DNA from: Acidiferrobacter thiooxydans
GTDB lineage: Bacteria > Pseudomonadota > Gammaproteobacteria > Acidiferrobacterales > Acidiferrobacteraceae
Length of the DNA: 64,000 bases
Assembly (NCBI RefSeq): GCF_003333315.1
Contig: NZ_PSYR01000001.1
Span: 310,001-374,000, forward strand
Direction: 5' to 3'
In this document: positions 1 through 64,000 of the stretch, piece by piece
Layout of the letters: each line of letters begins with the position of its first letter
Position numbering within the stretch: the first letter of the stretch is position 1
The notes under the pieces: generated by a model
Told to the model about the DNA's origin: nothing
What the model saw: only the letters and a program-made list of their open reading frames with translations
Database searches by the model: none
Translations under genes and position numbers: made by a program

Positions 1-1
1 C

Positions 2-1000
2 ATGCGTACGGTCACGCCCTCGCTTTTCGTGGTGGCCTTGTACACGCGCCTGCTCGAGGCGCAGCTGGATTCCGTGTCGGGGGCGGGGCAACTGGCGCGC
101 GTCGTCCGCGATGTCGCCGTGTGGGGGGTCGTCCTGACGGTGTATTTCGCGCTCGGCGGTCTTGTCAACCACTACTTGAACGCCTTGTATGCGGCCATGG
201 GTCGGGTCGGCTCTCTGCGGCTCGTGGCCGCGCAGATGGCCGCCCTGCTCGACACGGCGGCCAAAGGGCCGAGCGGGGTATGGGGCACCATAAAAGAGAT
301 CAATGCCCTGCCTCTGCGTCTTGCCACCGTGCTCCTGTACTACGCGACGTTGGTCATGACGACCTTTCTCGAGGCCTTGTTGCGGATCGCCCAGGCCATC
401 GGTTATCAGTTCGCGTTCCTCTACGGTCTGGTGGCGATCCCGCTGGCCTTGAGCCGTACATTGTCGCTGTTGCGCGGCTTTGCCAAGCTTCTCGGGTTCT
501 TTGTGCTGTGGCCCGTCGTGCAGGCGCTTTTGCTGGCGGTGTTCTCCCCGATCTTCACGCACGCCGTGTCCGATCTTCAGGGCCTGTTGGGCAAGGCCGA
601 CTACATGATCGTGTACGCGCACATGCTGTTTACCATCCTGAATCTCATCTTGTGTGCCGTGCTGCTCGCCGCCCCTTATATCACAGCAAGCCTCATCGAG
701 AATGCCGGCGCGGCGCAGCCGTTGCTTGCCCCCTATTTGGGCGCGCTCTCGCAGGTCGGGACCACCATGGCCGTGGGAGTGGGGGCCGGCGCCGCGAAGG
801 CCGCGGACTACTACTTCTATGGCCCAGACGAGGACATCTTGTCCATGCCTCCGCGGCGCATGCCGGAACTGCACATTCCACCCGACCCGAATTTCTGGCC
901 GAGCGCTCACGATGGCAGCCGCATACACACGAATTACCTCAAGCCGCAATTCGACGGACCCCCAAGGAGCGGTCGAACCGATGATTTCTCTCGACGTTAA
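2..1000 (+). CDS. VirB6/TrbL-like type IV secretion membrane protein (may be 5'-partial)
   Basis: A polytopic inner-membrane protein of up to 332 residues. Several hydrophobic segments lie between about residues 35 and 235 (for example around 105-130, 140-185 and 205-235), followed by a roughly 95-residue hydrophilic, proline-rich tail. This is the layout of VirB6/TrbL channel subunits of type IV secretion systems. No catalytic motif is expected. The assignment rests on membrane layout plus the next three genes, which read as VirB8-, VirB9- and VirB10-like in the canonical order. The first ATG is at base 2, so the true start may lie outside the window. Its end overlaps the next gene by 20 bases. 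It could instead be an unrelated polytopic protein; the context makes the secretion role more likely. Confidence 0.6.
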   Translation: MRTVTPSLFVVALYTRLLEAQLDSVSGAGQLARVVRDVAVWGVVLTVYFALGGLVNHYLNALYAAMGRVGSLRLVAAQMAALLDTAAKGPSGVWGTIKEINALPLRLATVLLYYATLVMTTFLEALLRIAQAIGYQFAFLYGLVAIPLALSRTLSLLRGFAKLLGFFVLWPVVQALLLAVFSPIFTHAVSDLQGLLGKADYMIVYAHMLFTILNLILCAVLLAAPYITASLIENAGAAQPLLAPYLGALSQVGTTMAVGVGAGAAKAADYYFYGPDEDILSMPPRRMPELHIPPDPNFWPSAHDGSRIHTNYLKPQFDGPPRSGRTDDFSRR

Positions 1001-1607
1001 CGTGTGGCGCCGTCACGGCCCCCAAGGGCTTTTGATGCAGCGCCTGGCTCGCTATGCGCTTTTGGGCTGGATGCTCTTTGGCTGCGCGGCCCTGGCATTC
1101 GTCCTGCTGGCCCTTGTCGTGGCTTGGCGCACGCCGCCCATTATCGCCGTTGACCGTGCCGGGACCATCCTGGGACGCATCCAATGGCTGAGCGCTACCC
1201 ATCGCTCCCGTCGCGAGATCATCGCGGCGTCCATGCGATTCCTGCGTGATTACCTGAGCGTCAACGGCGCGACCGTGGTACCCGATTACGTCCAGGCCCT
1301 CGACATGATGGCCCCGCCGCTACGCGCCACGACCGTAGGGGTCTTGCGCAAGACCGCCTACATAGCCCGGGTGCGCGCCGCACGCCTGCGTTCCTGGGTG
1401 AGTTTTGCCAAAAGCCCGGGCCACCGGCGCCTGGTGCGCCGGGATCGTGGTCGTTTTCTGGTGCGATTGTCCGGGGTGCTGCACGTCGTCCTGCCGGACG
1501 GCCAGCGCCATAGCGAGCGCTTTACGCTCATCTTGACCGAGATCACGGTGGCGCGCCGTGTGCACGATACCGCCGGGATCCTCGTGGAGGCGATTACCAC
1601 GACATGA
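981..1607 (+). CDS. VirB8/TraE-like type IV secretion inner-membrane protein
   Basis: A 208-residue bitopic protein: short cytoplasmic N-terminus, one transmembrane helix at about residues 25-50 (rich in Leu, Ala and Val), then a basic periplasmic domain of about 150 residues. Size and layout match VirB8/TraE/DotI proteins, which carry an NTF2-like periplasmic domain that nucleates the secretion channel. The start at 981 follows an AAGGAG ribosome site at 966-971. The longer in-frame reading from 654 lies inside the preceding gene and is rejected. It overlaps the VirB6-like gene upstream by 20 bases and the VirB9-like gene downstream by ATGA, so the genes are translationally coupled. Sequence identity to known VirB8 looks low, and the call leans on layout and gene order. 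Confidence 0.55.
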   Translation: MISLDVNVWRRHGPQGLLMQRLARYALLGWMLFGCAALAFVLLALVVAWRTPPIIAVDRAGTILGRIQWLSATHRSRREIIAASMRFLRDYLSVNGATVVPDYVQALDMMAPPLRATTVGVLRKTAYIARVRAARLRSWVSFAKSPGHRRLVRRDRGRFLVRLSGVLHVVLPDGQRHSERFTLILTEITVARRVHDTAGILVEAITTT

Positions 1608-2362
1608 TGCCCACGCTGCCTGCCTCCTTGAGACCGTTTGCGCCGCATGCGCGCACTGTGCTCCTGCGCCCCTACCGGGCGCTGGCGGCCACCATCGTGC
1701 CCGATCTCGGCCTGCGTCTCATCTTCCCGAGTGGCGCGCCGCCTGCGCGCTTTGCGCTCACGAACCCGCTGTTCCAGGCGGCCCGGCTGGGGCGGCGCGC
1801 CATTCTCATAACCGTGGCGCGCGGGGCCCATAAACGGTATTGCGGAAATGCCTTCATGGATTGGCAGGCATTCTATGTATCGCTGCTCGTTTGCACGAGC
1901 CTGAGTGGTCGCCACTATATGAGCGATATCCTGTTTACGCGCCCGCCGCCGCCCAAGATGGTACCGCCCCCGCGCCTTGTCCATTCTTCCCCATGGGCGC
2001 GTGCGTGGGCCTACGCCGCCTTCGGGCCGCCCCCGCAGGTCGTGATTCGCAAGCGCGTCGTTGTCGCCCGCGGCGCGCGCACCATTGCGCTACGCGTGCG
2101 CCGGCTGCTGCTCATGCCCGGGGAGCAGGTGCTCGGTTTCGCGCTCTCGGGCGTCAAGGGTCCGCTCGGCCCGATTCATGGCGCCGCCCTTTATCGGGGT
2201 CGTCACAAGTGGCAGCGCATTCCGGCCACCCTCTCATGCCGGCCGCCGACGCCCAGCCGGCAGACCGCCTGTGCGCTGGCGCTCGTGCCCCCGGCCCGCC
2301 ACGTCCGGCGCTGGCATCTGGTCGTGCTCACCGCCATCGGACCGGTACGGCTGTCATGGTAG
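1604..2362 (+). CDS. VirB9/TraK-like type IV secretion protein (divergent)
   Basis: A 252-residue very basic protein, starting in an ATGA overlap with the VirB8-like gene. The first part (about residues 60-115) looks beta-rich and resembles the N-terminal domain of VirB9/TraK/DotH proteins, which fold against VirB10 in the outer-membrane core complex. A proline-rich linker follows (about 113-150), then a second beta-rich domain. An obvious cleavable signal peptide is not visible, which is unusual because VirB9 proteins are periplasmic; the start may be misplaced or the protein highly divergent. Its place between VirB8-like and VirB10-like genes is the main support. Confidence 0.45.
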   Translation: MMPTLPASLRPFAPHARTVLLRPYRALAATIVPDLGLRLIFPSGAPPARFALTNPLFQAARLGRRAILITVARGAHKRYCGNAFMDWQAFYVSLLVCTSLSGRHYMSDILFTRPPPPKMVPPPRLVHSSPWARAWAYAAFGPPPQVVIRKRVVVARGARTIALRVRRLLLMPGEQVLGFALSGVKGPLGPIHGAALYRGRHKWQRIPATLSCRPPTPSRQTACALALVPPARHVRRWHLVVLTAIGPVRLSW

Positions 2363-3090
2363 TCGTAGCGCCCGTCACCCCCGCGGCCATCGTCCGCCGT
2401 CTGGTGCGCCAGAGGCCTTCGACGCCCTCGCTTTTTCACAGGCTGCTCGGGCTCGTCGACGCCCGCACCCCGCGCACGGGCGTGCCTCCGGCCGTGGCGG
2501 CCGCGCGCGCCCCGGTGCGCCGCCCCATGCCATTTGCGGTAGCCCGGACGCGTGTAAAGCCGGTGATCCTGGCAAGCCCGCCGCCTACGTTTGGCATCCG
2601 GCCCGGGTCGTGGATCCCGGTGACTTTGCGTCACGGCGTCACGGATCGGGACCCGGCCCTGGTAGTCCTGCATATCGAGACCCCTGTTCGTGGGCTGCGA
2701 GCCATCGTGCCCGCCGGGACCCGTCTTCTCGGTCACATCGGCGGGGCGCGGTTGGGGCGTGTGCAGATCAATGTCAGCGAGGCGGTCACGCCCGGCGGGC
2801 GGGTCGTGCCGTTCGCCGCTACGGCCTTCGGTGCCGACCATGGCCTCGGCCTTCCGGCCTATGTGTTGGGTGGGCGACGTAAGGCCGCGCTTGCGGCCTT
2901 CGCGCAATCGGTCGTGGAGGGCGTGGATACCATCGTCGGGACCATGGAGGCCCAGTCTTCGGTGACATCCGAGGCCCTGGGGCAGGTCGGCACAAATACC
3001 CTGAATGCGGCGGCGGACTGGCGTATCCCGCGCCGGGTCCTCTATGTCCCGGCGCAGCAGGCCTACGTGGAGACCCAAAAGACATCATGA
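2356..3090 (+). CDS. VirB10/TrbI-like type IV secretion core protein, short form
   Basis: The C-terminal half of this 244-residue protein shows the VirB10/TrbI/DotG pattern: a segment giving a bound on accessible conformations (about residues 80-105), then a P-A-G-T-R-L-L-G stretch (about 117-124), an R-V-Q-I-N-V strand, P-G-G-R-V, and a G-x-x-G-L-x-x-Y-V segment. VirB10 spans both membranes and gates the channel. This copy is much shorter than typical VirB10 (about 380-450 residues), and no clear N-terminal transmembrane helix is seen, so membrane anchoring is doubtful. The start ATG at 2356 overlaps the stop of the upstream gene; the long in-frame extension back to 1840 is a shadow of the previous gene. 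It joins the next gene by ATGA. Confidence 0.6.
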   Translation: MVVVAPVTPAAIVRRLVRQRPSTPSLFHRLLGLVDARTPRTGVPPAVAAARAPVRRPMPFAVARTRVKPVILASPPPTFGIRPGSWIPVTLRHGVTDRDPALVVLHIETPVRGLRAIVPAGTRLLGHIGGARLGRVQINVSEAVTPGGRVVPFAATAFGADHGLGLPAYVLGGRRKAALAAFAQSVVEGVDTIVGTMEAQSSVTSEALGQVGTNTLNAAADWRIPRRVLYVPAQQAYVETQKTS

Positions 3091-3626
3091 GAAAAACCTG
3101 GACAGCGGGCATTTTCGTGGTTGCGCTGGGACTACCGGCAGGCGCCGGCGCGTGGCAGTTGGCCGCAGGTGGCGGCCTGCTGGCCGGTCTCGTCCCGGGG
3201 ACCGCCTTTGGTTGGCAATTCACCGGACAGTGGACGCGCGCGGCGTATGCGGGAGAGCGATGGCTCGTGGACGCCGATATCGGCCAGTACGCAACCGAAG
3301 CCCATGCCGACGCATGCCTCGAACGCGGGCGCGCCGCCAGTGTGCTGGTGTTCTGGGAGCTCAGGGCGCCCTTCAGTTACGCGTTTCGCCCCTGGCTCGG
3401 CATCGGGGGCGGCATCTCGCGCTATCGGTTCGATGAGCGGCAACGCTTGAACGACGCCGGCTACGCCATCGCCTCCTATCCGGCGGTTGTCGAAAACGAT
3501 GCCAATATCGCGGTCGCCATGACCGTGCCGCTTGCGCCGTCGTGGTCCGTGGCCATCACCGCGCAGACGGCGTTCCCGTCCCGCATTTCCACCGTCAGCA
3601 TGGTCGTGCTATGGAGGTTATTGTGA
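3087..3626 (+). CDS. Small secreted outer-membrane beta-barrel-like protein
   Basis: A 179-residue protein with a Sec signal peptide (basic start, hydrophobic core, small residues near A-G-A-G-A at about 18-23). The mature part alternates polar and hydrophobic residues, with aromatic belts and a R-P-W-L-G-I-G-G-G turn at about residues 106-114, typical of eight-stranded outer-membrane barrels (OmpA/OmpW/Lom type). It ends in a hydrophobic strand. It is coupled by ATGA to the VirB10-like gene and by GTGA to the lipoprotein gene, so it is probably an accessory outer-membrane part of the same assembly. No specific family was recognised. Confidence 0.6.
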   Translation: MRKTWTAGIFVVALGLPAGAGAWQLAAGGGLLAGLVPGTAFGWQFTGQWTRAAYAGERWLVDADIGQYATEAHADACLERGRAASVLVFWELRAPFSYAFRPWLGIGGGISRYRFDERQRLNDAGYAIASYPAVVENDANIAVAMTVPLAPSWSVAITAQTAFPSRISTVSMVVLWRLL

Positions 3627-5032
3627 AAATACCAAAACTCTACAAGCTAGCGTCACTGGCCGGCCTTGCCTTGAGCGGCTGCCGGTTGGGCAACCCCGGG
3701 GCTGCGACCCCCATACCGCAGGGATCTGTCGCGGGTTATGTGGTGAGCGCCGGTCCTGTGGCGGGCGCATCGATTACGGTACTCGGACCGGACGGTGTCC
3801 TTGCGACCACGCGCACCGATGACAGCGGGCATTTCGCGGCATCCGTGCAGAGTCTCGATACGACCTTAACGCTTGTGGCAAGCGGGGGATCCTACGGTAA
3901 CACCGCCGGCGCCAATGTCCCATCGGGTACCCTGCGCGCCGCGCTTCCTTACCAGTCGGGCAGCGCCGAAGCGGTGGCCATCACCCCCATAACGAATGCT
4001 CTGGTGGCGGCCGAGGGCTATTTTCAGGGCCAGGGATTGTCCGCCGGGGCTGCCGTGGCGCGCGCCGATACCGGGTTCACGGATTGGCTCGGATTTGACC
4101 CGCTGATCACAGACCCGGTGTCCGCATCCGGTAGCGGCGGGCAGGTACTCGGCGCGGGCCTGCGCTACGGGCTCGTCCTCGCGGCCCTTACGCACTGGGC
4201 GCACGCCAATGCCAGCCGGGCGCAGACGCTCACAGACCTCATGGCCGCGGATGTCGCCTACGATGGTCTCTTAAACGGGGCCGGATCCGGCGGCACGCTG
4301 GCGCTAGGGCCGCTCCCGCTGTCCGCCGATGCCTACCGGCAAGGGCTTGCCGATGCCCTTTTGCAGGTCGCGGCGGCGGCCCCGCCGGGATCCGGGGATT
4401 CGCTATCCGGGCCCAATGCCGCGGCGCTCCTCGCCTACGCGCGAACGCTCGCCGAATCAACATCGCCTTTGTTTGGTACCCTTCCCCCACCACCTTTCGG
4501 CGGCACGCTGGCGTTGACGGTATCGCCCATGCCGCCATGGACCCATGGAACGTTGGTCGTGAATGGTTCGGTGACGGACCCTTATGGGCTACCGGTGTCG
4601 GTCACGATCGCCGTCGATCAACAGCAGTACCAGACCGTGACGGCGACCCCGGCGTTTGCCTTTGCCATCGACACCAGCAGACTAAGTGACGCCGTGCATG
4701 GCGTGACCGTGACCGCGCGGGATGCCGCCGGCGATCAGGCCTCTTACCAGGGGTCTGTGGGCATCGATAACACACCGCCGCAGGCGTGCGTGTCGGTGTT
4801 TCAGCCTTTGGTGGGAGGTGTCCTAGTGGCAGGCCGGTGGCAGGACCTGTCGGGGGTGGTGGCGGGGGCCGCTGACGGCGCCCCGCTTGCCATCACTCCC
4901 GGTGACTGGGAGGTGGAGGTGCCGGTGCCCGTGCCCTCGCCTCTGGTCGTCGCCATGACCGACGCCGCGGGAAATGAGCAGAGTTTCTCGTGGGCCTTGA
5001 GCAGTGCCTCCAATCCCGCGCCCTGCCCGTGA
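3623..5032 (+). CDS. Large lipoprotein with carboxypeptidase-regulatory-like and Ig-like domains
   Basis: A 469-residue predicted lipoprotein with lipobox L-A-L-S-G-C near residue 20. The GTG start at 3623 is chosen because GGAGG lies at 3613-3617 and the codon overlaps the previous stop (GTGA); the upstream in-frame ATG at 3611 contains that ribosome site. After the lipobox comes a compact beta domain (about 30-100) like the carboxypeptidase regulatory fold, a helical Ala/Gly-rich middle, and two Ig-like repeats after about residue 300, with a D-N-T-P-P turn typical of bacterial Ig-like modules. Being last in the secretion operon, it may act as an outer-membrane anchored accessory (VirB7-like position, but far larger) or a surface adhesin. 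Function unknown. Confidence 0.65.
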   Translation: MKIPKLYKLASLAGLALSGCRLGNPGAATPIPQGSVAGYVVSAGPVAGASITVLGPDGVLATTRTDDSGHFAASVQSLDTTLTLVASGGSYGNTAGANVPSGTLRAALPYQSGSAEAVAITPITNALVAAEGYFQGQGLSAGAAVARADTGFTDWLGFDPLITDPVSASGSGGQVLGAGLRYGLVLAALTHWAHANASRAQTLTDLMAADVAYDGLLNGAGSGGTLALGPLPLSADAYRQGLADALLQVAAAAPPGSGDSLSGPNAAALLAYARTLAESTSPLFGTLPPPPFGGTLALTVSPMPPWTHGTLVVNGSVTDPYGLPVSVTIAVDQQQYQTVTATPAFAFAIDTSRLSDAVHGVTVTARDAAGDQASYQGSVGIDNTPPQACVSVFQPLVGGVLVAGRWQDLSGVVAGAADGAPLAITPGDWEVEVPVPVPSPLVVAMTDAAGNEQSFSWALSSASNPAPCP

Positions 5033-5050
5033 GGGCATGCCCGCGGCCGA

Positions 5051-5115
5051 TTGACGAACCGGGACGACCGGGGTAGCGTCATGGCCATGCCCGACATGGA
5101 TGTCGGGCCAATGGC
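5051..5115 (+). promoter_or_regulatory. Candidate promoter with operator-like palindrome
   Basis: TTGACG (5051-5056) and TAGCGT (5074-5079) are separated by 17 bases, a plausible sigma-70 promoter with a good -35 and a weak -10. Just downstream, over the expected start, lies a perfect 9-bp inverted repeat, GCCCGACAT (5089-5097) and ATGTCGGGC (5100-5108), extended by GCCAT/ATGGC arms at 5084-5088 and 5111-5115. There is no T-tract, so an operator is more likely than a terminator. It precedes the carrier-protein ligase gene by 26 bases. Confidence 0.45.
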
Positions 5116-5141
5116 ATAGCTGAATCAAGGACGAACTCGGC

Positions 5142-6320
5142 ATGGAAACTCTTGCGATCCCGTTGCCCGCCAACCTTCCGCCCGATGTATGCACGGAGAT
5201 CACCAAGCGCGCCTGCTATTGCGACGCCGCCATTGTGAAGTCCCGCTATCGGCAGGATTCGAACTGTCTCGAGATTGATCTGCAAGGTCCCGGGGCGAGT
5301 GGCGATGTGGCGGCCAAGCTCGAACATCTGATCGGTAAGATGCAGGTCGAGCGCCTGGCGGTCACTCCTAAAATCCTGCGCGAGCGGTCCTTTGAATCGG
5401 GTGCATTCTCGGCCAAGGCCTACGAAGAGCTGGTCGAACAGGGTGGCCTATGGGTCTCGGGGCAAGGTACGGTCGGCCGGAGTGGGGCCTTCATGGGCCT
5501 CCTGAACCGTCTGGATGGTCTTCTCGAACGTCTCGCCGCGCGTGAATTCCAGGCCGTATCCCAGTCCTATAATTCGCTCGTGCCCAGCGATTGGCTGCGA
5601 CGCGCCGGATATTTCGCATCGTTTCCCCATTCCGTTACGTTTGCCGTGCACTTGAAGGAAGACTTCGAGGCCATCGAGCGGTTCGGGCAGCGCCATCGCC
5701 AGGGGGAGGATCCGGTTTTCGAGGACGTGGGCGAGATCGCGCCCCCCGAGTACTGTCTTTCGCCGGCCGTGTGCTATCACACGTACGGCGCACTCATGGG
5801 CCAAAGCCTCCCGGCGGGGACGGTCAGTGCCTTTACCGCGCACGGTCGATGCTTTCGTTACGAATCGAAGAACCTTACGGGACTAGACCGCTTATGGGAG
5901 TTTTCCATGCGCGAGATCGTCTGGCTCGGTGTGCGTGATGAGGTTTTAGCCGCCCGCGAGAGGGCCATCAACGTCATCTGGCGGCTCGTCGAACTCCTGG
6001 ATCTTTCGGCACGGCTCGAGACTGCGTGCGATCCGTTTTTTGCGAGTGATTTTCCCTCTTTGCGCTTCTTTCAATTGGCCAACGACCTGAAGTACGAACT
6101 GAAGGTGGACATCTCGCCGGACGTGTCGATTGCTTGTGCCTCGTTCAATTATCACGAGCGGTTTTTCGGGACGCGTTTCGAGATCGGTGCCGGTGACGGA
6201 GAGCCGGCCCATACCGGGTGCGCGGCATTCGGGCTCGAGCGGCTTTTGTATGCGTGTGTTTGCCAGCATGGCCTTAAGCGTGCCGTGGAGCTTGTAGAGA
6301 ATGCCGCCGAGCGCCTGTAG
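5142..6320 (+). CDS. Amino acid:[carrier protein] ligase (seryl-tRNA synthetase-like, class II)
   Basis: A 392-residue class II aminoacyl-tRNA-synthetase-like protein without a recognisable tRNA-binding arm. Motif 2 is seen as G-R-C-F-R-Y-E at about residues 235-241, leading into W-E-F-S-M-R-E-I-V at 252-260. Motif 3 is G-C-A-A-F-G-L-E-R-L at 359-368. Candidate zinc ligands are a Cys at 205 or 211, Glu254 and Cys360, matching the Cys-Glu-Cys zinc site known in these ligases and in archaeal-type SerRS. Characterised members activate glycine or alanine with ATP and load it on the phosphopantetheine arm of a small carrier protein instead of tRNA. It is about 60 residues longer at the N-terminus than short members. 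No carrier-protein gene is visible nearby. It heads a three-gene plus-strand cluster. Confidence 0.85.
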   Translation: METLAIPLPANLPPDVCTEITKRACYCDAAIVKSRYRQDSNCLEIDLQGPGASGDVAAKLEHLIGKMQVERLAVTPKILRERSFESGAFSAKAYEELVEQGGLWVSGQGTVGRSGAFMGLLNRLDGLLERLAAREFQAVSQSYNSLVPSDWLRRAGYFASFPHSVTFAVHLKEDFEAIERFGQRHRQGEDPVFEDVGEIAPPEYCLSPAVCYHTYGALMGQSLPAGTVSAFTAHGRCFRYESKNLTGLDRLWEFSMREIVWLGVRDEVLAARERAINVIWRLVELLDLSARLETACDPFFASDFPSLRFFQLANDLKYELKVDISPDVSIACASFNYHERFFGTRFEIGAGDGEPAHTGCAAFGLERLLYACVCQHGLKRAVELVENAAERL

Positions 6321-6366
6321 GCGCGGATCTTGTGTTCAAGGGTTGTTCGAACAAAGGGGACATACG

Positions 6367-7395
6367 GTGCAAGCGAGTCGGGTTGCAGGGATCGGGAATG
6401 TGGAGTCCGTGGTGTGTTTCGACGAGGTCGTGAGTCCGGACTTCGAAGAGGTGAGTGCGCTTATGCGTGCCAACTGGACGCCGCCTTGCTGGGTATATGA
6501 GCGCGATCTTTTGACGATGCACATCCTAAGACCAACGGCCGACCCGTCGATGGCCGTGGGTCTGCGCGCCACAAACGGCGATCTCGCCTCCTATCTTGCG
6601 TTCGTGCCGCTGCGCCTGCGTGTCGGCGGGCGCGTGTACCGCGCGGTGTTCGGGAGCTTCTTTACCGTGTCGGGGCGCTATCGGCGCCACCGCCTGAGCG
6701 ATCGCCAACAGGGGCTCATGCTGGACCGCGCGCGCGACCAGGGCTATGAGCTCTATGTGGCGGTGACCGTGGCCGGCACACCGGCCAATCAGACCGTAGC
6801 GCGGGCCTTTGCCGCACGCGGTCTTACGGTACAAAGCGTGCGTAATTTCCGTTATCTGGCCGGGGTCCCTGCGATTATCAGCACGCGCCTTGGTCCCGGC
6901 GACCCGGGGCGGGTGAGATGCTATGAGCCGGCCGACGCGCCGGCTGCGTTCACGCTCCTGTCGGCATGCACGGCCCAGGCGCTGCTTGCCAAGGTGGTGG
7001 AGCGCGAGGATATCGATTTTCTGCTGCGCCTGCGGCCGCGCGTGACGACTTACGTCTATGAGGCCCATGGCGAGGTCCTGGGTCTCGTGAGCCTCTCGTT
7101 TTTGCCGGTGCTATCGGAGCGGGTCGGCATGAACGCCTATGTGGAGGCATTCGCGGTCATGCGTCTGGAGCCGACCGCCCGCGTCGCCTTCGTCGACACG
7201 GTGCTGCGTGCCGCGCTCGCGCAGGGCGCCGAGGCGGTCATGGTGCCGGATACCGGGTGCGCCGACCTCGATGTCTTCCGTCGTCTTGGGTTCCGCGCGG
7301 CACCGCGGAAACTGCGGCTTCTGCTCGGCGCCCTGCGTCCCGACATCACAGGGCTGCCGGAGGCCGTGGATAGATTCTGTCTCGACGTATTCTAG
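6367..7395 (+). CDS. Tandem GNAT-fold N-acyltransferase-like protein
   Basis: About 342 residues with two segments resembling GNAT domains. The first ends near residues 125-160 with an A-N-Q-T-V-A-R-A-F-A-A-R-G-L stretch, the usual helix after the acyl-CoA loop. The second ends near 290-325 with L-D-V-F-R-R-L-G-F-R. Two fused GNAT folds also make up FemX/Fem aminoacyl transferases, so transfer of an aminoacyl group from a carrier protein is an attractive guess given the ligase just upstream; this is inference. The GTG start at 6367 is preferred (AAAGGGGA upstream); an in-frame ATG at 6301 would overlap the ligase gene. The acceptor is unknown. Confidence 0.6.
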   Translation: MQASRVAGIGNVESVVCFDEVVSPDFEEVSALMRANWTPPCWVYERDLLTMHILRPTADPSMAVGLRATNGDLASYLAFVPLRLRVGGRVYRAVFGSFFTVSGRYRRHRLSDRQQGLMLDRARDQGYELYVAVTVAGTPANQTVARAFAARGLTVQSVRNFRYLAGVPAIISTRLGPGDPGRVRCYEPADAPAAFTLLSACTAQALLAKVVEREDIDFLLRLRPRVTTYVYEAHGEVLGLVSLSFLPVLSERVGMNAYVEAFAVMRLEPTARVAFVDTVLRAALAQGAEAVMVPDTGCADLDVFRRLGFRAAPRKLRLLLGALRPDITGLPEAVDRFCLDVF

Positions 7396-7398
7396 GCT

Positions 7399-7983
7399 AT
7401 GACTCGGCGTTTCAAGGGGGCACTCCAGGCCTTGCTCGCCGGTCTTGGGGCCGTGATCGCGTTTCCGGCACTGGTACTGGCGGCGGGTGACCGGTATAGC
7501 GGTGGACGCGACGACGGGTTTACGCTCGGCGCCCAGCTGCTGGCCCTGGTTCCGGGAGTCATAGGCGACGCCGCGCGCGGCGCCTACTATGGCCATACGC
7601 TCGCACTCTTCGAGACCGGTGCGACTGTCCATTTCGGGAGCTATTTCTCGAAGCGTGGGGCGCGCGTGCACGCGCGGGCCGGGATCGGGGCCTACTGCGT
7701 CATGGGCCTGGTCGATCTCGGTTCGGGGGTGCGCATCGCAAGCCGTGTCTCGATCACCTCCGGGCTCTATTATCACGGTAGCGCCGCCGGTGGCATCGGC
7801 GGCGAGGACAACGTCACGCGCGTGGTCATAGGTGCCAACACCTGGATCGGCGAGGGCGCGGTGATCGGCGCCGATGTGGGCGCCGATTGCATTGTCGGCA
7901 TGGGATCGGTCGTCATCCAGACGGTCCCGGACCGTTCTACCGTCATCGGCAACCCGGCGCGCCGCGTGCCTTCGGCGGCCTGA
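7399..7983 (+). CDS. Membrane-anchored left-handed beta-helix (hexapeptide-repeat) acyltransferase
   Basis: A 194-residue protein with an N-terminal hydrophobic helix (about 9-29), then hexapeptide repeats of the I-G-x-x-x-x / V-I-G-A-x-x kind over about residues 70-190. It ends in the V-I-G-N-P-A-R-R-V signature found at the end of O-acetyltransferases such as WbbJ, CysE-like and NodL-type enzymes. Such trimeric enzymes move acetyl or other acyl groups from CoA or carrier proteins to hydroxyl or amino groups of sugars and amino acids. It starts three bases after the GNAT gene, so the ligase, GNAT and beta-helix proteins probably act in one pathway. The acyl donor and acceptor cannot be read from the sequence. 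Confidence 0.75.
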   Translation: MTRRFKGALQALLAGLGAVIAFPALVLAAGDRYSGGRDDGFTLGAQLLALVPGVIGDAARGAYYGHTLALFETGATVHFGSYFSKRGARVHARAGIGAYCVMGLVDLGSGVRIASRVSITSGLYYHGSAAGGIGGEDNVTRVVIGANTWIGEGAVIGADVGADCIVGMGSVVIQTVPDRSTVIGNPARRVPSAA

Positions 7984-8250
7984 GGGGCGAGACGTCCCTC
8001 CGAAATGAAAGTGTGCGCGACAGGACACGATGGGTTCCCTGCCCCAAGCCCCGGTCGGGGCGGCAAACGCGGCCTATCCCCATAACGGCCTGCCTGGGGG
8101 TCAGTCCATCCGGCCGTGGCGGCGGCTTTGGGAGGGTTCCTGTGGGCGTCAGGACCGCGATGCCGGTCTGCTCGCAATGGGTCTATTCTAAGATACCCGG
8201 GGCTAGACAAGCCTCGGGCGGTTAGCCTTTGATAGCTAAGCGACCTGCGT

Positions 8251-9120
8251 CTAGGCGGGCTCCGGCGAGAGCAGTACGCCCTTCATGGTGTCGAGGGCCT
8301 TTTTCTCGATCTGACGGATGCGCTCCGCAGAGACCCCGTATTCCTCCGCCAGTTCGTGCAGGGTCGGTTTGTCAGCCGCCAGCCAACGCCTGCGGATGAT
8401 GTCCTGGCTGCGGCCATCCAGCGATACCAAGGCGTTTTGCAACCGATCCTGCTGCGAACTCTCGGCATCGGCGTGGGCGAGCAGGCTCTCGGGATTGTAG
8501 CGCATGTCCTGCAGGAAGCCCGCCGGCGATGACCGGAACTCCTCGTCGTCGCCATCGTCCTGGGCATCGAACGGCACATCCGCGTTTGCCATGCGCGACT
8601 CCATCTCCTTTACGGTCTCGGTCGGCACGTCGAGGTCGGCGGCGAGATTCGAGATCTCGCTCTCGTTCATCCAGCCGATCCGGGCGCGCGATTGCCGGAG
8701 ATTGAAGAATAGCTTGCGCTGGGCCTTGGTGGTGGCGATCTTTACGATCCGCCAGTTGCGCAGGATGTAGTCGTAGATCTCGGCGCGGATCCAATGCACC
8801 GCGAACGATACCAGGCGTACGCCGTGCGCCGGGTCGAAGTGCTTGACGGCCTTCATAAGGCCGATATTACCCTCCTGGATGAGGTCGGCCTGCGGTAGGC
8901 CGTAGCCCGCGAAGGCCCGCGCCACGCGCACGACGTAACGGAGCTGGGAGAGTACGAGCTGCCTCGCGGCTTCGAGGTTGTTGTGCTCCCGGTACTCGAT
9001 CGCCAGCTGCCGCTCCTGTTCGGCGTCTAGTACCGGCGCCGCGTTGGCAAGCCGCAGGTAGTGCGAGAGCCCGCCCTCGGCGCTCACATTGACGGCGACT
9101 GGCAAGGTGTGCATGGTCAT
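8251..9120 (-). CDS. rpoH: RNA polymerase heat-shock sigma factor RpoH (sigma-32)
   Basis: A 289-residue group 3 sigma-70-family factor directing polymerase to heat-shock promoters. Region 2 runs about 50-125, with the G-N-I-G-L-M-K-A-V-K-H-F-D core of region 2.2. The RpoH box Q-R-K-L-F-F-N-L-R is at 134-142 and is diagnostic for sigma-32. The region 4.2 helix-turn-helix is at about 254-280. It follows ftsX, as in most gammaproteobacteria, but with a 114-base spacer carrying a CIRCE operator. Close matches to RpoH promoters stand before lon and hsp20 in this window. Confidence 0.97.
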   Translation of the reverse strand: MTMHTLPVAVNVSAEGGLSHYLRLANAAPVLDAEQERQLAIEYREHNNLEAARQLVLSQLRYVVRVARAFAGYGLPQADLIQEGNIGLMKAVKHFDPAHGVRLVSFAVHWIRAEIYDYILRNWRIVKIATTKAQRKLFFNLRQSRARIGWMNESEISNLAADLDVPTETVKEMESRMANADVPFDAQDDGDDEEFRSSPAGFLQDMRYNPESLLAHADAESSQQDRLQNALVSLDGRSQDIIRRRWLAADKPTLHELAEEYGVSAERIRQIEKKALDTMKGVLLSPEPA

Positions 9121-9168
9121 GTCCTACCCCCTTCGACTGTCCGTATCGACCGTAAAGTACACTGCATT

Positions 9169-9195
9169 TTAGCATTCTCGCCCTGAGAGTGCTAA
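9169..9195 (-). promoter_or_regulatory. CIRCE operator (HrcA site) upstream of rpoH
   Basis: TTAGCATTC-N9-GAGTGCTAA on the plus strand, or TTAGCACTC-N9-GAATGCTAA reading toward rpoH. It differs from the CIRCE consensus at one of 18 positions and has the exact 9-base spacer. A TAAAAT hexamer overlaps its rpoH-proximal edge and could be the -10 box. The site lies 49-75 bases before the rpoH start, so HrcA binding would block rpoH transcription. hrcA itself is not in the window. Confidence 0.85.
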
Positions 9196-9234
9196 TTTCC
9201 CGGAATAGTTCCCCGGGGTCGCGCCCGGCTCCGG

Positions 9235-10134
9235 CTAGATCCGGTGGGAGCGCAACGCCTGCCCCACCGCGATCCGGGCCCCCAGCCATCCGAGCAGGGC
9301 CCCCACCCCCAGAAGCCCCAGGGCCTGCCCCAGGTCCGGCCCCATCAGCTGGTAATGGGCCCCGTAGGCGCGATCGAGCGCCGCCACCGGCCCGTCCAGG
9401 GCCAGGAAGGCCGTTTCCAGGAGGATGAGCGCGCACAGCGCCCCGAGCCCCCCGGTTAATGCCCCGGCATATAAGAAGGGACGCCGGATGAAGGCATTGG
9501 TTCCCCCAACGAGGCTGACCACGGCGATCTCGTCTGCGCGGCTTGCCACCGCCGCGCGCGTGGTATTGCCGATGATAAGGATGAGCGCAAGCCCCAGTGC
9601 GACGGCCAGGATCACGACCAGCCGGTGGCCGAGGGCGAGTGCGGCATCGAGGCGTTCGACCCACGCGAGGTTGGATTGCACGTGGGCGACGCCGGGCACG
9701 ACCTTGAGCTGCGCGGCCAGGCGCGCCACGCTGGCGGGCGTGTCCCCGGCAGGCGTGACCACGGCCACGCCCGGCAGCGGGTTGTGGTGCCGGAAGGCCA
9801 CTGCGGTAGTGCCCAGACCGGAGGCGGCCGAGAATTCGCGCAGACCCTCGGCCGGCGAGATGTAGCGCACAGCGGCGATCCCCGGGATCCGGCGGATGGC
9901 GGCGATGGTGGCGGTATTGGATACGCCCTTCGTCAGGTAGACCGAGAGCGACCCGCGCGGCTGCAAGCCTGCGGTCAGGCGTTGCAGATTGAGGAGTCCG
10001 ACATAGAGACCGGTCGGCAACACCAGGGTCACGCCGATCATGACGACGGTCAGAAACGTAGCCGCCGGACTGCGCGCGAAGTCCCCGAGCGTCCTCATGA
10101 AGACTTGCATATGACGGGTCAGGTAGGCCTTCAT
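9235..10134 (-). CDS. ftsX: Cell-division ABC transporter permease FtsX
   Basis: About 299 residues: one transmembrane helix at about 25-50, a periplasmic domain to about 170 containing the conserved S-P-A-E-G-L-R-E-F motif, then three C-terminal helices. FtsX partners FtsE and activates septal peptidoglycan hydrolases through amidase regulators such as EnvC. The start at 10134 follows AAGGA five bases upstream; an in-frame ATG 33 bases earlier lacks a ribosome site. It has a shorter cytoplasmic N-terminus than E. coli FtsX. Unusually, it does not overlap ftsE but is separated from it by 364 bases. Confidence 0.93.
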   Translation of the reverse strand: MKAYLTRHMQVFMRTLGDFARSPAATFLTVVMIGVTLVLPTGLYVGLLNLQRLTAGLQPRGSLSVYLTKGVSNTATIAAIRRIPGIAAVRYISPAEGLREFSAASGLGTTAVAFRHHNPLPGVAVVTPAGDTPASVARLAAQLKVVPGVAHVQSNLAWVERLDAALALGHRLVVILAVALGLALILIIGNTTRAAVASRADEIAVVSLVGGTNAFIRRPFLYAGALTGGLGALCALILLETAFLALDGPVAALDRAYGAHYQLMGPDLGQALGLLGVGALLGWLGARIAVGQALRSHRI

Positions 10135-10498
10135 GGCGATCCTTCTTACGTAACCCGCGATGGCCATCGCGAGTGGGCTGTCAAGAGCGGCAGGTGGCGT
10201 GCACGGCAGGTGCTGTTGCCCGTCTCCCGCTCGCCCCTTTCATACACGTTCGCGTACCGGGCGGCAAGCCGCGGTATCCGCTAACCGTGTGGCCGGCCCC
10301 GGGGGCGGCCACCGCCGGCTTTCGTATGGAGTCGTGGGTGGCCAGGCGGGCTCGCCCGGCGCACGCCGCCGTGATCGTGACCGCGCACCGAACGGGATCA
10401 TGACCCATCCGGCCACGGCCGTCAGCCGCGCCTTGCCGCTGCCAGACTACGGGTGGGCCGTCAGCCGCGATTGTCCTTGGCGAGCCTGGGCGGGCGAT
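10135..10498. other. ftsE-ftsX spacer with 14-bp direct repeat
   Basis: 364 bases between two genes that normally overlap. No credible coding frame was found. GGCCGTCAGCCGCG occurs twice in the same orientation, at 10417-10430 and 10456-10469. GC-rich potential stems lie around 10290-10315. The origin of the insertion is unclear. Confidence 0.5.
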
Positions 10499-11158
10499 TT
10501 ATGCGGCACTCACCATATGACCCTCGCCGAGCCGGATCACGCGTGCCTGCAAGCGTCCGATCTGGCGCAGGTCGTGGGTGGCGATCAGGACCGTGACGCC
10601 GTGGTCGTTGAACTCCTGGAAGAGGTCGATGATGTCATCGGATAAGGCGGCGTCCAGATTCCCGGTCGGCTCGTCGGCGATGAGCAGCGCCGGGCGGTGC
10701 ACGAGCGCGCGTGCTATACCCACGCGTTGTTGCTCGCCACCGGACAAGGCCAGAGGAAAGCCGCGCTCACGGCCCCGCAGGCCCACCTTGTCGAGGGCCG
10801 CCAACACGCGCTTTCGTACCTCATCCCCGGTTACGCCGGCCACCAAAAGCGGCAGGGCGACGTTGTCGAACACCGTGCGTTCATTCAAAAGCCGGTTATC
10901 CTGGAAGACTACGCCGATCTCGCGCCTAAAGTGCGGCAGACGGTATGGCTTCAAGCGCGCCAAGTCATGGCCATTGACCATGACCTGGCCGCGCGTCGGG
11001 CGCTCCAGCAGACAGATCAGTTTCAGCACGGTGCTCTTGCCGGCCCCCGAGGGTCCGGTCAGGAAGGCCATCTCGCCGCGCGCCACACGGAAACTGACGT
11101 CGCTCAAGGCCTCGATCCCCAGGGGATAACGCTTGAAGACGTGCTTAAGCTCGATCAT
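10499..11158 (-). CDS. ftsE: Cell-division ATP-binding protein FtsE
   Basis: A 219-residue ABC ATPase. Walker A is G-P-S-G-A-G-K-S (35-42), the signature is L-S-G-G-E-Q-Q-R, Walker B is L-L-I-A-D-E-P-T, and the switch His lies in I-A-T-H-D. It drives FtsX at the septum. The start at 11158 gives the standard family N-terminus (M-I-E-L-K-H-V) and overlaps the ftsY stop by 14 bases; a longer in-frame start at 11281 lies within ftsY. Confidence 0.97.
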   Translation of the reverse strand: MIELKHVFKRYPLGIEALSDVSFRVARGEMAFLTGPSGAGKSTVLKLICLLERPTRGQVMVNGHDLARLKPYRLPHFRREIGVVFQDNRLLNERTVFDNVALPLLVAGVTGDEVRKRVLAALDKVGLRGRERGFPLALSGGEQQRVGIARALVHRPALLIADEPTGNLDAALSDDIIDLFQEFNDHGVTVLIATHDLRQIGRLQARVIRLGEGHMVSAA

Positions 11159-12119
11159 CGACGAGTTCGGCCGGCAATACCGCATCCACGAAGGAGCGGG
11201 CATCGAAGGGGCGCAGGTCATCGGCCGATTCGCCGACGCCCACGAAGTAGATCGGCAGCGCGAAACGCTTGGCGAGCGCAAACACGACGCCGCCCTTGGC
11301 GGTCCCGTCGAGCTTGGTGATGCACAGGCCGGTCACGCCCACGGCCTTATGGAATTGCTCGACCTGGGCCAGCGCGTTCTGGCCGATGCCGCCATCCAGT
11401 ATCAGAAGGACCTGGTGCGGGGCGCGCGCATCGAGACGGGCGAGCGTGCGCTTGATCTTGGCGAGCTCGTCCATCAGTCCAGTCTGGGTATGCAGACGAC
11501 CGGCGCTATCGATCAAAAGGACGTCCACCGCTCGTGCCCGCGCCGCCTGCAAGGCATCATGGGCGACGGCGGCGGCATCGGCCCCTCGCGGCTGACTGAT
11601 CATGGCGACCTCGGCCCGGCGCGCCCATTCGCCGAGCTGCTCGATGGCCGCCGCGCGAAACGTGTCCCCGGCGGCGAGCAGGACCGATCGGCCTTCGGCG
11701 CGCAGCCGGACGGCGAGTTTCCCGATGGTCGTGGTCTTGCCGGCGCCGTTTACGCCGATCATGAGCACGATCTCGGGCTGGTGCGTGATCGGCCAGGGTT
11801 GTTCGCAGGGCGCTACGATCTCGTAGAGGATGGTGCGTAAGGCCGCATAGACGGCCTCGGTATCGCCGAGCTCCTTGCGCGACACGCGTCTTGTGATGTC
11901 GGCCATCACGGCGCTGGCGGTGTCTACGCCGAGGTCGGCGGTGATGAGCGCGGTCTCGAGGTCCTCGAGCAGCGCTGCATCCAGGGTACGCTTGCGTCCA
12001 AGGAGACTGCTGACGTTCCCACTCAAGGCCCGCCGGGTGGCGGCGAGGCGTTCGCCCAAGCGGGCGAAGACGCCCGGTTTCTCGCTCTTGTCGCCCGTCG
12101 TCTTACGAAAGAGCGCCAT
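11145..12119 (-). CDS. ftsY: Signal recognition particle receptor FtsY
   Basis: A 324-residue SRP GTPase: a short N-terminal charged region, the NG domain with helical bundle (about 20-105), P-loop G-V-N-G-A-G-K-T (122-129), G-D-T-F-R-A-A-A, D-S-A-G-R and T-K-L-D-G motifs. It docks SRP-ribosome complexes at the membrane for co-translational insertion. The acidic A domain of E. coli FtsY is nearly absent, as in many bacteria. It is first of the ftsY-ftsE-ftsX set. Confidence 0.97.
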   Translation of the reverse strand: MALFRKTTGDKSEKPGVFARLGERLAATRRALSGNVSSLLGRKRTLDAALLEDLETALITADLGVDTASAVMADITRRVSRKELGDTEAVYAALRTILYEIVAPCEQPWPITHQPEIVLMIGVNGAGKTTTIGKLAVRLRAEGRSVLLAAGDTFRAAAIEQLGEWARRAEVAMISQPRGADAAAVAHDALQAARARAVDVLLIDSAGRLHTQTGLMDELAKIKRTLARLDARAPHQVLLILDGGIGQNALAQVEQFHKAVGVTGLCITKLDGTAKGGVVFALAKRFALPIYFVGVGESADDLRPFDARSFVDAVLPAELVDDRA

Positions 12120-12125
12120 GCGGGC

Positions 12126-12425
<300 letters not shown>

Positions 12426-12461
12426 TCAATGCAGCCTTCACGGCCGGGTGAACGAAGGGGC

Positions 12462-12884
12462 TTACGTCCCCCCCAAGGCCGCAATTTCCTTGACGAAGGA
12501 CGACGACAGCGCACCGTCGCGTTCCGATGCCGGCAGGAATAGTGTCTCGACCGTGGCGTCGAGCCGGCGGTTCATGCCGGCCATCTGAAACTCGTATTCG
12601 AAGTCCGAAAGCGCACGCAGGCCGCGCACGATGACCCGCGCCCCCTGACGATGGATGAAGTCCATGAGCAAGGTATCGAAACCGATGACCGCCACCCCCG
12701 GGACCCCGGTCAAGGCCTCCTCGGCGAGCGCCACGCGCTGTGCCAAGGAAAAGAGCGGGGCCTTGCGCACATTGGCGGCGACCCCGACGATGACCCGCGG
12801 AAAGAGCGCTGCCGCGCGCCGCACGATGTCGGTGTGGCCATTGGTAAAGGGGTCGAATGTCCCCGGATAGACGACGGTGGTCAC
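12462..12884 (-). CDS. coaD: Phosphopantetheine adenylyltransferase CoaD, 3' end apparently frameshifted
   Basis: The 140-residue reading frame has the nucleotidyltransferase T/H-x-G-H motif ([10 protein letters not shown], 8-17), R-G-L-R and the S-S-S-F-V-K-E-I motif near the end. The enzyme makes dephospho-CoA from 4'-phosphopantetheine and ATP, the penultimate CoA step. The frame stops right after A-A-L-G-G at a run of seven C (12468-12474, plus strand). Adding one base restores [14 protein letters not shown]-type sequence to a TAG at 12409, giving the usual length of about 158 residues. So the annotated stop is either a sequencing error, a real mutation or slippage. Confidence 0.9.
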
Positions 12885-12893
12885 GAGTGATCC

Positions 12894-13457
12894 TCAGGAC
12901 GTAAGTGCGGCAAGACCGAAGGCGGCGAGACCCGCGCGCCCGCGCCTATGCCACCGCAGGCCCGCCGGCAACTCGAAACCATCGGCCGCCGCGCTTTCGA
13001 TATAGACAAGCCCCGCTGCCGTCAGGATGCGCCGTGCCAGGATCACGGTCAAGGCACGGGTGAGGAGGCCGCTCGCGTAGGGCGGGTCGAGAAAAACGAG
13101 ATCGAAGGCCGCCGGTCCCAGGCCGGCGAGGTAGTCGAGGCCGTCGGAGGCCGTTATGATCGCTTCGGCGCCGAGCCGTTCGCGATTTTCCCGCAATGCC
13201 GCGATTGCCAGGGGGTTGCTGTCCACCAGGGTCGCGGCCGCCGCGCCCCGTGACAGCGCCTCGAAGCCCAGGGCCCCGGAGCCTGCGAACAGGTCCAGGC
13301 ACCGTGCCCCGGCAAGCCACGGATTCAGCCAATTGAAGAGAGTCTCGCGCACGCGGTCGGGGGTCGGCCGCAGGCCCGGCTCGGCTGGGAAGGTCAGCAG
13401 GCGCCCCCGCCAGCGTCCGGCGATGAGGCGTACGCGTGGGCCTTTAGGCCGGCCCAT
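12894..13457 (-). CDS. rsmD: 16S rRNA (guanine-966-N2)-methyltransferase RsmD
   Basis: 187 residues. The N-terminus has the family R-L-I-A-G-x-W-R-G-R pattern, then R-P-T-P-D-R-V-R-E-T-L-F-N-W-L. The SAM-binding motif is D-L-F-A-G-S-G-A-L-G and the catalytic motif is D-P-P-Y. It methylates G966 of 16S rRNA in the 30S subunit. Adjacent to coaD, as is usual, and overlaps the end of the ClC gene by 14 bases. Confidence 0.95.
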   Translation of the reverse strand: MGRPKGPRVRLIAGRWRGRLLTFPAEPGLRPTPDRVRETLFNWLNPWLAGARCLDLFAGSGALGFEALSRGAAAATLVDSNPLAIAALRENRERLGAEAIITASDGLDYLAGLGPAAFDLVFLDPPYASGLLTRALTVILARRILTAAGLVYIESAAADGFELPAGLRWHRRGRAGLAAFGLAALTS

Positions 13458-14772
13458 CGTAATCCTTTGCCGCTACCGTGCGGGTCTCGGTACGTGCCAC
13501 GAACCGCCCGGCGAGCCCCTGATAGATCGGTTCCCGGCACAGCAGCCGCGAGGTCAGGGTGGCGATGAAGGCGGCGGCCATGAGCGGAAACAGCATGGTG
13601 TTGTTGGCGGTCATTTCCATCACGATCACGAATGCGGTGATGGGGGTCTGCACCGTGCCGCTCAGATAGCTCACCATGCCAAGGATGACGGCCGCCTGCG
13701 ACGCCGCGGCCGGGAACAGCCGGCCGATATCGGCCCCGAATCCGGCCCCGGTGGCGAGCGCCGGGGCAAACAGTCCCCCGGGGATGCCGCTCAGGTAAGA
13801 GGCGAGACTTGCAAGCCACTTGGTCAGCGGGAAAGACCATGGCAGGCGCGCGCCGCCCATGACCAGGGCGCGGGCCTGCGGGTAGCCTGTGCCGAAGGAG
13901 CTGCCATGCGAGATGGCCCCGAGGATCGCAATCACGAGACCTGCGATCAGCGCCAGGCGGTAGGGGTAGCGCGCGAAGGTCTCGCGCAGACGCAGACTAA
14001 GGTCGAGCACCAGGCGGCTGAAGAGGCCGCCGGCAAGGCCGCCCGTGATACCGCACGCCGGCACCAGCAGCCATTGGCCCGGCGCGAGCGTTGCCTGCGT
14101 CACACCAAAATAGGTGTAGTTCCCCTCGATGGCGACCGCCGTAAGCCCGGCGATGAGGATGGTGATGATGATCGTGCCGCTGGCGTGTTCTTCGAAGCCG
14201 CGCGCGAGCTCCTCGATCGCGAACATGATGCCGGCTATAGGGGTGTTGAAGGCCGCGGCAATACCGGCGGCGCCGCCTGCCAGTATCAGCGCGCGTTCGA
14301 GCCCGGGGCGCTTAATGCCGGCCAGCCGACCGGCGGCGGCGGTAAACGAGGCGCCGACATGGACGGTCGGGCCCTCGCGTCCGATCGAGGCGCCGGCGAA
14401 CAGCCCGAGGGTCGTGAGCAGGATCTTGCCGATCGCGATACGCACCGACAGCAATCGCGAGGGTGATTCCCCGGTACGCTGCGACAGCGCCGCGATGACC
14501 TGCGGTATGCCGCTCCCCTGGGCCCCGGGAAAGAACCGGCGGGTGAGCCACAAGGACAGGACAAGCCCGGCCGGGCTTACCAGGAACGCCGCCCATGGCC
14601 AGTGCTGGTAGAGGGCCAGGAAGCTCGTGTTCGCGAGATTGCCAAGCTTCGTCAGGGCCACGGCCGAGAGCCCGACGAGCACGGCGCTTCCCCAGAAGAC
14701 GATGCGCGGGGCCCAATGGCGCCCACGCACGAGCCCGCGGAACCGGCGGATCGGACGCCAGGGGCGATGCAC
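13444..14772 (-). CDS. ClC-family chloride/proton antiporter or channel
   Basis: 442 residues with the three ClC selectivity signatures: G-S-G-I-P-Q, G-R-E-G-P-T-V-H (its Glu is the gating glutamate) and G-I-P-G-G-L-F-A-P. A second Glu in F-A-I-E-E-L matches the proton glutamate of E. coli ClcA (Glu203), favouring a Cl-/H+ antiporter over a pure channel. About 10-12 hydrophobic segments; no CBS domains. In E. coli such antiporters support extreme acid resistance by shunting charge, which fits the acid-stress theme inferred for this genome. Lies between a dynamin-like GTPase and rsmD on the same strand. Confidence 0.93.
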   Translation of the reverse strand: MHRPWRPIRRFRGLVRGRHWAPRIVFWGSAVLVGLSAVALTKLGNLANTSFLALYQHWPWAAFLVSPAGLVLSLWLTRRFFPGAQGSGIPQVIAALSQRTGESPSRLLSVRIAIGKILLTTLGLFAGASIGREGPTVHVGASFTAAAGRLAGIKRPGLERALILAGGAAGIAAAFNTPIAGIMFAIEELARGFEEHASGTIIITILIAGLTAVAIEGNYTYFGVTQATLAPGQWLLVPACGITGGLAGGLFSRLVLDLSLRLRETFARYPYRLALIAGLVIAILGAISHGSSFGTGYPQARALVMGGARLPWSFPLTKWLASLASYLSGIPGGLFAPALATGAGFGADIGRLFPAAASQAAVILGMVSYLSGTVQTPITAFVIVMEMTANNTMLFPLMAAAFIATLTSRLLCREPIYQGLAGRFVARTETRTVAAKDYDGPA

Positions 14773-14779
14773 GACGGCC

Positions 14780-16708
14780 CTAGGGGGCCGCGCCCAGCTG
14801 GCTGCGAATGCGACGGAACGCGGCGTGCACCGTCCGGTGCTGTTCGCTGATCTCCTCCAGGACCTGCTTTAGCTCGGCCATGCGCGCCTCGAGGGTGTCG
14901 CTGGCCTGGTGGATACGCTTGATGCTCTCCAGCCGGCGCCGCAGCTGGGCCTGGTGCTCGCGCACCTGGGACTCCATGGGCGCCATCATGTCGCGCAACC
15001 AGTCGTCGGCGTCGCGGTTGGCGCTGACATAGATCGCGCGCACCTTGCTGACGGCCGACTCGAAGAACCCGCGCACGACCGCCTTTTGTTCAGTCATGAT
15101 GAGCGACAGGCCGCCCATGAACTGCTCGTGTTTTTCCTGAAGGCGCTTGATCTCGCGCGTGTAACGCATGACCGAGAAGGTCGCGGGCTTGATGTTGGCA
15201 AGCCCATGCTCCTCCTGGAACTTCTGATACACGCCATCCATCAAGGCCTTGATCTCCTGGCTGTCCTTGACCACTTCGTCCATGCGCGTGCGCGCGTACT
15301 CGAAAAACGCCTGCATGGCGGTCTTGAGACCCGCAGTCGTAAGGCAGGTCTCCATGGTTTTCTTGGTCTCCAGGATGAGCGCATCGAGCTGGCGCAGGCT
15401 GATCTTGGCGTACAACGCCGCGCTTTGCTGGGCGAAGATCGTGCGCGTGGCATGGAAGCGCTGCATGCTGCGATCGAATTCGGTCTTATCGGCGCGTACC
15501 TTGCCCATCATGTGCTCGATCACGTCCATGTTCTTGCCGTTCAGGGCACTCAGTTCACCAAAGTGTTCGCGCACGCCCTGCAGTCTCTGGGCGATGATGC
15601 GCTCCACCGAGGCCTCGACCTCGCCGAACTCATGGGCGACGGTCTGGGCGACAAGGCCGCCCTTGCTGGGCAGGAGCTCGTCGGCCAGGGCCCGTTCGAG
15701 GGCGCCGATGCCGCTGCGTTCCTCAAGGTCACGGTCACTGCGGATCTTGCCAGCCAGCGCCTTTTGCGCCGACACCGGATAGACGCGCCGTTCGGTGACG
15801 CCCAGATAGCGCGCGGTCTCGCTGACCTGGCGGGCGATCTCGTGCTCCACGTCGCGGCGGTGACGCAGATCGTCCCACAGCCCGTCGACCTTGTTCAGGA
15901 CCACGAGACGCCCCTTGTGACTGCCGGCCACGTGGTCGCGCCACACCGAGATCTCCGACTGCGTCACGCCGGTATCGGCGGCCAGCACGAACAGGATGGC
16001 GTGCGCGTTGGGCAGGGTGTTCAGGGTCAGTTCCGGCTCCGCTCCCAGGGCGTTCAGTCCCGGGGTATCCAGGATCACAAGCCCTTCGGACAAAAGCGGG
16101 TGGGGAAAATTGATGAGCGCATAGCGCCAGCGCGGGATCTCGACCTCCCCTTCGGCATTGACCGTGGCGCCGGTTTTGGTGATGTCGCTGGTGACGGTGA
16201 GCCCCAGGGCGCGGGCCTCTTCCGCGGGCACCCGCTTGACCTCGGCGATGTGACGCAGGGCCTCGGCCGTATCCTGTGGGTTGTTGACATCCAGGGCGAT
16301 CGTCTGCCACTCGTCGGGAAATCCCTTGAACTCTGCAATCGTAGCGCCGTTACGGCGGGTCTCGATCGGTAACAGGCGGATGCAGGCCGGACGCTCGGCC
16401 TCGTAAAAGAGTTCGGTCGGGCACATGGTCGTGCGCCCGGCGCTCGAGGGTAGGATGCGCCGGCCCTGTTCACCGAAGAACAGGGCGTTGATGAGTTCGG
16501 ACTTGCCACGTGAAAATTCGGCGACGAAGGCGAGATAGAGCTTGTCGTCGCGCAGGACGTTGTGCATGCGCTCCAGGTGGAGGTCGCTGTGCGGCTGGCT
16601 CAAGCCATGCTCCACAAGCCATGTCCGCAGTTCGACTAACGCCTGCGCGAGGTCGCGGCGCCATAGCCCATAGGCCTCGAAGCGCTGCTCGATCGCTGTT
16701 TGATTCAT
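14780..16708 (-). CDS. Dynamin-like GTPase
   Basis: 642 residues from the ATG at 16708; an upstream in-frame TTG at 16762 is less likely. G1 P-loop A-E-F-S-R-G-K-S is at about 63-70, a T-T-M-C-P-T switch I near 90-95, G3 D-T-P-G near 215 and G4 N-K-V-D near 270. The C-terminal 300 residues are helical with heptad patterns, like the stalk of bacterial dynamin-like proteins that remodel membranes. A C-terminal transmembrane pair is not visible, so membrane contact may be peripheral. Placed between mutM and the ClC gene with an 8-base gap to the latter. Substrate membrane unknown. Confidence 0.85.
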   Translation of the reverse strand: MNQTAIEQRFEAYGLWRRDLAQALVELRTWLVEHGLSQPHSDLHLERMHNVLRDDKLYLAFVAEFSRGKSELINALFFGEQGRRILPSSAGRTTMCPTELFYEAERPACIRLLPIETRRNGATIAEFKGFPDEWQTIALDVNNPQDTAEALRHIAEVKRVPAEEARALGLTVTSDITKTGATVNAEGEVEIPRWRYALINFPHPLLSEGLVILDTPGLNALGAEPELTLNTLPNAHAILFVLAADTGVTQSEISVWRDHVAGSHKGRLVVLNKVDGLWDDLRHRRDVEHEIARQVSETARYLGVTERRVYPVSAQKALAGKIRSDRDLEERSGIGALERALADELLPSKGGLVAQTVAHEFGEVEASVERIIAQRLQGVREHFGELSALNGKNMDVIEHMMGKVRADKTEFDRSMQRFHATRTIFAQQSAALYAKISLRQLDALILETKKTMETCLTTAGLKTAMQAFFEYARTRMDEVVKDSQEIKALMDGVYQKFQEEHGLANIKPATFSVMRYTREIKRLQEKHEQFMGGLSLIMTEQKAVVRGFFESAVSKVRAIYVSANRDADDWLRDMMAPMESQVREHQAQLRRRLESIKRIHQASDTLEARMAELKQVLEEISEQHRTVHAAFRRIRSQLGAAP

Positions 16709-16769
16709 GTCCCGCGCCCCCTGCGTGTGCGGTCTTGAGGCCGCTTGCACAGTATAGGCCAAGACGCCG

Positions 16770-17585
16770 CTAGTGTTGACACCTTGGGCAATAATAGCTG
16801 CTGCGCGCGCCTGCCGTCAGCCGTGCGATCGGCGCCGCGCAACGCGGGCAGGGCGCTCCGGCGCGCCCATAGACGCGCAGCTGCTGCTGAAAATACCCCG
16901 GTTGCCCGTCGCTTGCGGCGAAATCCTTCAAGGTCGTACCCCCTGCCGACAGCGCCTGCGACAGGACCGCGATTATGGCGCCGGCGAGCGCGTCATAGCG
17001 CCCCGCGCTGATGCGTCCTGCCGGCCGGCGTGGGTGGATGCCGGCCTCGAACAGGGCCTCATTGGCATAGATATTGCCGATACCGGCGACGACATGGCCG
17101 TTTAGGAGCAGGTCGCGGATGGCGACGGTCCGTCCGCGGGCCCGCTCGTGCAGGTAGCGGCCGTCGAAGCCTGCCTCGAGGGGTTCCGGGCCGAGCGTGG
17201 CGATGAGCGGGTGGGAGAGCGGGTCGTCGCTATGGAGCAAGGCCCCGAAACGGCGTGGGTCGCGCAGACGGACACGCATCCGTGGGTCGCCGGCCAATAC
17301 GAGATCGAAGGGGTCGTGCGGTCCGGCGGGTGTGTCACCCACCACGCGCAGGCTCCCGGACATACCCAGATGCAGGATCAGCGCCCCGCGGTCGAGCCAC
17401 ACCAGCAGGTATTTGCCGCGCCGGCCGATGTCCTTGATCGTGCGACCGCGCAGGCGCGCGCCGAGATCGGGCGCGATCGGCCAGCGCAGGCGGCGATCGC
17501 GCACCACGAGATCGGCGATCCGCGCCCCGCGCATCCACGGGATGAGCCCCCGGCGGGTGGTCTCGACCTCAGGAAGTTCGGGCAC
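16770..17585 (-). CDS. mutM: Formamidopyrimidine-DNA glycosylase MutM (Fpg)
   Basis: 271 residues beginning M-P-E-L-P-E-V-E-T, where Pro2 is the catalytic Schiff-base nucleophile and Glu3 is the acid. H2TH region with G-I-G-N-I-Y-A-N-E; C-terminal zinc finger with C-P-R-C and Y-Y-C-P-R-C-Q. It excises 8-oxoguanine and nicks abasic DNA. Full length. Overlaps the upstream DUF4340 gene by 17 bases. Confidence 0.97.
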   Translation of the reverse strand: MPELPEVETTRRGLIPWMRGARIADLVVRDRRLRWPIAPDLGARLRGRTIKDIGRRGKYLLVWLDRGALILHLGMSGSLRVVGDTPAGPHDPFDLVLAGDPRMRVRLRDPRRFGALLHSDDPLSHPLIATLGPEPLEAGFDGRYLHERARGRTVAIRDLLLNGHVVAGIGNIYANEALFEAGIHPRRPAGRISAGRYDALAGAIIAVLSQALSAGGTTLKDFAASDGQPGYFQQQLRVYGRAGAPCPRCAAPIARLTAGARSSYYCPRCQH

Positions 17586-18450
17586 CGGGGCGGATCGCGA
17601 GCAGGCGTTCGCCGATCTCCTGCGGAAAGTGATACTCGAGCCCCTGGTCCGGTCTTAGCAATACGAGCTCCGGATGGGTCGCCAGGATGTCGATGACGAG
17701 GGTATGGCGGGCCGGCGTCTTGCTGGTGCCCCGTTCATGGTAATGGATGACGACGCGTCCGGTTACGGCGGCGCCATGGTAGCGGGTGACAGACAGCGCG
17801 CGCGCGTAGCGCCACGCGTCCACGAAGCCGTTTATGCGGTCATTGGAGACCTGGGCGGGGCTTGGGGTGGCGTGCCAGATACCGTCATGGCGGGTCACCG
17901 TCAGATCCGGTAGCGAGAAGCTCACCGGATGGATGTGGTCGCCAAGCAGCCGGGTGCTCAAGAAGCTGTCGCTTGTAAGTCGGCGCGGATGGATGATCTC
18001 GGCCGGTACCAGGGCGATGGTGTGCCCGATCAAGACATAACGGAGATCCCCAAACGGCCGGCGTCGACCGATGAGGATGCGCCTGTGATTCAAGGTCACG
18101 ATCGCCTGCGGTGGCGCCAGGCCAAAGGCGCCGAGCGGTCGGCTCGGCGCCGCGAAGCGGTCGTGCGGCCTGACATCGACGATGTCCGTGAGGGCCTCCA
18201 CGCGAAAGCGCGCGGCGCGGGCCTTGAAGGGTTGCACGAGCTGCCAGTGCCCCGCCGTCTGGTGCAATCGGATCGTCGGCCGACCGGGGCGCGTGATCGT
18301 GATCGCGGTGATGGCCGTACTTTTGACCGGGGCGAGTCGCGGGGCCGGCGTCTGCGGCCGTGGCCCGGGCCGCGACCACAGGACCCAGGCGAGCACGCCT
18401 GCCACGACCACAAGCGCACCATTGGCAAGGCCCTGCCTCGTAAGGCTCAT
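17569..18450 (-). CDS. DUF4340 membrane-anchored protein of Gld-type ABC transporter operon
   Basis: 293 residues with one N-terminal transmembrane helix (about 8-27) and a beta-rich extracytoplasmic domain. DUF4340 proteins accompany GldG/ABC-2 transporters in many proteobacteria, and the family has no defined activity. The start at 18450 overlaps the preceding stop (ATGA); an in-frame extension to 18621 is rejected. Last gene of the ABC set and overlapping mutM. Confidence 0.8.
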   Translation of the reverse strand: MSLTRQGLANGALVVVAGVLAWVLWSRPGPRPQTPAPRLAPVKSTAITAITITRPGRPTIRLHQTAGHWQLVQPFKARAARFRVEALTDIVDVRPHDRFAAPSRPLGAFGLAPPQAIVTLNHRRILIGRRRPFGDLRYVLIGHTIALVPAEIIHPRRLTSDSFLSTRLLGDHIHPVSFSLPDLTVTRHDGIWHATPSPAQVSNDRINGFVDAWRYARALSVTRYHGAAVTGRVVIHYHERGTSKTPARHTLVIDILATHPELVLLRPDQGLEYHFPQEIGERLLAIRPGARTS

Positions 18451-19775
18451 AGCCGCCGTCTCCGCCACCAGACCGCAACGCCGGCCCCCAGCAAGAGCAG
18501 CGGCAGCACCAGCAGGAACCCAAAGGCGATGACATCCTCCTCGGCGCTTGTGAGGGTGAGCGTGAGGTCCGGGGAGGCGCGGTTTGGGAGATTGATGAAC
18601 GCGTCGTCGTGCGCAAGCCAATTGGCGAGATTCATCGCCAGCGCCAGGTTGCCGCCCTCGCCGATGTAGCTGTTGGCGGCGAAATCGCTGTCGCCCAGGA
18701 CCACGAGGCGCTGCTTCCCGTTTTTATAGGGGCGCTCGAGGGCCGCGCCGATGGTGAGCGCCGAGGGTGTGATGCCGGGCGGCGGCGACACCAGGCCCGC
18801 GAGTCGTGCCTCCTGGGTCCAGGCGTCGGTGCCGGTCGCAAGGATAGGGATGGGTTTCAGGCCATGGGTGGGCTTCAGGGCGAGCGCCGCGGCGGTTGGG
18901 AACACCGTCACGAGATGCATGCCGCGCACCGGCCCGAGATTCGGATAGTGGCGGATGGCGATGAAGTCCGGGCTTGCGCCAGTGAGCAGGCTCGAGGCCG
19001 GATCAACCGCATAGCCCTTGCGCACGCGCATGCCCATCTTTACAAGGAGCGGGGAGAGGCCTTCGGCATGACCCGGTTCGAGCATGATGAGGAGGTTGCC
19101 ACCGGCCTTGACGAAGTCCTGGAGCGTGGTGACCTCGCCTGCCAGAAAGCGTACGCGCGGGTCGGCGATGACCACGACGCCTTGGGTCTGCGGTGAAAGC
19201 GCGCCCTTGCTGATGTTGGCGGATGTGACGGTAAAGCCGCGCGCGCGCAGCTCCCTTGCCCATGACGACAGGCCGAGGCCGGATTGGTCCTGTACCCTGC
19301 GCTCCCCGTTTCCCGTGAGGAAGGTGAGTCGACGGATACCGGTCCGTTCAAGCCGCGCGAGGGCATTCGTGATACCACTCTCCGAGGGGCTGGACACCAG
19401 GGCCTGCCGCCCCTGGTAGCGGATCTCGAGTTCCCCGTTGAAGCCGATGTCGAGGTGGCGCACCAGGGCCGGGTGCTTGTCGGGGTTTACGAATTTCAGA
19501 TGGATGTCTGAATCCACTCGCCGGTATTTGGCGATGAGTGCGTCAAGCCCTTGGCGTATCCGCGCGCCACGGGCAAAGGCTGTGATCTCCACCGGGGCAT
19601 GCAGGGAACGTACGATATGCACGCTCGGCCGACTCAAGCTGTTGCGCCCGTTGGCCGTCCAGTCCGCCACGTAGTGGAAGCGGGCCGCCGCGTACAGCGC
19701 GAGCGCCGCTACTACGAGCCACAGCACCACAAAGAGTCCGCGCCCGCCGGCGGTTACCGCCCGATCCCAGTTCAT
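18447..19775 (-). CDS. GldG-type ABC transporter auxiliary protein
   Basis: 442 residues: an N-terminal transmembrane helix (about 12-32), a large extracytoplasmic domain of the ABC_transp_aux/GldG kind, and a C-terminal helix (about 418-437) ending in W-W-R-R-R-R. The segment F-L-T-G-N-G-E-R-R (about 152-160) is typical of the family. In Bacteroidetes GldG supports gliding; in proteobacteria the role is unknown, possibly surface polysaccharide or lipoprotein handling. Coupled by ATGA at both ends. Confidence 0.85.
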   Translation of the reverse strand: MNWDRAVTAGGRGLFVVLWLVVAALALYAAARFHYVADWTANGRNSLSRPSVHIVRSLHAPVEITAFARGARIRQGLDALIAKYRRVDSDIHLKFVNPDKHPALVRHLDIGFNGELEIRYQGRQALVSSPSESGITNALARLERTGIRRLTFLTGNGERRVQDQSGLGLSSWARELRARGFTVTSANISKGALSPQTQGVVVIADPRVRFLAGEVTTLQDFVKAGGNLLIMLEPGHAEGLSPLLVKMGMRVRKGYAVDPASSLLTGASPDFIAIRHYPNLGPVRGMHLVTVFPTAAALALKPTHGLKPIPILATGTDAWTQEARLAGLVSPPPGITPSALTIGAALERPYKNGKQRLVVLGDSDFAANSYIGEGGNLALAMNLANWLAHDDAFINLPNRASPDLTLTLTSAEEDVIAFGFLLVLPLLLLGAGVAVWWRRRRL

Positions 19776-20527
19776 CGCGTCCCCAGGCGGTCGGTTTCGA
19801 GCCGGCGCACGCTAAAGACGAGGAAGGTCGCGGTAAGCACCAGATAGTAGGCGACATTCGAGGTGTCGAAGAGTCCACGCAAAAAGGGCTCGTAATGGTT
19901 CACGATCGAGAGGTAGCCCACGAGCGCGCCGCCTGCGCCGCGTCCATGTCCGGCGTAGTCGATGATCCATAGAAAGAACACGGCCCCAAAGGTGCCCATG
20001 GCCGCGACCGCCGGATGGCGGGTCAAGGTCGACATGAAAAGCCCGATGGCGGCGAGACTCGATGCGAACAACACGAGCCCCAGCAGACCGCAGGCCAATG
20101 CTCCCCAATCGAGCCCCCCGCCTATAAGCAGAGACAGCGGCATGGCAAGGCTCATGAGGATGATGACCGCGTAGAAGCCCAAGATGCCGAAGTATTTGCC
20201 GAGCACGATCTCGGTAAGGGACGCGGGCGAAGAATACAAAAGAGTCAAGGTCCGGTTGTGACGCTCTTCGGCGATAAGCCGCATGGTGGCAAGCGGTGTG
20301 ATGAGCAAAAGCAGGACGCCGGCGTTGCCGAGCAAGGGGGTCGCGACAAGCGTCGTGAGGCCGGGCGCGTTCGGCAGTGTGGTGAGACGTCCCTCTATCA
20401 TGAGAAACAAGTTCACATGTCCCAGGAACAATCGCGCCAGTATGATCTGCGTGACTCCGAGGATGACGAAGGCAAGCGGCGACAGAAACAGCGCGCGCCA
20501 CTCGCGCCAGGCGATGGTGCGTATCAT
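19772..20527 (-). CDS. ABC-2 type transporter permease (GldF/NosY-like)
   Basis: 251 residues with six predicted transmembrane segments and the N-terminal W-R-E-W-R-A-L-F amphipathic start typical of ABC-2 permeases. The R-H-N-R-T-L-T-L-L-Y-S-S-P segment after helix 2 matches the GldF/NosY coupling region. It partners with the ATPase upstream and GldG downstream; all junctions overlap by 4 bases. Confidence 0.9.
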   Translation of the reverse strand: MIRTIAWREWRALFLSPLAFVILGVTQIILARLFLGHVNLFLMIEGRLTTLPNAPGLTTLVATPLLGNAGVLLLLITPLATMRLIAEERHNRTLTLLYSSPASLTEIVLGKYFGILGFYAVIILMSLAMPLSLLIGGGLDWGALACGLLGLVLFASSLAAIGLFMSTLTRHPAVAAMGTFGAVFFLWIIDYAGHGRGAGGALVGYLSIVNHYEPFLRGLFDTSNVAYYLVLTATFLVFSVRRLETDRLGTR

Positions 20528-21465
20528 GCCGCCTCCGGCGATTCGCCTGTCAATTCCACAAATATCGATTCGAGCGTGGAATGCTCGGGGTTGATCTCGC
20601 GCAATCCCCAGTCTTGCTCTATGGCGAGCCGCACGATCGCGTCGGTCGGATCGGCGCCCGGCTCGTGGAGGATGCGCACGCGGCCATCATCGTCCACCGT
20701 CACCGAACGTACCCCCGTGAGTTTGCCGATGGCATCCAGGTTCGGGGTCCTGCGAAATGCGGCGATGAGCGCCTGCGACTCCATGCGCGCCATGAGCGTA
20801 TCGATGTTCTCGCTTAGCACCAGTCGGCCCTTGTGGATGATCTGAACGCGGTCGCAGCTCGCCTGCACCTCCGGCAGGATGTGTGTCGACAGGATCACGG
20901 CGTGCTCGCGGCCGAGTTCGCGAATGAGGGCGCGGACCTCGCGGATCTGGATGGGGTCGAGACCCACGGTCGGCTCGTCTAGTATGACCACGTCCGGATC
21001 GTGGATGATCGCCTGCGCGAGCCCCACGCGTTGCTGGAAGCCCTTCGACAGGTTGGCGCTAAGCCGCCCGCCGACGTCGCCGAGCCCGCAGCGCGCCTTG
21101 GCGCGCTCGCGCGCCGCGCGCCGCGCCTTGCGCGGAATGCGCCGCAGCGCGGCCGCGTAGTCGAGATATTCGTCGACCGTGAACTCCCGGTACAAGGGCG
21201 GGTATTCCGGCAGGTAGCCGAGGTGTGCCTTGGCCTTTTCAGGGGCCTCATGCATATCATGTCCGGCAATCAGGACGCGGCCCGACGACGGCGCGAGGTT
21301 GCCGCTTAGCATCTGCATGGTGGTGGTTTTGCCCGCGCCGTTGGGGCCGAGAAAGCCCAGCACCTCGCCGCGACGTATCACAAAGCTCATGTCCGACACG
21401 GCCGCGTGGCGTCCGTAGAAGCGCGTGACCGCGTCGGTCTCGACGAGGACCTCGGGATTGCTCAT
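20524..21465 (-). CDS. ABC transporter ATP-binding protein (GldA/NosF-like)
   Basis: 313 residues. Walker A G-P-N-G-A-G-K-T, an unusual but recurrent signature L-S-K-G-F-Q-Q-R (instead of LSGGQ), Walker B V-V-I-L-D-E-P-T, and switch S-T-H-I-L. A C-terminal domain of about 90 residues is typical of ABC-2 exporter ATPases. The start at 21465 has AGGTGAG upstream; the in-frame extension to 21567 lacks support. First gene of the four-gene exporter operon; its substrate is unknown. Confidence 0.93.
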   Translation of the reverse strand: MSNPEVLVETDAVTRFYGRHAAVSDMSFVIRRGEVLGFLGPNGAGKTTTMQMLSGNLAPSSGRVLIAGHDMHEAPEKAKAHLGYLPEYPPLYREFTVDEYLDYAAALRRIPRKARRAARERAKARCGLGDVGGRLSANLSKGFQQRVGLAQAIIHDPDVVILDEPTVGLDPIQIREVRALIRELGREHAVILSTHILPEVQASCDRVQIIHKGRLVLSENIDTLMARMESQALIAAFRRTPNLDAIGKLTGVRSVTVDDDGRVRILHEPGADPTDAIVRLAIEQDWGLREINPEHSTLESIFVELTGESPEAA

Positions 21466-21662
21466 GATCTCACCTGGGTCCCGCTCTGCATAGGCGGCAT
21501 TAAAGGCCGAGGGCGGCTTTTTGTCAACGGAGCGCGGGCGATGTCCGCTGACACCGACGAGCGGCATTTTCTCGCGTCCCGGGTGCGTTTGCGCGGGGTC
21601 GCTCTTTCGCCGCCGCGTGCTTTTGGCGACAATACCACCCGGTTTCCGTTACCAAGGGATCA

Positions 21663-22691
21663 ATGTCCGTGAAAGTCCGAATCGAGCCAAGCGGCCACGA
21701 GTTCGACACCGCCCCCGGAGAGACGCTGCTCGAGGCGGCCGTGCGCGAAGGCTTCCATCTGCCCTACAGCTGTCGCAACGGCGCATGCGGGACCTGCAAG
21801 GGACGCATCCTGTCGGGCACCGTCACCCATCAGCCCTACGAGGCCAAGGCCTTGAGCGAGGCCGAGCGGGCCGCCGGACTGTCGCTCTTTTGTCGCGCAC
21901 TGCCCGAAGGCCCCGTCGTGATCGAGGCGCGCGAGATCGGGGTCGCGAAGGACATCGTCATAAAGGTCCTACCCTGCCGTGTGGCGCGCATGGAGAAGCT
22001 CGCTCCGGATGTCATGCGGCTTTTCCTGAAGCTCCCGCAAAACGAGCGGCTCCAGTATCTGGCCGGCCAATACATCGATATCCTTTTGAAGGACGGACGC
22101 CGTCGCGGCTTCTCGATCGCCAACAGCCCGGCGGCCGACGAATTCCTGGAGCTGCACATCCGCCATGTCCCGGGCGGACTATTTTCAGGGCACGTCTTCA
22201 ACACCATGCAGGAGCGCGCGCTATTGCGCTTCGAGGGACCGCTCGGCACCTTCTTCCTGCGCAAGGAGTCCGACAAGCCCGTAATCCTCATGGCGGCCGG
22301 CACCGGCTTCGCGCCGATCAAGGCGATCGTCGAGCAGAGTCTCATCGAGGGAAGTAAGCGGCCGTTGTCCCTCTACTGGGGCGCGCGCACGCGCGCCGAC
22401 CTCTATCTCCATGATCTCGCGCTCGGATGGGCAGCCGAACATGCGCATATCCGCTATACCCCGGTGTTGTCGCGACCCGGCTCCGAGGATGCCTGGGAGG
22501 GGCGGACGGGCTATGTCCAGGAAGCGGTCGCCGCCGACTGGCCGGACCTCTCGGGTTTCGAGGTGTACGGCAGCGGGCCGCCGCGCATGATCGAGGCGGC
22601 CAAGGGGGTGTTGGCGTCGCGGGGTCTGCCGGCAGACGCCTTCTTCTATGATGCCTTCGAGTACGCCCGGGACCCCGTGCCGTCGCCATGA
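21663..22691 (+). CDS. NAD(P)H-flavin oxidoreductase with 2Fe-2S domain (CDP-6-deoxyglucoseen reductase-like)
   Basis: 342 residues. An N-terminal plant-type [2Fe-2S] ferredoxin domain with C-R-N-G-A-C-G-T-C (residues 37-45) and a fourth Cys near 76 is followed by an FAD domain (R-G-F-S-I-A-N, about 142-148) and an NAD(P) domain with G-T-G-F-A-P-I. The fusion order matches E3/AscD-type reductases and phenol hydroxylase reductases. This gene is common in gammaproteobacteria without a sugar pathway, so it is probably a general electron supplier. It overlaps the CDF gene by 4 bases. Confidence 0.85.
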   Translation: MSVKVRIEPSGHEFDTAPGETLLEAAVREGFHLPYSCRNGACGTCKGRILSGTVTHQPYEAKALSEAERAAGLSLFCRALPEGPVVIEAREIGVAKDIVIKVLPCRVARMEKLAPDVMRLFLKLPQNERLQYLAGQYIDILLKDGRRRGFSIANSPAADEFLELHIRHVPGGLFSGHVFNTMQERALLRFEGPLGTFFLRKESDKPVILMAAGTGFAPIKAIVEQSLIEGSKRPLSLYWGARTRADLYLHDLALGWAAEHAHIRYTPVLSRPGSEDAWEGRTGYVQEAVAADWPDLSGFEVYGSGPPRMIEAAKGVLASRGLPADAFFYDAFEYARDPVPSP

Positions 22692-23647
22692 GCAGCCTCC
22701 ACGCACACCATGGGCACGGGCATCATCACGAGGCCCACGATCATGATCACGGCCATGAGGCCCCGCGCGAAGGCCGCGGTCTGTGGATGTCGCTGGCGAT
22801 GACCGCGGCCTTCGCGGTGATCGAGGCCGGTACCGGACTCATGGCCCACTCGCTCGCGCTCTTGAGCGATGCCGGTCACATGCTGTCGGACACGCTCGCG
22901 CTCGCCTTGTCGCTGTTTGCGGTGTGGATGGGGCGTCGGCCGCCGTCGGCGCGCCACTCCTACGGTTTTGCGCGCACCGAGATCATCGTCGCCTTCGTGA
23001 ACGGTCTCGTGCTTCTTGCGGTCGTGACCGCGATCGTGATCGCCGCCGTCCGCCGCCTTCAGCACCCGGAAGCGGTGGCCGGCGGGGCGGTGATGGCGGT
23101 GGCTGCGCTTGGCATCCTCATGAATGGCGGCGTGGTCTATGCTTTGAGCCGCGAGCGCCACACGCTGAACACCCGTAGCGCGATCCTCCATGTATTGGGG
23201 GATCTGCTGGGATCGGCGGCGGCCCTGGTGGCCGGCGCCGTGGTCTACTTCACGGGCTGGGACCCGATCGACCCTATCTTATCGCTCGTGATCTCCGGAC
23301 TCATCCTGTACTCGACCGTGCAGCTCTTGCGTGAGACCCTCAATGTCCTCATGGAGGGGGTGCCAAGCCACCTCGATCTGCGCGCGGTCGGTCGCGCGCT
23401 CGCCGAGGTCCCGGGCACGATATCCGTGCACGATCTGCATATCTGGACCCTGTCATCGGGGACCATGGCATTGTCGGCACATGTGGTAGTGGACGACCTC
23501 GATCACTGGCGCGGGCTCCTGGCCGTCATGCAGGATCTTCTGCGCGAGCGCTTCGATATCGATCATGTAACCCTGCAGCCCGAAGTCCTGGACGTAGCCC
23601 TCACCCATGGCCGTCCGGTCATCCCCATCCACCCTCGGTCCTCATAA
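22688..23647 (+). CDS. Cation diffusion facilitator (CzcD/ZitB-like) metal exporter
   Basis: 319 residues. A His-rich cytoplasmic N-terminus (H-A-H-H-G-H-G-H-H-H within the first 20 residues) is followed by six transmembrane segments. Metal-site motifs are S-D-A-G-H-M-L-S-D in helix 2 and H-V-L-G-D in helix 5. A C-terminal ferredoxin-like cytoplasmic domain follows (about 215-300). It exchanges Zn2+, Co2+ or Cd2+ for protons. Coupled by ATGA to the reductase gene. Confidence 0.93.
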   Translation: MSSLHAHHGHGHHHEAHDHDHGHEAPREGRGLWMSLAMTAAFAVIEAGTGLMAHSLALLSDAGHMLSDTLALALSLFAVWMGRRPPSARHSYGFARTEIIVAFVNGLVLLAVVTAIVIAAVRRLQHPEAVAGGAVMAVAALGILMNGGVVYALSRERHTLNTRSAILHVLGDLLGSAAALVAGAVVYFTGWDPIDPILSLVISGLILYSTVQLLRETLNVLMEGVPSHLDLRAVGRALAEVPGTISVHDLHIWTLSSGTMALSAHVVVDDLDHWRGLLAVMQDLLRERFDIDHVTLQPEVLDVALTHGRPVIPIHPRSS

Positions 23648-23724
23648 ACCTGGATCCGGCAGTCGAAGTGGGCGCTACCCAGACGGGGCTCGATTCCTAA
23701 GGTTTTGTGCCAAACGGGCGTCAC

Positions 23725-23922
23725 CTAAGGGATGAATTGCGGGGCCATTGAGGTCCCCGAGAAACCCCGTAGATAGAGCACATTGGCCACGCCGACCGCC
23801 GGATCTCGGATAAAGGCCGCGCTGGTCGGCTGAGGATGTTTCCTGACCCCGAAGACAGGCGTTGCGCCGATTGTCATTTGCAGGCCAGCGGGTATAAAAA
23901 ATGTCTCACCTAGCTCGGTCAT
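23725..23922 (-). CDS. Possible small hypothetical protein
   Basis: A 65-residue frame from ATG at 23922 with no recognised domain and no clear ribosome site. It points away from the nuclease-like gene and begins 43 bases from that gene's start, in an AT-richer patch. It may be a remnant or a chance frame. Confidence 0.25.
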   Translation of the reverse strand: MTELGETFFIPAGLQMTIGATPVFGVRKHPQPTSAAFIRDPAVGVANVLYLRGFSGTSMAPQFIP

Positions 23923-23965
23923 GTGGCAATCGCGCTGGCCATTATGCCGCCATCGGAGATTAGCA

Positions 23966-24598
23966 GTGGAAGATTTGTCTGGCGTTACGTTTTCTCGACA
24001 AAGCGCGTTATTGGATTGGGAAACCATTCATGATCGATGGGCTAGAGACCTGATCGAATTTCCGGGAAAGACAGATAGCAGAGAGATTCCATATGTGCAT
24101 ACGGAACATGGAAATACCACGCAATTTGCAATATCTGCATCGAACGCAGGATATGCGGCAATACGGGAAGTTTCCGGAAACAGAGAGGATAAGGGCGCAA
24201 AATTAGATCTTATCCTAGTGTCCAATGACACAGTGTATTTGATAGAAGCTAAGTGGCTAGAGTTCAGCTTTAACGAGCATTCGAAGGTTGAAGATATATC
24301 TGTACAGCTCAATAGAGCGGAAGATCAAGTGCGGATCTATTCGAATACAGTGTCGCGCATTTTCACGTCGGGCAGAGCCATACGCCGAGTTGCCGTCAGC
24401 TATGTAACACCCTTTATTAGTGAACAGGCGCCTTTTGATGAGCGAAATCTATACGACTTATTATCACGCATCACGGAATCGGTTCAGCCGGACATGCTTT
24501 CATGGGTATTCCCGGCCCGCATGCGGGACTTCTCCTATTGGGTGAATCGCGTGTATCCGGGCGTAATTGTTGTAGCAAGGCATGTTGGCAAGCAATAA
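23966..24598 (+). CDS. PD-(D/E)XK nuclease-like hypothetical protein
   Basis: About 210 residues. The core K-L-D-L-I-L-V...V-Y-L-I-E-A-K (roughly residues 76-96) matches the D-x(n)-E-x-K catalytic signature of restriction-endonuclease-fold nucleases. A Q-rich helix follows (Q-L-N-R-A-E-D-Q). The GTG at 23966 has GGAG 7 bases upstream; an in-frame ATG at 23921 is the alternative. Codon use is much more AT-rich than its neighbours (many AGA, ATA, TTA and AAT codons), which points to recent acquisition. No methylase or partner gene is present, so it may be a solitary defence nuclease or mobile-element remnant. Confidence 0.6.
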   Translation: MEDLSGVTFSRQSALLDWETIHDRWARDLIEFPGKTDSREIPYVHTEHGNTTQFAISASNAGYAAIREVSGNREDKGAKLDLILVSNDTVYLIEAKWLEFSFNEHSKVEDISVQLNRAEDQVRIYSNTVSRIFTSGRAIRRVAVSYVTPFISEQAPFDERNLYDLLSRITESVQPDMLSWVFPARMRDFSYWVNRVYPGVIVVARHVGKQ

Positions 24599-25035
24599 GG
24601 AGCCTTTAGCAAAGACGACAGGCGGCTTTTGATAGATGCCTACCGCTGACACATGAGACGCCCTACATCGACGGATTCTATGTCCCTTGCGGCAGCCTGC
24701 CTCCCTGGGCGAAACGCAAGCACCGACCCCTGCACATTGTGGCCCAGATCTGACACCGAATGGCATGGGAGCTCTTTCCGGTATCACTATACCAATTGAC
24801 CCGATGAAAAGAGATCAAGACATGGACGAAGAAGAGATTAGCCCAATAAACTGGTGATTGAACGATTGACCTGAAGAAGGGATTAGGACGCTTGACGACC
24901 TTAGCGATCTTAGTGCTTCCTATTGCACATGCGATACCTCAGCTCGCAGCCGCAAAGTTGTAGCGGCCGTGCCCGCCGGGTGTGCGCTCGCCGGGAGGGT
25001 GTGGTCCCCCGAGAGCGGGATGGGCGGCGCTCCCG
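24599..25035. other. Intergenic AT-richer stretch, no gene seen
   Basis: 437 bases between the nuclease-like gene and hemY. Frames here are short, interrupted and without ribosome sites. Composition resembles the nuclease gene up to about 24900, then returns to GC-rich sequence near hemY, so the right edge of the acquired patch is probably near 24900. Confidence 0.5.
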
Positions 25036-26259
25036 CTAAGGGAGCGGCAGAAAAAGCGGTTCCGCAGGGCGGCCGTTGTCATTTTTCGCCTTCTGGAGGT
25101 CGAGCCCGCGGCGGCAGTATTCCCGCGCGCGCGGTTCATCTCCCAGACGTTCCATGACGAGCGCGAGTTCGGCGTAGAAGTCGTAGGGCGGGTTCTGGCG
25201 CGCGCAGCGCTCGGCGTATTCGCGGGCCTTGCCCGGAAGATTGGCGGCAAGCGCCAGCTTCGCGAGCGCGAGCAGCAGGACGCTGCTCTGCGGCGAGACC
25301 TTGAGCCAGGGCTCGGCCTGCGACAGGAAGCGCAGTGCATTCTCTCCCTGTAGTTCCCCGTAGGCGGCGAATAGCTCGTCTGTGGGTTCATGGCGCAGGG
25401 CGGGCGCTAGCAGCCGCTCGGCCTCGTCGTTGGCGCCCTGGCGGATCAGGCTGCGGGCATAGATGGCGATGAGCGCCGGGTGCTGGCGATAGGCCCGTGG
25501 TATGGCGTGCCACACGGTCTCGGTGTCGGTCTGGGCATGGTGGCTTGCGAGCAGCAGGAGGTGGCGATGGGCATCACGCTCCAGATCGTCGATCACCGCC
25601 GGTTCCATGACCTTATAGCGGCGCAGCTCGGGGGTGAGTTGGGTGATTGCCGTCCAGTCGCGCAGCCCGCGGGCCCGTTGCGCGAGCAGGCGCAAGACCA
25701 TGCGGTTGCCGGGGTGTGAGATACGCAGGGCGTTCAGGGTGGCGAGACTGCGTTCATATTCACGTCCGGCCTCGTGCAGGTAGGCCTGAAGGAGGCCGGC
25801 GGCCAATGCGAGGCCCGGGATACGCTGCGCCTGGGTGAGGTATTCGTCGCGCCTCTCCTGGCGTCCCTGACCCTGTGCGGCGCATGCCGCCGCCAGATAA
25901 TGGATCCCCGGCACCTCATCGGTCTTGATGTCACCGACTAGGTCCTTCTCGGCGCCGGCATAATCACCTTCCAGGAATTTGATCAGACCGGAATGGAGCG
26001 CCTTTTGCTGATGACGCAGGCGTCGGTCCAGGCGCCAGCGACCGACGTCTTTGGGAAGGCGCAGGAGCCGCATGGTCACATGCAGCAGGGCATAGAGCAG
26101 GATGACGGCGACGATCAGCAGCAACGCAAAGAGCGTGAGCGGCATCTCGACGCTCCAGGGGCTGCGTTCGATCAAGACATAGCCCGGGTTGTGCATGGCC
26201 GCCAGGGTCACGAGCACCGTGACCACGAGCAGGGCGACGATGGCGGACAGGATTTTCAT
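25036..26259 (-). CDS. hemY: HemY-like TPR membrane protein
   Basis: 407 residues: two N-terminal transmembrane helices (about 4-20 and 40-62), the HemY_N region with L-R-L-P-K-D-V-G-R-W, then helical TPR-like repeats to the end. It is encoded after hemX as in E. coli and Pseudomonas. It is not the protoporphyrinogen oxidase HemY of Bacillus; the role is thought to be in haem-pathway regulation or complex assembly. The start at 26259 overlaps the hemX stop (ATGA). Confidence 0.93.
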   Translation of the reverse strand: MKILSAIVALLVVTVLVTLAAMHNPGYVLIERSPWSVEMPLTLFALLLIVAVILLYALLHVTMRLLRLPKDVGRWRLDRRLRHQQKALHSGLIKFLEGDYAGAEKDLVGDIKTDEVPGIHYLAAACAAQGQGRQERRDEYLTQAQRIPGLALAAGLLQAYLHEAGREYERSLATLNALRISHPGNRMVLRLLAQRARGLRDWTAITQLTPELRRYKVMEPAVIDDLERDAHRHLLLLASHHAQTDTETVWHAIPRAYRQHPALIAIYARSLIRQGANDEAERLLAPALRHEPTDELFAAYGELQGENALRFLSQAEPWLKVSPQSSVLLLALAKLALAANLPGKAREYAERCARQNPPYDFYAELALVMERLGDEPRAREYCRRGLDLQKAKNDNGRPAEPLFLPLP

Positions 26260-27260
26260 GAGGCCGCGCGCGACAGTTTGCGCAAAAGATGGAGGGACAG
26301 AGAGATATCCGGCCATTTCAAGGCGCTGGTGTCTTTCTGGAGCGCCGCGAGTTTCGCTAAGACCGTCTGCGAGGCGCGCGCCTTTACGTCGAAGTAACGG
26401 TTGATCCAGCGGCTAGCGGCGGCGAGATTCGCACCCACGAGCGCCGGGCGGTGCTCGAGCAGCGCAAGCTGTGCCCCGTAGAGCCGCAGTTCCAGGTTCT
26501 CGCGCACGAAGTAGGCGCGCTTGGGTGCGAGCAGAGCGCGTTCGTGAACGGGTTCCTTGCGAATCCTGATGAGGCTCGTGAAATCACGCCAGATGCCGTA
26601 GACGGCGCGCCGCCAGAACGGTTCCGGCTCGACCTTGGCGGCCACAGGGGGCGTGGCTCGCAGGGTGCGCGGCAGGGCCAACGGTAGGGTGCGGGCGCTA
26701 TGGGCGAGGGCCACGAGCTCGAGCGCCATGGTGGAGGTATGCTGACGACGCAGGGCCTTCAGCTGTAGGATTTCCTGCAGGATCGCCCGGCGCACCGGAA
26801 TCAGCCGCGGGTCGCCCTGGCGGCGTAGCTCGCGCTGCGCCTGACGGAGGGCGAGCAGGGCGAGCGGGATGTCGTGCTGAAAACGCAGCTGCTCGTTGGC
26901 GATGAGCAATAGGTCGGCGGCCGCGCGCACGCGCCAATGGCGCCCCGGGCGGTGGTTGGTGGCGAGCGAAGCCTCGCGCCGCGCCAGGTCTTTGACCGCC
27001 TTGCGGTCCGCGGTCTGTGCGCTACTGAGGGCCGCGATTTTATTGTCGAGCTGGACCAGGGCCGCGCTTTGGGCCTGGAAGCTGCTCGTCACGTCCAGGC
27101 CCACGACATGGGCCTTGTAGGACAGCACATACCAGACATAGCCGAGACCGATCAGGGTCACGAGCGACAGGAGCAGCGCCAGTCCCCCGGTCACCGAACG
27201 CGCGCGGCGCGGCGCGGGGGGCGGCGCGGGAAGGTTCGTGTTTTCGGTTTCGTCGGTCAT
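26256..27260 (-). CDS. hemX: HemX-like membrane protein of haem operon
   Basis: 334 residues: a proline-rich cytoplasmic N-terminus, one transmembrane helix (about 23-46), a coiled-coil region (about 60-100), and the HemX domain with A-A-A-D-L-L-L-I-A-N-E-Q-L near 112-124. Older annotations call it uroporphyrinogen-III methyltransferase, but no SAM-binding motif is present. Probably partners HemY. Confidence 0.93.
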   Translation of the reverse strand: MTDETENTNLPAPPPAPRRARSVTGGLALLLSLVTLIGLGYVWYVLSYKAHVVGLDVTSSFQAQSAALVQLDNKIAALSSAQTADRKAVKDLARREASLATNHRPGRHWRVRAAADLLLIANEQLRFQHDIPLALLALRQAQRELRRQGDPRLIPVRRAILQEILQLKALRRQHTSTMALELVALAHSARTLPLALPRTLRATPPVAAKVEPEPFWRRAVYGIWRDFTSLIRIRKEPVHERALLAPKRAYFVRENLELRLYGAQLALLEHRPALVGANLAAASRWINRYFDVKARASQTVLAKLAALQKDTSALKWPDISLSLHLLRKLSRAAS

Positions 27261-27283
27261 GGAGGCTCTTTGAGTTTAGGCGA

Positions 27284-28069
27284 TTATAGGGGGTTTTTGC
27301 CGGCATGCCAGGAACACAGCGCGGCGATCAGCGTCTCATCGTCGGCGCCCGCGGCCACGATGAGGGGTCCCTGAAGACCCAGGGCCCGGCAGGCGTCCCG
27401 CTGGCGGGTCCCGACCACGACCAGCGGGGTCTTGGTGAGCCACTGGCGCCCGACCTGACCGAGGGCATCATAAAGGTGATGCAGGCCTTCGACGCTGGTC
27501 ACGATCACGGCATCCAGACCATGGCGGGCCCAGGCGCGCAGCAATCCGGATATGTCCGCCGAGGGTGCCGCGCGCCGGTAGCATTCGGCATACCGTACGC
27601 GCGCCCCCCGGGCGGCAAGGGTGTCCCCCAAAAGCTCGCGCCCACCCTCCCCCCGAAAGACGACGACCCCCTTACCCTGCATATCCTGTAAGGGGCTCAT
27701 CGAGAGCAATGACTCACTATCGAATCGCCCTTCGGGGACCAGGATGTCGCGGAACCCGAGGCGTTGCAGCTCGCGAGCGCTGCCACGGCCGATGGCCGCC
27801 ATGCGCACCTTCGCTGGCCAGGCCTGCCCCCAACCCTGCATGAGATTGAAGGCGCGGGTCACGGCGTTGGGGCTTATGAAGATCGCCCAATCGAAGGCGG
27901 CGAGATCCGCGACCACGGCCTTCAGACCGGCGATGTCGTGGGGCTCCACGATCTCTACGGCCGCGAAGTGCAAGGGTCGGGCGCCGAGCGCGGCGAGTTT
28001 ATCCATCAAACCCTGGGCCTGACCGGCGGGGCGGGTGACGAGGATGTGCAGACCGGCGAGATCCGTCAC
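27284..28069 (-). CDS. hemD: Uroporphyrinogen-III synthase HemD
   Basis: 261 residues. The N-terminus I-L-V-T-R-P-A-G-Q-A, the F-I-S-P-N-A-V segment and A-I-G-x-G-S-A are family landmarks of this two-domain lyase. It closes and inverts ring D of hydroxymethylbilane. The GTG start at 28069 overlaps the hemC stop (GTGA) and gives the expected N-terminus; the longer in-frame region to 28390 is a hemC shadow. Confidence 0.93.
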   Translation of the reverse strand: MTDLAGLHILVTRPAGQAQGLMDKLAALGARPLHFAAVEIVEPHDIAGLKAVVADLAAFDWAIFISPNAVTRAFNLMQGWGQAWPAKVRMAAIGRGSARELQRLGFRDILVPEGRFDSESLLSMSPLQDMQGKGVVVFRGEGGRELLGDTLAARGARVRYAECYRRAAPSADISGLLRAWARHGLDAVIVTSVEGLHHLYDALGQVGRQWLTKTPLVVVGTRQRDACRALGLQGPLIVAAGADDETLIAALCSWHAGKNPL

Positions 28070-28998
28070 GCCCCGTCCTTCAGGAGCCGCTCGATGATGG
28101 CGCCCGCCCCCTGGGAGAGCAGGCCATCGACGACCGCGCGCGCGGTCGTCGCGAGATCCGCGGCGGGTCCGGAGTGGGTCTCGGTTAAGAGCTGGCTGCC
28201 GTCGGGCTCGCCAACCAGGGCGCGCAGGGTGAGTTGACCGTCTGCGAGCGTCGCGAATGCCGCGATCGGGAGCCGGCATCCCCCTTCCAGGGCGCCTGTC
28301 ACCGCGCGTTCCGCCTCCACGCACTGCGCCGTGCCTGGGTGATGCAGGGGCGCTATGAGGGCCCTGGTGCGGGCGTCCGTCAGCCGGCATTCGATCCCGA
28401 TCGCCCCTTGCGAGGCCGCAGGCAGGCTCACATCGATCGGCAGGTAGCCGCTGATACGCTCGGTGAGCCCCAGGCGCTTCAATCCGGCGGCGGCCAGGAT
28501 GATTGCCGAGTATTCACCGGCATCGAGCCGTGCCAGGCGGCTGTTCACGTTTCCGCGCAGGTTCTCGATGCGCAGATCCGGCCGCCTATGGCGGATCTGG
28601 CAGGCGCGGCGCAGGCTCGCAGTCCCGATCCGCGCCCGCGACGGGAGGCCGCCGAGGTCCGACACCCCGAGAGCGGAGACCAGGGCATCGCGCGGATCCT
28701 CCCGCTCCAGGATCGCGCCGATGGTGAGGCCCTCCGGCAGCTGCGCGACCACATCCTTCATGGAATGAACGGCGAGGTCGATACGTCCTTCCCAAAGACC
28801 CTGCTCCAGTTCCTTGGTGAACAGGGCCTTGCCACCGGAGGCCGTCAAGGGGCCGGAAAGCTGTCGGTCACCTGTCGTGGTCATCGGGACAATGGTGACG
28901 TTGAGGTCGGGATGTAGGGCGAGGAGCCGATCACGGACGTGAGTGGCCTGCCATAGGGCCAGCGCGCTCTTGCGGGTTCCGAGGTGCAGGGTCGTCAC
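28066..28998 (-). CDS. hemC: Porphobilinogen deaminase HemC
   Basis: 310 residues from the GTG at 28998, giving L-G-T-R-K-S-A-L-A-L-W-Q-A as the standard start; an in-frame ATG at 29034 would add 12 residues. The dipyrromethane attachment Cys is in G-G-C-R-L-P. D-L-A-V-H-S-M-K-D-V (catalytic Asp) and R-R-A-C-Q cofactor-binding arginines are present. It polymerises four porphobilinogens to hydroxymethylbilane. First gene of hemC-D-X-Y. Confidence 0.96.
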   Translation of the reverse strand: MTTLHLGTRKSALALWQATHVRDRLLALHPDLNVTIVPMTTTGDRQLSGPLTASGGKALFTKELEQGLWEGRIDLAVHSMKDVVAQLPEGLTIGAILEREDPRDALVSALGVSDLGGLPSRARIGTASLRRACQIRHRRPDLRIENLRGNVNSRLARLDAGEYSAIILAAAGLKRLGLTERISGYLPIDVSLPAASQGAIGIECRLTDARTRALIAPLHHPGTAQCVEAERAVTGALEGGCRLPIAAFATLADGQLTLRALVGEPDGSQLLTETHSGPAADLATTARAVVDGLLSQGAGAIIERLLKDGA

Positions 28999-29428
28999 GG
29001 AGAATCCGAAATGGTGGAGTGTGAGGGCTGTCATCCTAAGAAATTGACGGGATTTACGCAAACCGTCGCCTCTTTGGCGGGGAACGGGTCCGGCCAGTGC
29101 GCGATCGCCGCCCATCGGGATCGACTGTGTTTCGCTGTTCCCGCGTTCCGATCCCCCCACCTATCGCGCGCAGGCCTCGCCCGGACGTCTTCGAGGCGCA
29201 AGCATGCGGAGCCCGAGGTTTTCTGGCCGACGGGTTCCTGCTATAAGGTCTATCGATGCGACCGACAATAAATCCGCCCTTGACGCCTCCGGGTTTCCCA
29301 CGCAGAGCGTCGGCGCATCCCGCGGTCAGCCCGCCCCGTGACAGGCGCGGCATGGGGGCCGGTACCGCGGGTAAGGGCTCATAATAATATTAGAGATATG
29401 TCAAAACCCACCAGAGGAGCACCGCGAT
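28999..29428. promoter_or_regulatory. Divergent hemC / dsrE-like intergenic region
   Basis: 430 bases. On the minus strand, TTGTCG (29268-29263) and TATAGC (29245-29240) are 17 bases apart, a candidate hemC promoter about 240 bases before the gene. On the plus strand an AT-rich run with several TAAT steps (about 29382-29398) precedes the AGAGGAG ribosome site of the DsrE-like gene and may hold its -10 box. No other gene is visible. Confidence 0.4.
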
Positions 29429-29878
29429 ATGATGTATAAAATGTTCCATAGCCGGTTAGTCATCGCATGGGCCATGCTGACGGCCCTGACATTCATGGCA
29501 CCAAGCTATGCCGGCATGCAAAGCCATGCGTTCGCAAACCATCATGTTGTCTTCCAGATCAGCAATGGTTCTGCCCAGGAGCAGGAGCTCGTGCTGGCCA
29601 ACGCGGCGAACGTCTTGAAGTACTTCGGGCCGACCAAGGTGCAGATCGAGATCGTGGCCTTTGGTCCCGGCCTGCGCCTACTCTTGAAGAATAACGTGCA
29701 TTCGAAGATGATTCAGAGCCTGCATGCCGAGGGCGTCGAGTTCGCGGCCTGCCATAACACGATGATGAAGCTGCACTTGACGAAGGCCGACCTGAATCCC
29801 GTCTCCCATGTGGTTCCGGGTGGCGTGATCGAGATCATGCGCCGAGAGAGCGAGGGTTGGAACTACATCCGCCCCTAA
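29429..29878 (+). CDS. Periplasmic DsrE/DsrF-like protein 1
   Basis: 149 residues with a signal peptide (hydrophobic stretch about 10-23, A-P-S-Y-A-G). The mature part has the DsrE-like Rossmann pattern: H-H-V-V-F-Q-I-S, a helix rich in Ala/Asn, V-Q-I-E-I-V-A-F-G-P-G, a L-H-A-E-G-V-E-F-A-A-C strand with one Cys at 108, and a terminal basic segment. Cytoplasmic DsrE/TusD proteins carry sulfane sulfur on such a cysteine. A secreted copy beside a porin suggests periplasmic sulfur binding, which is inference. AGAGGAG lies 9 bases before the start; an adjacent in-frame ATG at 29432 is possible. Confidence 0.8.
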   Translation: MMYKMFHSRLVIAWAMLTALTFMAPSYAGMQSHAFANHHVVFQISNGSAQEQELVLANAANVLKYFGPTKVQIEIVAFGPGLRLLLKNNVHSKMIQSLHAEGVEFAACHNTMMKLHLTKADLNPVSHVVPGGVIEIMRRESEGWNYIRP

Positions 29879-29942
29879 ACGCCGAGGCATGTCGGTCAAA
29901 AGAAGAAAATATTAAAAAAGCCATATAATCTAGGAGGAGTTC

Positions 29943-31445
29943 ATGAAAAGACAGTCGTTGCTGACGGCGGCAGTGGCCGCCGCCTGTTTCGTGGGCAGCG
30001 CGCATGCCACCAACTGGTTCCAGCTCCAGGGTACGGAACCCAGCGGCATCGCCGCCCCGTTCCATCTCTTCGGGTTTATCCAACCGACTTATGAGGATAC
30101 TGGGGGCACGGCGGTCACGGGCCTCGGAGGCGCGGCCAAGCCTTTCAATAACGCGGTCCCGAAGTTCAACGAGGTGGCCCCGCAAGACACCTCGATGAGC
30201 AGCTTCAATATGCTCCGCGCGCGCATCGCGGTGCGCGGTACGGTGACGCCGATCAGCAACAAGATCGACTACTTCATCATGGCCGAGTTCGGAAACAACG
30301 GCTACACCTACAGCAACGGCAGCTACACCCCGCGCCTGACCGATGCGTCAGTCACCTTTAACGAAATCCCGGGCATGCGCGTACGGGTGGGCCTCTTCAA
30401 GACCCCGGGTCCCGAGGAGGTCTTGCAGGGTATACCGGACTTCGATTATATCAACTTCACGAACGTGAGCGCCCAGCTCATCCTGAACCAGTTCATCGGC
30501 TCGGCACCGGCGATTGCGACAGGGCCTGGCGCCTATGCCGTGCAAGCCGCCCCGATCAATGCCGGCCGTGACCAGGGCATCCAGCTCTTCGACTGGTTCA
30601 ACAACGGCCCCTGGCAGTTCGCTTATGCGGCCATGGTCGGCAACGGCGCCCCGCTTTACTACAACGCCCAGTCGAACAGTACGAGCTATTACGGCCGCTT
30701 GCAGGAATCCTATATCTTCCATCACAGCAAGGGCCCGCATCAGGCCGGCATCACGGCTTGGGTTTGGGGGCATCTTGGGCATCAGAGCCTGAATGTCGGC
30801 ACTGTCGCGGCCGATGAGCCTGACGCCGCCGGACCTGACACCGAGCCCGTTGACGGCCCCGCATCCGTCGCGACCGGCGGTTTTACTCGCCAGAACTACA
30901 CCTTCAAGCGCTATGGCATCGGCGCCCAATACCGCAGCGGCTTCATGACGCCGGGGGCCTTGCGGGTGACAGGTGAACTGATGCGTGGCACGGGGTGGAT
31001 CTTGTCCCCGGCGGCGTTTTCGGGGGCGGCAGCGGGATTCAACGGTGTACCGCCTACATGTGGCGCGTCACCGGGGGCTAACGCCCTTTGCACCGAGACC
31101 CTGTATCCCGGCGCCAACAATGCGGCGGTCGGCGGCTATATCGAGACCGGCTTCTTCGTCACCAAGCACTGGGATCTGGAGGCCCGCTACGATCAGTACG
31201 ACCGCATGACCAACAACCCGGGGCTCGAGCGCATCTTCAAGACCACGACCCTGGGCGTCCAGTACTATATCTCGCCCATGGCGCGCATCACATTGAACTA
31301 TGCATTCAACCGCATCAATGTGCCGCATCTGTCAGCGATCAAGGGGGCCACGCCGGCGGCCACGGCAATCGCGCAAGGCAATGCCTCGGCTGTTGCGAGC
31401 GCCAAGGACAATACCATCGCCTTGCAGACGACATTGTTCTTCTAA
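29943..31445 (+). CDS. Outer-membrane porin (OprO/OprP-like)
   Basis: 500 residues with a clear signal peptide (M-K-R-Q-S start, cleavage after S-A-H-A near 23). The mature chain is rich in Gly, Asn and Tyr with alternating strands and ends in L-F-F, the aromatic C-terminal signal of outer-membrane barrels. An early R-A-R-I-A-V-R-G-T-V-T-P segment and N-K-I-D-Y-F-I-M-A-E-F-G resemble the phosphate/pyrophosphate-selective porin O/P family. AGGAGGAG precedes the start. It is flanked by two DsrE-like genes in the same direction with short gaps, so these probably form one unit. Substrate unknown; anionic sulfur compounds are a guess. Confidence 0.85.
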   Translation: MKRQSLLTAAVAAACFVGSAHATNWFQLQGTEPSGIAAPFHLFGFIQPTYEDTGGTAVTGLGGAAKPFNNAVPKFNEVAPQDTSMSSFNMLRARIAVRGTVTPISNKIDYFIMAEFGNNGYTYSNGSYTPRLTDASVTFNEIPGMRVRVGLFKTPGPEEVLQGIPDFDYINFTNVSAQLILNQFIGSAPAIATGPGAYAVQAAPINAGRDQGIQLFDWFNNGPWQFAYAAMVGNGAPLYYNAQSNSTSYYGRLQESYIFHHSKGPHQAGITAWVWGHLGHQSLNVGTVAADEPDAAGPDTEPVDGPASVATGGFTRQNYTFKRYGIGAQYRSGFMTPGALRVTGELMRGTGWILSPAAFSGAAAGFNGVPPTCGASPGANALCTETLYPGANNAAVGGYIETGFFVTKHWDLEARYDQYDRMTNNPGLERIFKTTTLGVQYYISPMARITLNYAFNRINVPHLSAIKGATPAATAIAQGNASAVASAKDNTIALQTTLFF

Positions 31446-31470
31446 GGATCGATTGCAAAAAGGGGGTTTT

Positions 31471-31983
31471 GTGAAAAAAGGCGCGTTATGGACAGCCCTG
31501 TCGTTCCTGGCGGTCAGTGCCCCGGCACTGGCCGTTCAGGGGAACCTGCACTGGCACACGATCCATATCCAGATCCCGGTGCGTCTGAAGCACGCCAAGG
31601 TGGTCTTCAATATGGATCACCCGGTGTTCATTCCTCACACCAAGGAGCCGGTGGGTCTGTCGCAGCTGCGGATGATGGTAGCGAAGTTCACGCGTGACCA
31701 TACGCGCTGGAAGATCGATGCGGTCTTCCAGGGGGCGGATGGCTACATGTTGTTGAACGATAAGGCCTACAACCAGTTCATGCACGTGCGTACCGGCAAC
31801 CCATACCGCGGCCAGATCGAGGCCCTGTTCCATAAGGGTGTCGATATCGAGGAGTGCGGGGTTACGATGCGCGCCCATCACTGGGGCAACAAGCAGCTGC
31901 TGCCCAACGTGAAGGTGAACGCCGGGGCGGTGGCGCGCATCATCTGGCTCGAGCAGCATGGCTACATCGAGGTCAACCCCTAG
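31471..31983 (+). CDS. Periplasmic DsrE/DsrF-like protein 2
   Basis: 170 residues with a signal peptide (K-K-G start, hydrophobic core, A-P-A-L-A-V near 17-22). The mature domain follows the DsrE pattern, with K-V-V-F-N-M-D-H, A-V-F-Q-G-A-D-G-Y-M-L-L and a Cys at 129 in V-D-I-E-E-C-G-V, then a hydrophobic A-V-A-R-I-I-W-L-E-Q-H-G-Y end like protein 1. The GTG at 31471 is preferred (AGGGGG upstream); earlier frame lies within the porin. Overlaps the convergent rlmJ end by 4 bases. Clearly a distant paralogue of protein 1. Confidence 0.78.
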   Translation: MKKGALWTALSFLAVSAPALAVQGNLHWHTIHIQIPVRLKHAKVVFNMDHPVFIPHTKEPVGLSQLRMMVAKFTRDHTRWKIDAVFQGADGYMLLNDKAYNQFMHVRTGNPYRGQIEALFHKGVDIEECGVTMRAHHWGNKQLLPNVKVNAGAVARIIWLEQHGYIEVNP

Positions 31984-32777
31984 CGGACGCGGTAACGCGG
32001 CGTCCCGTCACGGGTGAGGATCTGGGCGAGGGTCGGTACGACCTCGCCCAATCTTTTTTTGAGGCCGTAGGGCGGGTTCAGGATGAGCAGGCCCGAGCCG
32101 TTGAGACGGCTCTTGACGTCCGCAGGCCAGGTGAGCAGTTCCACGCACAGGTGGTCGCCGAGGGCCGACAGGACCGCCACCAGGCGTTCGGCGTCGCGCT
32201 TGTCTTTGATGGGGTACCATATGAGGTAGATCCCCTGACGGAAACGCTGCAAGGCGGTTTTGAGGCCCGTCAGTAGGGTGCTCCTCTCCGTCACACGCTC
32301 ATAGGGGGGGTCGATCAGGATCACCCCGCGGCGCTCCCGGGGTGGCAGCAGGGCCTTCAAGGCGTGATAGCCGTTTCCGAGAAAGATCTGGCTGTGCGGG
32401 GACCGCAACACCTGCTGCAATGCCGCATGCGCGCCACTGGCCTCCTCGACGGCCACCAACCGGTCCTCCGGCCGCAGGCGTTCGGAGATAAGGAGCGGCG
32501 AGCCCGGGTAGTCCCGAAGGCGCGTCCCATTGAAGCGCCCCACCGCCTCAAAATACCCGCCCAGGATCGGCCACTCGCCGCGACGTCCCCACAGGCGGCG
32601 GATACCCTCGTCGGCCTCCCCTTCCGGCTGCAGGCGGTAGAGACCCTCGCCGGCATGCGTGTCGAGCACAAAGAGCGGCTTGGGCTTTTGCAAGACCAGA
32701 TCCAGGGTCTCTAGCAGTACGACATGCTTCAGGACGTCGGCCGCCGATCCGGCATGAAAGGCATGGCGGTAATTCAC
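31980..32777 (-). CDS. rlmJ: 23S rRNA (adenine-2030-N6)-methyltransferase RlmJ
   Basis: 265 residues from a GTG at 32777, giving N-Y-R-H-A-F-H-A-G-S-A-A-D-V-L-K-H, the hallmark RlmJ N-terminus. Includes D-T-H-A-G-E-G-L-Y (SAM binding) and the I-D-P-P-Y catalytic motif. It methylates A2030 of 23S rRNA. The start overlaps the upstream MazG-like stop (GTGA). Confidence 0.95.
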   Translation of the reverse strand: MNYRHAFHAGSAADVLKHVVLLETLDLVLQKPKPLFVLDTHAGEGLYRLQPEGEADEGIRRLWGRRGEWPILGGYFEAVGRFNGTRLRDYPGSPLLISERLRPEDRLVAVEEASGAHAALQQVLRSPHSQIFLGNGYHALKALLPPRERRGVILIDPPYERVTERSTLLTGLKTALQRFRQGIYLIWYPIKDKRDAERLVAVLSALGDHLCVELLTWPADVKSRLNGSGLLILNPPYGLKKRLGEVVPTLAQILTRDGTPRYRVR

Positions 32778-33124
32778 AGGTAATCCGTGTACTTGCGGGC
32801 GCTGCCCCGCACCTTGTCGGCAGGATACTTGGCGGCGTTCTTCGCGATCTTGGCCCATGCCGCCTGTTCCAGATCGATACCGAGTCGATCGCAAAGACGC
32901 AACAGGTAGAGCAGCACGTCCGCCGCCTCCTCGCTTACCGCCTGGCGTTGCGTGTCGGACAGGGCCCGGCTCTCATCCTCGCTCAGCCATTGCAGCGGCT
33001 CGACGAGTTCGCCGGCCTCCACGATGAGCGCCATGGCCAGGTTCTTTGGGGAATGAAATTGCTCCCAGTCGCGCTCTTTGGCGAATTGCGCAAGACGTTC
33101 CGTGAGATCGGTAAAGCTGCTCAT
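32774..33124 (-). CDS. MazG-like nucleotide pyrophosphohydrolase (RS21-C6/dCTPase type)
   Basis: 116 residues of the all-alpha NTP pyrophosphatase superfamily. The E-A-G-E-L-V-E motif and E-E-A-A-D-V-L-L-Y-L metal-binding motif (E-x-x-D) are present, with H-S-P-K-N-L-A-M-A-L before them as in dCTPase/RS21-C6 proteins. It probably hydrolyses non-canonical dNTPs. The start at 33124 follows GGAGGAT; an in-frame extension to 33184 is rejected. Coupled to rlmJ. Confidence 0.9.
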   Translation of the reverse strand: MSSFTDLTERLAQFAKERDWEQFHSPKNLAMALIVEAGELVEPLQWLSEDESRALSDTQRQAVSEEAADVLLYLLRLCDRLGIDLEQAAWAKIAKNAAKYPADKVRGSARKYTDYL

Positions 33125-33289
33125 GAGATCCTCCGGCAGGGCGTCATCCCGGCCGGCACGCCCTCCGGTCGTTATGGCCCCCATCCTCTATGAAAACCGC
33201 CAGTCTAACGGATTTTGCCGGTCGCGTCGGCCTGTTCGCGGCCTGGTCGGGCGACGGGCGGGTTACGCGAGGCCATATCCCCTCACCTG

Positions 33290-33322
33290 TTGTCATTCTT
33301 GCGTCATATTCCGTTCGTAGCA
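33290..33322 (+). promoter_or_regulatory. Pho-box-like site and -10 of the phosphate symporter gene
   Basis: TTGTCAT (33290-33296) and GCGTCAT (33301-33307) are direct repeats spaced by 4 bases (11-base period), as in PhoB boxes (CTGTCAT-N4-CTGTCAT). A TAGCAT hexamer at 33317-33322 lies 9 bases beyond, the normal place for the -10 of PhoB-dependent promoters. The site is 90-122 bases before the start codon. Confidence 0.6.
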
Positions 33323-33411
33323 TGGGGGCGTCACTCGCTTGACGCGTCCCGGAGACGCCGACTCGCACGGATACCACCCGCAATTACGGGATCGCTTTTT
33401 AAGGAGGCCCC

Positions 33412-34854
33412 ATGGCCCAGGACAATCGCTCGTTACTTCAGGCGCTGGACGAGGCGCCAGTCAGCTTCTTTCATATGCGCGCCGCGGTGACCGCCGGGAT
33501 GGGTTTTTTCACCGACGCCTATGATCTTTTCATCATCGGCATGGCGCTCGTGTATTTGAAGCCCGAATGGCATCTGACCGCCGGACAGATCGGCATTTTG
33601 GGGAGCGGTTCGCTGCTCGCGGCGTTCCTGGGCGCGCTCACCCTGGGGCGTCTGGCCGACCTTATCGGGCGCAAGACGATTTATGGGCTGGAGGCCGCGC
33701 TCATGGCCATAGGCGCCTTGGCTTGCGCCTTTGCCCCGGACTTCACGTGGCTGCTCGTGTTTCGCTTTATCCTGGGTTTCGGGATCGGTGGCGACTATCC
33801 CATGAGCGCGGTGCTCATGTCCGAGTACAGTAACGCCAAGCAGCGCGGCTCGCTCGTGTCGTTGGTCTTCGGCATGCAGGGCCTTGGGCTTGTGTTTGGG
33901 CCGGTGGTTGCCCTTACGCTCGAGGCCGCGGGCATCAGCCATGACATCATCTGGCGGATCATGCTCGGTTTGGGCGCCATCCCGCCGCTTGCGGTCTTGT
34001 ATCTGCGTCGCACCATGCCCGAGTCCCCACGCTACAAGGCGTTGGTGCGCGGGCAATCGGAGGCCGCGGCCCGCGACATGGCCTCGTATTCCGAGGGACA
34101 GATCCCGTCCACCGGCCAGTCCGCCGGGAGCCGTCTACCCGGGGGCCCTCTGCGGCCGCGCACGACGACGCTGCGCGCCTTCCTTGGTAACCGCCGCAAT
34201 CTGCTCATGATTCTGGGGACCGCCGGCTCCTGGTTCCTGCTCGACTATGCCTTTTACGGCAACGTCATCTCGACCCCCCAGATCATAGGCCTGCTCGCGC
34301 CCCACGCGAGCCGCCTGCAGGGCACGGCCTGGGCGCTTGTGATCTTTGCCGTGGCCGCGGTACCCGGCTATCTGGCCTCCATCCTGCTTATGGATCGTAT
34401 CGGTCATCGCCGCTTGCAGATGATCGGCTTTGCGGTGATGGCGATCAGTTTTGGCGTGATCGCGCTCGTGCCCGACATGACGCACGATGTGCTGCCCTTC
34501 CTGTTCTTGTATGGCGTGAGCTTCTTCTTCACCGAGTTCGGACCCAACTGTACGACCTTCGTAATCCCTGCCGAGGTCTTTCCGACTGGCGGACGCACGA
34601 CCGGCCATGGGATCGCGGCCGGCATCGGAAAGCTGGGCGCCTTTGCCGGCACCTTTCTGTTTCCCTATATCAGTCGCGCGGGGGGCTTGAAGGGCGCGAT
34701 GATGTTCGCGGCCGGCGTCTCGCTCCTCGGCCTGCTGCTGACCCAGATGACCCTGCCCGAGACCAGCGGTCAGACACTCGAGGCCTTGTCGGCCGAGGCG
34801 GACGAGGAACCGATGGACGATCCGCGGCTTGTGCGGACGGGTGCGTCCCGCTAG
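33412..34854 (+). CDS. MFS phosphate:H+ symporter, PHS family
   Basis: 480 residues, 12 predicted transmembrane segments with a long central loop (about 210-255). The PHS-family landmarks are all visible: G-F-F-T-D-A-Y-D-L-F in helix 1, G-R-L-A-D-L-I-G-R-K after helix 2, G-F-G-I-G-G-D-Y-P-M-S in helix 4, L-L-D-Y-A-F-Y-G-N-V at helix 7, and F-F-F-T-E-F-G-P-N in helix 10. Fungal PHO84-type members import phosphate with protons. AAGGAGG precedes the start. The Pho-box-like repeat upstream supports the phosphate role. Confidence 0.88.
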   Translation: MAQDNRSLLQALDEAPVSFFHMRAAVTAGMGFFTDAYDLFIIGMALVYLKPEWHLTAGQIGILGSGSLLAAFLGALTLGRLADLIGRKTIYGLEAALMAIGALACAFAPDFTWLLVFRFILGFGIGGDYPMSAVLMSEYSNAKQRGSLVSLVFGMQGLGLVFGPVVALTLEAAGISHDIIWRIMLGLGAIPPLAVLYLRRTMPESPRYKALVRGQSEAAARDMASYSEGQIPSTGQSAGSRLPGGPLRPRTTTLRAFLGNRRNLLMILGTAGSWFLLDYAFYGNVISTPQIIGLLAPHASRLQGTAWALVIFAVAAVPGYLASILLMDRIGHRRLQMIGFAVMAISFGVIALVPDMTHDVLPFLFLYGVSFFFTEFGPNCTTFVIPAEVFPTGGRTTGHGIAAGIGKLGAFAGTFLFPYISRAGGLKGAMMFAAGVSLLGLLLTQMTLPETSGQTLEALSAEADEEPMDDPRLVRTGASR

Positions 34855-34857
34855 CCG

Positions 34858-34900
34858 GGGATCGCGATCCCGGTAGGGACACCAAGGGGCGTTTGGCCCC
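34858..34900. terminator. Two hairpins between convergent genes
   Basis: GGGATCGCGATCCC (34858-34871) is a perfect dyad; GGGGC/GCCCC with a 5-base loop follows at 34886-34900. They sit between the convergent symporter and ArsR-rhodanese genes. No strong T-tract exists on either strand, so termination may be weak or Rho-assisted. Confidence 0.4.
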
Positions 34901-34916
34901 GTCCGTTACCGGCGGC

Positions 34917-35684
34917 TTAGCCATTGCGGCGGCCCCGGCGCGCCTTTTGTGCGAGGGGGGCGTGCCCCTCGGGGCCTTGCCGGGATGCCGGGGGCGGGGG
35001 CTGCCGCCCCGGTCCTTCCGTGCCGGATGCCAGCGGCAAGTGGCGCGCCTTCCATTCCGGGAATCCCTCCTGCAGGCGACGGGCGCGGTAGCCGTGTTCG
35101 CGAAGCGCCTGGACGGCCTCGAAGGCCAGCAGGCAATAGGGGCCCCGGCAGTAGGCGATGATCTCGTGGTCCCTCGGCAGGCTCGGCAGCTGTCGGGATA
35201 GATGGTCCAGGGGGATGTTGATGGCGCCTGCGACATGTCCGGCGCGATATTCGGATTCCGGGCGGACATCGATCACCACGACCTGATCGGTGCGCAAGAG
35301 CCGCAGTAGCTCGTCCTGGCCTATCGGCGTGAGGTCGTCGATCGTTGCGAAGTGCCGGCGCACCAGCTGCTCGATCTCGGCGATATGACGTTCGCCCATG
35401 CGCTGCAATGCCGACAGCAGCGTCGTGACCTCGTCGCCGCTCAGCCGGTAATAGACCTGTACCCCGCTCTTGCGCGGCACCACGAAACCGCCATCCCGGA
35501 GGATCTGGAGATGATGCGAGGTGTTGGCGACCGACAGCAGGCAGATCCGCGCCAGTTCCTCGACGCTGCGCTCGCCCTGACTCAAGGCCTCGAGGAGGTC
35601 GAGGCGGTTGGGTTGCGCCAGGGCCTTGGCAACCCGCGCCAGCTGTTCGAATATCAGCCGCTTGGGCGGTATCGCATCGGTCAC
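34917..35684 (-). CDS. ArsR-family regulator fused to a rhodanese domain
   Basis: 255 residues. The N-terminal winged helix-turn-helix (about 10-95) has the ArsR pattern L-A-Q-P-N-R-L-D-L-L-E-A-L and S-V-A-N-T-S-H-H-L-Q-I-L-R-D-G-G. No CxC metal motif is present in the DNA-binding helix. The C-terminal rhodanese (about 115-215) has D-V-R-P-E-S-E-Y and a C-R-G-P-Y-C loop holding the sulfur-carrying Cys. A Pro/Arg-rich tail follows. Such fusions are thought to sense sulfane sulfur or persulfides. The next gene is a TauE/SafE exporter, as in the BigR-type sulfide/persulfide response. Confidence 0.9.
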   Translation of the reverse strand: MTDAIPPKRLIFEQLARVAKALAQPNRLDLLEALSQGERSVEELARICLLSVANTSHHLQILRDGGFVVPRKSGVQVYYRLSGDEVTTLLSALQRMGERHIAEIEQLVRRHFATIDDLTPIGQDELLRLLRTDQVVVIDVRPESEYRAGHVAGAINIPLDHLSRQLPSLPRDHEIIAYCRGPYCLLAFEAVQALREHGYRARRLQEGFPEWKARHLPLASGTEGPGRQPPPPASRQGPEGHAPLAQKARRGRRNG

Positions 35685-35909
35685 GCCGCCTCCGACCCCG
35701 TAATCTTCATTTGACTACTGTAACAGATTTGTGCCGGCCTGCCGCGTGTCGCCCGCTCGCATCCCCGGGGCGCCGGCGATCAAGATCCTTACAATAAAGA
35801 GCGCGTCCCTTATGGTCCCCCCGAAAGTGGCGCGCCAGACCCCCGGGCCCATCCCCGGCAGGGTTGTGCTCAACCCCATACGGCTATACCGGGCTCCTTG
35901 GATATCGTT

Positions 35910-36653
35910 CTAGATCAGGGTCTTACCAATGATATAGGTTGCGATCGTTGCCAGGAACAGCCCCAGGGCGAGCTTGACGGTCTTTTCGGGCAGGTATCTA
36001 TGCAAGGCGCTGCCGGCAAAGGTGCCGAACACCGCGCTTGTGGCGAACACGGCCATGATCGGGTAGTTGATGGCGACGGTGGTGGCATAACCGGCGAACC
36101 CGGCCAGGGAGTTGGCGGTCACCGCCACGAGCGAGGTCCCGACGGCGCGTTTTACAGGCAGTCGCCATAGCAGGATCAAGGCTGGGACGATGAGAAAGCC
36201 GCCGCCGACACCCACGGTCCCCGCGAATGTCCCGATGCCAAGCCCATAGGCTGCAATGCGTATCGGATGGTCGGAGCTAAGGCTTGTCTCGTCGGCCCGC
36301 GTATCGCTAAACAGCAGCCGATGGGCCGAATAATACATGATGGTCGCAAACAGGGTCAGGTGAATGGCGGCGGGGATCAGCGCCCCTAGGCGCGCGCCCA
36401 GGTAGGCCCCGCCGATGCCGAAGAGCCCGAACAGGGCCGCCACGCGCAGATCGACCGCCCCGCGTCGCCAATAGTGGAAGGTCGCGATCGCGGCCGTCAT
36501 CGCGATGATGCCGAACGCCATGGCGATCGCGCTCCGTGCCGGCACGTGCAAGAGAAAGTGCAGGGTGGGCATGGCGATCAAGGTGCCGCCGCTGCCAAAA
36601 AGGCCCAGCAAGAGGCCGGTACTCATCCCTACGACCGCCGTCAGAATCTGCAT
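35910..36653 (-). CDS. TauE/SafE family anion permease
   Basis: 247 residues with about eight transmembrane segments in two repeated halves; the second begins G-T-F-A-G-T-V-G-V-G-G-G-F-L-I-V-P-A, the family hallmark, and the first has G-L-F-G-S-G-G-T-L. Members export or import sulfite, sulfoacetate, sulfide-derived anions or similar. It lies before the ArsR-rhodanese gene on the same strand with a 225-base gap; a co-regulated sulfur-detoxification pair is likely. The upstream region (36660-36716) is strikingly AT-rich and may hold the operator. Confidence 0.88.
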   Translation of the reverse strand: MQILTAVVGMSTGLLLGLFGSGGTLIAMPTLHFLLHVPARSAIAMAFGIIAMTAAIATFHYWRRGAVDLRVAALFGLFGIGGAYLGARLGALIPAAIHLTLFATIMYYSAHRLLFSDTRADETSLSSDHPIRIAAYGLGIGTFAGTVGVGGGFLIVPALILLWRLPVKRAVGTSLVAVTANSLAGFAGYATTVAINYPIMAVFATSAVFGTFAGSALHRYLPEKTVKLALGLFLATIATYIIGKTLI

Positions 36654-36871
36654 GTGTTCCCCAGATAAAATGAGCGGCCGCTAATATCATATTCAATTGT
36701 TAATTTGTATAGTATCTCCTTGGGGGAGGGCCCCTATCCCGGGCGGATGGGGCCTTTGCCGGAAAGACCGCCAAAACGGCCCTCTTGCCGCAGACTTAGC
36801 GTGAAAGAGACCGTGTCGGAAGCAAGCAGAACCCTGACCTGTGAGGGCCATGGGGTGAGGGGATGCGACGA

Positions 36872-38094
36872 TCAGGGGCCGACGGGTGCGATGAAGCCGT
36901 ACTTGGTCAGGGCCTTGATCCAGCGAGGCGCATTGCGTTGGACGGAAAGCGCTTCATAATCGGTGGTGGAATCCCGGTAATGCTCGCCCCGCTTCAGCAT
37001 GAAGAAGATTGTGCGCAGAATCTTGTGACCCGTAGCGATAATGGCGCGCTTATAGCCTCGCCGGATCACGAGAGACTGGAACTTCGTTTTGAACACCGAC
37101 GTGGTACGGCTCGCGGCATGGGCGAACTCGCAGAGTAACCGGCGGACATAGAGATTGCCCTTGCGGACCTGTCCCGATTTGCGCTTGCCTGCCGATTCGT
37201 TGTTGCCAGGACAAATGCCCACCCAGGAGGCCAGCCTATCCGCGCTGCCGAAGGCCTCCATGTCGGGGCCGATCTCGACCAACAACATGGCGGCGCCGAT
37301 GAGATCCACCCCCGGCAAGGTTTGCAGCAGCGCCAGGATATTGCGCTCGCTGGCCAGCCCGGCAAGCAGTCTGGCGTCGAAGCGGGCGATGCGCGCCTCG
37401 ATCTCCTCGATGTGATGCATCAGTTCCTCGAGCACGAAACCATGGCTTTCCGAGAGATCCCCCTGCAGGGCCTCGAAGATCTCCTCGCGGGAGGCCTTCA
37501 GTCGCGCGGAGGCCAATTTGATCACCTCATGAGACGGTTGCCCGGCGATGAGGGCCAAGACCTGGCACGGGCCGACTGGCCATGGAGATCGCTCACCACG
37601 ACGCCGAGACGGACACCGGAGTCGGCAAGCACCTTGTGCAGTCGATTCTTCTCCGAGGCGAGTTGACCGACGAGCTTCTGTCGTTGGCGGGCGATCAGGC
37701 GCAACTCGCGCAGCTTCGCCGGCGGGATGAACGATCCCCGCAGGAGGCCGGCACGGGCCAGAGTCGCGAGCCACTGGGCGTCACCCACGTCCGTCTTGCG
37801 TCCCGGGACGTTCTTTACATGCCGGGCATTGACCACCTGGGCGCGGATGTCGGCTGCCTCCAACGCCGCATACGGGCTCTTCCAATAGATCCCGGTGCTC
37901 TCCATCACCACGCAGTCGGGATGCAGCGAGGCCACCCACTCGGCCAAGGCCCGGCGATCCCGCTTGAATCCCCCGAACTGCCGTTGTTCCCTGCGCGTCG
38001 TGCCATCGGATTCCTCGATCAACGCACAGGCCGTGATCTGCGCCTGATGGACGTCGAGTCCGATGACGCGCTTGTACAGTGCGACCAATTCCAT
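36872..38094 (-). mobile_element. IS110-family transposase, split by a frameshift
   Basis: The N-terminal part (38094 to about 37570) has the DEDD RuvC-like domain: G-L-D-V-H-Q, V-V-M-E-S-T-G-I-Y-W and R-K-T-D-V-G-D-A-Q-W-L-A. The C-terminal part (about 37570 to 36872) is in another frame and has the Transposase_20 domain with L-P-G-V-D-L-I-G-A and the N-E-S-A-G-K-R serine region. The frames join near G-Q-S-A-R / V-L-A-L-I-A-G (37560-37580); one extra base would restore a 407-residue protein. AGGAGG precedes the start. It is probably inactive unless shifted. Exact element ends were not determined. Confidence 0.88.
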
Positions 38095-38593
38095 GCCTCC
38101 TCCTCCTGACTTATACTGAAAAAGCGGAAGGGGGCGGATGCCGGACCGGAATATGCCTGAAGACGACAAGTCGTCGACGGCCTGTTTAGCGTGCGCTCTC
38201 TAAGGAGGCAATCCGGGGTGCGAGTCCGTCCGGCGGGTCACGTTAAGCGCGGGGTCAAGCCGCCAAAGTCTTTTGCGACCTCTCCCCGCCACCTTCCGCC
38301 TGGAAGTCTCTTTCATCATCAGGGGTGGCGACAACCCCCCCCACCATGATCGTTATACCCGGCCTTGCCATGGGATTGGCCATCCCGTGAATGAAGGTCT
38401 CCCGGCCGGTGGGCCTCGCCGGTCCCCGGATCGGGGCGTCTACGGGGGCGGCCTGGGCCCGGTTGGCGCGCTGTGGGAGATGCACTAAGCTTACGGACCG
38501 GCCTGCATGCGCCGGAACTTGGATGATCTCCCTAGGTCTCATCCGCCGTGCCCGGTCGATCCAGCCGAGGATTTCCTTACGAGGGTAAACGCA
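38095..38593. other. Intergenic region after IS110, no gene seen
   Basis: About 500 bases between the transposase start and the small coiled protein. The part nearest the transposase may hold the non-coding end and guide (bridge) RNA of the element. No convincing frame or terminator was found in the rest. Confidence 0.4.
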
Positions 38594-38992
38594 ATGGACT
38601 ATCAGCAAGCCGAAAATCAATTGACGGTCGTACAGCAGCAGAATCAGGCGACCATGCAAAAGCTTCAGGCCCTGGCGCAGAAGTTCGCGACGGCCGCCCC
38701 CGATGCCACCACCGGGCGCGAGTGGGCGATGGATCTGCGCGAGGTGGCGATGATGATGCAAACCCAGGCCCAAAGCACCACCACGCTCATCCAGCAGATG
38801 GCCCAATATATCCAACAGCTGGAGGGCGCCCTGGCCACGCACCCCAATGCCCCGATGCAGCCGACGGGGTGGGCCAATCAGCCGTCGCAGGCCGGCGGCG
38901 GCTTCATGGGTTCCCTGATGAGCGGTCTTGGTATGGGCGCGGGCTTTGCGGTCGCAGATGATGTCGTAAGCGACCTTTTCAACCTCTTCTAA
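38594..38992 (+). CDS. Small Gln-rich hypothetical protein with Gly-rich hydrophobic C-terminus
   Basis: 132 residues: a helical Gln/Met-rich N-terminal half (about 1-80) with coiled-coil character, a Pro/Asn linker, and a C-terminal [18 protein letters not shown] segment ending L-F-N-L-F. That tail recalls DUF2076-like proteins, but no firm family match can be claimed. GAGGGT lies 8 bases before the ATG at 38594. Overlaps the end of argH by 4 bases, convergently. Confidence 0.65.
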
Positions 38993-40401
38993 CCCGCACT
39001 CCGAAGGGCGAGGTCCGCGAGGCGCTGGCGGCCGCGCGCGGCCGCTTCCAGGACTTGGCGGGGGGCTGTGCCCCCCCAATGGTCGCGTGCGGCGAGCGAT
39101 CCCTCCAAGGTGAGCACCGGGAAGATATCGTCCTCGATCAAGGGCGAACAGGTCTTGAGCGCCGCAAGCGGCAGATCCGCCAGGTCCACACCCTGATCTA
39201 TGGCCAGTCGCACGGCGCGCCCCGCTGCCTCATGGGCATCACGAAACGGCAGGCCCCGCCGCACCAGATAATCCGCAAGATCGGTGGCGGTCGGATAGCC
39301 GCGTAGCGCCTCGCGGCGCATGCGCTCGCGATGAAAGGTGGTCGCCGGCAAAAGCTCGGTGAGCGCGCGCAGGCAGTCGCGCACGGTATCGAGGGTATCG
39401 AACAGTGGTTCCTTGTCTTCCTGGTTGTCCTTGTTATAGGCGAGCGGCTGGCCCTTCATAAGCACGAGCAGGGCTGTGAGATGTCCTATGACACGCCCGC
39501 TCTTGCCGCGCAACAGCTCCGGGACATCCGGGTTCTTCTTTTGGGGCATGATCGACGAGCCGGTGCAAAAGCCGTCGCCCAACTCTATGAAACCGAACTG
39601 CGGCGTGGACCACAGTACGAGTTCCTCGGCAATGCGCGACAGGTGGATCATGATCAAGGCCGCTGCCGCCGTGAACTCTATGACAAAGTCGCGATCGGAG
39701 ACCGCATCCAGGGAATTCTCGGCCGGCCGTGCAAAGCCCAAGGCCTGGGCGGTCATCTGCCGGTCGATCGGAAAGCTCGTGCCGGCCAGCGCCCCGGCCC
39801 CGAGCGGCATGACATTGACGCGCCCCCGGGCATCGATCAGGCGCTCGCTATCGCGCAGGATCATCTCGAACCACGCCAGGATATGGTGGCCCAGGGTCAC
39901 CGGCTGGGCCACCTGGAGATGGGTGAAGCCGGGCATGATGGTCTCGGCCTCGCGCTCGGCCAGCATCAGAAACACGCCGCCCAGACGTTGCAATTGCCCG
40001 ATGAGGCTGTCGATACCGTCGCGCAGGTAGAGCCGCACGGCGGTCGCGACCTGGTCGTTGCGGGAGCGCGCGGTGTGCAGCTTTTTGCCGACCTCGCCGA
40101 TGCGCTCGATAAGGGCCGCCTCGATGTTCATGTGTACGTCCTCGCGGCCCACCGACCACGGAAAGCGGCCCTCGTCGATCTCTTTTTCGATGGCCGCGAG
40201 CCCTTCTGCGATGAGCGCCGCCTCACGCTCCTCGATGATGCCCACCGCGGCGAGCATGCGGGCATGCGCGACGGAGCCGCGAATATCGTGACGGTAGAGC
40301 CTGTGATCAAATCCGACCGAGGCCGTGAAGGCCTCGACGAAGGCATCGGTAGGTACGGTGAAACGGCCTTTCCAGGCCTTGTCGGGAGAGGACATGGGCA
40401 T
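38989..40401 (-). CDS. argH: Argininosuccinate lyase ArgH
   Basis: 470 residues. The fumarase/aspartase signature [12 protein letters not shown] is at 281-292, with the catalytic Ser in [11 protein letters not shown] at 110-117 and G-F-T-H-L-Q at 158-163 are further active-site blocks. It cleaves argininosuccinate to arginine and fumarate, the last step of arginine synthesis. Start is 40401 or 40395 (both ATG); neither has a strong ribosome site. Divergent from algZ with a candidate small RNA between. argB lies at the window end. Confidence 0.96.
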
Positions 40402-40545
40402 GCTCGATGGATGGAGAATAGCGCCCATGGTACCGAAGCGCGGGGCTGCCGTTAAGGGCGGTTGCGCGTCACCATTTGTCCGTCGACGCGTTCCGATCAT
40501 CGGTGCCGGGTTGAGGGCCGGGGACGGTTGGGCTAATGTTGAGTC

Positions 40546-40640
40546 CGTAGTGTCCGGGCTGGACTCTCCTTATGCACCCCCACCCCGAAATGCCAGCCCG
40601 GAATTGTCACGCCCCGAGCCCTGCTCGGGGCGCCTTTTTC
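40546..40640 (+). ncRNA. Candidate small RNA with C-rich loop
   Basis: A perfect 9-bp stem, CCGGGCTGG (40554-40562) with CCAGCCCGG (40593-40601), closes a 30-base loop that contains ACTCTCCTTA and a CCCCCACCCC run, both able to pair with Shine-Dalgarno sequences. A strong Rho-independent terminator follows. Upstream, TTGAGG (40511-40516) and TAATGT (40534-40539) are 17 bases apart, placing a start near 40546. No open frame fits. It could instead be a leader of algZ, which begins at 40713. The 5' end is approximate. Confidence 0.6.
40610..40638 (+). terminator. Rho-independent terminator
   Basis: CGCCCCGAG (40610-40618), loop CCCTG, CTCGGGGCG (40624-40632), then CCTTTTT. It acts on plus-strand transcripts, yet the nearest upstream gene argH is on the minus strand, so it must end an independent short transcript or attenuate algZ. 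Confidence 0.85.
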
Positions 40641-40712
40641 CTGGTAGTCTTAGGAACACTCCGATCGCCACGGATCGCTATCTCCCCTCATTTCATTCTG
40701 TTTTAGGTGACC

Positions 40713-41792
40713 ATGAAGGACTCGACGAGTTACTTTCTGCCGGATTTCAGTTCCCTTGCGATTGCCGCCAAGGTGCTGTTTATGGCCGAGGTCATCGCCG
40801 TAATATTTACCATTGCCTCGAGCGACAGCTTCGCGCCCGCGGACCTGCGCCGTTTTGCGTTCCTCTCGGCCTATACCCTGATCGTAGCCCTGGTAAGCCT
40901 TGGCCTGCTCAGGATCGTGAACCGCGGCCTGCGTCAGTTATCAGCGATCGTGGGATCCCTGGTCGTGATTGCACTCATGTTGGTGGCGGTGGTGGCAGTC
41001 ACCGAAGGTCTCATAAACGGTCTCTACGCGCTCGGCGTGATCGCGACCCGTTCACCGGCCTGGCAGCTCACGATGCTAGTCCATAGCGTGCTGATCGGTA
41101 CCGTGGTCATGCTTCTTGGCCTGCGCTACCTGTTCGTATCCCATAAGGCCCAGATCGATGCCAAGCTGGAGCAGGAGGCGCGCATACAGGCCCTGCAGTC
41201 GCGCATCCGCCCGCATTTTCTTTTCAACAGCATGAACAGTATCGCAAGTCTCACGCGCAGTGACCCGGCTCGCGCCGAGGCCGCGCTTCAGGACCTCGCG
41301 GATCTGTTCCGGGTGCTGCTCGCCGATGCCCGCAAGCTCGTGCCGATCAGCGCCGAGCAGGAGATATCCCGCCAATACCTCGAGATCGAAAAGTTGCGGC
41401 TGGGTGATCGCCTTCAGGTCCAGTGGACCGTCAGCAACGTGCCGCGCAACGCCCTCATCCCAACGCTGACCTTGCAGCCGCTGCTGGAAAACGCCATATA
41501 TCACGGTATCGAGCCGCGCTTTGGCGGAGGCACGGTGAAGATCGAGTTATGGGGGGACCAGTCCGATACCTTGAACGTGCTCATCAGTAATCCGATACCG
41601 GAGGTGCGCAAGCATGCTCATGGGCGTGGCAATAAGATCGCCATGGACAATATCCGCCAAAGACTCGCCTCGCATTTTCAGGACGCGGCGAGCTTGCAAA
41701 CCTTCGAGGAAGGCGATCAATATCACGTCAAAATAAAAATGCCAATTGTCAGAAATCAGGGGGATCGATTCTTAGCGGAGAGTTCACGATGA
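40713..41792 (+). CDS. algZ: Sensor histidine kinase of the LytS/AlgZ type
   Basis: 359 residues: four N-terminal transmembrane segments (about 15-140), then the His_kinase domain with R-I-R-P-H-F-L-F-N-S-M-N-S-I (the phosphorylated His) and a C-terminal ATPase with L-Q-P-L-L-E-N-A-I-Y-H-G-I (N box). It lacks the classical dimerisation helix pair, as in AlgZ/FimS. It is paired with algR just downstream and sits beside argH as in Pseudomonas. In Pseudomonas the pair controls alginate, twitching and virulence; the targets here are unknown. Confidence 0.88.
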   Translation: MKDSTSYFLPDFSSLAIAAKVLFMAEVIAVIFTIASSDSFAPADLRRFAFLSAYTLIVALVSLGLLRIVNRGLRQLSAIVGSLVVIALMLVAVVAVTEGLINGLYALGVIATRSPAWQLTMLVHSVLIGTVVMLLGLRYLFVSHKAQIDAKLEQEARIQALQSRIRPHFLFNSMNSIASLTRSDPARAEAALQDLADLFRVLLADARKLVPISAEQEISRQYLEIEKLRLGDRLQVQWTVSNVPRNALIPTLTLQPLLENAIYHGIEPRFGGGTVKIELWGDQSDTLNVLISNPIPEVRKHAHGRGNKIAMDNIRQRLASHFQDAASLQTFEEGDQYHVKIKMPIVRNQGDRFLAESSR

Positions 41793-41830
41793 GAGAGACA
41801 GGGGCACCGGCCGAACAAAGGAGGGACACA

Positions 41831-42562
41831 ATGAAGGTCCTGATCGTAGACGACGAGAAACTGGCGCGCGACAGGTTGCGGGAGATGGTGGGGGAGATCG
41901 GCGAGCATACGGTCGTGGGCGAGGCCATGAACGGCAGCGAGGCCATCGCCCAGACCGAGCGCCTGAATCCCGACGTGCTGCTCATGGACATTCGCATGCC
42001 CGGCATGGATGGCCTGGAAGCGGCCATGCACCTCATGGGCCTCGATACCCCGCCGGGCGTGATCTTCACCACCGCTTACGACCAGCACGCCTTGGATGCC
42101 TTCGAGGTCAATGCCGTCGACTATCTGTTGAAGCCGATCCGCAAGGATCGCCTAGCGAAGGCCTTGAGTAAGGCCGGCAAGCTCACCTTGCAGCAACTCC
42201 AGGACTTGAACCAGGCGCAGGAATCCCCGGTGGTGCGCACCCATCTGAGCGTACACCTGCGCGGCAACATCCGCCTGGTCCCGGTCCAGGACGTCTTGTA
42301 TTTCCTGGCCGACAACAAATACGTGACGGTACGCACCGCCACCGAGGAGCATTTGATCGAGGACTCGCTTGTGAACCTCGAACGCGAGTTCGGCGAGAGC
42401 TTTCTGCGCATCCACAGGAATGCCTTGGTCGCCACCCCCCACATCAGTGGCATCGAAAAGGATACGAGCGGCACCTGGCACGTCACTCTCAAGGGCCTCG
42501 ACAAGCGGCTCGCGGTGAGTCGCCGGCATGCCGCCGCGGTGCGCCGCTGGGCGCGCCGCTAG
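41831..42562 (+). CDS. algR: LytTR response regulator of the AlgR type
   Basis: 243 residues. Receiver domain (1-120) with D-D-E at 7-9, phospho-acceptor Asp in L-L-M-D-I-R-M-P near 54, T-T-A-Y and the L-K-P-I lysine. The C-terminal LytTR DNA-binding domain (about 140-240) has L-Y-F-L-A-D-N-K-Y-V-T-V and F-L-R-I-H-R-N. AAAGGAGGG precedes the start at 41831; an in-frame ATG at 41789 is weaker. Direct partner of the upstream kinase. Confidence 0.92.
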   Translation: MKVLIVDDEKLARDRLREMVGEIGEHTVVGEAMNGSEAIAQTERLNPDVLLMDIRMPGMDGLEAAMHLMGLDTPPGVIFTTAYDQHALDAFEVNAVDYLLKPIRKDRLAKALSKAGKLTLQQLQDLNQAQESPVVRTHLSVHLRGNIRLVPVQDVLYFLADNKYVTVRTATEEHLIEDSLVNLEREFGESFLRIHRNALVATPHISGIEKDTSGTWHVTLKGLDKRLAVSRRHAAAVRRWARR

Positions 42563-42566
42563 CGGT

Positions 42567-43082
42567 TCACCGGCGCCATAGGGCGGCAAGCGGCCGCTCC
42601 GCGCAGGCCTCGGGAGGGAGTGGTAGCCGGTGGCGGCGGATGTCGTCCACGGCCTCCGCGACGCGTGCGAAATCCTGCTGCAGCCGCCAATAGACTCGTG
42701 CCCGTCCGCTGTTTCTTTCGAGGTCGGCGGTCTGGGCAAAGGCGCTGCGCCCATGGTCGGCGTAGTACGACAATTGCCCGCGCGAGCGCAGGCGTTCGCG
42801 AAAGAAGCCGCTCATAAAAAGCGCATACTCGGCGAGATGACGCACGATGACTATCTCGCGGGCGCGGTCCTCGTCCTGTGCGGCCCGTTGTTCGGCGAGG
42901 AACTGTACGAGGGTGCTAAGCGGGCGTTGTTCATGGTCATAGAGGGGGTAGAGGGCATCTGTGTGCGCAAAACGGGTGAGTAGGTCGCTGACATAAGCCA
43001 CGGTTTCCGGTTCCCCGAGGCCCGCCCGTTTAAAGCCATATTGAATGTGGCGATGAAAGAACTGATAGAGAGTCGGCGTCAC
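42567..43082 (-). CDS. Conserved hypothetical helical protein
   Basis: 171 residues, almost entirely helical and soluble, with R-H-L-A-E-Y-A-L-F-M-S-G-F-F in the middle and several conserved-looking Tyr/His positions. No family recognised. The GTG at 43082 is chosen because AGGAGG lies 5 bases upstream; another in-frame GTG at 43088 overlaps that site. Convergent with algR, four bases apart. Confidence 0.75.
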   Translation of the reverse strand: MTPTLYQFFHRHIQYGFKRAGLGEPETVAYVSDLLTRFAHTDALYPLYDHEQRPLSTLVQFLAEQRAAQDEDRAREIVIVRHLAEYALFMSGFFRERLRSRGQLSYYADHGRSAFAQTADLERNSGRARVYWRLQQDFARVAEAVDDIRRHRLPLPPEACAERPLAALWRR

Positions 43083-43112
43083 GATCACCTCCTAACACGA
43101 TCCCTTGTCCGT

Positions 43113-43140
43113 ATTATAGTGGGCGTTAACGCCAGCGGAA
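43113..43140 (-). promoter_or_regulatory. Promoter with palindrome for the hypothetical gene
   Basis: On the minus strand a perfect TATAAT (43118-43113) lies 31 bases before the GTG start. A 12-bp palindrome GGCGTTAACGCC (43122-43133) fills the spacer toward a weak -35 (TTCCGC, 43140-43135). Its position suggests an operator for a repressor. Confidence 0.5.
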
Positions 43141-43223
43141 GATCCGCGACGACCCGCCGGGATCGTGCGCCGCAGGTGCTAGACTTCGGGGGCGCGGCGT
43201 GTCAAGGGGGCAGGGAGCGCAGC

Positions 43224-44159
43224 ATGGTACGGCCGCTATCCGTCAGTATCGTCATGCCGGCCTACAGGGCTGAGGCCAGCATAGGCGCGGCCGTGCGTTC
43301 GGTCCTGGCGCAGACCTACCCGCACTGGGAATTGATCGTAGTGGCCGATGACGGGGTCGACTACCAGACGTTGTTGCCCGCCGACCGGCGCCTCACGCTG
43401 GCATACACCGGGGCCTGGGGTTCGGGTCCATCGGCTGCCCGTAACCGTGGCCTCGATGCCGCCCGCCACCCGCTGGTCACGTTTCTCGACAGCGATGACG
43501 TCTGGTATCCAGACAAGCTGTCTATTCTTGTCCCTTTGGCCCGCGCGCACGGTATCGCGCTTGGGAACACGCGGTTTTGTGAGTATCCTGGTCCCGGTTA
43601 CGATGCACACTGTTGGCAGGATCCGGTCGAGGGGTACCACGACTGGCTATTCTTTGCGTGCGTGAGCGAGAGTCTCTGGCCGGTATACCAGCGGGCGGTC
43701 GTCGGCCGCACGCGCTTTCCCGAATGTCTCAGGTTTGCCGAAGACGCCGTTTTTACCTTGTCGATTATGGCCCGCCACGGCGGCGCTTATCTTTATCCAC
43801 AGCCCTTGCACGAGTATCGTTTGCGTCCGGGGACGCTGTCGCGGTCGCGGGATGCGGTGCGGCGCGCCGACGAGGCCTACGACTGGATTTTGTCGGTGCT
43901 GCGCGCCGGCGACCGGCTCTCGTTTCCGGCCGAGGCAGTGGGTTCGGCGATCGCGGTTTTCGAGAGACGCCGGGCGCTCAACCGCGCGTTCCCGGCGAGC
44001 GGCATGCGGTACTTTCAGGAGTTCGAGACAAGTATGCGGGCCCGTAGGACACGCGGGGGCGTGGCGGGCGATGAGGCGATGCGCGAGCCCGCGGCGGATG
44101 CCGGCGGCCTTGCGCGATACGACCGAGGAGGTGACAGTGACAGCAACGGTATTGGATGA
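43224..44159 (+). CDS. Family 2 glycosyltransferase
   Basis: 311 residues. GT-A fold start S-I-V-M-P-A-Y-R-A-E, A-A-R-N-R-G-L-D-A-A-R and the L-D-S-D-D-V-W metal-binding motif (about 90-96), typical of GT2. E-D-A-V-F near 172-176 could hold the catalytic base. No transmembrane helix; cytoplasmic. Sugar and acceptor unknown. GGGAG precedes the ATG. Its end overlaps the isochorismatase-like gene by 23 bases, and the MFS gene follows, so the three are co-transcribed. Confidence 0.88.
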   Translation: MVRPLSVSIVMPAYRAEASIGAAVRSVLAQTYPHWELIVVADDGVDYQTLLPADRRLTLAYTGAWGSGPSAARNRGLDAARHPLVTFLDSDDVWYPDKLSILVPLARAHGIALGNTRFCEYPGPGYDAHCWQDPVEGYHDWLFFACVSESLWPVYQRAVVGRTRFPECLRFAEDAVFTLSIMARHGGAYLYPQPLHEYRLRPGTLSRSRDAVRRADEAYDWILSVLRAGDRLSFPAEAVGSAIAVFERRRALNRAFPASGMRYFQEFETSMRARRTRGGVAGDEAMREPAADAGGLARYDRGGDSDSNGIG

Positions 44160-44700
44160 GCATACGGCGCTCATCGTGATTGATCTGCAAAAGGGCATCG
44201 TCGCGCAACCGATGGTGCATCCCACGGACGTTGTGGTGGCGCGTGCCGCGCAGCTCGCGGCGGCCTTCCGGGCGCATGCCTTGCCGGTGGTGCTCGTCAC
44301 CGTTCACGGCGGGGCCCCGGGCCGGAGCGAACAGACGCGAAATTTGGCCGACCTGCCGCGCGACTGGGACGAACTGGCGCCCGGGCTCTTGCCGCAGGCC
44401 GGCGATTATCGCATCGGCAAGCGGACATGGGGGGCCTTTACCGCGACTGGCCTCGAGGGCCTTTTGCGCGCGCACAGGGTCACCCAGGTGGTGATCGCGG
44501 GCATCGCCACCAGCATCGGTGTCGAATCCACCGCCCGTCAGGCCCACGAGCTCGGCTTTCACGTCACGCTCGCCTGCGACGCCATGACCGACTTCAGCGC
44601 TGAGGCCCACGACCACAGTGTGAAACGAATCTTTCCGCGTTTGGGAGAGACGGCCACCACCGACGAGATCGTGGCGTTGCTCGCTCGGCGCGCTCAGTGA
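44137..44700 (+). CDS. Isochorismatase-fold hydrolase lacking the nucleophilic Cys
   Basis: 187 residues. The catalytic Asp is in V-I-D-L-Q-K-G, the Lys in R-I-G-K-R-T-W, and the helix T-S-I-G-V-E-S-T-A-R-Q-A follows. In cysteine hydrolases (nicotinamidase type) the G of I-G-V is Cys; here it is Gly, as in true isochorismatases such as EntB and PhzD. So it is not a standard amidase and may act on a vinyl ether or be non-catalytic. AGGAGG precedes the GTG at 44137; a second GTG at 44131 is in frame. Overlaps both neighbours. Confidence 0.85.
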   Translation: MTATVLDEHTALIVIDLQKGIVAQPMVHPTDVVVARAAQLAAAFRAHALPVVLVTVHGGAPGRSEQTRNLADLPRDWDELAPGLLPQAGDYRIGKRTWGAFTATGLEGLLRAHRVTQVVIAGIATSIGVESTARQAHELGFHVTLACDAMTDFSAEAHDHSVKRIFPRLGETATTDEIVALLARRAQ

Positions 44701-46004
44701 GCGAACAGGCGGCGCGCGTGCCGCCTGTGGCCTTGCGCGCGCTCTACAGCCGCGATTACCGCCTCTGGGCGGGCGCCGCCCTGGGGTCGAATCTCGGCAC
44801 CTGGATGCAGCGCACCGCCCAGGACTGGCTGGTACTGACGCGGCTCACGGCGCACAGTGCCTTGGCGTTGGGTCTTGTGACCGCCCTACAGTTCGCGCCC
44901 CAGGCCCTGCTGTTGCCGCTTACCGGTCCCGCCGCCGATCGCAGCGACCGGCGCCGGCTCCTGGTTGTGACCCAAGGACTCATGGGGGTGCTGGCCCTGA
45001 CCCTGGCGGCGCTGGTCCTCACGGGCGCGGTGCGGCTCTGGCAAGTGTACGGTTTTGCGCTGCTGCTCGGCATCGTCGCGGCCTTCGATGCACCCGCGCG
45101 CGGGGCCTTTGTGTCGGATCTCGTGCCGCCATCCGATCTGCCGAACGCGGTCGCCCTCAATGCCCTCTCGTTCAACATGGGGCGGCTCTGCGGACCGGCC
45201 CTGACGGGGATCCTGATCGGGTCCTTGGGGACCGGGCCCGTATTTTTGATCAATGCCACCTCGTTCGGCCTGGTCCTGTGTGCCTTGCATGTCCTGCGGC
45301 GCGTCCCGGTGCGCGGGCGTATGCGCCCGGGTCCGGCGGTGCGCGCATTCACCGAGGTCCTGAGTCTCATGGCCCGTCGCCCGGACCTCATCGCGGTCTT
45401 GTGGATGTTCGGGTTGATGGGGGCGGTCGGCGTCAACCTCCCGATCCTGGTCTCGACCATGGCCATCCGGGTCTTTCAGGCGCGGGCCGTGTCTTACGGT
45501 CTTATTGCCTCACTGATGGCCGTCGGCGCGGTCGGTGGTGCGTTGTTGGCCGCGGTCCGGGCGCCGCGACTGGGGGTCCTGTCCTTGGCGACCGCGATGT
45601 GTGCGCTCGCTACCATGGCCGCGGCTCTGGCCCCGGGTCTGGGGGTGTTCGCCCTGGCGCTCCTGATCCTGGGCTTTGCGTTACAGGTATTCGTCACGTC
45701 TGCCAACAGCCTCCTCCAGTTGTCGGTGGAACCGGCAATGCGCGGCCGCCTGTTGGCGTTTTTGATCGCCGCGGCCTTAGGGGGCGCCCCGATCGTGGCC
45801 CCGCTTTTCGGTTGGGTCGCCGATGGCTTCGGGCCACGGTTCGCGCTCGCCGGGATCGCGGTCCTGGCGGCGACGGCCTGGTTCATTGGCTGGCGCGCCG
45901 GGCGCGCGGGAATCGCCGGACGGAGCGCGCCCCTTGCGCAGGCGGGCGAGGATCGCAGGCCGGCCACGAGCGTGGCGTCTCCGGCATGGGCACCCGAGGA
46001 CTGA
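44697..46004 (+). CDS. MFS exporter (EntS/MFS_3-like)
   Basis: 435 residues, about 12 transmembrane segments. N-terminal S-R-D-Y-R-L-W-A-G-A-A-L-G-S-N-L-G-T-W-M-Q is the signature of the enterobactin exporter EntS/MFS_3 group, with D-R-S-D-R-R-R-L after helix 2. Starts with GTG in a GTGA overlap with the isochorismatase-like gene. The substrate is unknown; the pairing with an isochorismatase fold protein is suggestive of aryl or siderophore-like compounds, but no synthesis genes are here. Confidence 0.85.
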   Translation: MSEQAARVPPVALRALYSRDYRLWAGAALGSNLGTWMQRTAQDWLVLTRLTAHSALALGLVTALQFAPQALLLPLTGPAADRSDRRRLLVVTQGLMGVLALTLAALVLTGAVRLWQVYGFALLLGIVAAFDAPARGAFVSDLVPPSDLPNAVALNALSFNMGRLCGPALTGILIGSLGTGPVFLINATSFGLVLCALHVLRRVPVRGRMRPGPAVRAFTEVLSLMARRPDLIAVLWMFGLMGAVGVNLPILVSTMAIRVFQARAVSYGLIASLMAVGAVGGALLAAVRAPRLGVLSLATAMCALATMAAALAPGLGVFALALLILGFALQVFVTSANSLLQLSVEPAMRGRLLAFLIAAALGGAPIVAPLFGWVADGFGPRFALAGIAVLAATAWFIGWRAGRAGIAGRSAPLAQAGEDRRPATSVASPAWAPED

Positions 46005-46125
46005 CGCCGGGCATGGCGGCGCGGCCGTGGTGTCGGGCGATCACCGGAAGATCGAGAATTGACAGACTTTGGACCGAGGGTATGATGCGCGCCAACCACC
46101 CCACCCCCGCTTCGGAGTTCTCGCC

Positions 46126-47349
46126 ATGACAGTTTTGGGTACCCCCTTGACACGCGATGCCGTGCGCCTGCTTTTGCTGGGCAGCGGTGAATTGGGCAAA
46201 GAGGTGGCCATCGAGGCCCAGCGGCTCGGTGTCGAGGTGGTGGCCGTCGACCGCTATGCGCGCGCGCCGGCCCACCAGGTGGCCCACCGCTCCTATGTGA
46301 TCGACATGCGCGATGGGCGCGCGGTGCGCGATGTCATTACCCGCGAGCGACCGGATTTCGTGGTCCCGGAGCTCGAGGCGATCGCCACCGAGACCCTCAT
46401 GGAGATCGAAAACGAGGGCCTGGCCGAGGTCATACCGACGGCGCGCGGGGCATTCCTCACCATGAACCGGGAGGGTATTCGGCGGCTGGCCGCCGAGGAA
46501 CTGAAGGTCCCGACCTCGCGCTATGCCTTTGCCGGCAGTCTCGAGGAGCTGCAGGCGGCCGCGGCGGTCACCGGCTTTCCGTGTGTCGTGAAGCCGGTCA
46601 TGTCGTCGTCGGGCAAGGGCCAGTCGGTGGCCACAAACGAGGCCGAGCTCGAGACCGCATGGCACGAGGCCCAGAAGAAGAGCCGCGTGGCGATGGCGCG
46701 CGTCATCGTCGAGTCGTTCGTCGAGTTCCAGTACGAGATCACCTTGCTCACCGTGCGCGCAAGCGGTCCCGGCGGGGTGATCGAGACGCACTTCTGTGAG
46801 CCAATCGGACACCGCCAGGAGCGCGGGGATTATGTGGAGAGCTGGCAGCCGCAGCCGATGAGCGAGAAGGCCTTGTATCGCGCTCGTGAGATGGCAGAGA
46901 AGGTTACCGCGGCCCTCGGCGGACGCGGGATATTCGGCTGTGAGTTCTTCGTGAACGAAGACCAGGTCTGGTTCTCGGAGGTGAGTCCCCGCCCGCATGA
47001 TACGGGCCTCGTGACACTGGCGAGCCAGTACCAGAGCGAGTTCGAACTGCATGTGCGCGCGATTCTGGGGCTTCCGGTGTCGACGGAACTGCTGCGTCCC
47101 GGGGCGAGCGCCGTAATCTATGGGAATCGCGATGCGGCGGGTGTGCGTTACGGGCGCCTGGATGCGGCGTTACGCGTGCCCGGGACCAAGCTGCGCCTCT
47201 TTGGCAAGCCCGAAAGCTTCATGCGCCGGCGTATGGGCGTGGCCTTGGCCATGGCCTCCGACGTCGATACCGCGCGTCGTCGCGCCAACGAGTGCGCGAG
47301 CCTGGTGGAGGTCCTCGCTGCGAAGGTCCCTGCGCCCCGGACTCTCTAA
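46126..47349 (+). CDS. purT: Formate-dependent GAR transformylase PurT
   Basis: 407 residues of the ATP-grasp superfamily. N-terminal [25 protein letters not shown] (nucleotide-binding loop); and G-C-E-F-F-V...[12 protein letters not shown] (metal site). It makes formylglycinamide ribonucleotide from GAR, formate and ATP. GGAG precedes the ATG at 46126. Confidence 0.97.
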
Positions 47350-47379
47350 GCCGATTCCCGGGGTCCGCGGCACGCAAGA

Positions 47380-47411
47380 CCTCTCCGGCGGGGCGGGCAC
47401 CGCCGGAGAGG
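47380..47411. terminator. Bidirectional hairpin between purT and slp
   Basis: CCTCTCCGGCGG (47380-47391) and CCGCCGGAGAGG (47400-47411) form a perfect 12-bp stem with an 8-base loop. It lies between convergent genes. The tail is only weakly T-rich. Confidence 0.75.
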
Positions 47412-47447
47412 GATCAAATTTGGCGGCCATCCGAACGCTCGGCCGGA

Positions 47448-47957
47448 TTACAGGCCGATTCCGATGCCAAAGCCAAAGCGCCAGCGCCGTCGCCTGGGCC
47501 GGTAGAGGCGCCAGACGTGGGTGGCGAGGATCTGCACGCGCGGATAGATGTAGTGGGCCTGACCGATCAGTCCGGGCTTGGTGCCAATCACGGTCCCCAC
47601 GACCGTGACCAGTTGCCCGCGCGCAAACAGTATGGGGTCGAGATAGCCGGGCGCCACCGCCTGAAAACGCCCCTCGGGCATCCGGCTGAGACGGGGCCGG
47701 CCACGTCCATTCAGGGGATAGGCGAGTATCGTAAGCGTGCTGTGGACAGGACCCACGTAGTCGCGCACGATCATGCCCCCCCAGCGCACGCGCGCCCCGC
47801 GCGTGCGCCGCGGATGCGCGAGGACCGCCTGCAGGTCCATGCGCCGGTCGACATGCGTGGCCTCGGGGCGCGGGCGCAGGGCGCAGCCGGCAAGACCCGC
47901 GACGAGGCACGCCGCCAGGGCCCGCTGTATCCCTGTCCTGATCGCAAGCCGGTTCAT
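47448..47957 (-). CDS. Slp-family outer-membrane lipoprotein 1
   Basis: 169 residues with lipobox L-A-G-C near 26. The Slp domain shows V-R-W-G-G-M-I, L-T-I-L-A-Y-P-L (beta strands) and Q-L-V-T-V-V-G-T-V. Slp is a starvation- and acid-stress-linked lipoprotein in E. coli. GGAGGG precedes the ATG at 47957; an in-frame start at 48008 lies in the upstream gene. Paralogue of the next gene. Confidence 0.88.
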   Translation of the reverse strand: MNRLAIRTGIQRALAACLVAGLAGCALRPRPEATHVDRRMDLQAVLAHPRRTRGARVRWGGMIVRDYVGPVHSTLTILAYPLNGRGRPRLSRMPEGRFQAVAPGYLDPILFARGQLVTVVGTVIGTKPGLIGQAHYIYPRVQILATHVWRLYRPRRRRWRFGFGIGIGL

Positions 47958-47982
47958 GGCTTGCGCCCTCCGGCGACGGGAC

Positions 47983-48534
47983 TCATGGTCCGAAGCCTGG
48001 CCCGTCATCGTCCCCCGGCCACCCCCAGTCGAAGTCTGGCCCCACGCCTATGCCCCACCCCCACGGCCAGGGGTTGGCGTAGTAAAAACGCGAGTAGTAA
48101 TGGGGCCGTGGTCGCCAGAGGTGGACCGCGAGCGTACGCACCACGGGGAAGTCATACAGATAGCTCCCGATCGGGTCCTTCTCGTAGCCGGAGAAGACCC
48201 CCACCACGGTGATCTTGCGACCGACCGCGTAGATATCGGGGTCGAGAAAGCCCGGCACCCGGGCCAGGAAGCGCCCTCCGCTGAACCGCGCCCGGCGTGG
48301 ACGGCCGTCGTGCCGTAACGATCGGCTGATGACCTGTATCCAGGTGGCGTGGGGATCATTTATGACCTTGCTGATGACCCCGCCCCAACGTACGCGTGCC
48401 CCGAGGGGTGCGATGTGGGCGCGCGCCGCGGCCACGGTCACCGATGTGATATGCGGTGCCCGTAGGGCGCGCGGGATGGGTGCGGCGCACCCGGTCAGAA
48501 GAAGTATGCCTGCTAGCGTCCACAAGGCTTTCAT
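47983..48534 (-). CDS. Slp-family outer-membrane lipoprotein 2
   Basis: 183 residues with lipobox L-L-T-G-C at 12-16. Shares V-R-W-G-G-V-I, G-R-F-L-A-R-V-P-G-F-L-D-P and K-I-T-V-V-G-V with its neighbour. The tail is Tyr/Trp/Gly/Asp-rich. GGAGG precedes the start. First of the two slp genes, divergent from lon. Confidence 0.9.
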   Translation of the reverse strand: MKALWTLAGILLLTGCAAPIPRALRAPHITSVTVAAARAHIAPLGARVRWGGVISKVINDPHATWIQVISRSLRHDGRPRRARFSGGRFLARVPGFLDPDIYAVGRKITVVGVFSGYEKDPIGSYLYDFPVVRTLAVHLWRPRPHYYSRFYYANPWPWGWGIGVGPDFDWGWPGDDDGPGFGP

Positions 48535-48565
48535 TGCGCGGCCTCCATGTCCGGACGGCTCTTGC

Positions 48566-48708
48566 CTTGATGTTTATCATAAGCCGCCCATGTGACCTTG
48601 ACCAGAGACTGAGATCCTCATCGGCCGTGCGACTATGGCCGCGTTCCGGTGCGGGCGCGATCTGGCACAATACGCAAACCCTTGAACCGAGTCCGGGCGG
48701 CCCCATTA
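48566..48708 (+). promoter_or_regulatory. RpoH-type heat-shock promoters of lon
   Basis: CTTGAAC (48681-48687), a 13-base spacer and CCCCATTA (48701-48708) closely match the sigma-32 consensus (CTTGAAA-N13-CCCCATnT) and end 38 bases before lon. A second, weaker copy lies upstream: CTTGATG (48566-48572), 13 bases, GCCCATGT (48586-48593). Confidence 0.8.
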
Positions 48709-48746
48709 CAAAGCCGAGCTCCTTAAAAAAAGCGAATGACAGATTG

Positions 48747-51125
48747 ATGACCAAGAGCGAACCCGAATCGATGCCCGCATCCGGCGGGACATTGGCGCGT
48801 GCCGGCGACGTCCTGCCGACCTCCCTGCCGATCGTGCCCATTACGAACCGGCCGTTTTTCCCGGCCCAGGCCATCCCGCTGGTCCTCGATCGCGAGCCGT
48901 GGAGTTCCACGATCGTGGCGGCAACCGAGACCGCGCACAAGGTTGTGGGCCTGGTCTTGATCCGCAAGGACGAGGCGGTCGATGTCGCGAGCGGCGATTT
49001 TTATGAGATGGGGACTGTGTGCCGCATCCATAAGGTGGTTCAGAACGAGGAGAAACTGCAGGTCTTCGTGGAGGGCCTGCAGCGGTTTCGCATTGACCAG
49101 TGGCTGTCCCGTGAGCGGCCGTTCGCAGTGCGCGCGCGGTACTTTCCCGAGCCCGAGGCCCCGGAGAGCGGCGATGCCAAGGCCTATTCGGTGGCGGTCA
49201 TCAATACCATAAAGGAGCTTTTGCCACTAAACCCCCTGTATGGCGAGGAACTCAAGTTCTTTCTGACGCGCTTTGGTCCGGATCAACCCTCGCGCCTTGC
49301 GGACTTCGCGGCCAGTCTCACCACCGCGAGTAAGATGGAATTGCAGGATGTCCTGCGCACCGTCGACCTCGAGCCGCGTCTCGAGAAGGTGCTCTTTCTC
49401 CTGAAAAAGGAGCTCGAGCTCGCCAAGACCCAGGCGCGCATCAGCGAGCGGGTCGAGGAGAAGATCAACGAACAGCAGCGCCAGTTCTTCCTGCGCGAAC
49501 AGCTGAAGGCCATCCAGAAGGAACTGGGCATCGCCAAGGACGACCGTACCGCCGAGATCGAGGTCTTTCGCGAGCGGCTCACCACGCTCACCCTGCCGGA
49601 GGCCGCGCAAAAGCGCGTCGAGGAAGAGCTGCAAAAGATGGCGGTGCTCGAGATGGGGTCTCCTGAATATGCGGTCACGCGCAATTATCTCGAGTGGTTG
49701 ACGGTTCTACCCTGGGGCCGCTATTCCACCGACAAGATCGATCTGAAGCAGGCGCGGACGATCCTGGACCGTGACCATGACGGCCTCGATGACGTCAAGG
49801 ACCGCATCATCGAATTCCTGGCGGTCGGCGTCATGAAGGGTGAGGTGGCGGGCTCGATACTCCTGCTCGTAGGCCCCCCGGGGGTGGGTAAGACATCCAT
49901 AGGTCGCTCCATAGCGGCCTCTCTGGGTCGTACCTTCTATCGGTTTTCCGTAGGCGGCATGCGCGATGAGGCCGAGATCAAGGGCCATCGCCGCACCTAC
50001 ATAGGGGCGATGCCCGGCAAGTTCATTCAGGCGATCCGTGAGGTCGGGGTGGCCAATCCGATCATCATGTTAGACGAGATCGACAAGATCGGCTCCTCTT
50101 TTCAGGGGAATCCGGCCTCGGCGCTGCTCGAGGTTCTGGACCCCGAGCAGAACGTCGATTTTCTGGATCATTATCTCGACTTACGTTTCGATCTGTCCAA
50201 AGTGCTATTTATCTGTACGGCCAACCAGCTCGATACCATACCCCGGCCATTGCTGGATCGCATGGAGGTCATACGGCTTGCCGGTTACATCACGAGCGAG
50301 AAGATGGCGATCGCCAAGCATCATCTCCTGCCCAAGCAGATGGAGAAGGTGGGATTGAAGCGCGGGCAGTTGCGTATCGAGGATCAGGCCATACGCGAGA
50401 TCATCGAGGGTTATGCGCGCGAGGCCGGCGTCCGCAACCTCGAAAAGAAGCTCGGCTCGATCGCGCGCAAGGCCGTGGTGGCCATGATCAACGGCAAGGA
50501 GCCGCCCATCAAGGTGGGTACGCGCAATCTGGAGAAGTATCTCGATCGACCGGTCTTTCAGCCCATCAAGCCCCTGCGTGGTGTCGGGGTCGTGACCGGC
50601 CTTGCCTGGACCCCCATGGGCGGCGCCATCCTCGATATCGAGGTCACGCGTGTGCACCGCGCCACGCGCGGGATCAAGATCACGGGCCAATTGGGTGAGG
50701 TGATGCGCGAGTCGGCGGAGATCGCCTACAGCTATATCTCCTCACATTGCAAGCAATACGGCGCCCCTGAGGATTTCTTCGACAAGGCGTCTTTGCATCT
50801 GCACGTGCCGGCGGGCGCGATTCCTAAGGACGGGCCGAGCGCCGGGGTGACGATCGCGAGCGCGCTCCTGTCGCTTGCGCGCGGCAAGCGCATCAGCCGG
50901 CCGCTGGCCATGACCGGCGAGATCACGCTCACCGGTTATGTCCTTCCGGTCGGCGGGATCCGCGAGAAGATTATCGCCGCGCGCCGCGTCAAGATCCCCG
51001 AGATCATCATCCCCGAGGCCAATCGCAACGACTTCGAGGAGTTGCCCGACAATGTCCGTAGCGGCCTTGTCATGCATTATGTCAAGCATTACCGCGAGGT
51101 CGCGGCCTTGATCTTTCCGGGCTAG
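48747..51125 (+). CDS. lon: ATP-dependent protease Lon
   Basis: 792 residues. N-terminal substrate-binding domain (about 25-220), helical middle with the Q-Q-R-Q-F-F-L-R-E-Q-L-K-A-I-Q motif, AAA+ module with Walker A G-P-P-G-V-G-K-T (about 376-383) and Walker B I-I-M-L-D-E-I-D-K, and a protease domain with the Ser698 (P-K-D-G-P-S-A-G) and Lys741 (R-E-K-I) dyad. It degrades misfolded and regulatory proteins. The ATG at 48747 has a weak ribosome site. Preceded by RpoH-type promoters. Confidence 0.97.
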   Translation: MTKSEPESMPASGGTLARAGDVLPTSLPIVPITNRPFFPAQAIPLVLDREPWSSTIVAATETAHKVVGLVLIRKDEAVDVASGDFYEMGTVCRIHKVVQNEEKLQVFVEGLQRFRIDQWLSRERPFAVRARYFPEPEAPESGDAKAYSVAVINTIKELLPLNPLYGEELKFFLTRFGPDQPSRLADFAASLTTASKMELQDVLRTVDLEPRLEKVLFLLKKELELAKTQARISERVEEKINEQQRQFFLREQLKAIQKELGIAKDDRTAEIEVFRERLTTLTLPEAAQKRVEEELQKMAVLEMGSPEYAVTRNYLEWLTVLPWGRYSTDKIDLKQARTILDRDHDGLDDVKDRIIEFLAVGVMKGEVAGSILLLVGPPGVGKTSIGRSIAASLGRTFYRFSVGGMRDEAEIKGHRRTYIGAMPGKFIQAIREVGVANPIIMLDEIDKIGSSFQGNPASALLEVLDPEQNVDFLDHYLDLRFDLSKVLFICTANQLDTIPRPLLDRMEVIRLAGYITSEKMAIAKHHLLPKQMEKVGLKRGQLRIEDQAIREIIEGYAREAGVRNLEKKLGSIARKAVVAMINGKEPPIKVGTRNLEKYLDRPVFQPIKPLRGVGVVTGLAWTPMGGAILDIEVTRVHRATRGIKITGQLGEVMRESAEIAYSYISSHCKQYGAPEDFFDKASLHLHVPAGAIPKDGPSAGVTIASALLSLARGKRISRPLAMTGEITLTGYVLPVGGIREKIIAARRVKIPEIIIPEANRNDFEELPDNVRSGLVMHYVKHYREVAALIFPG

Positions 51126-51127
51126 CC

Positions 51128-51409
51128 ATGGGGCACAAGGTGGATTTCCTATGCCGCGCCTGCCACTACGAGGAGCGTGACCTCGGCGTCGGGTGCGGGC
51201 GCCGGCCGCAGCCTTGCTTGCGGTTGTTTCGGTGCGATAACTGCCATTCGATCGGCAGTACCTGGGTCGGTGCGGGTGGCGTCCCGCGGTGCAGCCTCTG
51301 TTATCACGACGCCATCACGTTGCTCGCCGATGATGTCATGGGTGTCGCCTGTCCGAAATGTGCCGCCGCCGGGATCTTTGCCCACCACCGCGAGGACGTC
51401 TGGGAATAG
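51128..51409 (+). CDS. Small Cys-rich zinc-ribbon-like hypothetical protein
   Basis: 93 residues with repeated metal-ligand pairs: C-R-A-C-H, C-D-N-C-H, C-S-L-C-Y-H and C-P-K-C, plus single Cys between. This suggests two or three zinc ribbons. No family recognised. Starts 2 bases after the lon stop, so it is co-transcribed with lon and may be heat-inducible; a link to protein quality control is only a guess. Confidence 0.7.
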   Translation: MGHKVDFLCRACHYEERDLGVGCGRRPQPCLRLFRCDNCHSIGSTWVGAGGVPRCSLCYHDAITLLADDVMGVACPKCAAAGIFAHHREDVWE

Positions 51410-51411
51410 GT

Positions 51412-51732
51412 CTAGCGCAGGCGCACGGGTTTTTGCAGTTGGCCGCTTGCGAAGGTCTCGAGATCGGCGAGGAGCTCGTGGCCGCCGGCGCGTACCCAAT
51501 GCCCGGTGGTGGCGTCGTAGTCATAATGGAAGCCGCCGGCGCGGGCTGCGACCCAGATCTGTTTCAAGGGGCGCTGTTTGTTGACGATAATGCGTGAGTC
51601 GTCTGGAAACTCGAGCGTCAGGATCTCGTCTTCGGTCTCGAACTCGATCTCCGGGGCGTGGGTCTCTATGGCCTGTTCAATGCGTTCGAGCATCGCCTGC
51701 GCCTGTCTTTCGTAGTCGCTGTCGCTTGCCAT
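51412..51732 (-). CDS. cyaY: Frataxin-like iron donor CyaY
   Basis: 106 residues. The acidic first helix and strand (I-E-F-E-T-E-D-E-I-L-T-L-E-F) form the iron-binding ridge. Q-I-W-V-A-A-R-A-G-G-F-H-Y is the family core. It modulates Fe-S cluster assembly on IscU/IscS. AGGGGA precedes the ATG at 51732. Faces the zinc-ribbon gene with 2 bases between them. Confidence 0.95.
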   Translation of the reverse strand: MASDSDYERQAQAMLERIEQAIETHAPEIEFETEDEILTLEFPDDSRIIVNKQRPLKQIWVAARAGGFHYDYDATTGHWVRAGGHELLADLETFASGQLQKPVRLR

Positions 51733-51945
51733 GATGGTCCCCTCGTCGTCTATCGTGTGCCGTTCATCCTCGCTGCGCGCCGCCCGTCGGTCGGCGGGGC
51801 ACGCACAAGGGGCATGGTAGCGGGCCTTGGGGGAAACGAACAGGCCGTGCTCGCGCATGTCCCGGGAAATCGTCCCCGGTGTATCCCTGCCGTGACGGCG
51901 GCCATGCCCTTGAGCAGGCCTGCCTTAGCCTCTATTCTTGGCGCC

Positions 51946-53025
51946 ATGACCAAGAAAGTCCTGATTCTCGGCGGCTACGGCACCTGTGGGCGGCGCATCG
52001 CCGAGATCCTGATGCAAGACCCGCAGGCCGAGTGCCTCATCGGCGGGCGCGATACGAGCCGTGGCCAGGCGGTATCGGCGGCGCTCGGTATCCCGTTCGT
52101 GGCGGTCGATATCCAAAGGCAGGCCTCGCTGAATGCCGCGCTCGACGGCGTGTTTGCCGTGGTGAACACCTGCGGGCCATTCCGCCCCCACGATTATGGG
52201 GTCGCCGAGCGTTGTGCGCGGCGCGGTGTGCATTATGTCGACATGGCCGACGAAACCTCTTATATACTGGGCCTGCAAGGCCTGACGGCACGCGCCGTCG
52301 AGGGCGGGGTGTCGCTGGTGTCGGGGGCGGGTTCGGCGTTGGCCTTCTCCTCGGTGCTGGCGGCGGCCATCGCCCCCGGGTTCGATACCATCACCGACAT
52401 CGAGATCGCCGCGCTGTCGGGCAATCGTAACCCGCGGGGGCTCGCGAGCGTGCGCGCGCTGCTCGCCGCGCAAGGCCGCCCGGCGCGTATTTATGAGCGC
52501 GGCGCGTGGCATGAGGTGCCGGGCTATACGCGGGGCCGGACCGTGGCCCTTCCCGAGCCCTTCGGGCGCCATCGTCTGTATGTGACCGATGCCCCGGAGA
52601 TCGAGATCCTGGGCCGGCGCTATGGCGCCGGGGTGACCTACCGGACGGGGCTCGAGCTTGCGGTGTTGAATCGCGCCCATGCTTGGCTCGGTTCATTGAA
52701 CCGTCTGGGCGTGATCGCCGATCTTGCCCGGTTTGCCAAGGGGCTGCATGTCATGCAGCACGGCCTGCGGCGTTTCGGGAGGGCGGCGTTCGGCCTGCGC
52801 GTGGTGTTGCGCGGTGAGCGGGGCGGCCAGCCGCTCGTACGCAGCGCCGGACTCGTGGCCGGGGACGACGGTCTGTCGATCCTGTGCACGCCGGCCATCG
52901 CGCTCGTGCGCAAGTGGATGGCGGGTACCGGGGAACCCGGCGCCTTTGCCTGTTCCAGTGTTCTCACTCTTTCGGATATGACGCGCGAATGGACGATGCG
53001 GCAAGTGGTGTTACACCTCTCGTGA
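51946..53025 (+). CDS. Saccharopine dehydrogenase-like NAD(P)-binding protein
   Basis: 359 residues. Rossmann start V-L-I-L-G-G-Y-G-T-C-G-R-R-I-A (4-18), then V-N-T-C-G-P-F (about 70-76) and H-Y-V-D-M-A-D-E, as in Sacchrp_dh_NADP proteins. The second half differs from true lysine enzymes. Members of this group are often misnamed; substrate unknown. It sits between cyaY and lptM, which are usually direct divergent neighbours, and overlaps lptM by 1 base (TGATG). Confidence 0.8.
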   Translation: MTKKVLILGGYGTCGRRIAEILMQDPQAECLIGGRDTSRGQAVSAALGIPFVAVDIQRQASLNAALDGVFAVVNTCGPFRPHDYGVAERCARRGVHYVDMADETSYILGLQGLTARAVEGGVSLVSGAGSALAFSSVLAAAIAPGFDTITDIEIAALSGNRNPRGLASVRALLAAQGRPARIYERGAWHEVPGYTRGRTVALPEPFGRHRLYVTDAPEIEILGRRYGAGVTYRTGLELAVLNRAHAWLGSLNRLGVIADLARFAKGLHVMQHGLRRFGRAAFGLRVVLRGERGGQPLVRSAGLVAGDDGLSILCTPAIALVRKWMAGTGEPGAFACSSVLTLSDMTREWTMRQVVLHLS

Positions 53026-53153
53026 TGGCCAGGCGATTGGTCCTGGTCGGCCTCCTGGCATTGACCGCGTGCGGCAAGCAGGGCCCCCTGTACATGCCCC
53101 CTCCCAAGCCCGTCTCGCCCCATGCTGCGCCCCACAAGGGGCCGCGGTCGTGA
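53025..53153 (+). CDS. lptM: LPS translocon maturation lipoprotein LptM (YifL)
   Basis: 42 residues with lipobox L-T-A-C at 13-16 and the conserved G-K-Q-G-P-L-Y-M-P-P tail. In E. coli LptM aids disulfide maturation of LptD in the outer membrane. It overlaps the upstream stop by one base and lysA by 4 bases (GTGA). Placement before lysA-dapF is the standard gammaproteobacterial order. Confidence 0.9.
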   Translation: MARRLVLVGLLALTACGKQGPLYMPPPKPVSPHAAPHKGPRS

Positions 53154-54418
53154 GCGTCTTGACCTATCGTGACGAGCGCCTGTTCATGGAGGATGTGGCA
53201 CTCGCCGACATCGTGTCTATGATCGGCTCCCCGTGTTATGTCTATAGCCGCCGGGCCCTGACCGACGCCTATCGCGCGTTTCGCGAGGCCTTGGACGTCC
53301 AGCGCAGCCTGGTGTGCTATGCCGTGAAGGCGAACGGCAATCTCGCGCTGCTCGCGACCTTGGCCGATCTCGGCGCGGGCTTCGATATCGTCTCCCGGGG
53401 CGAGCTCGAACGGGTGCTGGCGGCCGGCGGGGATCCGGCGCGGGTCGTGTTTTCCGGGGTTGGCAAGACCGAGGGCGAGATGCGCCGGGCCCTCGAGCTC
53501 GGAATCCGCTGTTTCAATGTCGAGTCCGTGGCCGAGCTTGCGCGTCTCGATACGATCGCCGGCACACTCGGGGTGCGCGCGCCGGTGTCCTTGCGCGTGA
53601 ATCCCGACGTCGATGCCGGCACCCACCACTATATCGCCACCGGCCTGAAGGAAAACAAGTTTGGCATACCGTTGGCCGAGGCCGTGGCCTGCTACCGCGA
53701 GGGGTCGCGTTATCCCCACCTGTCGTTTGTCGGTATCGATTGCCATATCGGTTCGCAATTGACCGATCTGCGGCCTTTCGGGGATGCCCTGGACCGCGTG
53801 CTTCCGGAGGTGGCGGGCCTGCGCCGCGCGGGCGTGGCCCTGACCCATGTCGATGTCGGCGGGGGGCTCGGTGTGCGCTACCGCGACGAGCGGCCGCCTA
53901 CGATCGCCGCCTACGTGGCACTTGTCCGCGAGCGCCTGGCCGCCCATGGGCTTCAGGATCTGGAACTGATCCTCGAGCCCGGGCGGGCCTTGGTGGCCGC
54001 GGCGGGCGTGCTCGCCACGCGTGTCGAATATATCAAGGAGACCGACGCCAAGCGTTTTGCGATCGTCGATGCCGGCATGAATGACCTGATCCGCCCGGCG
54101 CTCTATGGCGCCTGGCAAAGCGTGACCGCCGCGCGCCGCCGCGTGGGACCTGCGCGCGAATACGATGTCGTGGGCCCGGTATGCGAGAGCGCCGATGTCT
54201 TCGGCCGCGGCCGCCCCCTGGTCATAGAGTCCGGCGATATCCTGGTGATCGGCGAGGCCGGGGCCTATGGTTTTGCCATGAGCAGTCAATACAACGCCCG
54301 CCCGCGGCCCGCCGAGGTGCTCGTGGATGGGGCCCGTTTTCACGTGGTGCGCCGGCGCGAGACCTATGAGGACCTGATGCGCGGGGAATGCGTGGTGCGC
54401 GCGGGGTCACGGTCATGA
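53150..54418 (+). CDS. lysA: Diaminopimelate decarboxylase LysA
   Basis: 422 residues of the fold-III PLP family. The PLP Lys is in C-Y-A-V-K-A-N; G-G-G-L-G binds the phosphate; the catalytic Cys is in G-P-V-C-E-S-A-D. It converts meso-diaminopimelate to lysine. The GTG at 53150 fits the overlap with lptM. ATGA overlap with dapF, the preceding enzyme of the pathway. Confidence 0.96.
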   Translation: MSVLTYRDERLFMEDVALADIVSMIGSPCYVYSRRALTDAYRAFREALDVQRSLVCYAVKANGNLALLATLADLGAGFDIVSRGELERVLAAGGDPARVVFSGVGKTEGEMRRALELGIRCFNVESVAELARLDTIAGTLGVRAPVSLRVNPDVDAGTHHYIATGLKENKFGIPLAEAVACYREGSRYPHLSFVGIDCHIGSQLTDLRPFGDALDRVLPEVAGLRRAGVALTHVDVGGGLGVRYRDERPPTIAAYVALVRERLAAHGLQDLELILEPGRALVAAAGVLATRVEYIKETDAKRFAIVDAGMNDLIRPALYGAWQSVTAARRRVGPAREYDVVGPVCESADVFGRGRPLVIESGDILVIGEAGAYGFAMSSQYNARPRPAEVLVDGARFHVVRRRETYEDLMRGECVVRAGSRS

Positions 54419-55278
54419 CCGGCGGCGGCCAGCGCTTCGTCAAGATGCATGGCCTGGGCAATGATTTCGTGGTCCTGGATGCCATGGCCGGGACACCCGA
54501 TCTTACGCCCGAACGCATACGGCGGCTTGCCGATCGCCATTTCGGCGTCGGCTGTGATCAGGTCCTCGTGGTCTTGCCGAGCACCGAACCCGGCATCGAT
54601 TTCGGATATCGCATCTTCAATGCCGACGGCCGCGAGGTACAGCAATGCGGGAACGGGGCGCGATGCTTCGCGCGCTACGTGCGCGATGAGGGCCTGAGCG
54701 CCAAGGAGACCCTCACGGTACGTACCATGGGCGGGGTCATCACGCTCACCCTGCAGGATGACGGGGACGTGGTCGTCAACATGGGGCATGTGCGCTGGGA
54801 CCCGACTGCCGTGCCCTTTGTCGCCGAGCACGAGCAGCGGCAGTATGCCCTGGATATCGGTGGGCGCTCAGTGGACGTGAGTGTGTTGTCGCTCGGCAAC
54901 CCGCACGCAGTCCAGATCGTGGCCGATGTCGAGCGCGCGGCGGTAGACGTCGAGGGTCCTTTGATAGAGCGCCACGCGCGCTTCCCGGAGGGGGTCAATG
55001 TCGGCTTCATGCAGATCATCGACCGGCGCACGATCCGCCTGCGCGTCCATGAACGCGGTGCGGGCGAGACGCTTGCGTGTGGTTCCGGGGCCTGTGCCGC
55101 GGTCGTGGCCGGACGCGAGCGGGGTCTGCTGGACGATGAGGTCCAGGTGCACCTGCGCGGCGGGCGGCTGTATGTGCGCTATGATGGGGCCGGTCCGGTA
55201 TGGATGCGAGGTCCGGCGCAGCGGGTGTATGAGGGGCGGTTGAGCGAGCAGGGGTGGGGCCGTGAAACAGTCGAGTGA
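54415..55278 (+). CDS. dapF: Diaminopimelate epimerase DapF
   Basis: 287 residues. Both catalytic cysteines are visible in Q-C-G-N-G-A-R-C and A-C-G-S-G-A-C-A; K-M-H-G-L-G-N-D-F is the N-terminal mark. It interconverts LL- and meso-diaminopimelate for lysine and peptidoglycan. Start at 54415 by ATGA overlap. Confidence 0.97.
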   Translation: MTGGGQRFVKMHGLGNDFVVLDAMAGTPDLTPERIRRLADRHFGVGCDQVLVVLPSTEPGIDFGYRIFNADGREVQQCGNGARCFARYVRDEGLSAKETLTVRTMGGVITLTLQDDGDVVVNMGHVRWDPTAVPFVAEHEQRQYALDIGGRSVDVSVLSLGNPHAVQIVADVERAAVDVEGPLIERHARFPEGVNVGFMQIIDRRTIRLRVHERGAGETLACGSGACAAVVAGRERGLLDDEVQVHLRGGRLYVRYDGAGPVWMRGPAQRVYEGRLSEQGWGRETVE

Positions 55279-55951
55279 AGAGCTCTCCTGGGAAGAGGGT
55301 GTGGCGCGCTACCTACGTGATCATCCGGATTATTTCGAGCGGCACCAAGACCTGCTGGAGATCCTGCGGGTTCCGCACGCCGGACGCGGGGCCGCAGTCT
55401 CACTCCTGGAGCGTCAGGCGGCCGTGTTGCGCGAACGCTTGGCCGCCAAGGACCGCGAGCGCCGGGACTTTCTGGCCGCTGCCCGGGAAAACGAGGCGCT
55501 CGGCGAGAGGCTGCACCGCCTGGCCGTGGCATTGATCGACGCGGCATCCCTGGACGATGTGTTCGGCAGCGTCTACGACCTCGGGCGCAACCAGTTGCGG
55601 CTCGATACGGTCACCATCTTGATTGGCGTCAATGGCGGCCCATTGGCCGGCCGTGCGGAGTTCGTGCCCCCCGACGATGCCCGACTCAGGCGCGCGCTGG
55701 CGCTGTCGCGAGGACGGCCGCTGTGCGGGCCCAAGGCGGTTCTCGCCGAGGCCCGTGGCCTGCTCGGACCCGACGAGGCGCGCGTCGCCTCGGTGGCGCT
55801 CGTGGCCCTGCGCGATCCTGTGCGTTCGGGCGTGATCCTGCTTGGGAGCCACGACCGCGATCGCTTCCCTCCCGGGGCCGGAACCCTCTATCTCGGGCGT
55901 CTCGGGGATCTCGTGATGCGCGCCGTGGCCCGCCAACTGGATCGATCCTGA
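55262..55951 (+). CDS. DUF484 family protein
   Basis: 229 residues. N-terminal helix pair with Y-L-R-D-H-P-D-Y-F-E-R-H-Q-D-L-L (DUF484 hallmark), then coiled coil and a GAF-like domain. Function unknown; almost always between dapF and xerC. GTG start overlaps dapF by 17 bases; its stop overlaps the xerC start (TGATG). Confidence 0.92.
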   Translation: MKQSSEELSWEEGVARYLRDHPDYFERHQDLLEILRVPHAGRGAAVSLLERQAAVLRERLAAKDRERRDFLAAARENEALGERLHRLAVALIDAASLDDVFGSVYDLGRNQLRLDTVTILIGVNGGPLAGRAEFVPPDDARLRRALALSRGRPLCGPKAVLAEARGLLGPDEARVASVALVALRDPVRSGVILLGSHDRDRFPPGAGTLYLGRLGDLVMRAVARQLDRS

Positions 55952-56838
55952 TGGCGGGCGCGTGGGCCGAGGCCGTGAGCGCATGCCTGGATCGGTTGGC
56001 CTATGAGCGGCGCTATTCCGCCCATACCCTGTCGGCCTACCGTCGCGATCTCGAGGGGCTTGCGCGTTTTGCCGATGGCCAGCAGTGCGCTGCGCCATCG
56101 GACATGACCGTTGAGCTGGCGCGACGTTATGTCGCGAGCCTGTGCCGGGCCGGACAGGGCGGTCGGACCGTGGCACGCGCCCTGTCGGCGGCGCGCACCC
56201 TCTATCGGGAACTCGGCCTGCGCGCCAACCCCTTTCGCGGGGTCAAGGCGCCGCGCGCCCCACGCTCCCTACCTCACGATCTGAACGTGGACACGCTTCA
56301 GGGCCTGTTTGCCGCACCCCCGGCGGACGATCTCGAGGTCCGCGACCTGGCCATCGCCGAGCTCCTCTACGGGGCCGGGCTGCGCCTGTCCGAACTCCTT
56401 GGCCTGCGTCTTACCGATCTCGATTTCGCGCAGGGCTTGGTGCGCGTCACCGGCAAGGGCCGGCGCGAACGGCTCGTACCCATGGGGCGCGCCGCGCACG
56501 CCGCGCTTAAGGCCTGGCTGCCGCTGCGACCGGGCAGCGACCCCCTGGGCGCGGTGTTCCCCGGGGCAAGCGGTCGGCCGCTCGGCGCGCGCGCGGTACA
56601 AAAGCGCCTGGCGCGCCTCGGACGTCGCCGCGGACTGGATGTGCCGCTTCATCCCCACATGTTGCGTCACTCGTTTGCGAGCCATGTCCTGCAGTCGAGC
56701 CAGGACCTGCGCGCCGTCCAGGAGCTGCTGGGGCATGCGCACCTGAGTACCACGCAGATCTACACCCATCTGGATTACCAGCAGCTGGCGCGCGTCTATG
56801 ATGCCGCCCACCCGCGGGCGCGCAAGCGGACGCGTTGA
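55951..56838 (+). CDS. xerC: Tyrosine recombinase XerC
   Basis: 295 residues. The N-terminal SAM-like core-binding domain (about 5-85) is followed by the catalytic domain with Arg in G-A-G-L-R-L-S-E-L, Lys in T-G-K-G-R-R-E-R, H-x-x-R in H-M-L-R-H-S-F, His in L-L-G-H-A-H and the Tyr nucleophile in T-Q-I-Y-T-H. It resolves chromosome dimers at dif with XerD. Genomic context is the standard xerC locus. Confidence 0.95.
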   Translation: MAGAWAEAVSACLDRLAYERRYSAHTLSAYRRDLEGLARFADGQQCAAPSDMTVELARRYVASLCRAGQGGRTVARALSAARTLYRELGLRANPFRGVKAPRAPRSLPHDLNVDTLQGLFAAPPADDLEVRDLAIAELLYGAGLRLSELLGLRLTDLDFAQGLVRVTGKGRRERLVPMGRAAHAALKAWLPLRPGSDPLGAVFPGASGRPLGARAVQKRLARLGRRRGLDVPLHPHMLRHSFASHVLQSSQDLRAVQELLGHAHLSTTQIYTHLDYQQLARVYDAAHPRARKRTR

Positions 56839-56896
56839 AGCGGTTTCAGCGGTGTGCTAGCGTGCGCCCATAATAATGGCCGCCCGGGGGGAGGGT

Positions 56897-57085
56897 ATGA
56901 TGGTCAAGAGTGACGGGATTCCCGGTCGCGTACGCACCGCGACCTATTGTGGTCCGGACCGCCGGTGGCGGGTCCGGCGGACGCGTGGCGATCGGCGCAC
57001 CATGGTGCGTTGGGAGCCCGATCAGGGGGGCCGCCGCCAGAACGAGGGCCGGCGTGCGACCGACAATCGCTTTCTCGGTCGCTGA
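56897..57085 (+). CDS. Small Arg-rich hypothetical protein
   Basis: 62 residues (or 61 from the next ATG at 56900) with repeated D-R-R / G-D-R-R / G-R-R motifs (G-P-D-R-R-W, T-R-G-D-R-R-T-M-V-R-W-E, G-R-R-A-T-D-N). Similar short D-R-R repeat proteins occur widely in gammaproteobacteria with unknown role. GGAGGG precedes the start. Lies between xerC and hslV. Confidence 0.6.
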   Translation: MMVKSDGIPGRVRTATYCGPDRRWRVRRTRGDRRTMVRWEPDQGGRRQNEGRRATDNRFLGR

Positions 57086-57091
57086 CGACCC

Positions 57092-57120
57092 CTTGCCTTT
57101 GGCGGCATCCGCCTCCACAT
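57092..57120 (+). promoter_or_regulatory. Possible RpoH-type promoter of hslVU
   Basis: CTTGCCT (57092-57098) and CTCCACAT (57113-57120) are 14 bases apart, a moderate match to the heat-shock consensus, ending 27 bases before hslV. hslVU is an RpoH target in E. coli. Confidence 0.5.
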
Positions 57121-57147
57121 GGGGTGTAGGCATCGTCGCGGGAGGGC

Positions 57148-57693
57148 ATGTTGGAGCAGTTTCACGGCACGACCATTTTGTCGGTACGCCGCAACGGACA
57201 CGTTGCGATCGGTGGGGATGGCCAGGTCACGATGGGCCATACCATCATGAAGGCCAATGCGCGCAAGGTGCGTCGGCTGTATAAGGAGACGATCCTGGCA
57301 GGCTTTGCGGGCGGCACCGCCGATGCGTTTACATTGTTCGAGCGCTTCGAGGCCAAGCTCGAGAAGCACCAGGGGCATCTCACCCGGGCGGCCGTCGAGC
57401 TTGCCAAGGATTGGCGCACCGACCGCCTGCTGCGCCGTCTCGAGGCCCTGCTGGCGGTGGCCGACAAGAATGCCTCGCTCATCCTGACAGGTAACGGCGA
57501 TGTGATAGAGCCCGAGGACGGGCTCATCGCCATCGGATCGGGCGGTCCTTACGCCCAGGCCGCCGCGCGCGCCCTGCTTGCCCACACCGACCTCGCGGCG
57601 CGCGACGTTGTCGAGCGCGCCTTGCACATCGCCGGGGATATCTGCCTGTATACGAATCACAACCTCACTATTGAAGAGCTGGGATACGCCTGA
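57148..57693 (+). CDS. hslV: HslV (ClpQ) protease subunit
   Basis: 181 residues. The mature N-terminal Thr nucleophile is in H-G-T-T-I-L (Thr after removal of about 7 residues), and G-G-D-G-Q-V-T-M-G follows. It forms the double-hexamer peptidase of the HslUV complex. GGGAGGG precedes the start. Its stop overlaps the hslU start (TGATG). Confidence 0.97.
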
Positions 57694-59036
57694 TGTCGGA
57701 GATGACGCCGCGGGAAATCGTGCAAGAGCTCGACCGTCATATCGTCGGTCAAGGGGCGGCCAAGAGGGCCGTGGCGATCGCGTTGCGTAATCGCTGGCGG
57801 CGCGCGCAGGTGCAGGATGCCGAGCTGCGCATGGAGATTACCCCGAAGAACATCCTCATGATCGGCCCGACCGGCTGCGGCAAGACCGAGATCGCGCGCC
57901 GGCTCGCGCGGCTGGCGCGCGCCCCGTTCTTGAAGGTGGAGGCCACCAAATTCACGGAAGTCGGCTATGTCGGGCGCGACGTCGATTCCATCGTGCGCGA
58001 CCTCGTGGAGATCGCCGTCAAGATGATGCGTTCGCAGGAGATGGAGCGAGTGCATGCTAAGGCTGAGGATGCCGCCGAGGAACGGGTGCTGGACGCCCTG
58101 ATCCCGCCGGCCCGCGACAACCCCTACTCGCTTACGCGCACGCACGCCGAGCACGACAGCGGGGCGGCGCGCCAGCGCTTCCGGCAACGCCTGCGCATGG
58201 GCGAGCTCGACGATACCGAGATCGAGGTCGAAGTGCGCGCCGGGCCCCCGGGGGTCGAGATATTCGCGCCCCCGGGCATGGAGGAGATGACGAGCCAGCT
58301 GCAGGGGATGTTCCAGACCCTCGGCAATAAACAGACCAAGCTTAGGCGTCTCAAGGTCCGCGAGGCCATAAAGCTTCTGACCGAGGAGGAGGCGGCCCGA
58401 CTCGTGAACGAGGATGACATGAAGGCGCGCGCCGTCGATCTCGTCGAGCAGCATGGCATCGTTTTCATCGACGAGATCGACAAGATCGTGGGGCGTGCGG
58501 AGAATCAGGGGGCGCAGGTGTCGCGGGAAGGGGTGCAGAGGGATCTGCTGCCGCTCATCGAGGGGTCGACGGTGTCCACCAAGTACGGGATGGTGCGTAC
58601 CGACCACATCCTGTTCATTGCCTCGGGGGCGTTTCATGTGGCACGCCCCTCAGACCTCATCCCGGAACTGCAGGGCCGCCTCCCGATCCGCGTGGAGCTC
58701 GACGCTCTGACCGCTGATGACTTCGAGCGCATCCTGAAGGACACCCACGCCTCGCTCACCGAGCAGTACACCGCGTTGCTCGCGACCGAGGGCCTTACCC
58801 TCGACTTCCAGCGCGACGGCGTGCGCCGCATTGCGGAACTCGCTTTTCAGGTAAACGAACGCACCGAGAACATCGGCGCGCGCCGCCTACATACGCTCAT
58901 GGAAAGGCTCCTCGAGACCGTCTCCTATGAAGCCCCTGACAAGAGCGGCACCACAGTCGCGATCGATGCCGCCTATGTAGACGACCACCTCTCGGCGCTT
59001 GCCGGCAACGAGGATCTGGCGCGCTATATCCTCTAG
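57693..59036 (+). CDS. hslU: HslU (ClpY) unfoldase ATPase subunit
   Basis: 447 residues. Walker A G-P-T-G-C-G-K-T near residue 58, the pore motif G-Y-V-G-R-D, the intermediate I domain (about 110-245), Walker B V-F-I-D-E-I-D-K, and a C-terminal A-R-Y-I-L tail that docks into HslV. Full length. Confidence 0.97.
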
Positions 59037-59093
59037 CGCCGGCGTCTCCGACCCTGCGGGACCCGTCCCGGCATGCGGCCCGGCCTGTGCCCA

Positions 59094-59121
59094 TAAAAAA
59101 GGCCCTCGCAAGGAGGGCCTT
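59094..59121 (-). terminator. Rho-independent terminator of the proton-ATPase gene
   Basis: AAGGCCCTC/GAGGGCCTT stem (59099-59107 with 59113-59121), loop GCAAG. On the minus strand it is followed by TTTTTT, so it ends the ATPase transcript; it may also act for hslU. Confidence 0.85.
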
Positions 59122-59139
59122 CAAGGTTAAGGTGCGGTC

Positions 59140-61509
59140 TTAGGTGGCGCTGGCCTCGGCGGTGCGCGATGTCGGGGAGCGCAATAACGGCACCTTTATG
59201 AGGTCGAGCAGCGTCACAAAGAGGATCGTGAACGCGAGCAGCAGGCCGATCGCCGACCATGTCACGGGCGCCATCATGCCAAACAGCCCGAAGTGCGCGA
59301 GCAGCGAGACCAGGATGACGTCGCCCACGATCGCGAGCAGCAGATAGGTGCCCGGGCGCGAGGACCACATATAGGAGCGCTCGCGCACCAGAAGCACGTT
59401 GGACAGGCCCGAATACACGAGACCCAGGAAGCTTAGGGTGCGCAGTTCGGCAATCGGCAGTCCCAGCACGTCTTTGCCCACGCCAAACACCGCGAAGATG
59501 TAGACGAGCCATGCGACGGCGATGATGAGCGAGGTTTTGATGAGCACGCGCACGTTCCAGATGTCCGGTTCGCGCGACACGCGCACGTTGTCGTTGGCAA
59601 TCGACATGGTCACGAAGTCATTAGCGAACAGCAGCAACAGCACGAGCAGCGGCGTTACCACGAAGTGCCGAAATATGATTAGCCCAAGGCTCAGGAACAC
59701 CGCCACCTGTATGGTCTTCACGATCTTGTTCAGTGTGTAGGTTAAAAGCCGCTGATAGACCCGCCGCCCGGTCTTGACCGCCTCCACCACCCCCTTCAGG
59801 CCAGATTCGGTCAGCACCATGCTGGCCGCCGCCTTGGCGACGTCGGTGGCGCTCGACACCGCGATCCCGACCTCCGCCTGTTTCAAGGCCGGCGCGTCGT
59901 TTACCCCGTCGCCGGTCATCCCGACTGTGTGTCCGATATTCTGGAAGGTCTGCACCAGGCGGAACTTGTCCTCCGGATAGACGCCGGCGTAGATGTCACA
60001 GATGGCGCCCTTGGCGATCTCGTCGCGGCCGCCGATCACAACCCCCTCCATGCCGAGCTCCGCGGCCACGACCCGCGCGGTGGCCATGCTGTCGCCGGTC
60101 ACCATACGCACCCTCACGCCCAACTGACGGAGATCGGCTATGATCCCGCGGGCCTCGGGGCGTGGCGGGTCGGCGAGCGCGATCAGCCCCTTGAACGTAA
60201 GGGCCCCGTCACGGCCAGCCGCGACCCCAAGGACGCGGGCCCCGCTCGCGGCGAGATCGGCGATCGCGGTCTCCCAGAACTCACCGTCGGCGCCGGCGAG
60301 CTTGGCCACGACATGCGGCGCACCCTTGACCGCGCGCCATGTCTCGCCGTCGCGCGTGAAGGTCGCCTCGGAGCGCTTGGTGGCCGGGTCGAAGGGTATG
60401 AAGCCGGTCTTTTCGGGGGCACGCACACCGGTCTCCGCGAGCCGCGCCAGGATCGCCTTGTCCAGGGGGTCCTGGGTGCGTTCGTCGCTCGCGAGCGCGC
60501 CCATGAGCAGAAGGTCGGCGTCGTCCACGCCGTCGGCCGTCTGCATGCCCGAGAGCGTGAGCTCGTTCAGGGTCAGGGTCCCGGTCTTGTCGCTGCAAAG
60601 CTCGTTCATGGCCGCCGATTCCTCGATGGCCGCAAGCCGCGTGAGCAGCACACCCTTGCTGGACAGATCGAGTGAGGCCACGGCGCTTGTGAGCGTGAAG
60701 GTCGCGGTGAGTGCGACCGGCACCGAGGCGACGAGCAAGATGAGCGCAAACGGCATCACCTTCATGAACGAGAGACCGGTGATAGCCGCGTAGATGAGGA
60801 TCGCGATCACCAACGCGCCGTCCATCAGCAGCAGATAACGGACGATGGACATGACCAACTCCTCGGCATGGCTGCGGCTGCCGGCGCCGCGCATCAGCTC
60901 CGCGGTCTTGCCAAAGAAGCTCTTGCTGCCGGTCGCCGTCACGCTGCCGCTCGCCTCCCCGCGACGCAGCACCGACCCCGAATATACGACCTCCCCCGGC
61001 TCGCGCTCCACCGGCACCGACTCCCCGGTGAGCGCCGATTGATCGACCAGCACCTGCCCCTCGGCGATCACAAGATCCGCCGGCGCGAAGTCGCCGACGC
61101 GCAGATGCACGTAGTCGCCGGGCACAAGCTCTGAGGAGGCGACCTGCTTCCACGCGCCGTCGCGCAGCACGCGCGCCATGATCTGCAGGCGCGTCCTTAG
61201 CATATTGAGGGCGTTCTGGGCCTTTTGCTGATGCATGAAACCGAGGATGGCGTTGAATATCAGCAGAAAGCCGATGATGAGGCCTTCGATGTTGTTGCCC
61301 ATGATGATCTCTAGGACCAACGTGGCCTCGAGCATCCACGGCACTGGCCCCCATAGCTTTTTGAAAAACAGCCGGAACGGATTGGGTTTGTCCTCGGCGA
61401 TGACATTCGGCCCGTACTCGGCCAATAACCGTGTCACCTCTTCGCTGGTCAGGCCCTTGGGGTTTACTACATGCTCCTTCTTACGCTCACTCGCTGCCTC
61501 GCCCATCAT
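59140..61509 (-). CDS. P-type ATPase, plasma-membrane H+-ATPase (P3A) type
   Basis: 789 residues. N-terminal G-P-V-P-W-M-L-E-A is typical of P3A pumps; T-G-E-S is at 161-164, S-V-P-V-A-L in helix 4 near 262-267, phosphorylation Asp307 in D-K-T-G-T, and T-G-D-G-V-N-D-A-P in the hinge. The helix 6 Asp in F-A-N-D-F matches the essential proton Asp of plant and fungal pumps. No metal-binding domain is present. It would extrude protons or another cation at ATP cost; acid resistance is a plausible role. The adjacent ATG at 61506 has better spacing to GAGGAGG. Transcribed after the CBS gene. Confidence 0.9.
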   Translation of the reverse strand: MMGEAASERKKEHVVNPKGLTSEEVTRLLAEYGPNVIAEDKPNPFRLFFKKLWGPVPWMLEATLVLEIIMGNNIEGLIIGFLLIFNAILGFMHQQKAQNALNMLRTRLQIMARVLRDGAWKQVASSELVPGDYVHLRVGDFAPADLVIAEGQVLVDQSALTGESVPVEREPGEVVYSGSVLRRGEASGSVTATGSKSFFGKTAELMRGAGSRSHAEELVMSIVRYLLLMDGALVIAILIYAAITGLSFMKVMPFALILLVASVPVALTATFTLTSAVASLDLSSKGVLLTRLAAIEESAAMNELCSDKTGTLTLNELTLSGMQTADGVDDADLLLMGALASDERTQDPLDKAILARLAETGVRAPEKTGFIPFDPATKRSEATFTRDGETWRAVKGAPHVVAKLAGADGEFWETAIADLAASGARVLGVAAGRDGALTFKGLIALADPPRPEARGIIADLRQLGVRVRMVTGDSMATARVVAAELGMEGVVIGGRDEIAKGAICDIYAGVYPEDKFRLVQTFQNIGHTVGMTGDGVNDAPALKQAEVGIAVSSATDVAKAAASMVLTESGLKGVVEAVKTGRRVYQRLLTYTLNKIVKTIQVAVFLSLGLIIFRHFVVTPLLVLLLLFANDFVTMSIANDNVRVSREPDIWNVRVLIKTSLIIAVAWLVYIFAVFGVGKDVLGLPIAELRTLSFLGLVYSGLSNVLLVRERSYMWSSRPGTYLLLAIVGDVILVSLLAHFGLFGMMAPVTWSAIGLLLAFTILFVTLLDLIKVPLLRSPTSRTAEASAT

Positions 61510-61560
61510 AACCCTCCTCGTGTCCGTTGCTGTCCCCCGATCATCGCCACTGCCTGCCCC

Positions 61561-62052
61561 CTATACCCGCGGTTTTAGCTGCGGTTTCTTGCTGCCCTGA
61601 CCAAGCTTGTGATCGAAGGTCTCCTTCAAGACCGCCTTGTGGACATCGCCGATGCTGAGGATCCCGACAAGCTTGTGGTCCACGGCCACGGGAATGCGCC
61701 GGATCTTATGGGCGATCATGACCGCCACCGCGCGCAGGATCGGATCCTCGGGCCCCACGGTAAACACATGGGCGGTCATGAACTCCGAGACCCGCGCATC
61801 CATGACGTCACGAAACTCGCTGTCGAGATCCCCAAACTGCACGGATGCCGACAGCTGGATGGCGTCATCTATCTTCGGGTACAGGGCGCGCAGCACGTCT
61901 TTTTCGGATATCACGCCGACGAGGGTCCCGTCTTCGGTCACCACCGGCAGGCCGCTTATGTGATAGAACCCGAGCACGGTCGCCACGTCGCGCAGCGCGC
62001 TATCCGGCCGTACGGTCTTCATTTTTGTGGTCATGACGTCTTTTACGAGCAT
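61561..62052 (-). CDS. Two-CBS-domain protein
   Basis: 163 residues made of two CBS motifs (about 1-60 and 85-150): V-K-D-V-M-T-T, V-V-T-E-D-G-T-L-V-G-V-I-S-E-K-D-V-L-R, and a second V-D-H-K-L-V-G-I-L-S-I-G-D-V. CBS pairs bind adenosyl nucleotides. GGAGG precedes the start. It lies before the proton ATPase on the same strand, so it may tune the pump or sense energy charge. Confidence 0.92.
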   Translation of the reverse strand: MLVKDVMTTKMKTVRPDSALRDVATVLGFYHISGLPVVTEDGTLVGVISEKDVLRALYPKIDDAIQLSASVQFGDLDSEFRDVMDARVSEFMTAHVFTVGPEDPILRAVAVMIAHKIRRIPVAVDHKLVGILSIGDVHKAVLKETFDHKLGQGSKKPQLKPRV

Positions 62053-62325
62053 AACGGACCTCCGTAGGTGGAACGGTGCGATTCCCAGTGCTCGCTACCT
62101 CGATACCTGTGCAACCAGCCTCCCGGGAATATGGAATACATAAACGGCGACTGACGCAAAGCCGGAGAATCTGGAGACGGCGCTGCATCGAGGCCTAGGA
62201 CTATAGGACGCGCCCGCGTGAGCCGCAAGAACGGGAACGGCGCAGACAAGGGGCATGGCGGGAGAAAAAGACTATCGGGATGGATAAAGGCTTTCTATAG
62301 ATAGTTGGAGACAAAAAAACCGTAG

Positions 62326-62370
62326 TCTATATAAACATAAAAAGTTCCGTTATGACTTGATTTATCTCAA
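62326..62370 (-). promoter_or_regulatory. FNR/ANR-like box with -10 for the CBS/proton-ATPase genes
   Basis: TTGATTTATCTCAA (62357-62370) fits TTGAT-N4-ATCAA at 9 of 10 positions. On the minus strand a TATAGA hexamer (62331-62326) places the box near -44, close to a class II activator position. Transcripts would run toward the CBS gene through a leader of about 265 bases. Confidence 0.5.
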
Positions 62371-62386
62371 TGAAAGACAAAGGAAA

Positions 62387-62481
62387 TTTACGGACTCGCT
62401 CTCGAGAGTGCGACGGCATTTCTCACAGGATTTAAATATATAACGAAACACTGGCATTAAGCGAGACAATGAGTCCGTAAA
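62387..62481. repeat. 11-bp inverted repeat bounding a 95-base segment
   Basis: TTTACGGACTC (62387-62397) and GAGTCCGTAAA (62471-62481) are perfect inverted repeats 73 bases apart, with an inner CTCTCGAGAG dyad. It could be a miniature element or a long-stem RNA. No clear target duplication is seen. Confidence 0.5.
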
Positions 62482-62903
62482 AAAATCAAAAGCGCAAGCC
62501 CCCCGGACAGGGGCGCTCAGGAGGCGAAATGATGACCTTTTTGGGGTTGCGCGGCCATTCGTAGGCGTGCCGGGACGCCCCGCTTGCGCGTGTGTCGCCG
62601 CCGGGGCCGCCACTTGGGGCAGGGGCAGCACCCCTTGGGTGCGCCGTGACCGCGGGACGACCCCGTGGCCGCCTGCGCACCGCCGCCTCGCCTGTCCTGG
62701 GCCACGACCGGCGAGGCGGTGGGCTTTGCAAGACCCTGGGGTGGCGGGTCAGATCGGGGCGCCGGGCTTTCTAATAAGCCGCTCGCCGCTCGACACGACG
62801 GCCGGGCGGGGCAGGGGGCGGCGAGGGGATGCCGAACAGTATGGCAGGCCGGTTTGTGTCGTCCGGACGGGCTGGCACGCGCGTCGGGTTGCGCGGGAAT
62901 ACC

Positions 62904-62931
62904 CTTGAAAACCAGGGCGCAGCCCCCAAAT
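62904..62931 (+). promoter_or_regulatory. RpoH-type heat-shock promoter of hsp20
   Basis: CTTGAAA (62904-62910), 13-base spacer, CCCCAAAT (62924-62931): the -35 is perfect and the -10 close to consensus. It ends 58 bases before the start codon. A small GGGGA/TCCCC hairpin lies in the leader at 62945-62959. Confidence 0.8.
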
Positions 62932-62989
62932 TACTAGCCGTCACGGGGAGGCTTTCCCCGGTAAGCGTTATCATCAGGAGGTGATCATC

Positions 62990-63439
62990 ATGGCAGCTTT
63001 GATGCCGAGCCCGACGAATTCGGGATGGACTCTTGTAAACGATGAACTGGACAACCTGCTGGAGGGCTTTTTCCGGCCCCTGCGGCGCAGGACGGAGAAT
63101 GGCGTAGCGGCGGGCGCGGTACCGGCCATGGACGTGACCGAGCGCGACAACGAGTATGTGATCCGCATGGACATGCCAGGCGTCAGTCGCGAGGATATCG
63201 ACATTACCCTCGCCGAGGGCGTATTGACGGTCTCCGGCGAGGTCAAGCGCCAGCATGAGGAGAAGGCGGGCGATCGCCTGATCCGCGAGGAGCGCTGCTA
63301 TGGCAAGCTGTCGCGCAGTGTGCGTCTTGGGTCGCATATCGACGACAAGAAGGTGTCGGCGAGCTATAAGGACGGTGTACTGGAGCTTACGCTGCCGAAG
63401 GCCGAGGAGATGAAGCCGAAGAAGATCACGATCGCCTAA
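62990..63439 (+). CDS. Small heat-shock protein Hsp20
   Basis: 149 residues: N-terminal arm, alpha-crystallin domain (about 45-140) with D-M-P-G-V-S-R-E-D-I-D-I and the Y-K-D-G-V-L-E-L-T-L-P-K signature, and a C-terminal K-K-I-T-I-A (I-x-I-like) tail. It is an ATP-independent holdase. AGGAGG precedes the ATG at 62990; an in-frame GTG at 62981 overlaps that site. Confidence 0.95.
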   Translation: MAALMPSPTNSGWTLVNDELDNLLEGFFRPLRRRTENGVAAGAVPAMDVTERDNEYVIRMDMPGVSREDIDITLAEGVLTVSGEVKRQHEEKAGDRLIREERCYGKLSRSVRLGSHIDDKKVSASYKDGVLELTLPKAEEMKPKKITIA

Positions 63440-63458
63440 GGTCGCGCGACGCACCTTG

Positions 63459-63479
63459 AGGGCCCCCATCGGGGGCCCT
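63459..63479 (+). terminator. Terminator hairpin after hsp20
   Basis: GGGCCCCC (63460-63467) and GGGGGCCC (63471-63478) with a 3-base loop, extended by an A-T pair on each side. The tail TTGTCGTTTG is moderately T-rich. Confidence 0.7.
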
Positions 63480-63534
63480 TGTCGTTTGTGGTCCTGAGTA
63501 CCGGGCAATACCAGGGGTTGTCGTGCGCGGCTGA

Positions 63535-64000
<466 letters not shown>

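Follow-up and report, generated by a model that had tools for sequence, protein, structure and literature searches.

In the usual picture of the bacterial heat-shock response, negative control of chaperone genes by HrcA is separate from positive control by sigma-32, and sigma-32 itself is set post-transcriptionally. The window analysed here, a stretch of 64 kb from the genome of Acidiferrobacter thiooxydans, carries a sequence resembling CIRCE, the HrcA operator, in front of rpoH, the gene for sigma-32. This raises the question of whether the sequence is a working operator, and on which promoters of rpoH it would act.

The CIRCE site at rpoH

The gene order at the locus is ftsE-ftsX-rpoH. The features found there are:

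8251–9120, minus strand: rpoH, sigma-32 (NCBIfam TIGR02392, E-value = 2.6e-112, 374.9 bits, cut-off 323.1)
9127–9131, minus strand: GGGGG before the rpoH ATG, a possible ribosome-binding site judging by its sequence
9169–9195, minus strand: CIRCE, predicted HrcA operator (17/18 arm bases, exact N9 spacing)
9235–10167, minus strand: ftsX, the upstream gene (NCBIfam TIGR00439, over cut-off)

The forward strand at 9169–9195 reads TTAGCATTC-N9-GAGTGCTAA, with one mismatch to CIRCE, and the minus strand, read toward rpoH, is TTAGCACTC-N9-GAATGCTAA. The inverted repeat that marks the HrcA/CIRCE regulon, TTAGCACTC-N9-GAGTGCTAA, is present at rpoH in 17 of its 18 bases. When the 64 kb are scanned with up to 3 mismatches allowed, this is the sole match, and shuffled sequence gives a mean of 0.02. 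A chance palindrome is ruled out by that mean and by shuffled rpoH regions of the class described below, none of which (0/3000) reaches CIRCE. Since rpoH lies on the minus strand at 8251–9120, with its ATG at 9120, CIRCE ends 48 bases ahead of the ATG. A preliminary description of this DNA had reported the same site with the same arm matches and exact spacing, all of which is borne out, and had placed it 49 bases from rpoH, one more than the actual count. The single mismatch is GAATGC for GAGTGC in the right arm. It is common to the window and its nearest relatives (L008–L019, L026, L062) and is thus clade-wide, not random. An operator belonging to ftsX was considered and ruled out; ftsX is co-directional with rpoH and ends upstream of CIRCE.

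The genome, which is 3.25 Mb in size and 99.93 percent complete, encodes hrcA (PF01628, E-value = 2.5e-65; TIGR00331, 323.8 bits, over cut-off), followed by grpE, and also rpoE (TIGR02939, 319 bits, over cut-off). The relaxed CIRCE pattern, with up to 3 mismatches, finds three sites in the genome, each with 0 or 1 mismatch, and the reversed control pattern gives one match. The three sites precede rpoH, groES (L002) and hrcA-grpE (L003). The operator at rpoH is like those at groESL and hrcA-grpE in having the same operator sequence and the same repressor, both within this genome. A search for hrcA and for all CIRCE copies had been proposed beforehand as a check on HrcA control, and both the repressor gene and a small set of operators at heat-shock genes are there. 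Elsewhere in the window, positions 59140–61509 encode a plasma-membrane proton-efflux P-type ATPase (TIGR01647, 668.5 bits, over cut-off).

Conservation of the operator with hrcA

CIRCE with at most 2 mismatches is found upstream of rpoH in 80/80 relatives, these being the best 80 of 129 named genomes with RpoH. Their titles are those of metagenome bins, assigned to Acidiferrobacteraceae, to other Gammaproteobacteria or only to Proteobacteria, with one Nitrospira. In a shuffle control with 50 shuffles per locus, the best match never falls below 4 mismatches. This conservation, which the preliminary description had suggested examining, extends well beyond the relatives, as follows.

A class sample consists of 276 genomes, of which 261 give an rpoH match at an E-value up to 1e-60. 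Among the 276, CIRCE with at most 1 mismatch is found in 203 and hrcA in 205. A first class set was formed from the 150 best-scoring rpoH genomes of the 261, with 330 bases upstream of rpoH taken from each. CIRCE (up to 3 mismatches) is present at rpoH in 120/127 genomes of this set with hrcA, as opposed to 5/23 without (Fisher p = 1.6e-13); with one genome per family the figures are 58/61 and 3/10. Shuffled rpoH regions reach 3 mismatches in 0/3000 cases. Because the first set is the best-scoring part of the sample, a second was drawn from the remainder, consisting of 30 of the 78 other hrcA-bearing genomes taken at even steps. Of these, 25 have an rpoH match, and 23/25 display CIRCE at rpoH. 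In a third set, from a phylum sample in which 80 genomes of the same class were tested, hrcA is found in 23, all of them with CIRCE at rpoH (23/23), while seven chosen genomes without hrcA show none (0/7).

Pooled over the three class sets, CIRCE lies at rpoH in 166/175 genomes with hrcA versus 5/30 without. The exceptions are 9/175 hrcA-bearing genomes that have no CIRCE at rpoH and the five hrcA-less genomes that keep a CIRCE-like site. One genome, G159, has two rpoH copies, one with CIRCE at 3 mismatches and the other with none; it is counted once as having CIRCE. Another, G081, displays a one-mismatch CIRCE yet gives no hrcA match, which may reflect an assembly gap or a true exception. Since hrcA is missing from many species of the class, the arrangement does not hold for the class as a whole. 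From the sequences compared, CIRCE at rpoH is the norm among the hrcA-bearing members examined and not a quirk of the A. thiooxydans genome.

Candidate promoters interlocked with the operator

Two candidate promoters overlap CIRCE in the window. Their elements are:

9206–9212, minus strand: sigma-E-type −35, GGAACTA (6/7 to GGAACTT; a conserved block in the profile of the 80 relatives)
9184–9188, minus strand: sigma-E-type −10, TCTCA (17 bases from the −35; linked conservation of its A)
9190–9195, minus strand: sigma-70-type −35, TTAGCA, in the CIRCE left arm (4/6 to TTGACA)
9166–9171, minus strand: sigma-70-type −10, TAAAAT, formed from the CIRCE right arm and the AAT after it (TG one base upstream)

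Of TCTCA at 9184–9188, the first two bases end the left arm of CIRCE and the other three open its spacer. GGAACTA-N17-TCTCA scores 9/10 as a sigma-E promoter, a score of 9 being reached by 2.5 percent of shuffled regions; it has one mismatch in its −35 and a spacer of 17, the commoner value being 16. The right arm of CIRCE continues into TGCTAAAAT, which forms an extended sigma-70 −10, and TTAGCA or TTGGCA of the left arm forms a sigma-70-type −35 at 18 bases. In a consensus scan of 9000–9700, TTAGCA-N18-TAAAAT is the sole sigma-70-like site; shuffles give 0.1. A possible −10 overlapping CIRCE had been mentioned in the preliminary description and is supported by this consensus, with TG before TAAAAT and TTAGCA at N18. 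The main point, that CIRCE is interlocked with promoters, one of them of the sigma-E type, had been missed.

When the 80 relatives are aligned on CIRCE, GGAACTT stands about 9 bases upstream of it and AAT follows the right arm. Within the spacer, T occupies position 1 in 67 relatives and A occupies position 3 in 64. The third base of the TTAGCA position is G (the TTGGCA type) in 39/80, and NAT directly follows CIRCE in 73/80 relatives as well as in 92/125 regions of the first class set. A TCnnA follows GGAACTT after 16 or 17 bases; its TC closes the left arm of CIRCE, and its A falls on spacer base 3. In the first class set a GAAC-type −35 lies 8–10 bases from CIRCE in 96/125 regions (47/61 with one genome per family). 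As this set holds the best-scoring rpoH genes, the figure overstates the class as a whole and is corrected by the two later sets, in which this register is rarer (10/23 and 6/23). The −35 and the spacer A of the −10 go together: in the first set the A is present in 95/96 regions where the −35 lies at 8–10 bases, as against 12/29 others (p = 2e-12), and among the named relatives in 59/66 as against 5/14 (p = 6e-5).

A register-free test asks for GAAC in a −35 with at least 5/7 matches, 15–17 bases, a full TCnnA, and the −35 within 45 bases of CIRCE. By this test a sigma-E-type promoter overlaps or abuts CIRCE in 132/171 CIRCE-bearing rpoH regions and 39/171 are without one; shuffles that keep the CIRCE arms pass in 0.4–0.6 percent. 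By set, the counts are 108/125 for the first, 12/23 for the rest of the class and 12/23 for the phylum sample. The fusion is commonest near the A. thiooxydans genome (108/125) and rarer farther away (24/46). As a rule, the −10 of the fused promoter combines the left-arm end with the CIRCE spacer. The −35 is found at 7–10 bases from CIRCE, at 3 or 5, at 22–25, where the −10 lies just before CIRCE, and in one case at 36. In L397, L398, L399 and L370 (genomes G439, G433, G451 and G386), with the −35 at 5 or 3 bases, TCnnA lies wholly inside the N9 spacer, so that operator and promoter overlap as elsewhere but in a different register. The later counts strengthen the link between operator and hrcA, weaken the universality of the sigma-E fusion, and leave the likelihood of the readings discussed below unchanged.

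CIRCE sites at groES and hrcA serve as controls. The 31 distinct control sites (groES 20, hrcA 11) come from the fetched loci, including 20 chosen stretches and the sites of this genome. Removal of duplicates reduced 64 rpoH, 23 groES and 12 hrcA sites to 53, 20 and 11, and one unassigned site was later read as clpB; the value of 47/53 obtained for the deduplicated rpoH set is not used as a frequency, since that set was partly chosen by the GAACT pattern. At the groES and hrcA sites, GAACT in the rpoH register occurs in 0/31 and NAT after CIRCE in 0/31, and A at spacer position 3 occurs in 4/31. The register-free test gives 0/20 at groES and 1/11 at hrcA. The possibility that GGAACTT and AAT are parts of every CIRCE is ruled out by these counts (0/31 in the rpoH register, 1/31 in the looser test). 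The groES sites (L002 1475–1527 and 19 others) are built differently: unlike at rpoH, TATNA abuts CIRCE from upstream, touching its first T in 20/20 by eye, and a TG (TGA in 19/20) stands at constant distance upstream, like a sigma-70 promoter with its −10 ending at CIRCE.

The strict composite, GAACT-N10-12-CIRCE, is present in 79/276 class genomes, once in each, and its reversed-pattern control gives 0. It precedes rpoH in 78/79 (56 among the listed rpoH matches and 22 by tblastn), and the remaining one precedes clpB. The latter belongs to G062 (L349 1055–1096), a genome that lacks CIRCE at rpoH, and the control element may have moved here from one heat-shock gene to another. In the phylum sample the strict composite occurs in 5/299 genomes, 5/114 of the same class with A. 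thiooxydans included, and 0/185 of the others.

HrcA as a probable gate on rpoH transcription

On the best reading of the locus, the site at 9169–9195 probably works as an HrcA operator and at the same time supplies promoter DNA, and HrcA would gate both a sigma-E and a sigma-70 promoter of rpoH. Retention of the site in nearly all of the hrcA-bearing relatives examined points to gating of one heat-shock system by the other. rpoH would be driven by two promoters, GGAACTA-N17-TCTCA of the sigma-E type and TTAGCA-N18-TAAAAT of the sigma-70 type with its extended −10. Since essential bases of both lie inside the operator, bound HrcA would exclude both holoenzymes, blocking basal and sigma-E transcription of rpoH, and the supply of sigma-32 would thereby depend on chaperone shortage and envelope stress.

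HrcA of other bacteria needs the GroE chaperonin to stay active. With the same dependence in A. thiooxydans, free chaperonin would be the signal: HrcA would leave rpoH, groES and hrcA-grpE at the same time once unfolded protein occupied GroE, and under envelope stress sigma-E would drive rpoH as well. Only a shortage of chaperonin would bring rpoH transcription to a high level, and envelope stress on top of it would raise it further. Points against this reading are the one mismatch in the sigma-E −35 of the window and its less common spacer, the 39/171 regions without a fused promoter, the exceptions to the link with hrcA, and a sigma-E-like promoter looked for and not found at the rpoE locus of the genome. 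RpoH would then act on promoters such as that of lon:

48681–48706, plus strand: sigma-32-type promoter CTTGAA-N14-CCCCAT, predicted RpoH target (sole match in the window, 0.01 expected)

The Lon domains begin at residue 124 of the open reading frame 48456–51125, after this promoter. The preliminary description had proposed a cascade from HrcA to RpoH, with RpoH-type promoters at lon and hsp20. With a consensus sigma-32 promoter ahead of the Lon domains, the lon part of that cascade stands; no Hsp20 was found among the window open reading frames tested. Of three outcomes named beforehand as refuting HrcA control of rpoH, two are set aside by the presence of hrcA and by the conserved site, and the proposal is partly supported; it is not specific to this genome, and the sigma-E-type promoter had been overlooked. 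Because that promoter is interlocked with the operator, HrcA would gate a pair of promoters and not simply head an HrcA-to-RpoH cascade.

It is unlikely, though it deserves the most weight among the alternatives, that HrcA represses the sigma-70 promoter only and that transcription starts from the sigma-E promoter wherever HrcA is missing or outcompeted, the two inputs then acting as an OR and not as a gate. Each promoter does have its own −35 and −10, and in E. coli, which gave no HrcA match, RpoE transcribes rpoH (PMC8103513 for RpoE). A sigma-E element with a score of at least 9 is also present in 12/23 genomes of the first class set that have no hrcA. However, in 132/171 regions the operator contains or adjoins the sigma-E −10 or the expected start, in several registers, and simultaneous occupancy would be sterically unlikely.

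Very improbable is a palindrome that is simply a leftover, in which case mRNA structure and protein stability would control rpoH, as they do in E. coli, while the arms would be kept only as promoter elements. Much of each arm does double as promoter sequence, the HrcA operator is predicted from sequence, and five hrcA-less genomes keep CIRCE-like sites; yet the arms are kept in 166/175 genomes with hrcA, also where no sigma-E promoter was found, versus 5/30 without, and, as weak evidence, an Rfam search of 8200–9400 matched 0 families at E up to 1. Least probable is that the GGAACTT block is the site of another regulator beside a plain CIRCE and sigma-70 promoter, since GGAACTT is the RpoE −35 (PMC8103513, in the part covered), the 15–17 bases to TCnnA are kept across several CIRCE registers and the block predicts the spacer A (95/96 versus 12/29), even though the copy in this genome is GGAACTA and no sigma-E-like promoter (at least 6/7 plus TCnnA) is found on the coding strand of its own 3.6-kb rpoE locus, where one could lie farther upstream in an operon.

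The nearest precedents for the arrangement preferred here, an HrcA operator doubling as promoter DNA, include rpoH of E. coli and of Geobacter sulfurreducens. To our knowledge, rpoH promoter P3 of E. coli carries no HrcA operator. P3 is the promoter at which RpoE transcribes rpoH, and GGAACTT is the −35 of RpoE (PMC8103513); A. thiooxydans is like this case in that a sigma-E-type promoter would feed sigma-32. Unlike A. thiooxydans, E. coli does not figure among the controls that gave an HrcA match. Geobacter sulfurreducens belongs to another phylum in current taxonomy. In its genome a CIRCE was predicted in 2004 at −51 of rpoH (PMC545781, Table 8), at a distance near-equal to that seen here; theirs is a perfect match and computed only, and groESL and hrcA-grpE-dnaKJ are likewise listed with CIRCE in the same source. 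Unlike here, a sigma-E element at the G. sulfurreducens rpoH is not mentioned in the part of PMC545781 covered. In titles, abstract starts and the covered parts of PMC545781, PMC8103513, PMC10490939 and PMC3224663, no description was found of CIRCE interlocked with a sigma-E promoter; Permina and Gelfand (2003), which lies outside that scope and deals with beta-, gamma- and epsilon-proteobacteria, may well hold more on the subject. Priority for the simple link of CIRCE with rpoH therefore lies elsewhere, and within the sources covered the fused sigma-E/CIRCE form is the apparent novelty.

Genomes without the repressor bear on the history of the site. In the first class set the sigma-E element, at a score of at least 9, does not track hrcA, being present in 84/127 genomes with the repressor gene and in 12/23 lacking it (p = 0.24), but the operator does. 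Several hrcA-less genomes (G271, G182, G067, G181 and G065) keep GAACTT and TCnnA together with a partly broken CIRCE. In three of them (L288, L297 and L329 of G271, G182 and G067) the CIRCE arms are shifted or broken, and GAACTT, TCnnA and a TAAAAT-like −10 stay. From the sequences, this looks like decay of the operator around a kept promoter. We give about even chances to the view that the ancestral control of rpoH in Gammaproteobacteria was a CIRCE interlocked with a sigma-E promoter. rpoH would then have been an HrcA-gated sigma-E target early on, the overlap would have slid between registers and yet been kept, and the sigma-E promoter of E. coli would be a remnant after loss of HrcA.

If the interlocked operator is functional, HrcA and sigma-32 control are joined in hrcA-bearing Gammaproteobacteria, and in most of the cases examined sigma-E is added as well. 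The rpoH upstream region would then pack a gate with three inputs into about 45 base pairs, and E. coli would be a derived exception. The region would also show, in nature, how an operator and a promoter evolve inside one another and separate upon loss of the repressor.
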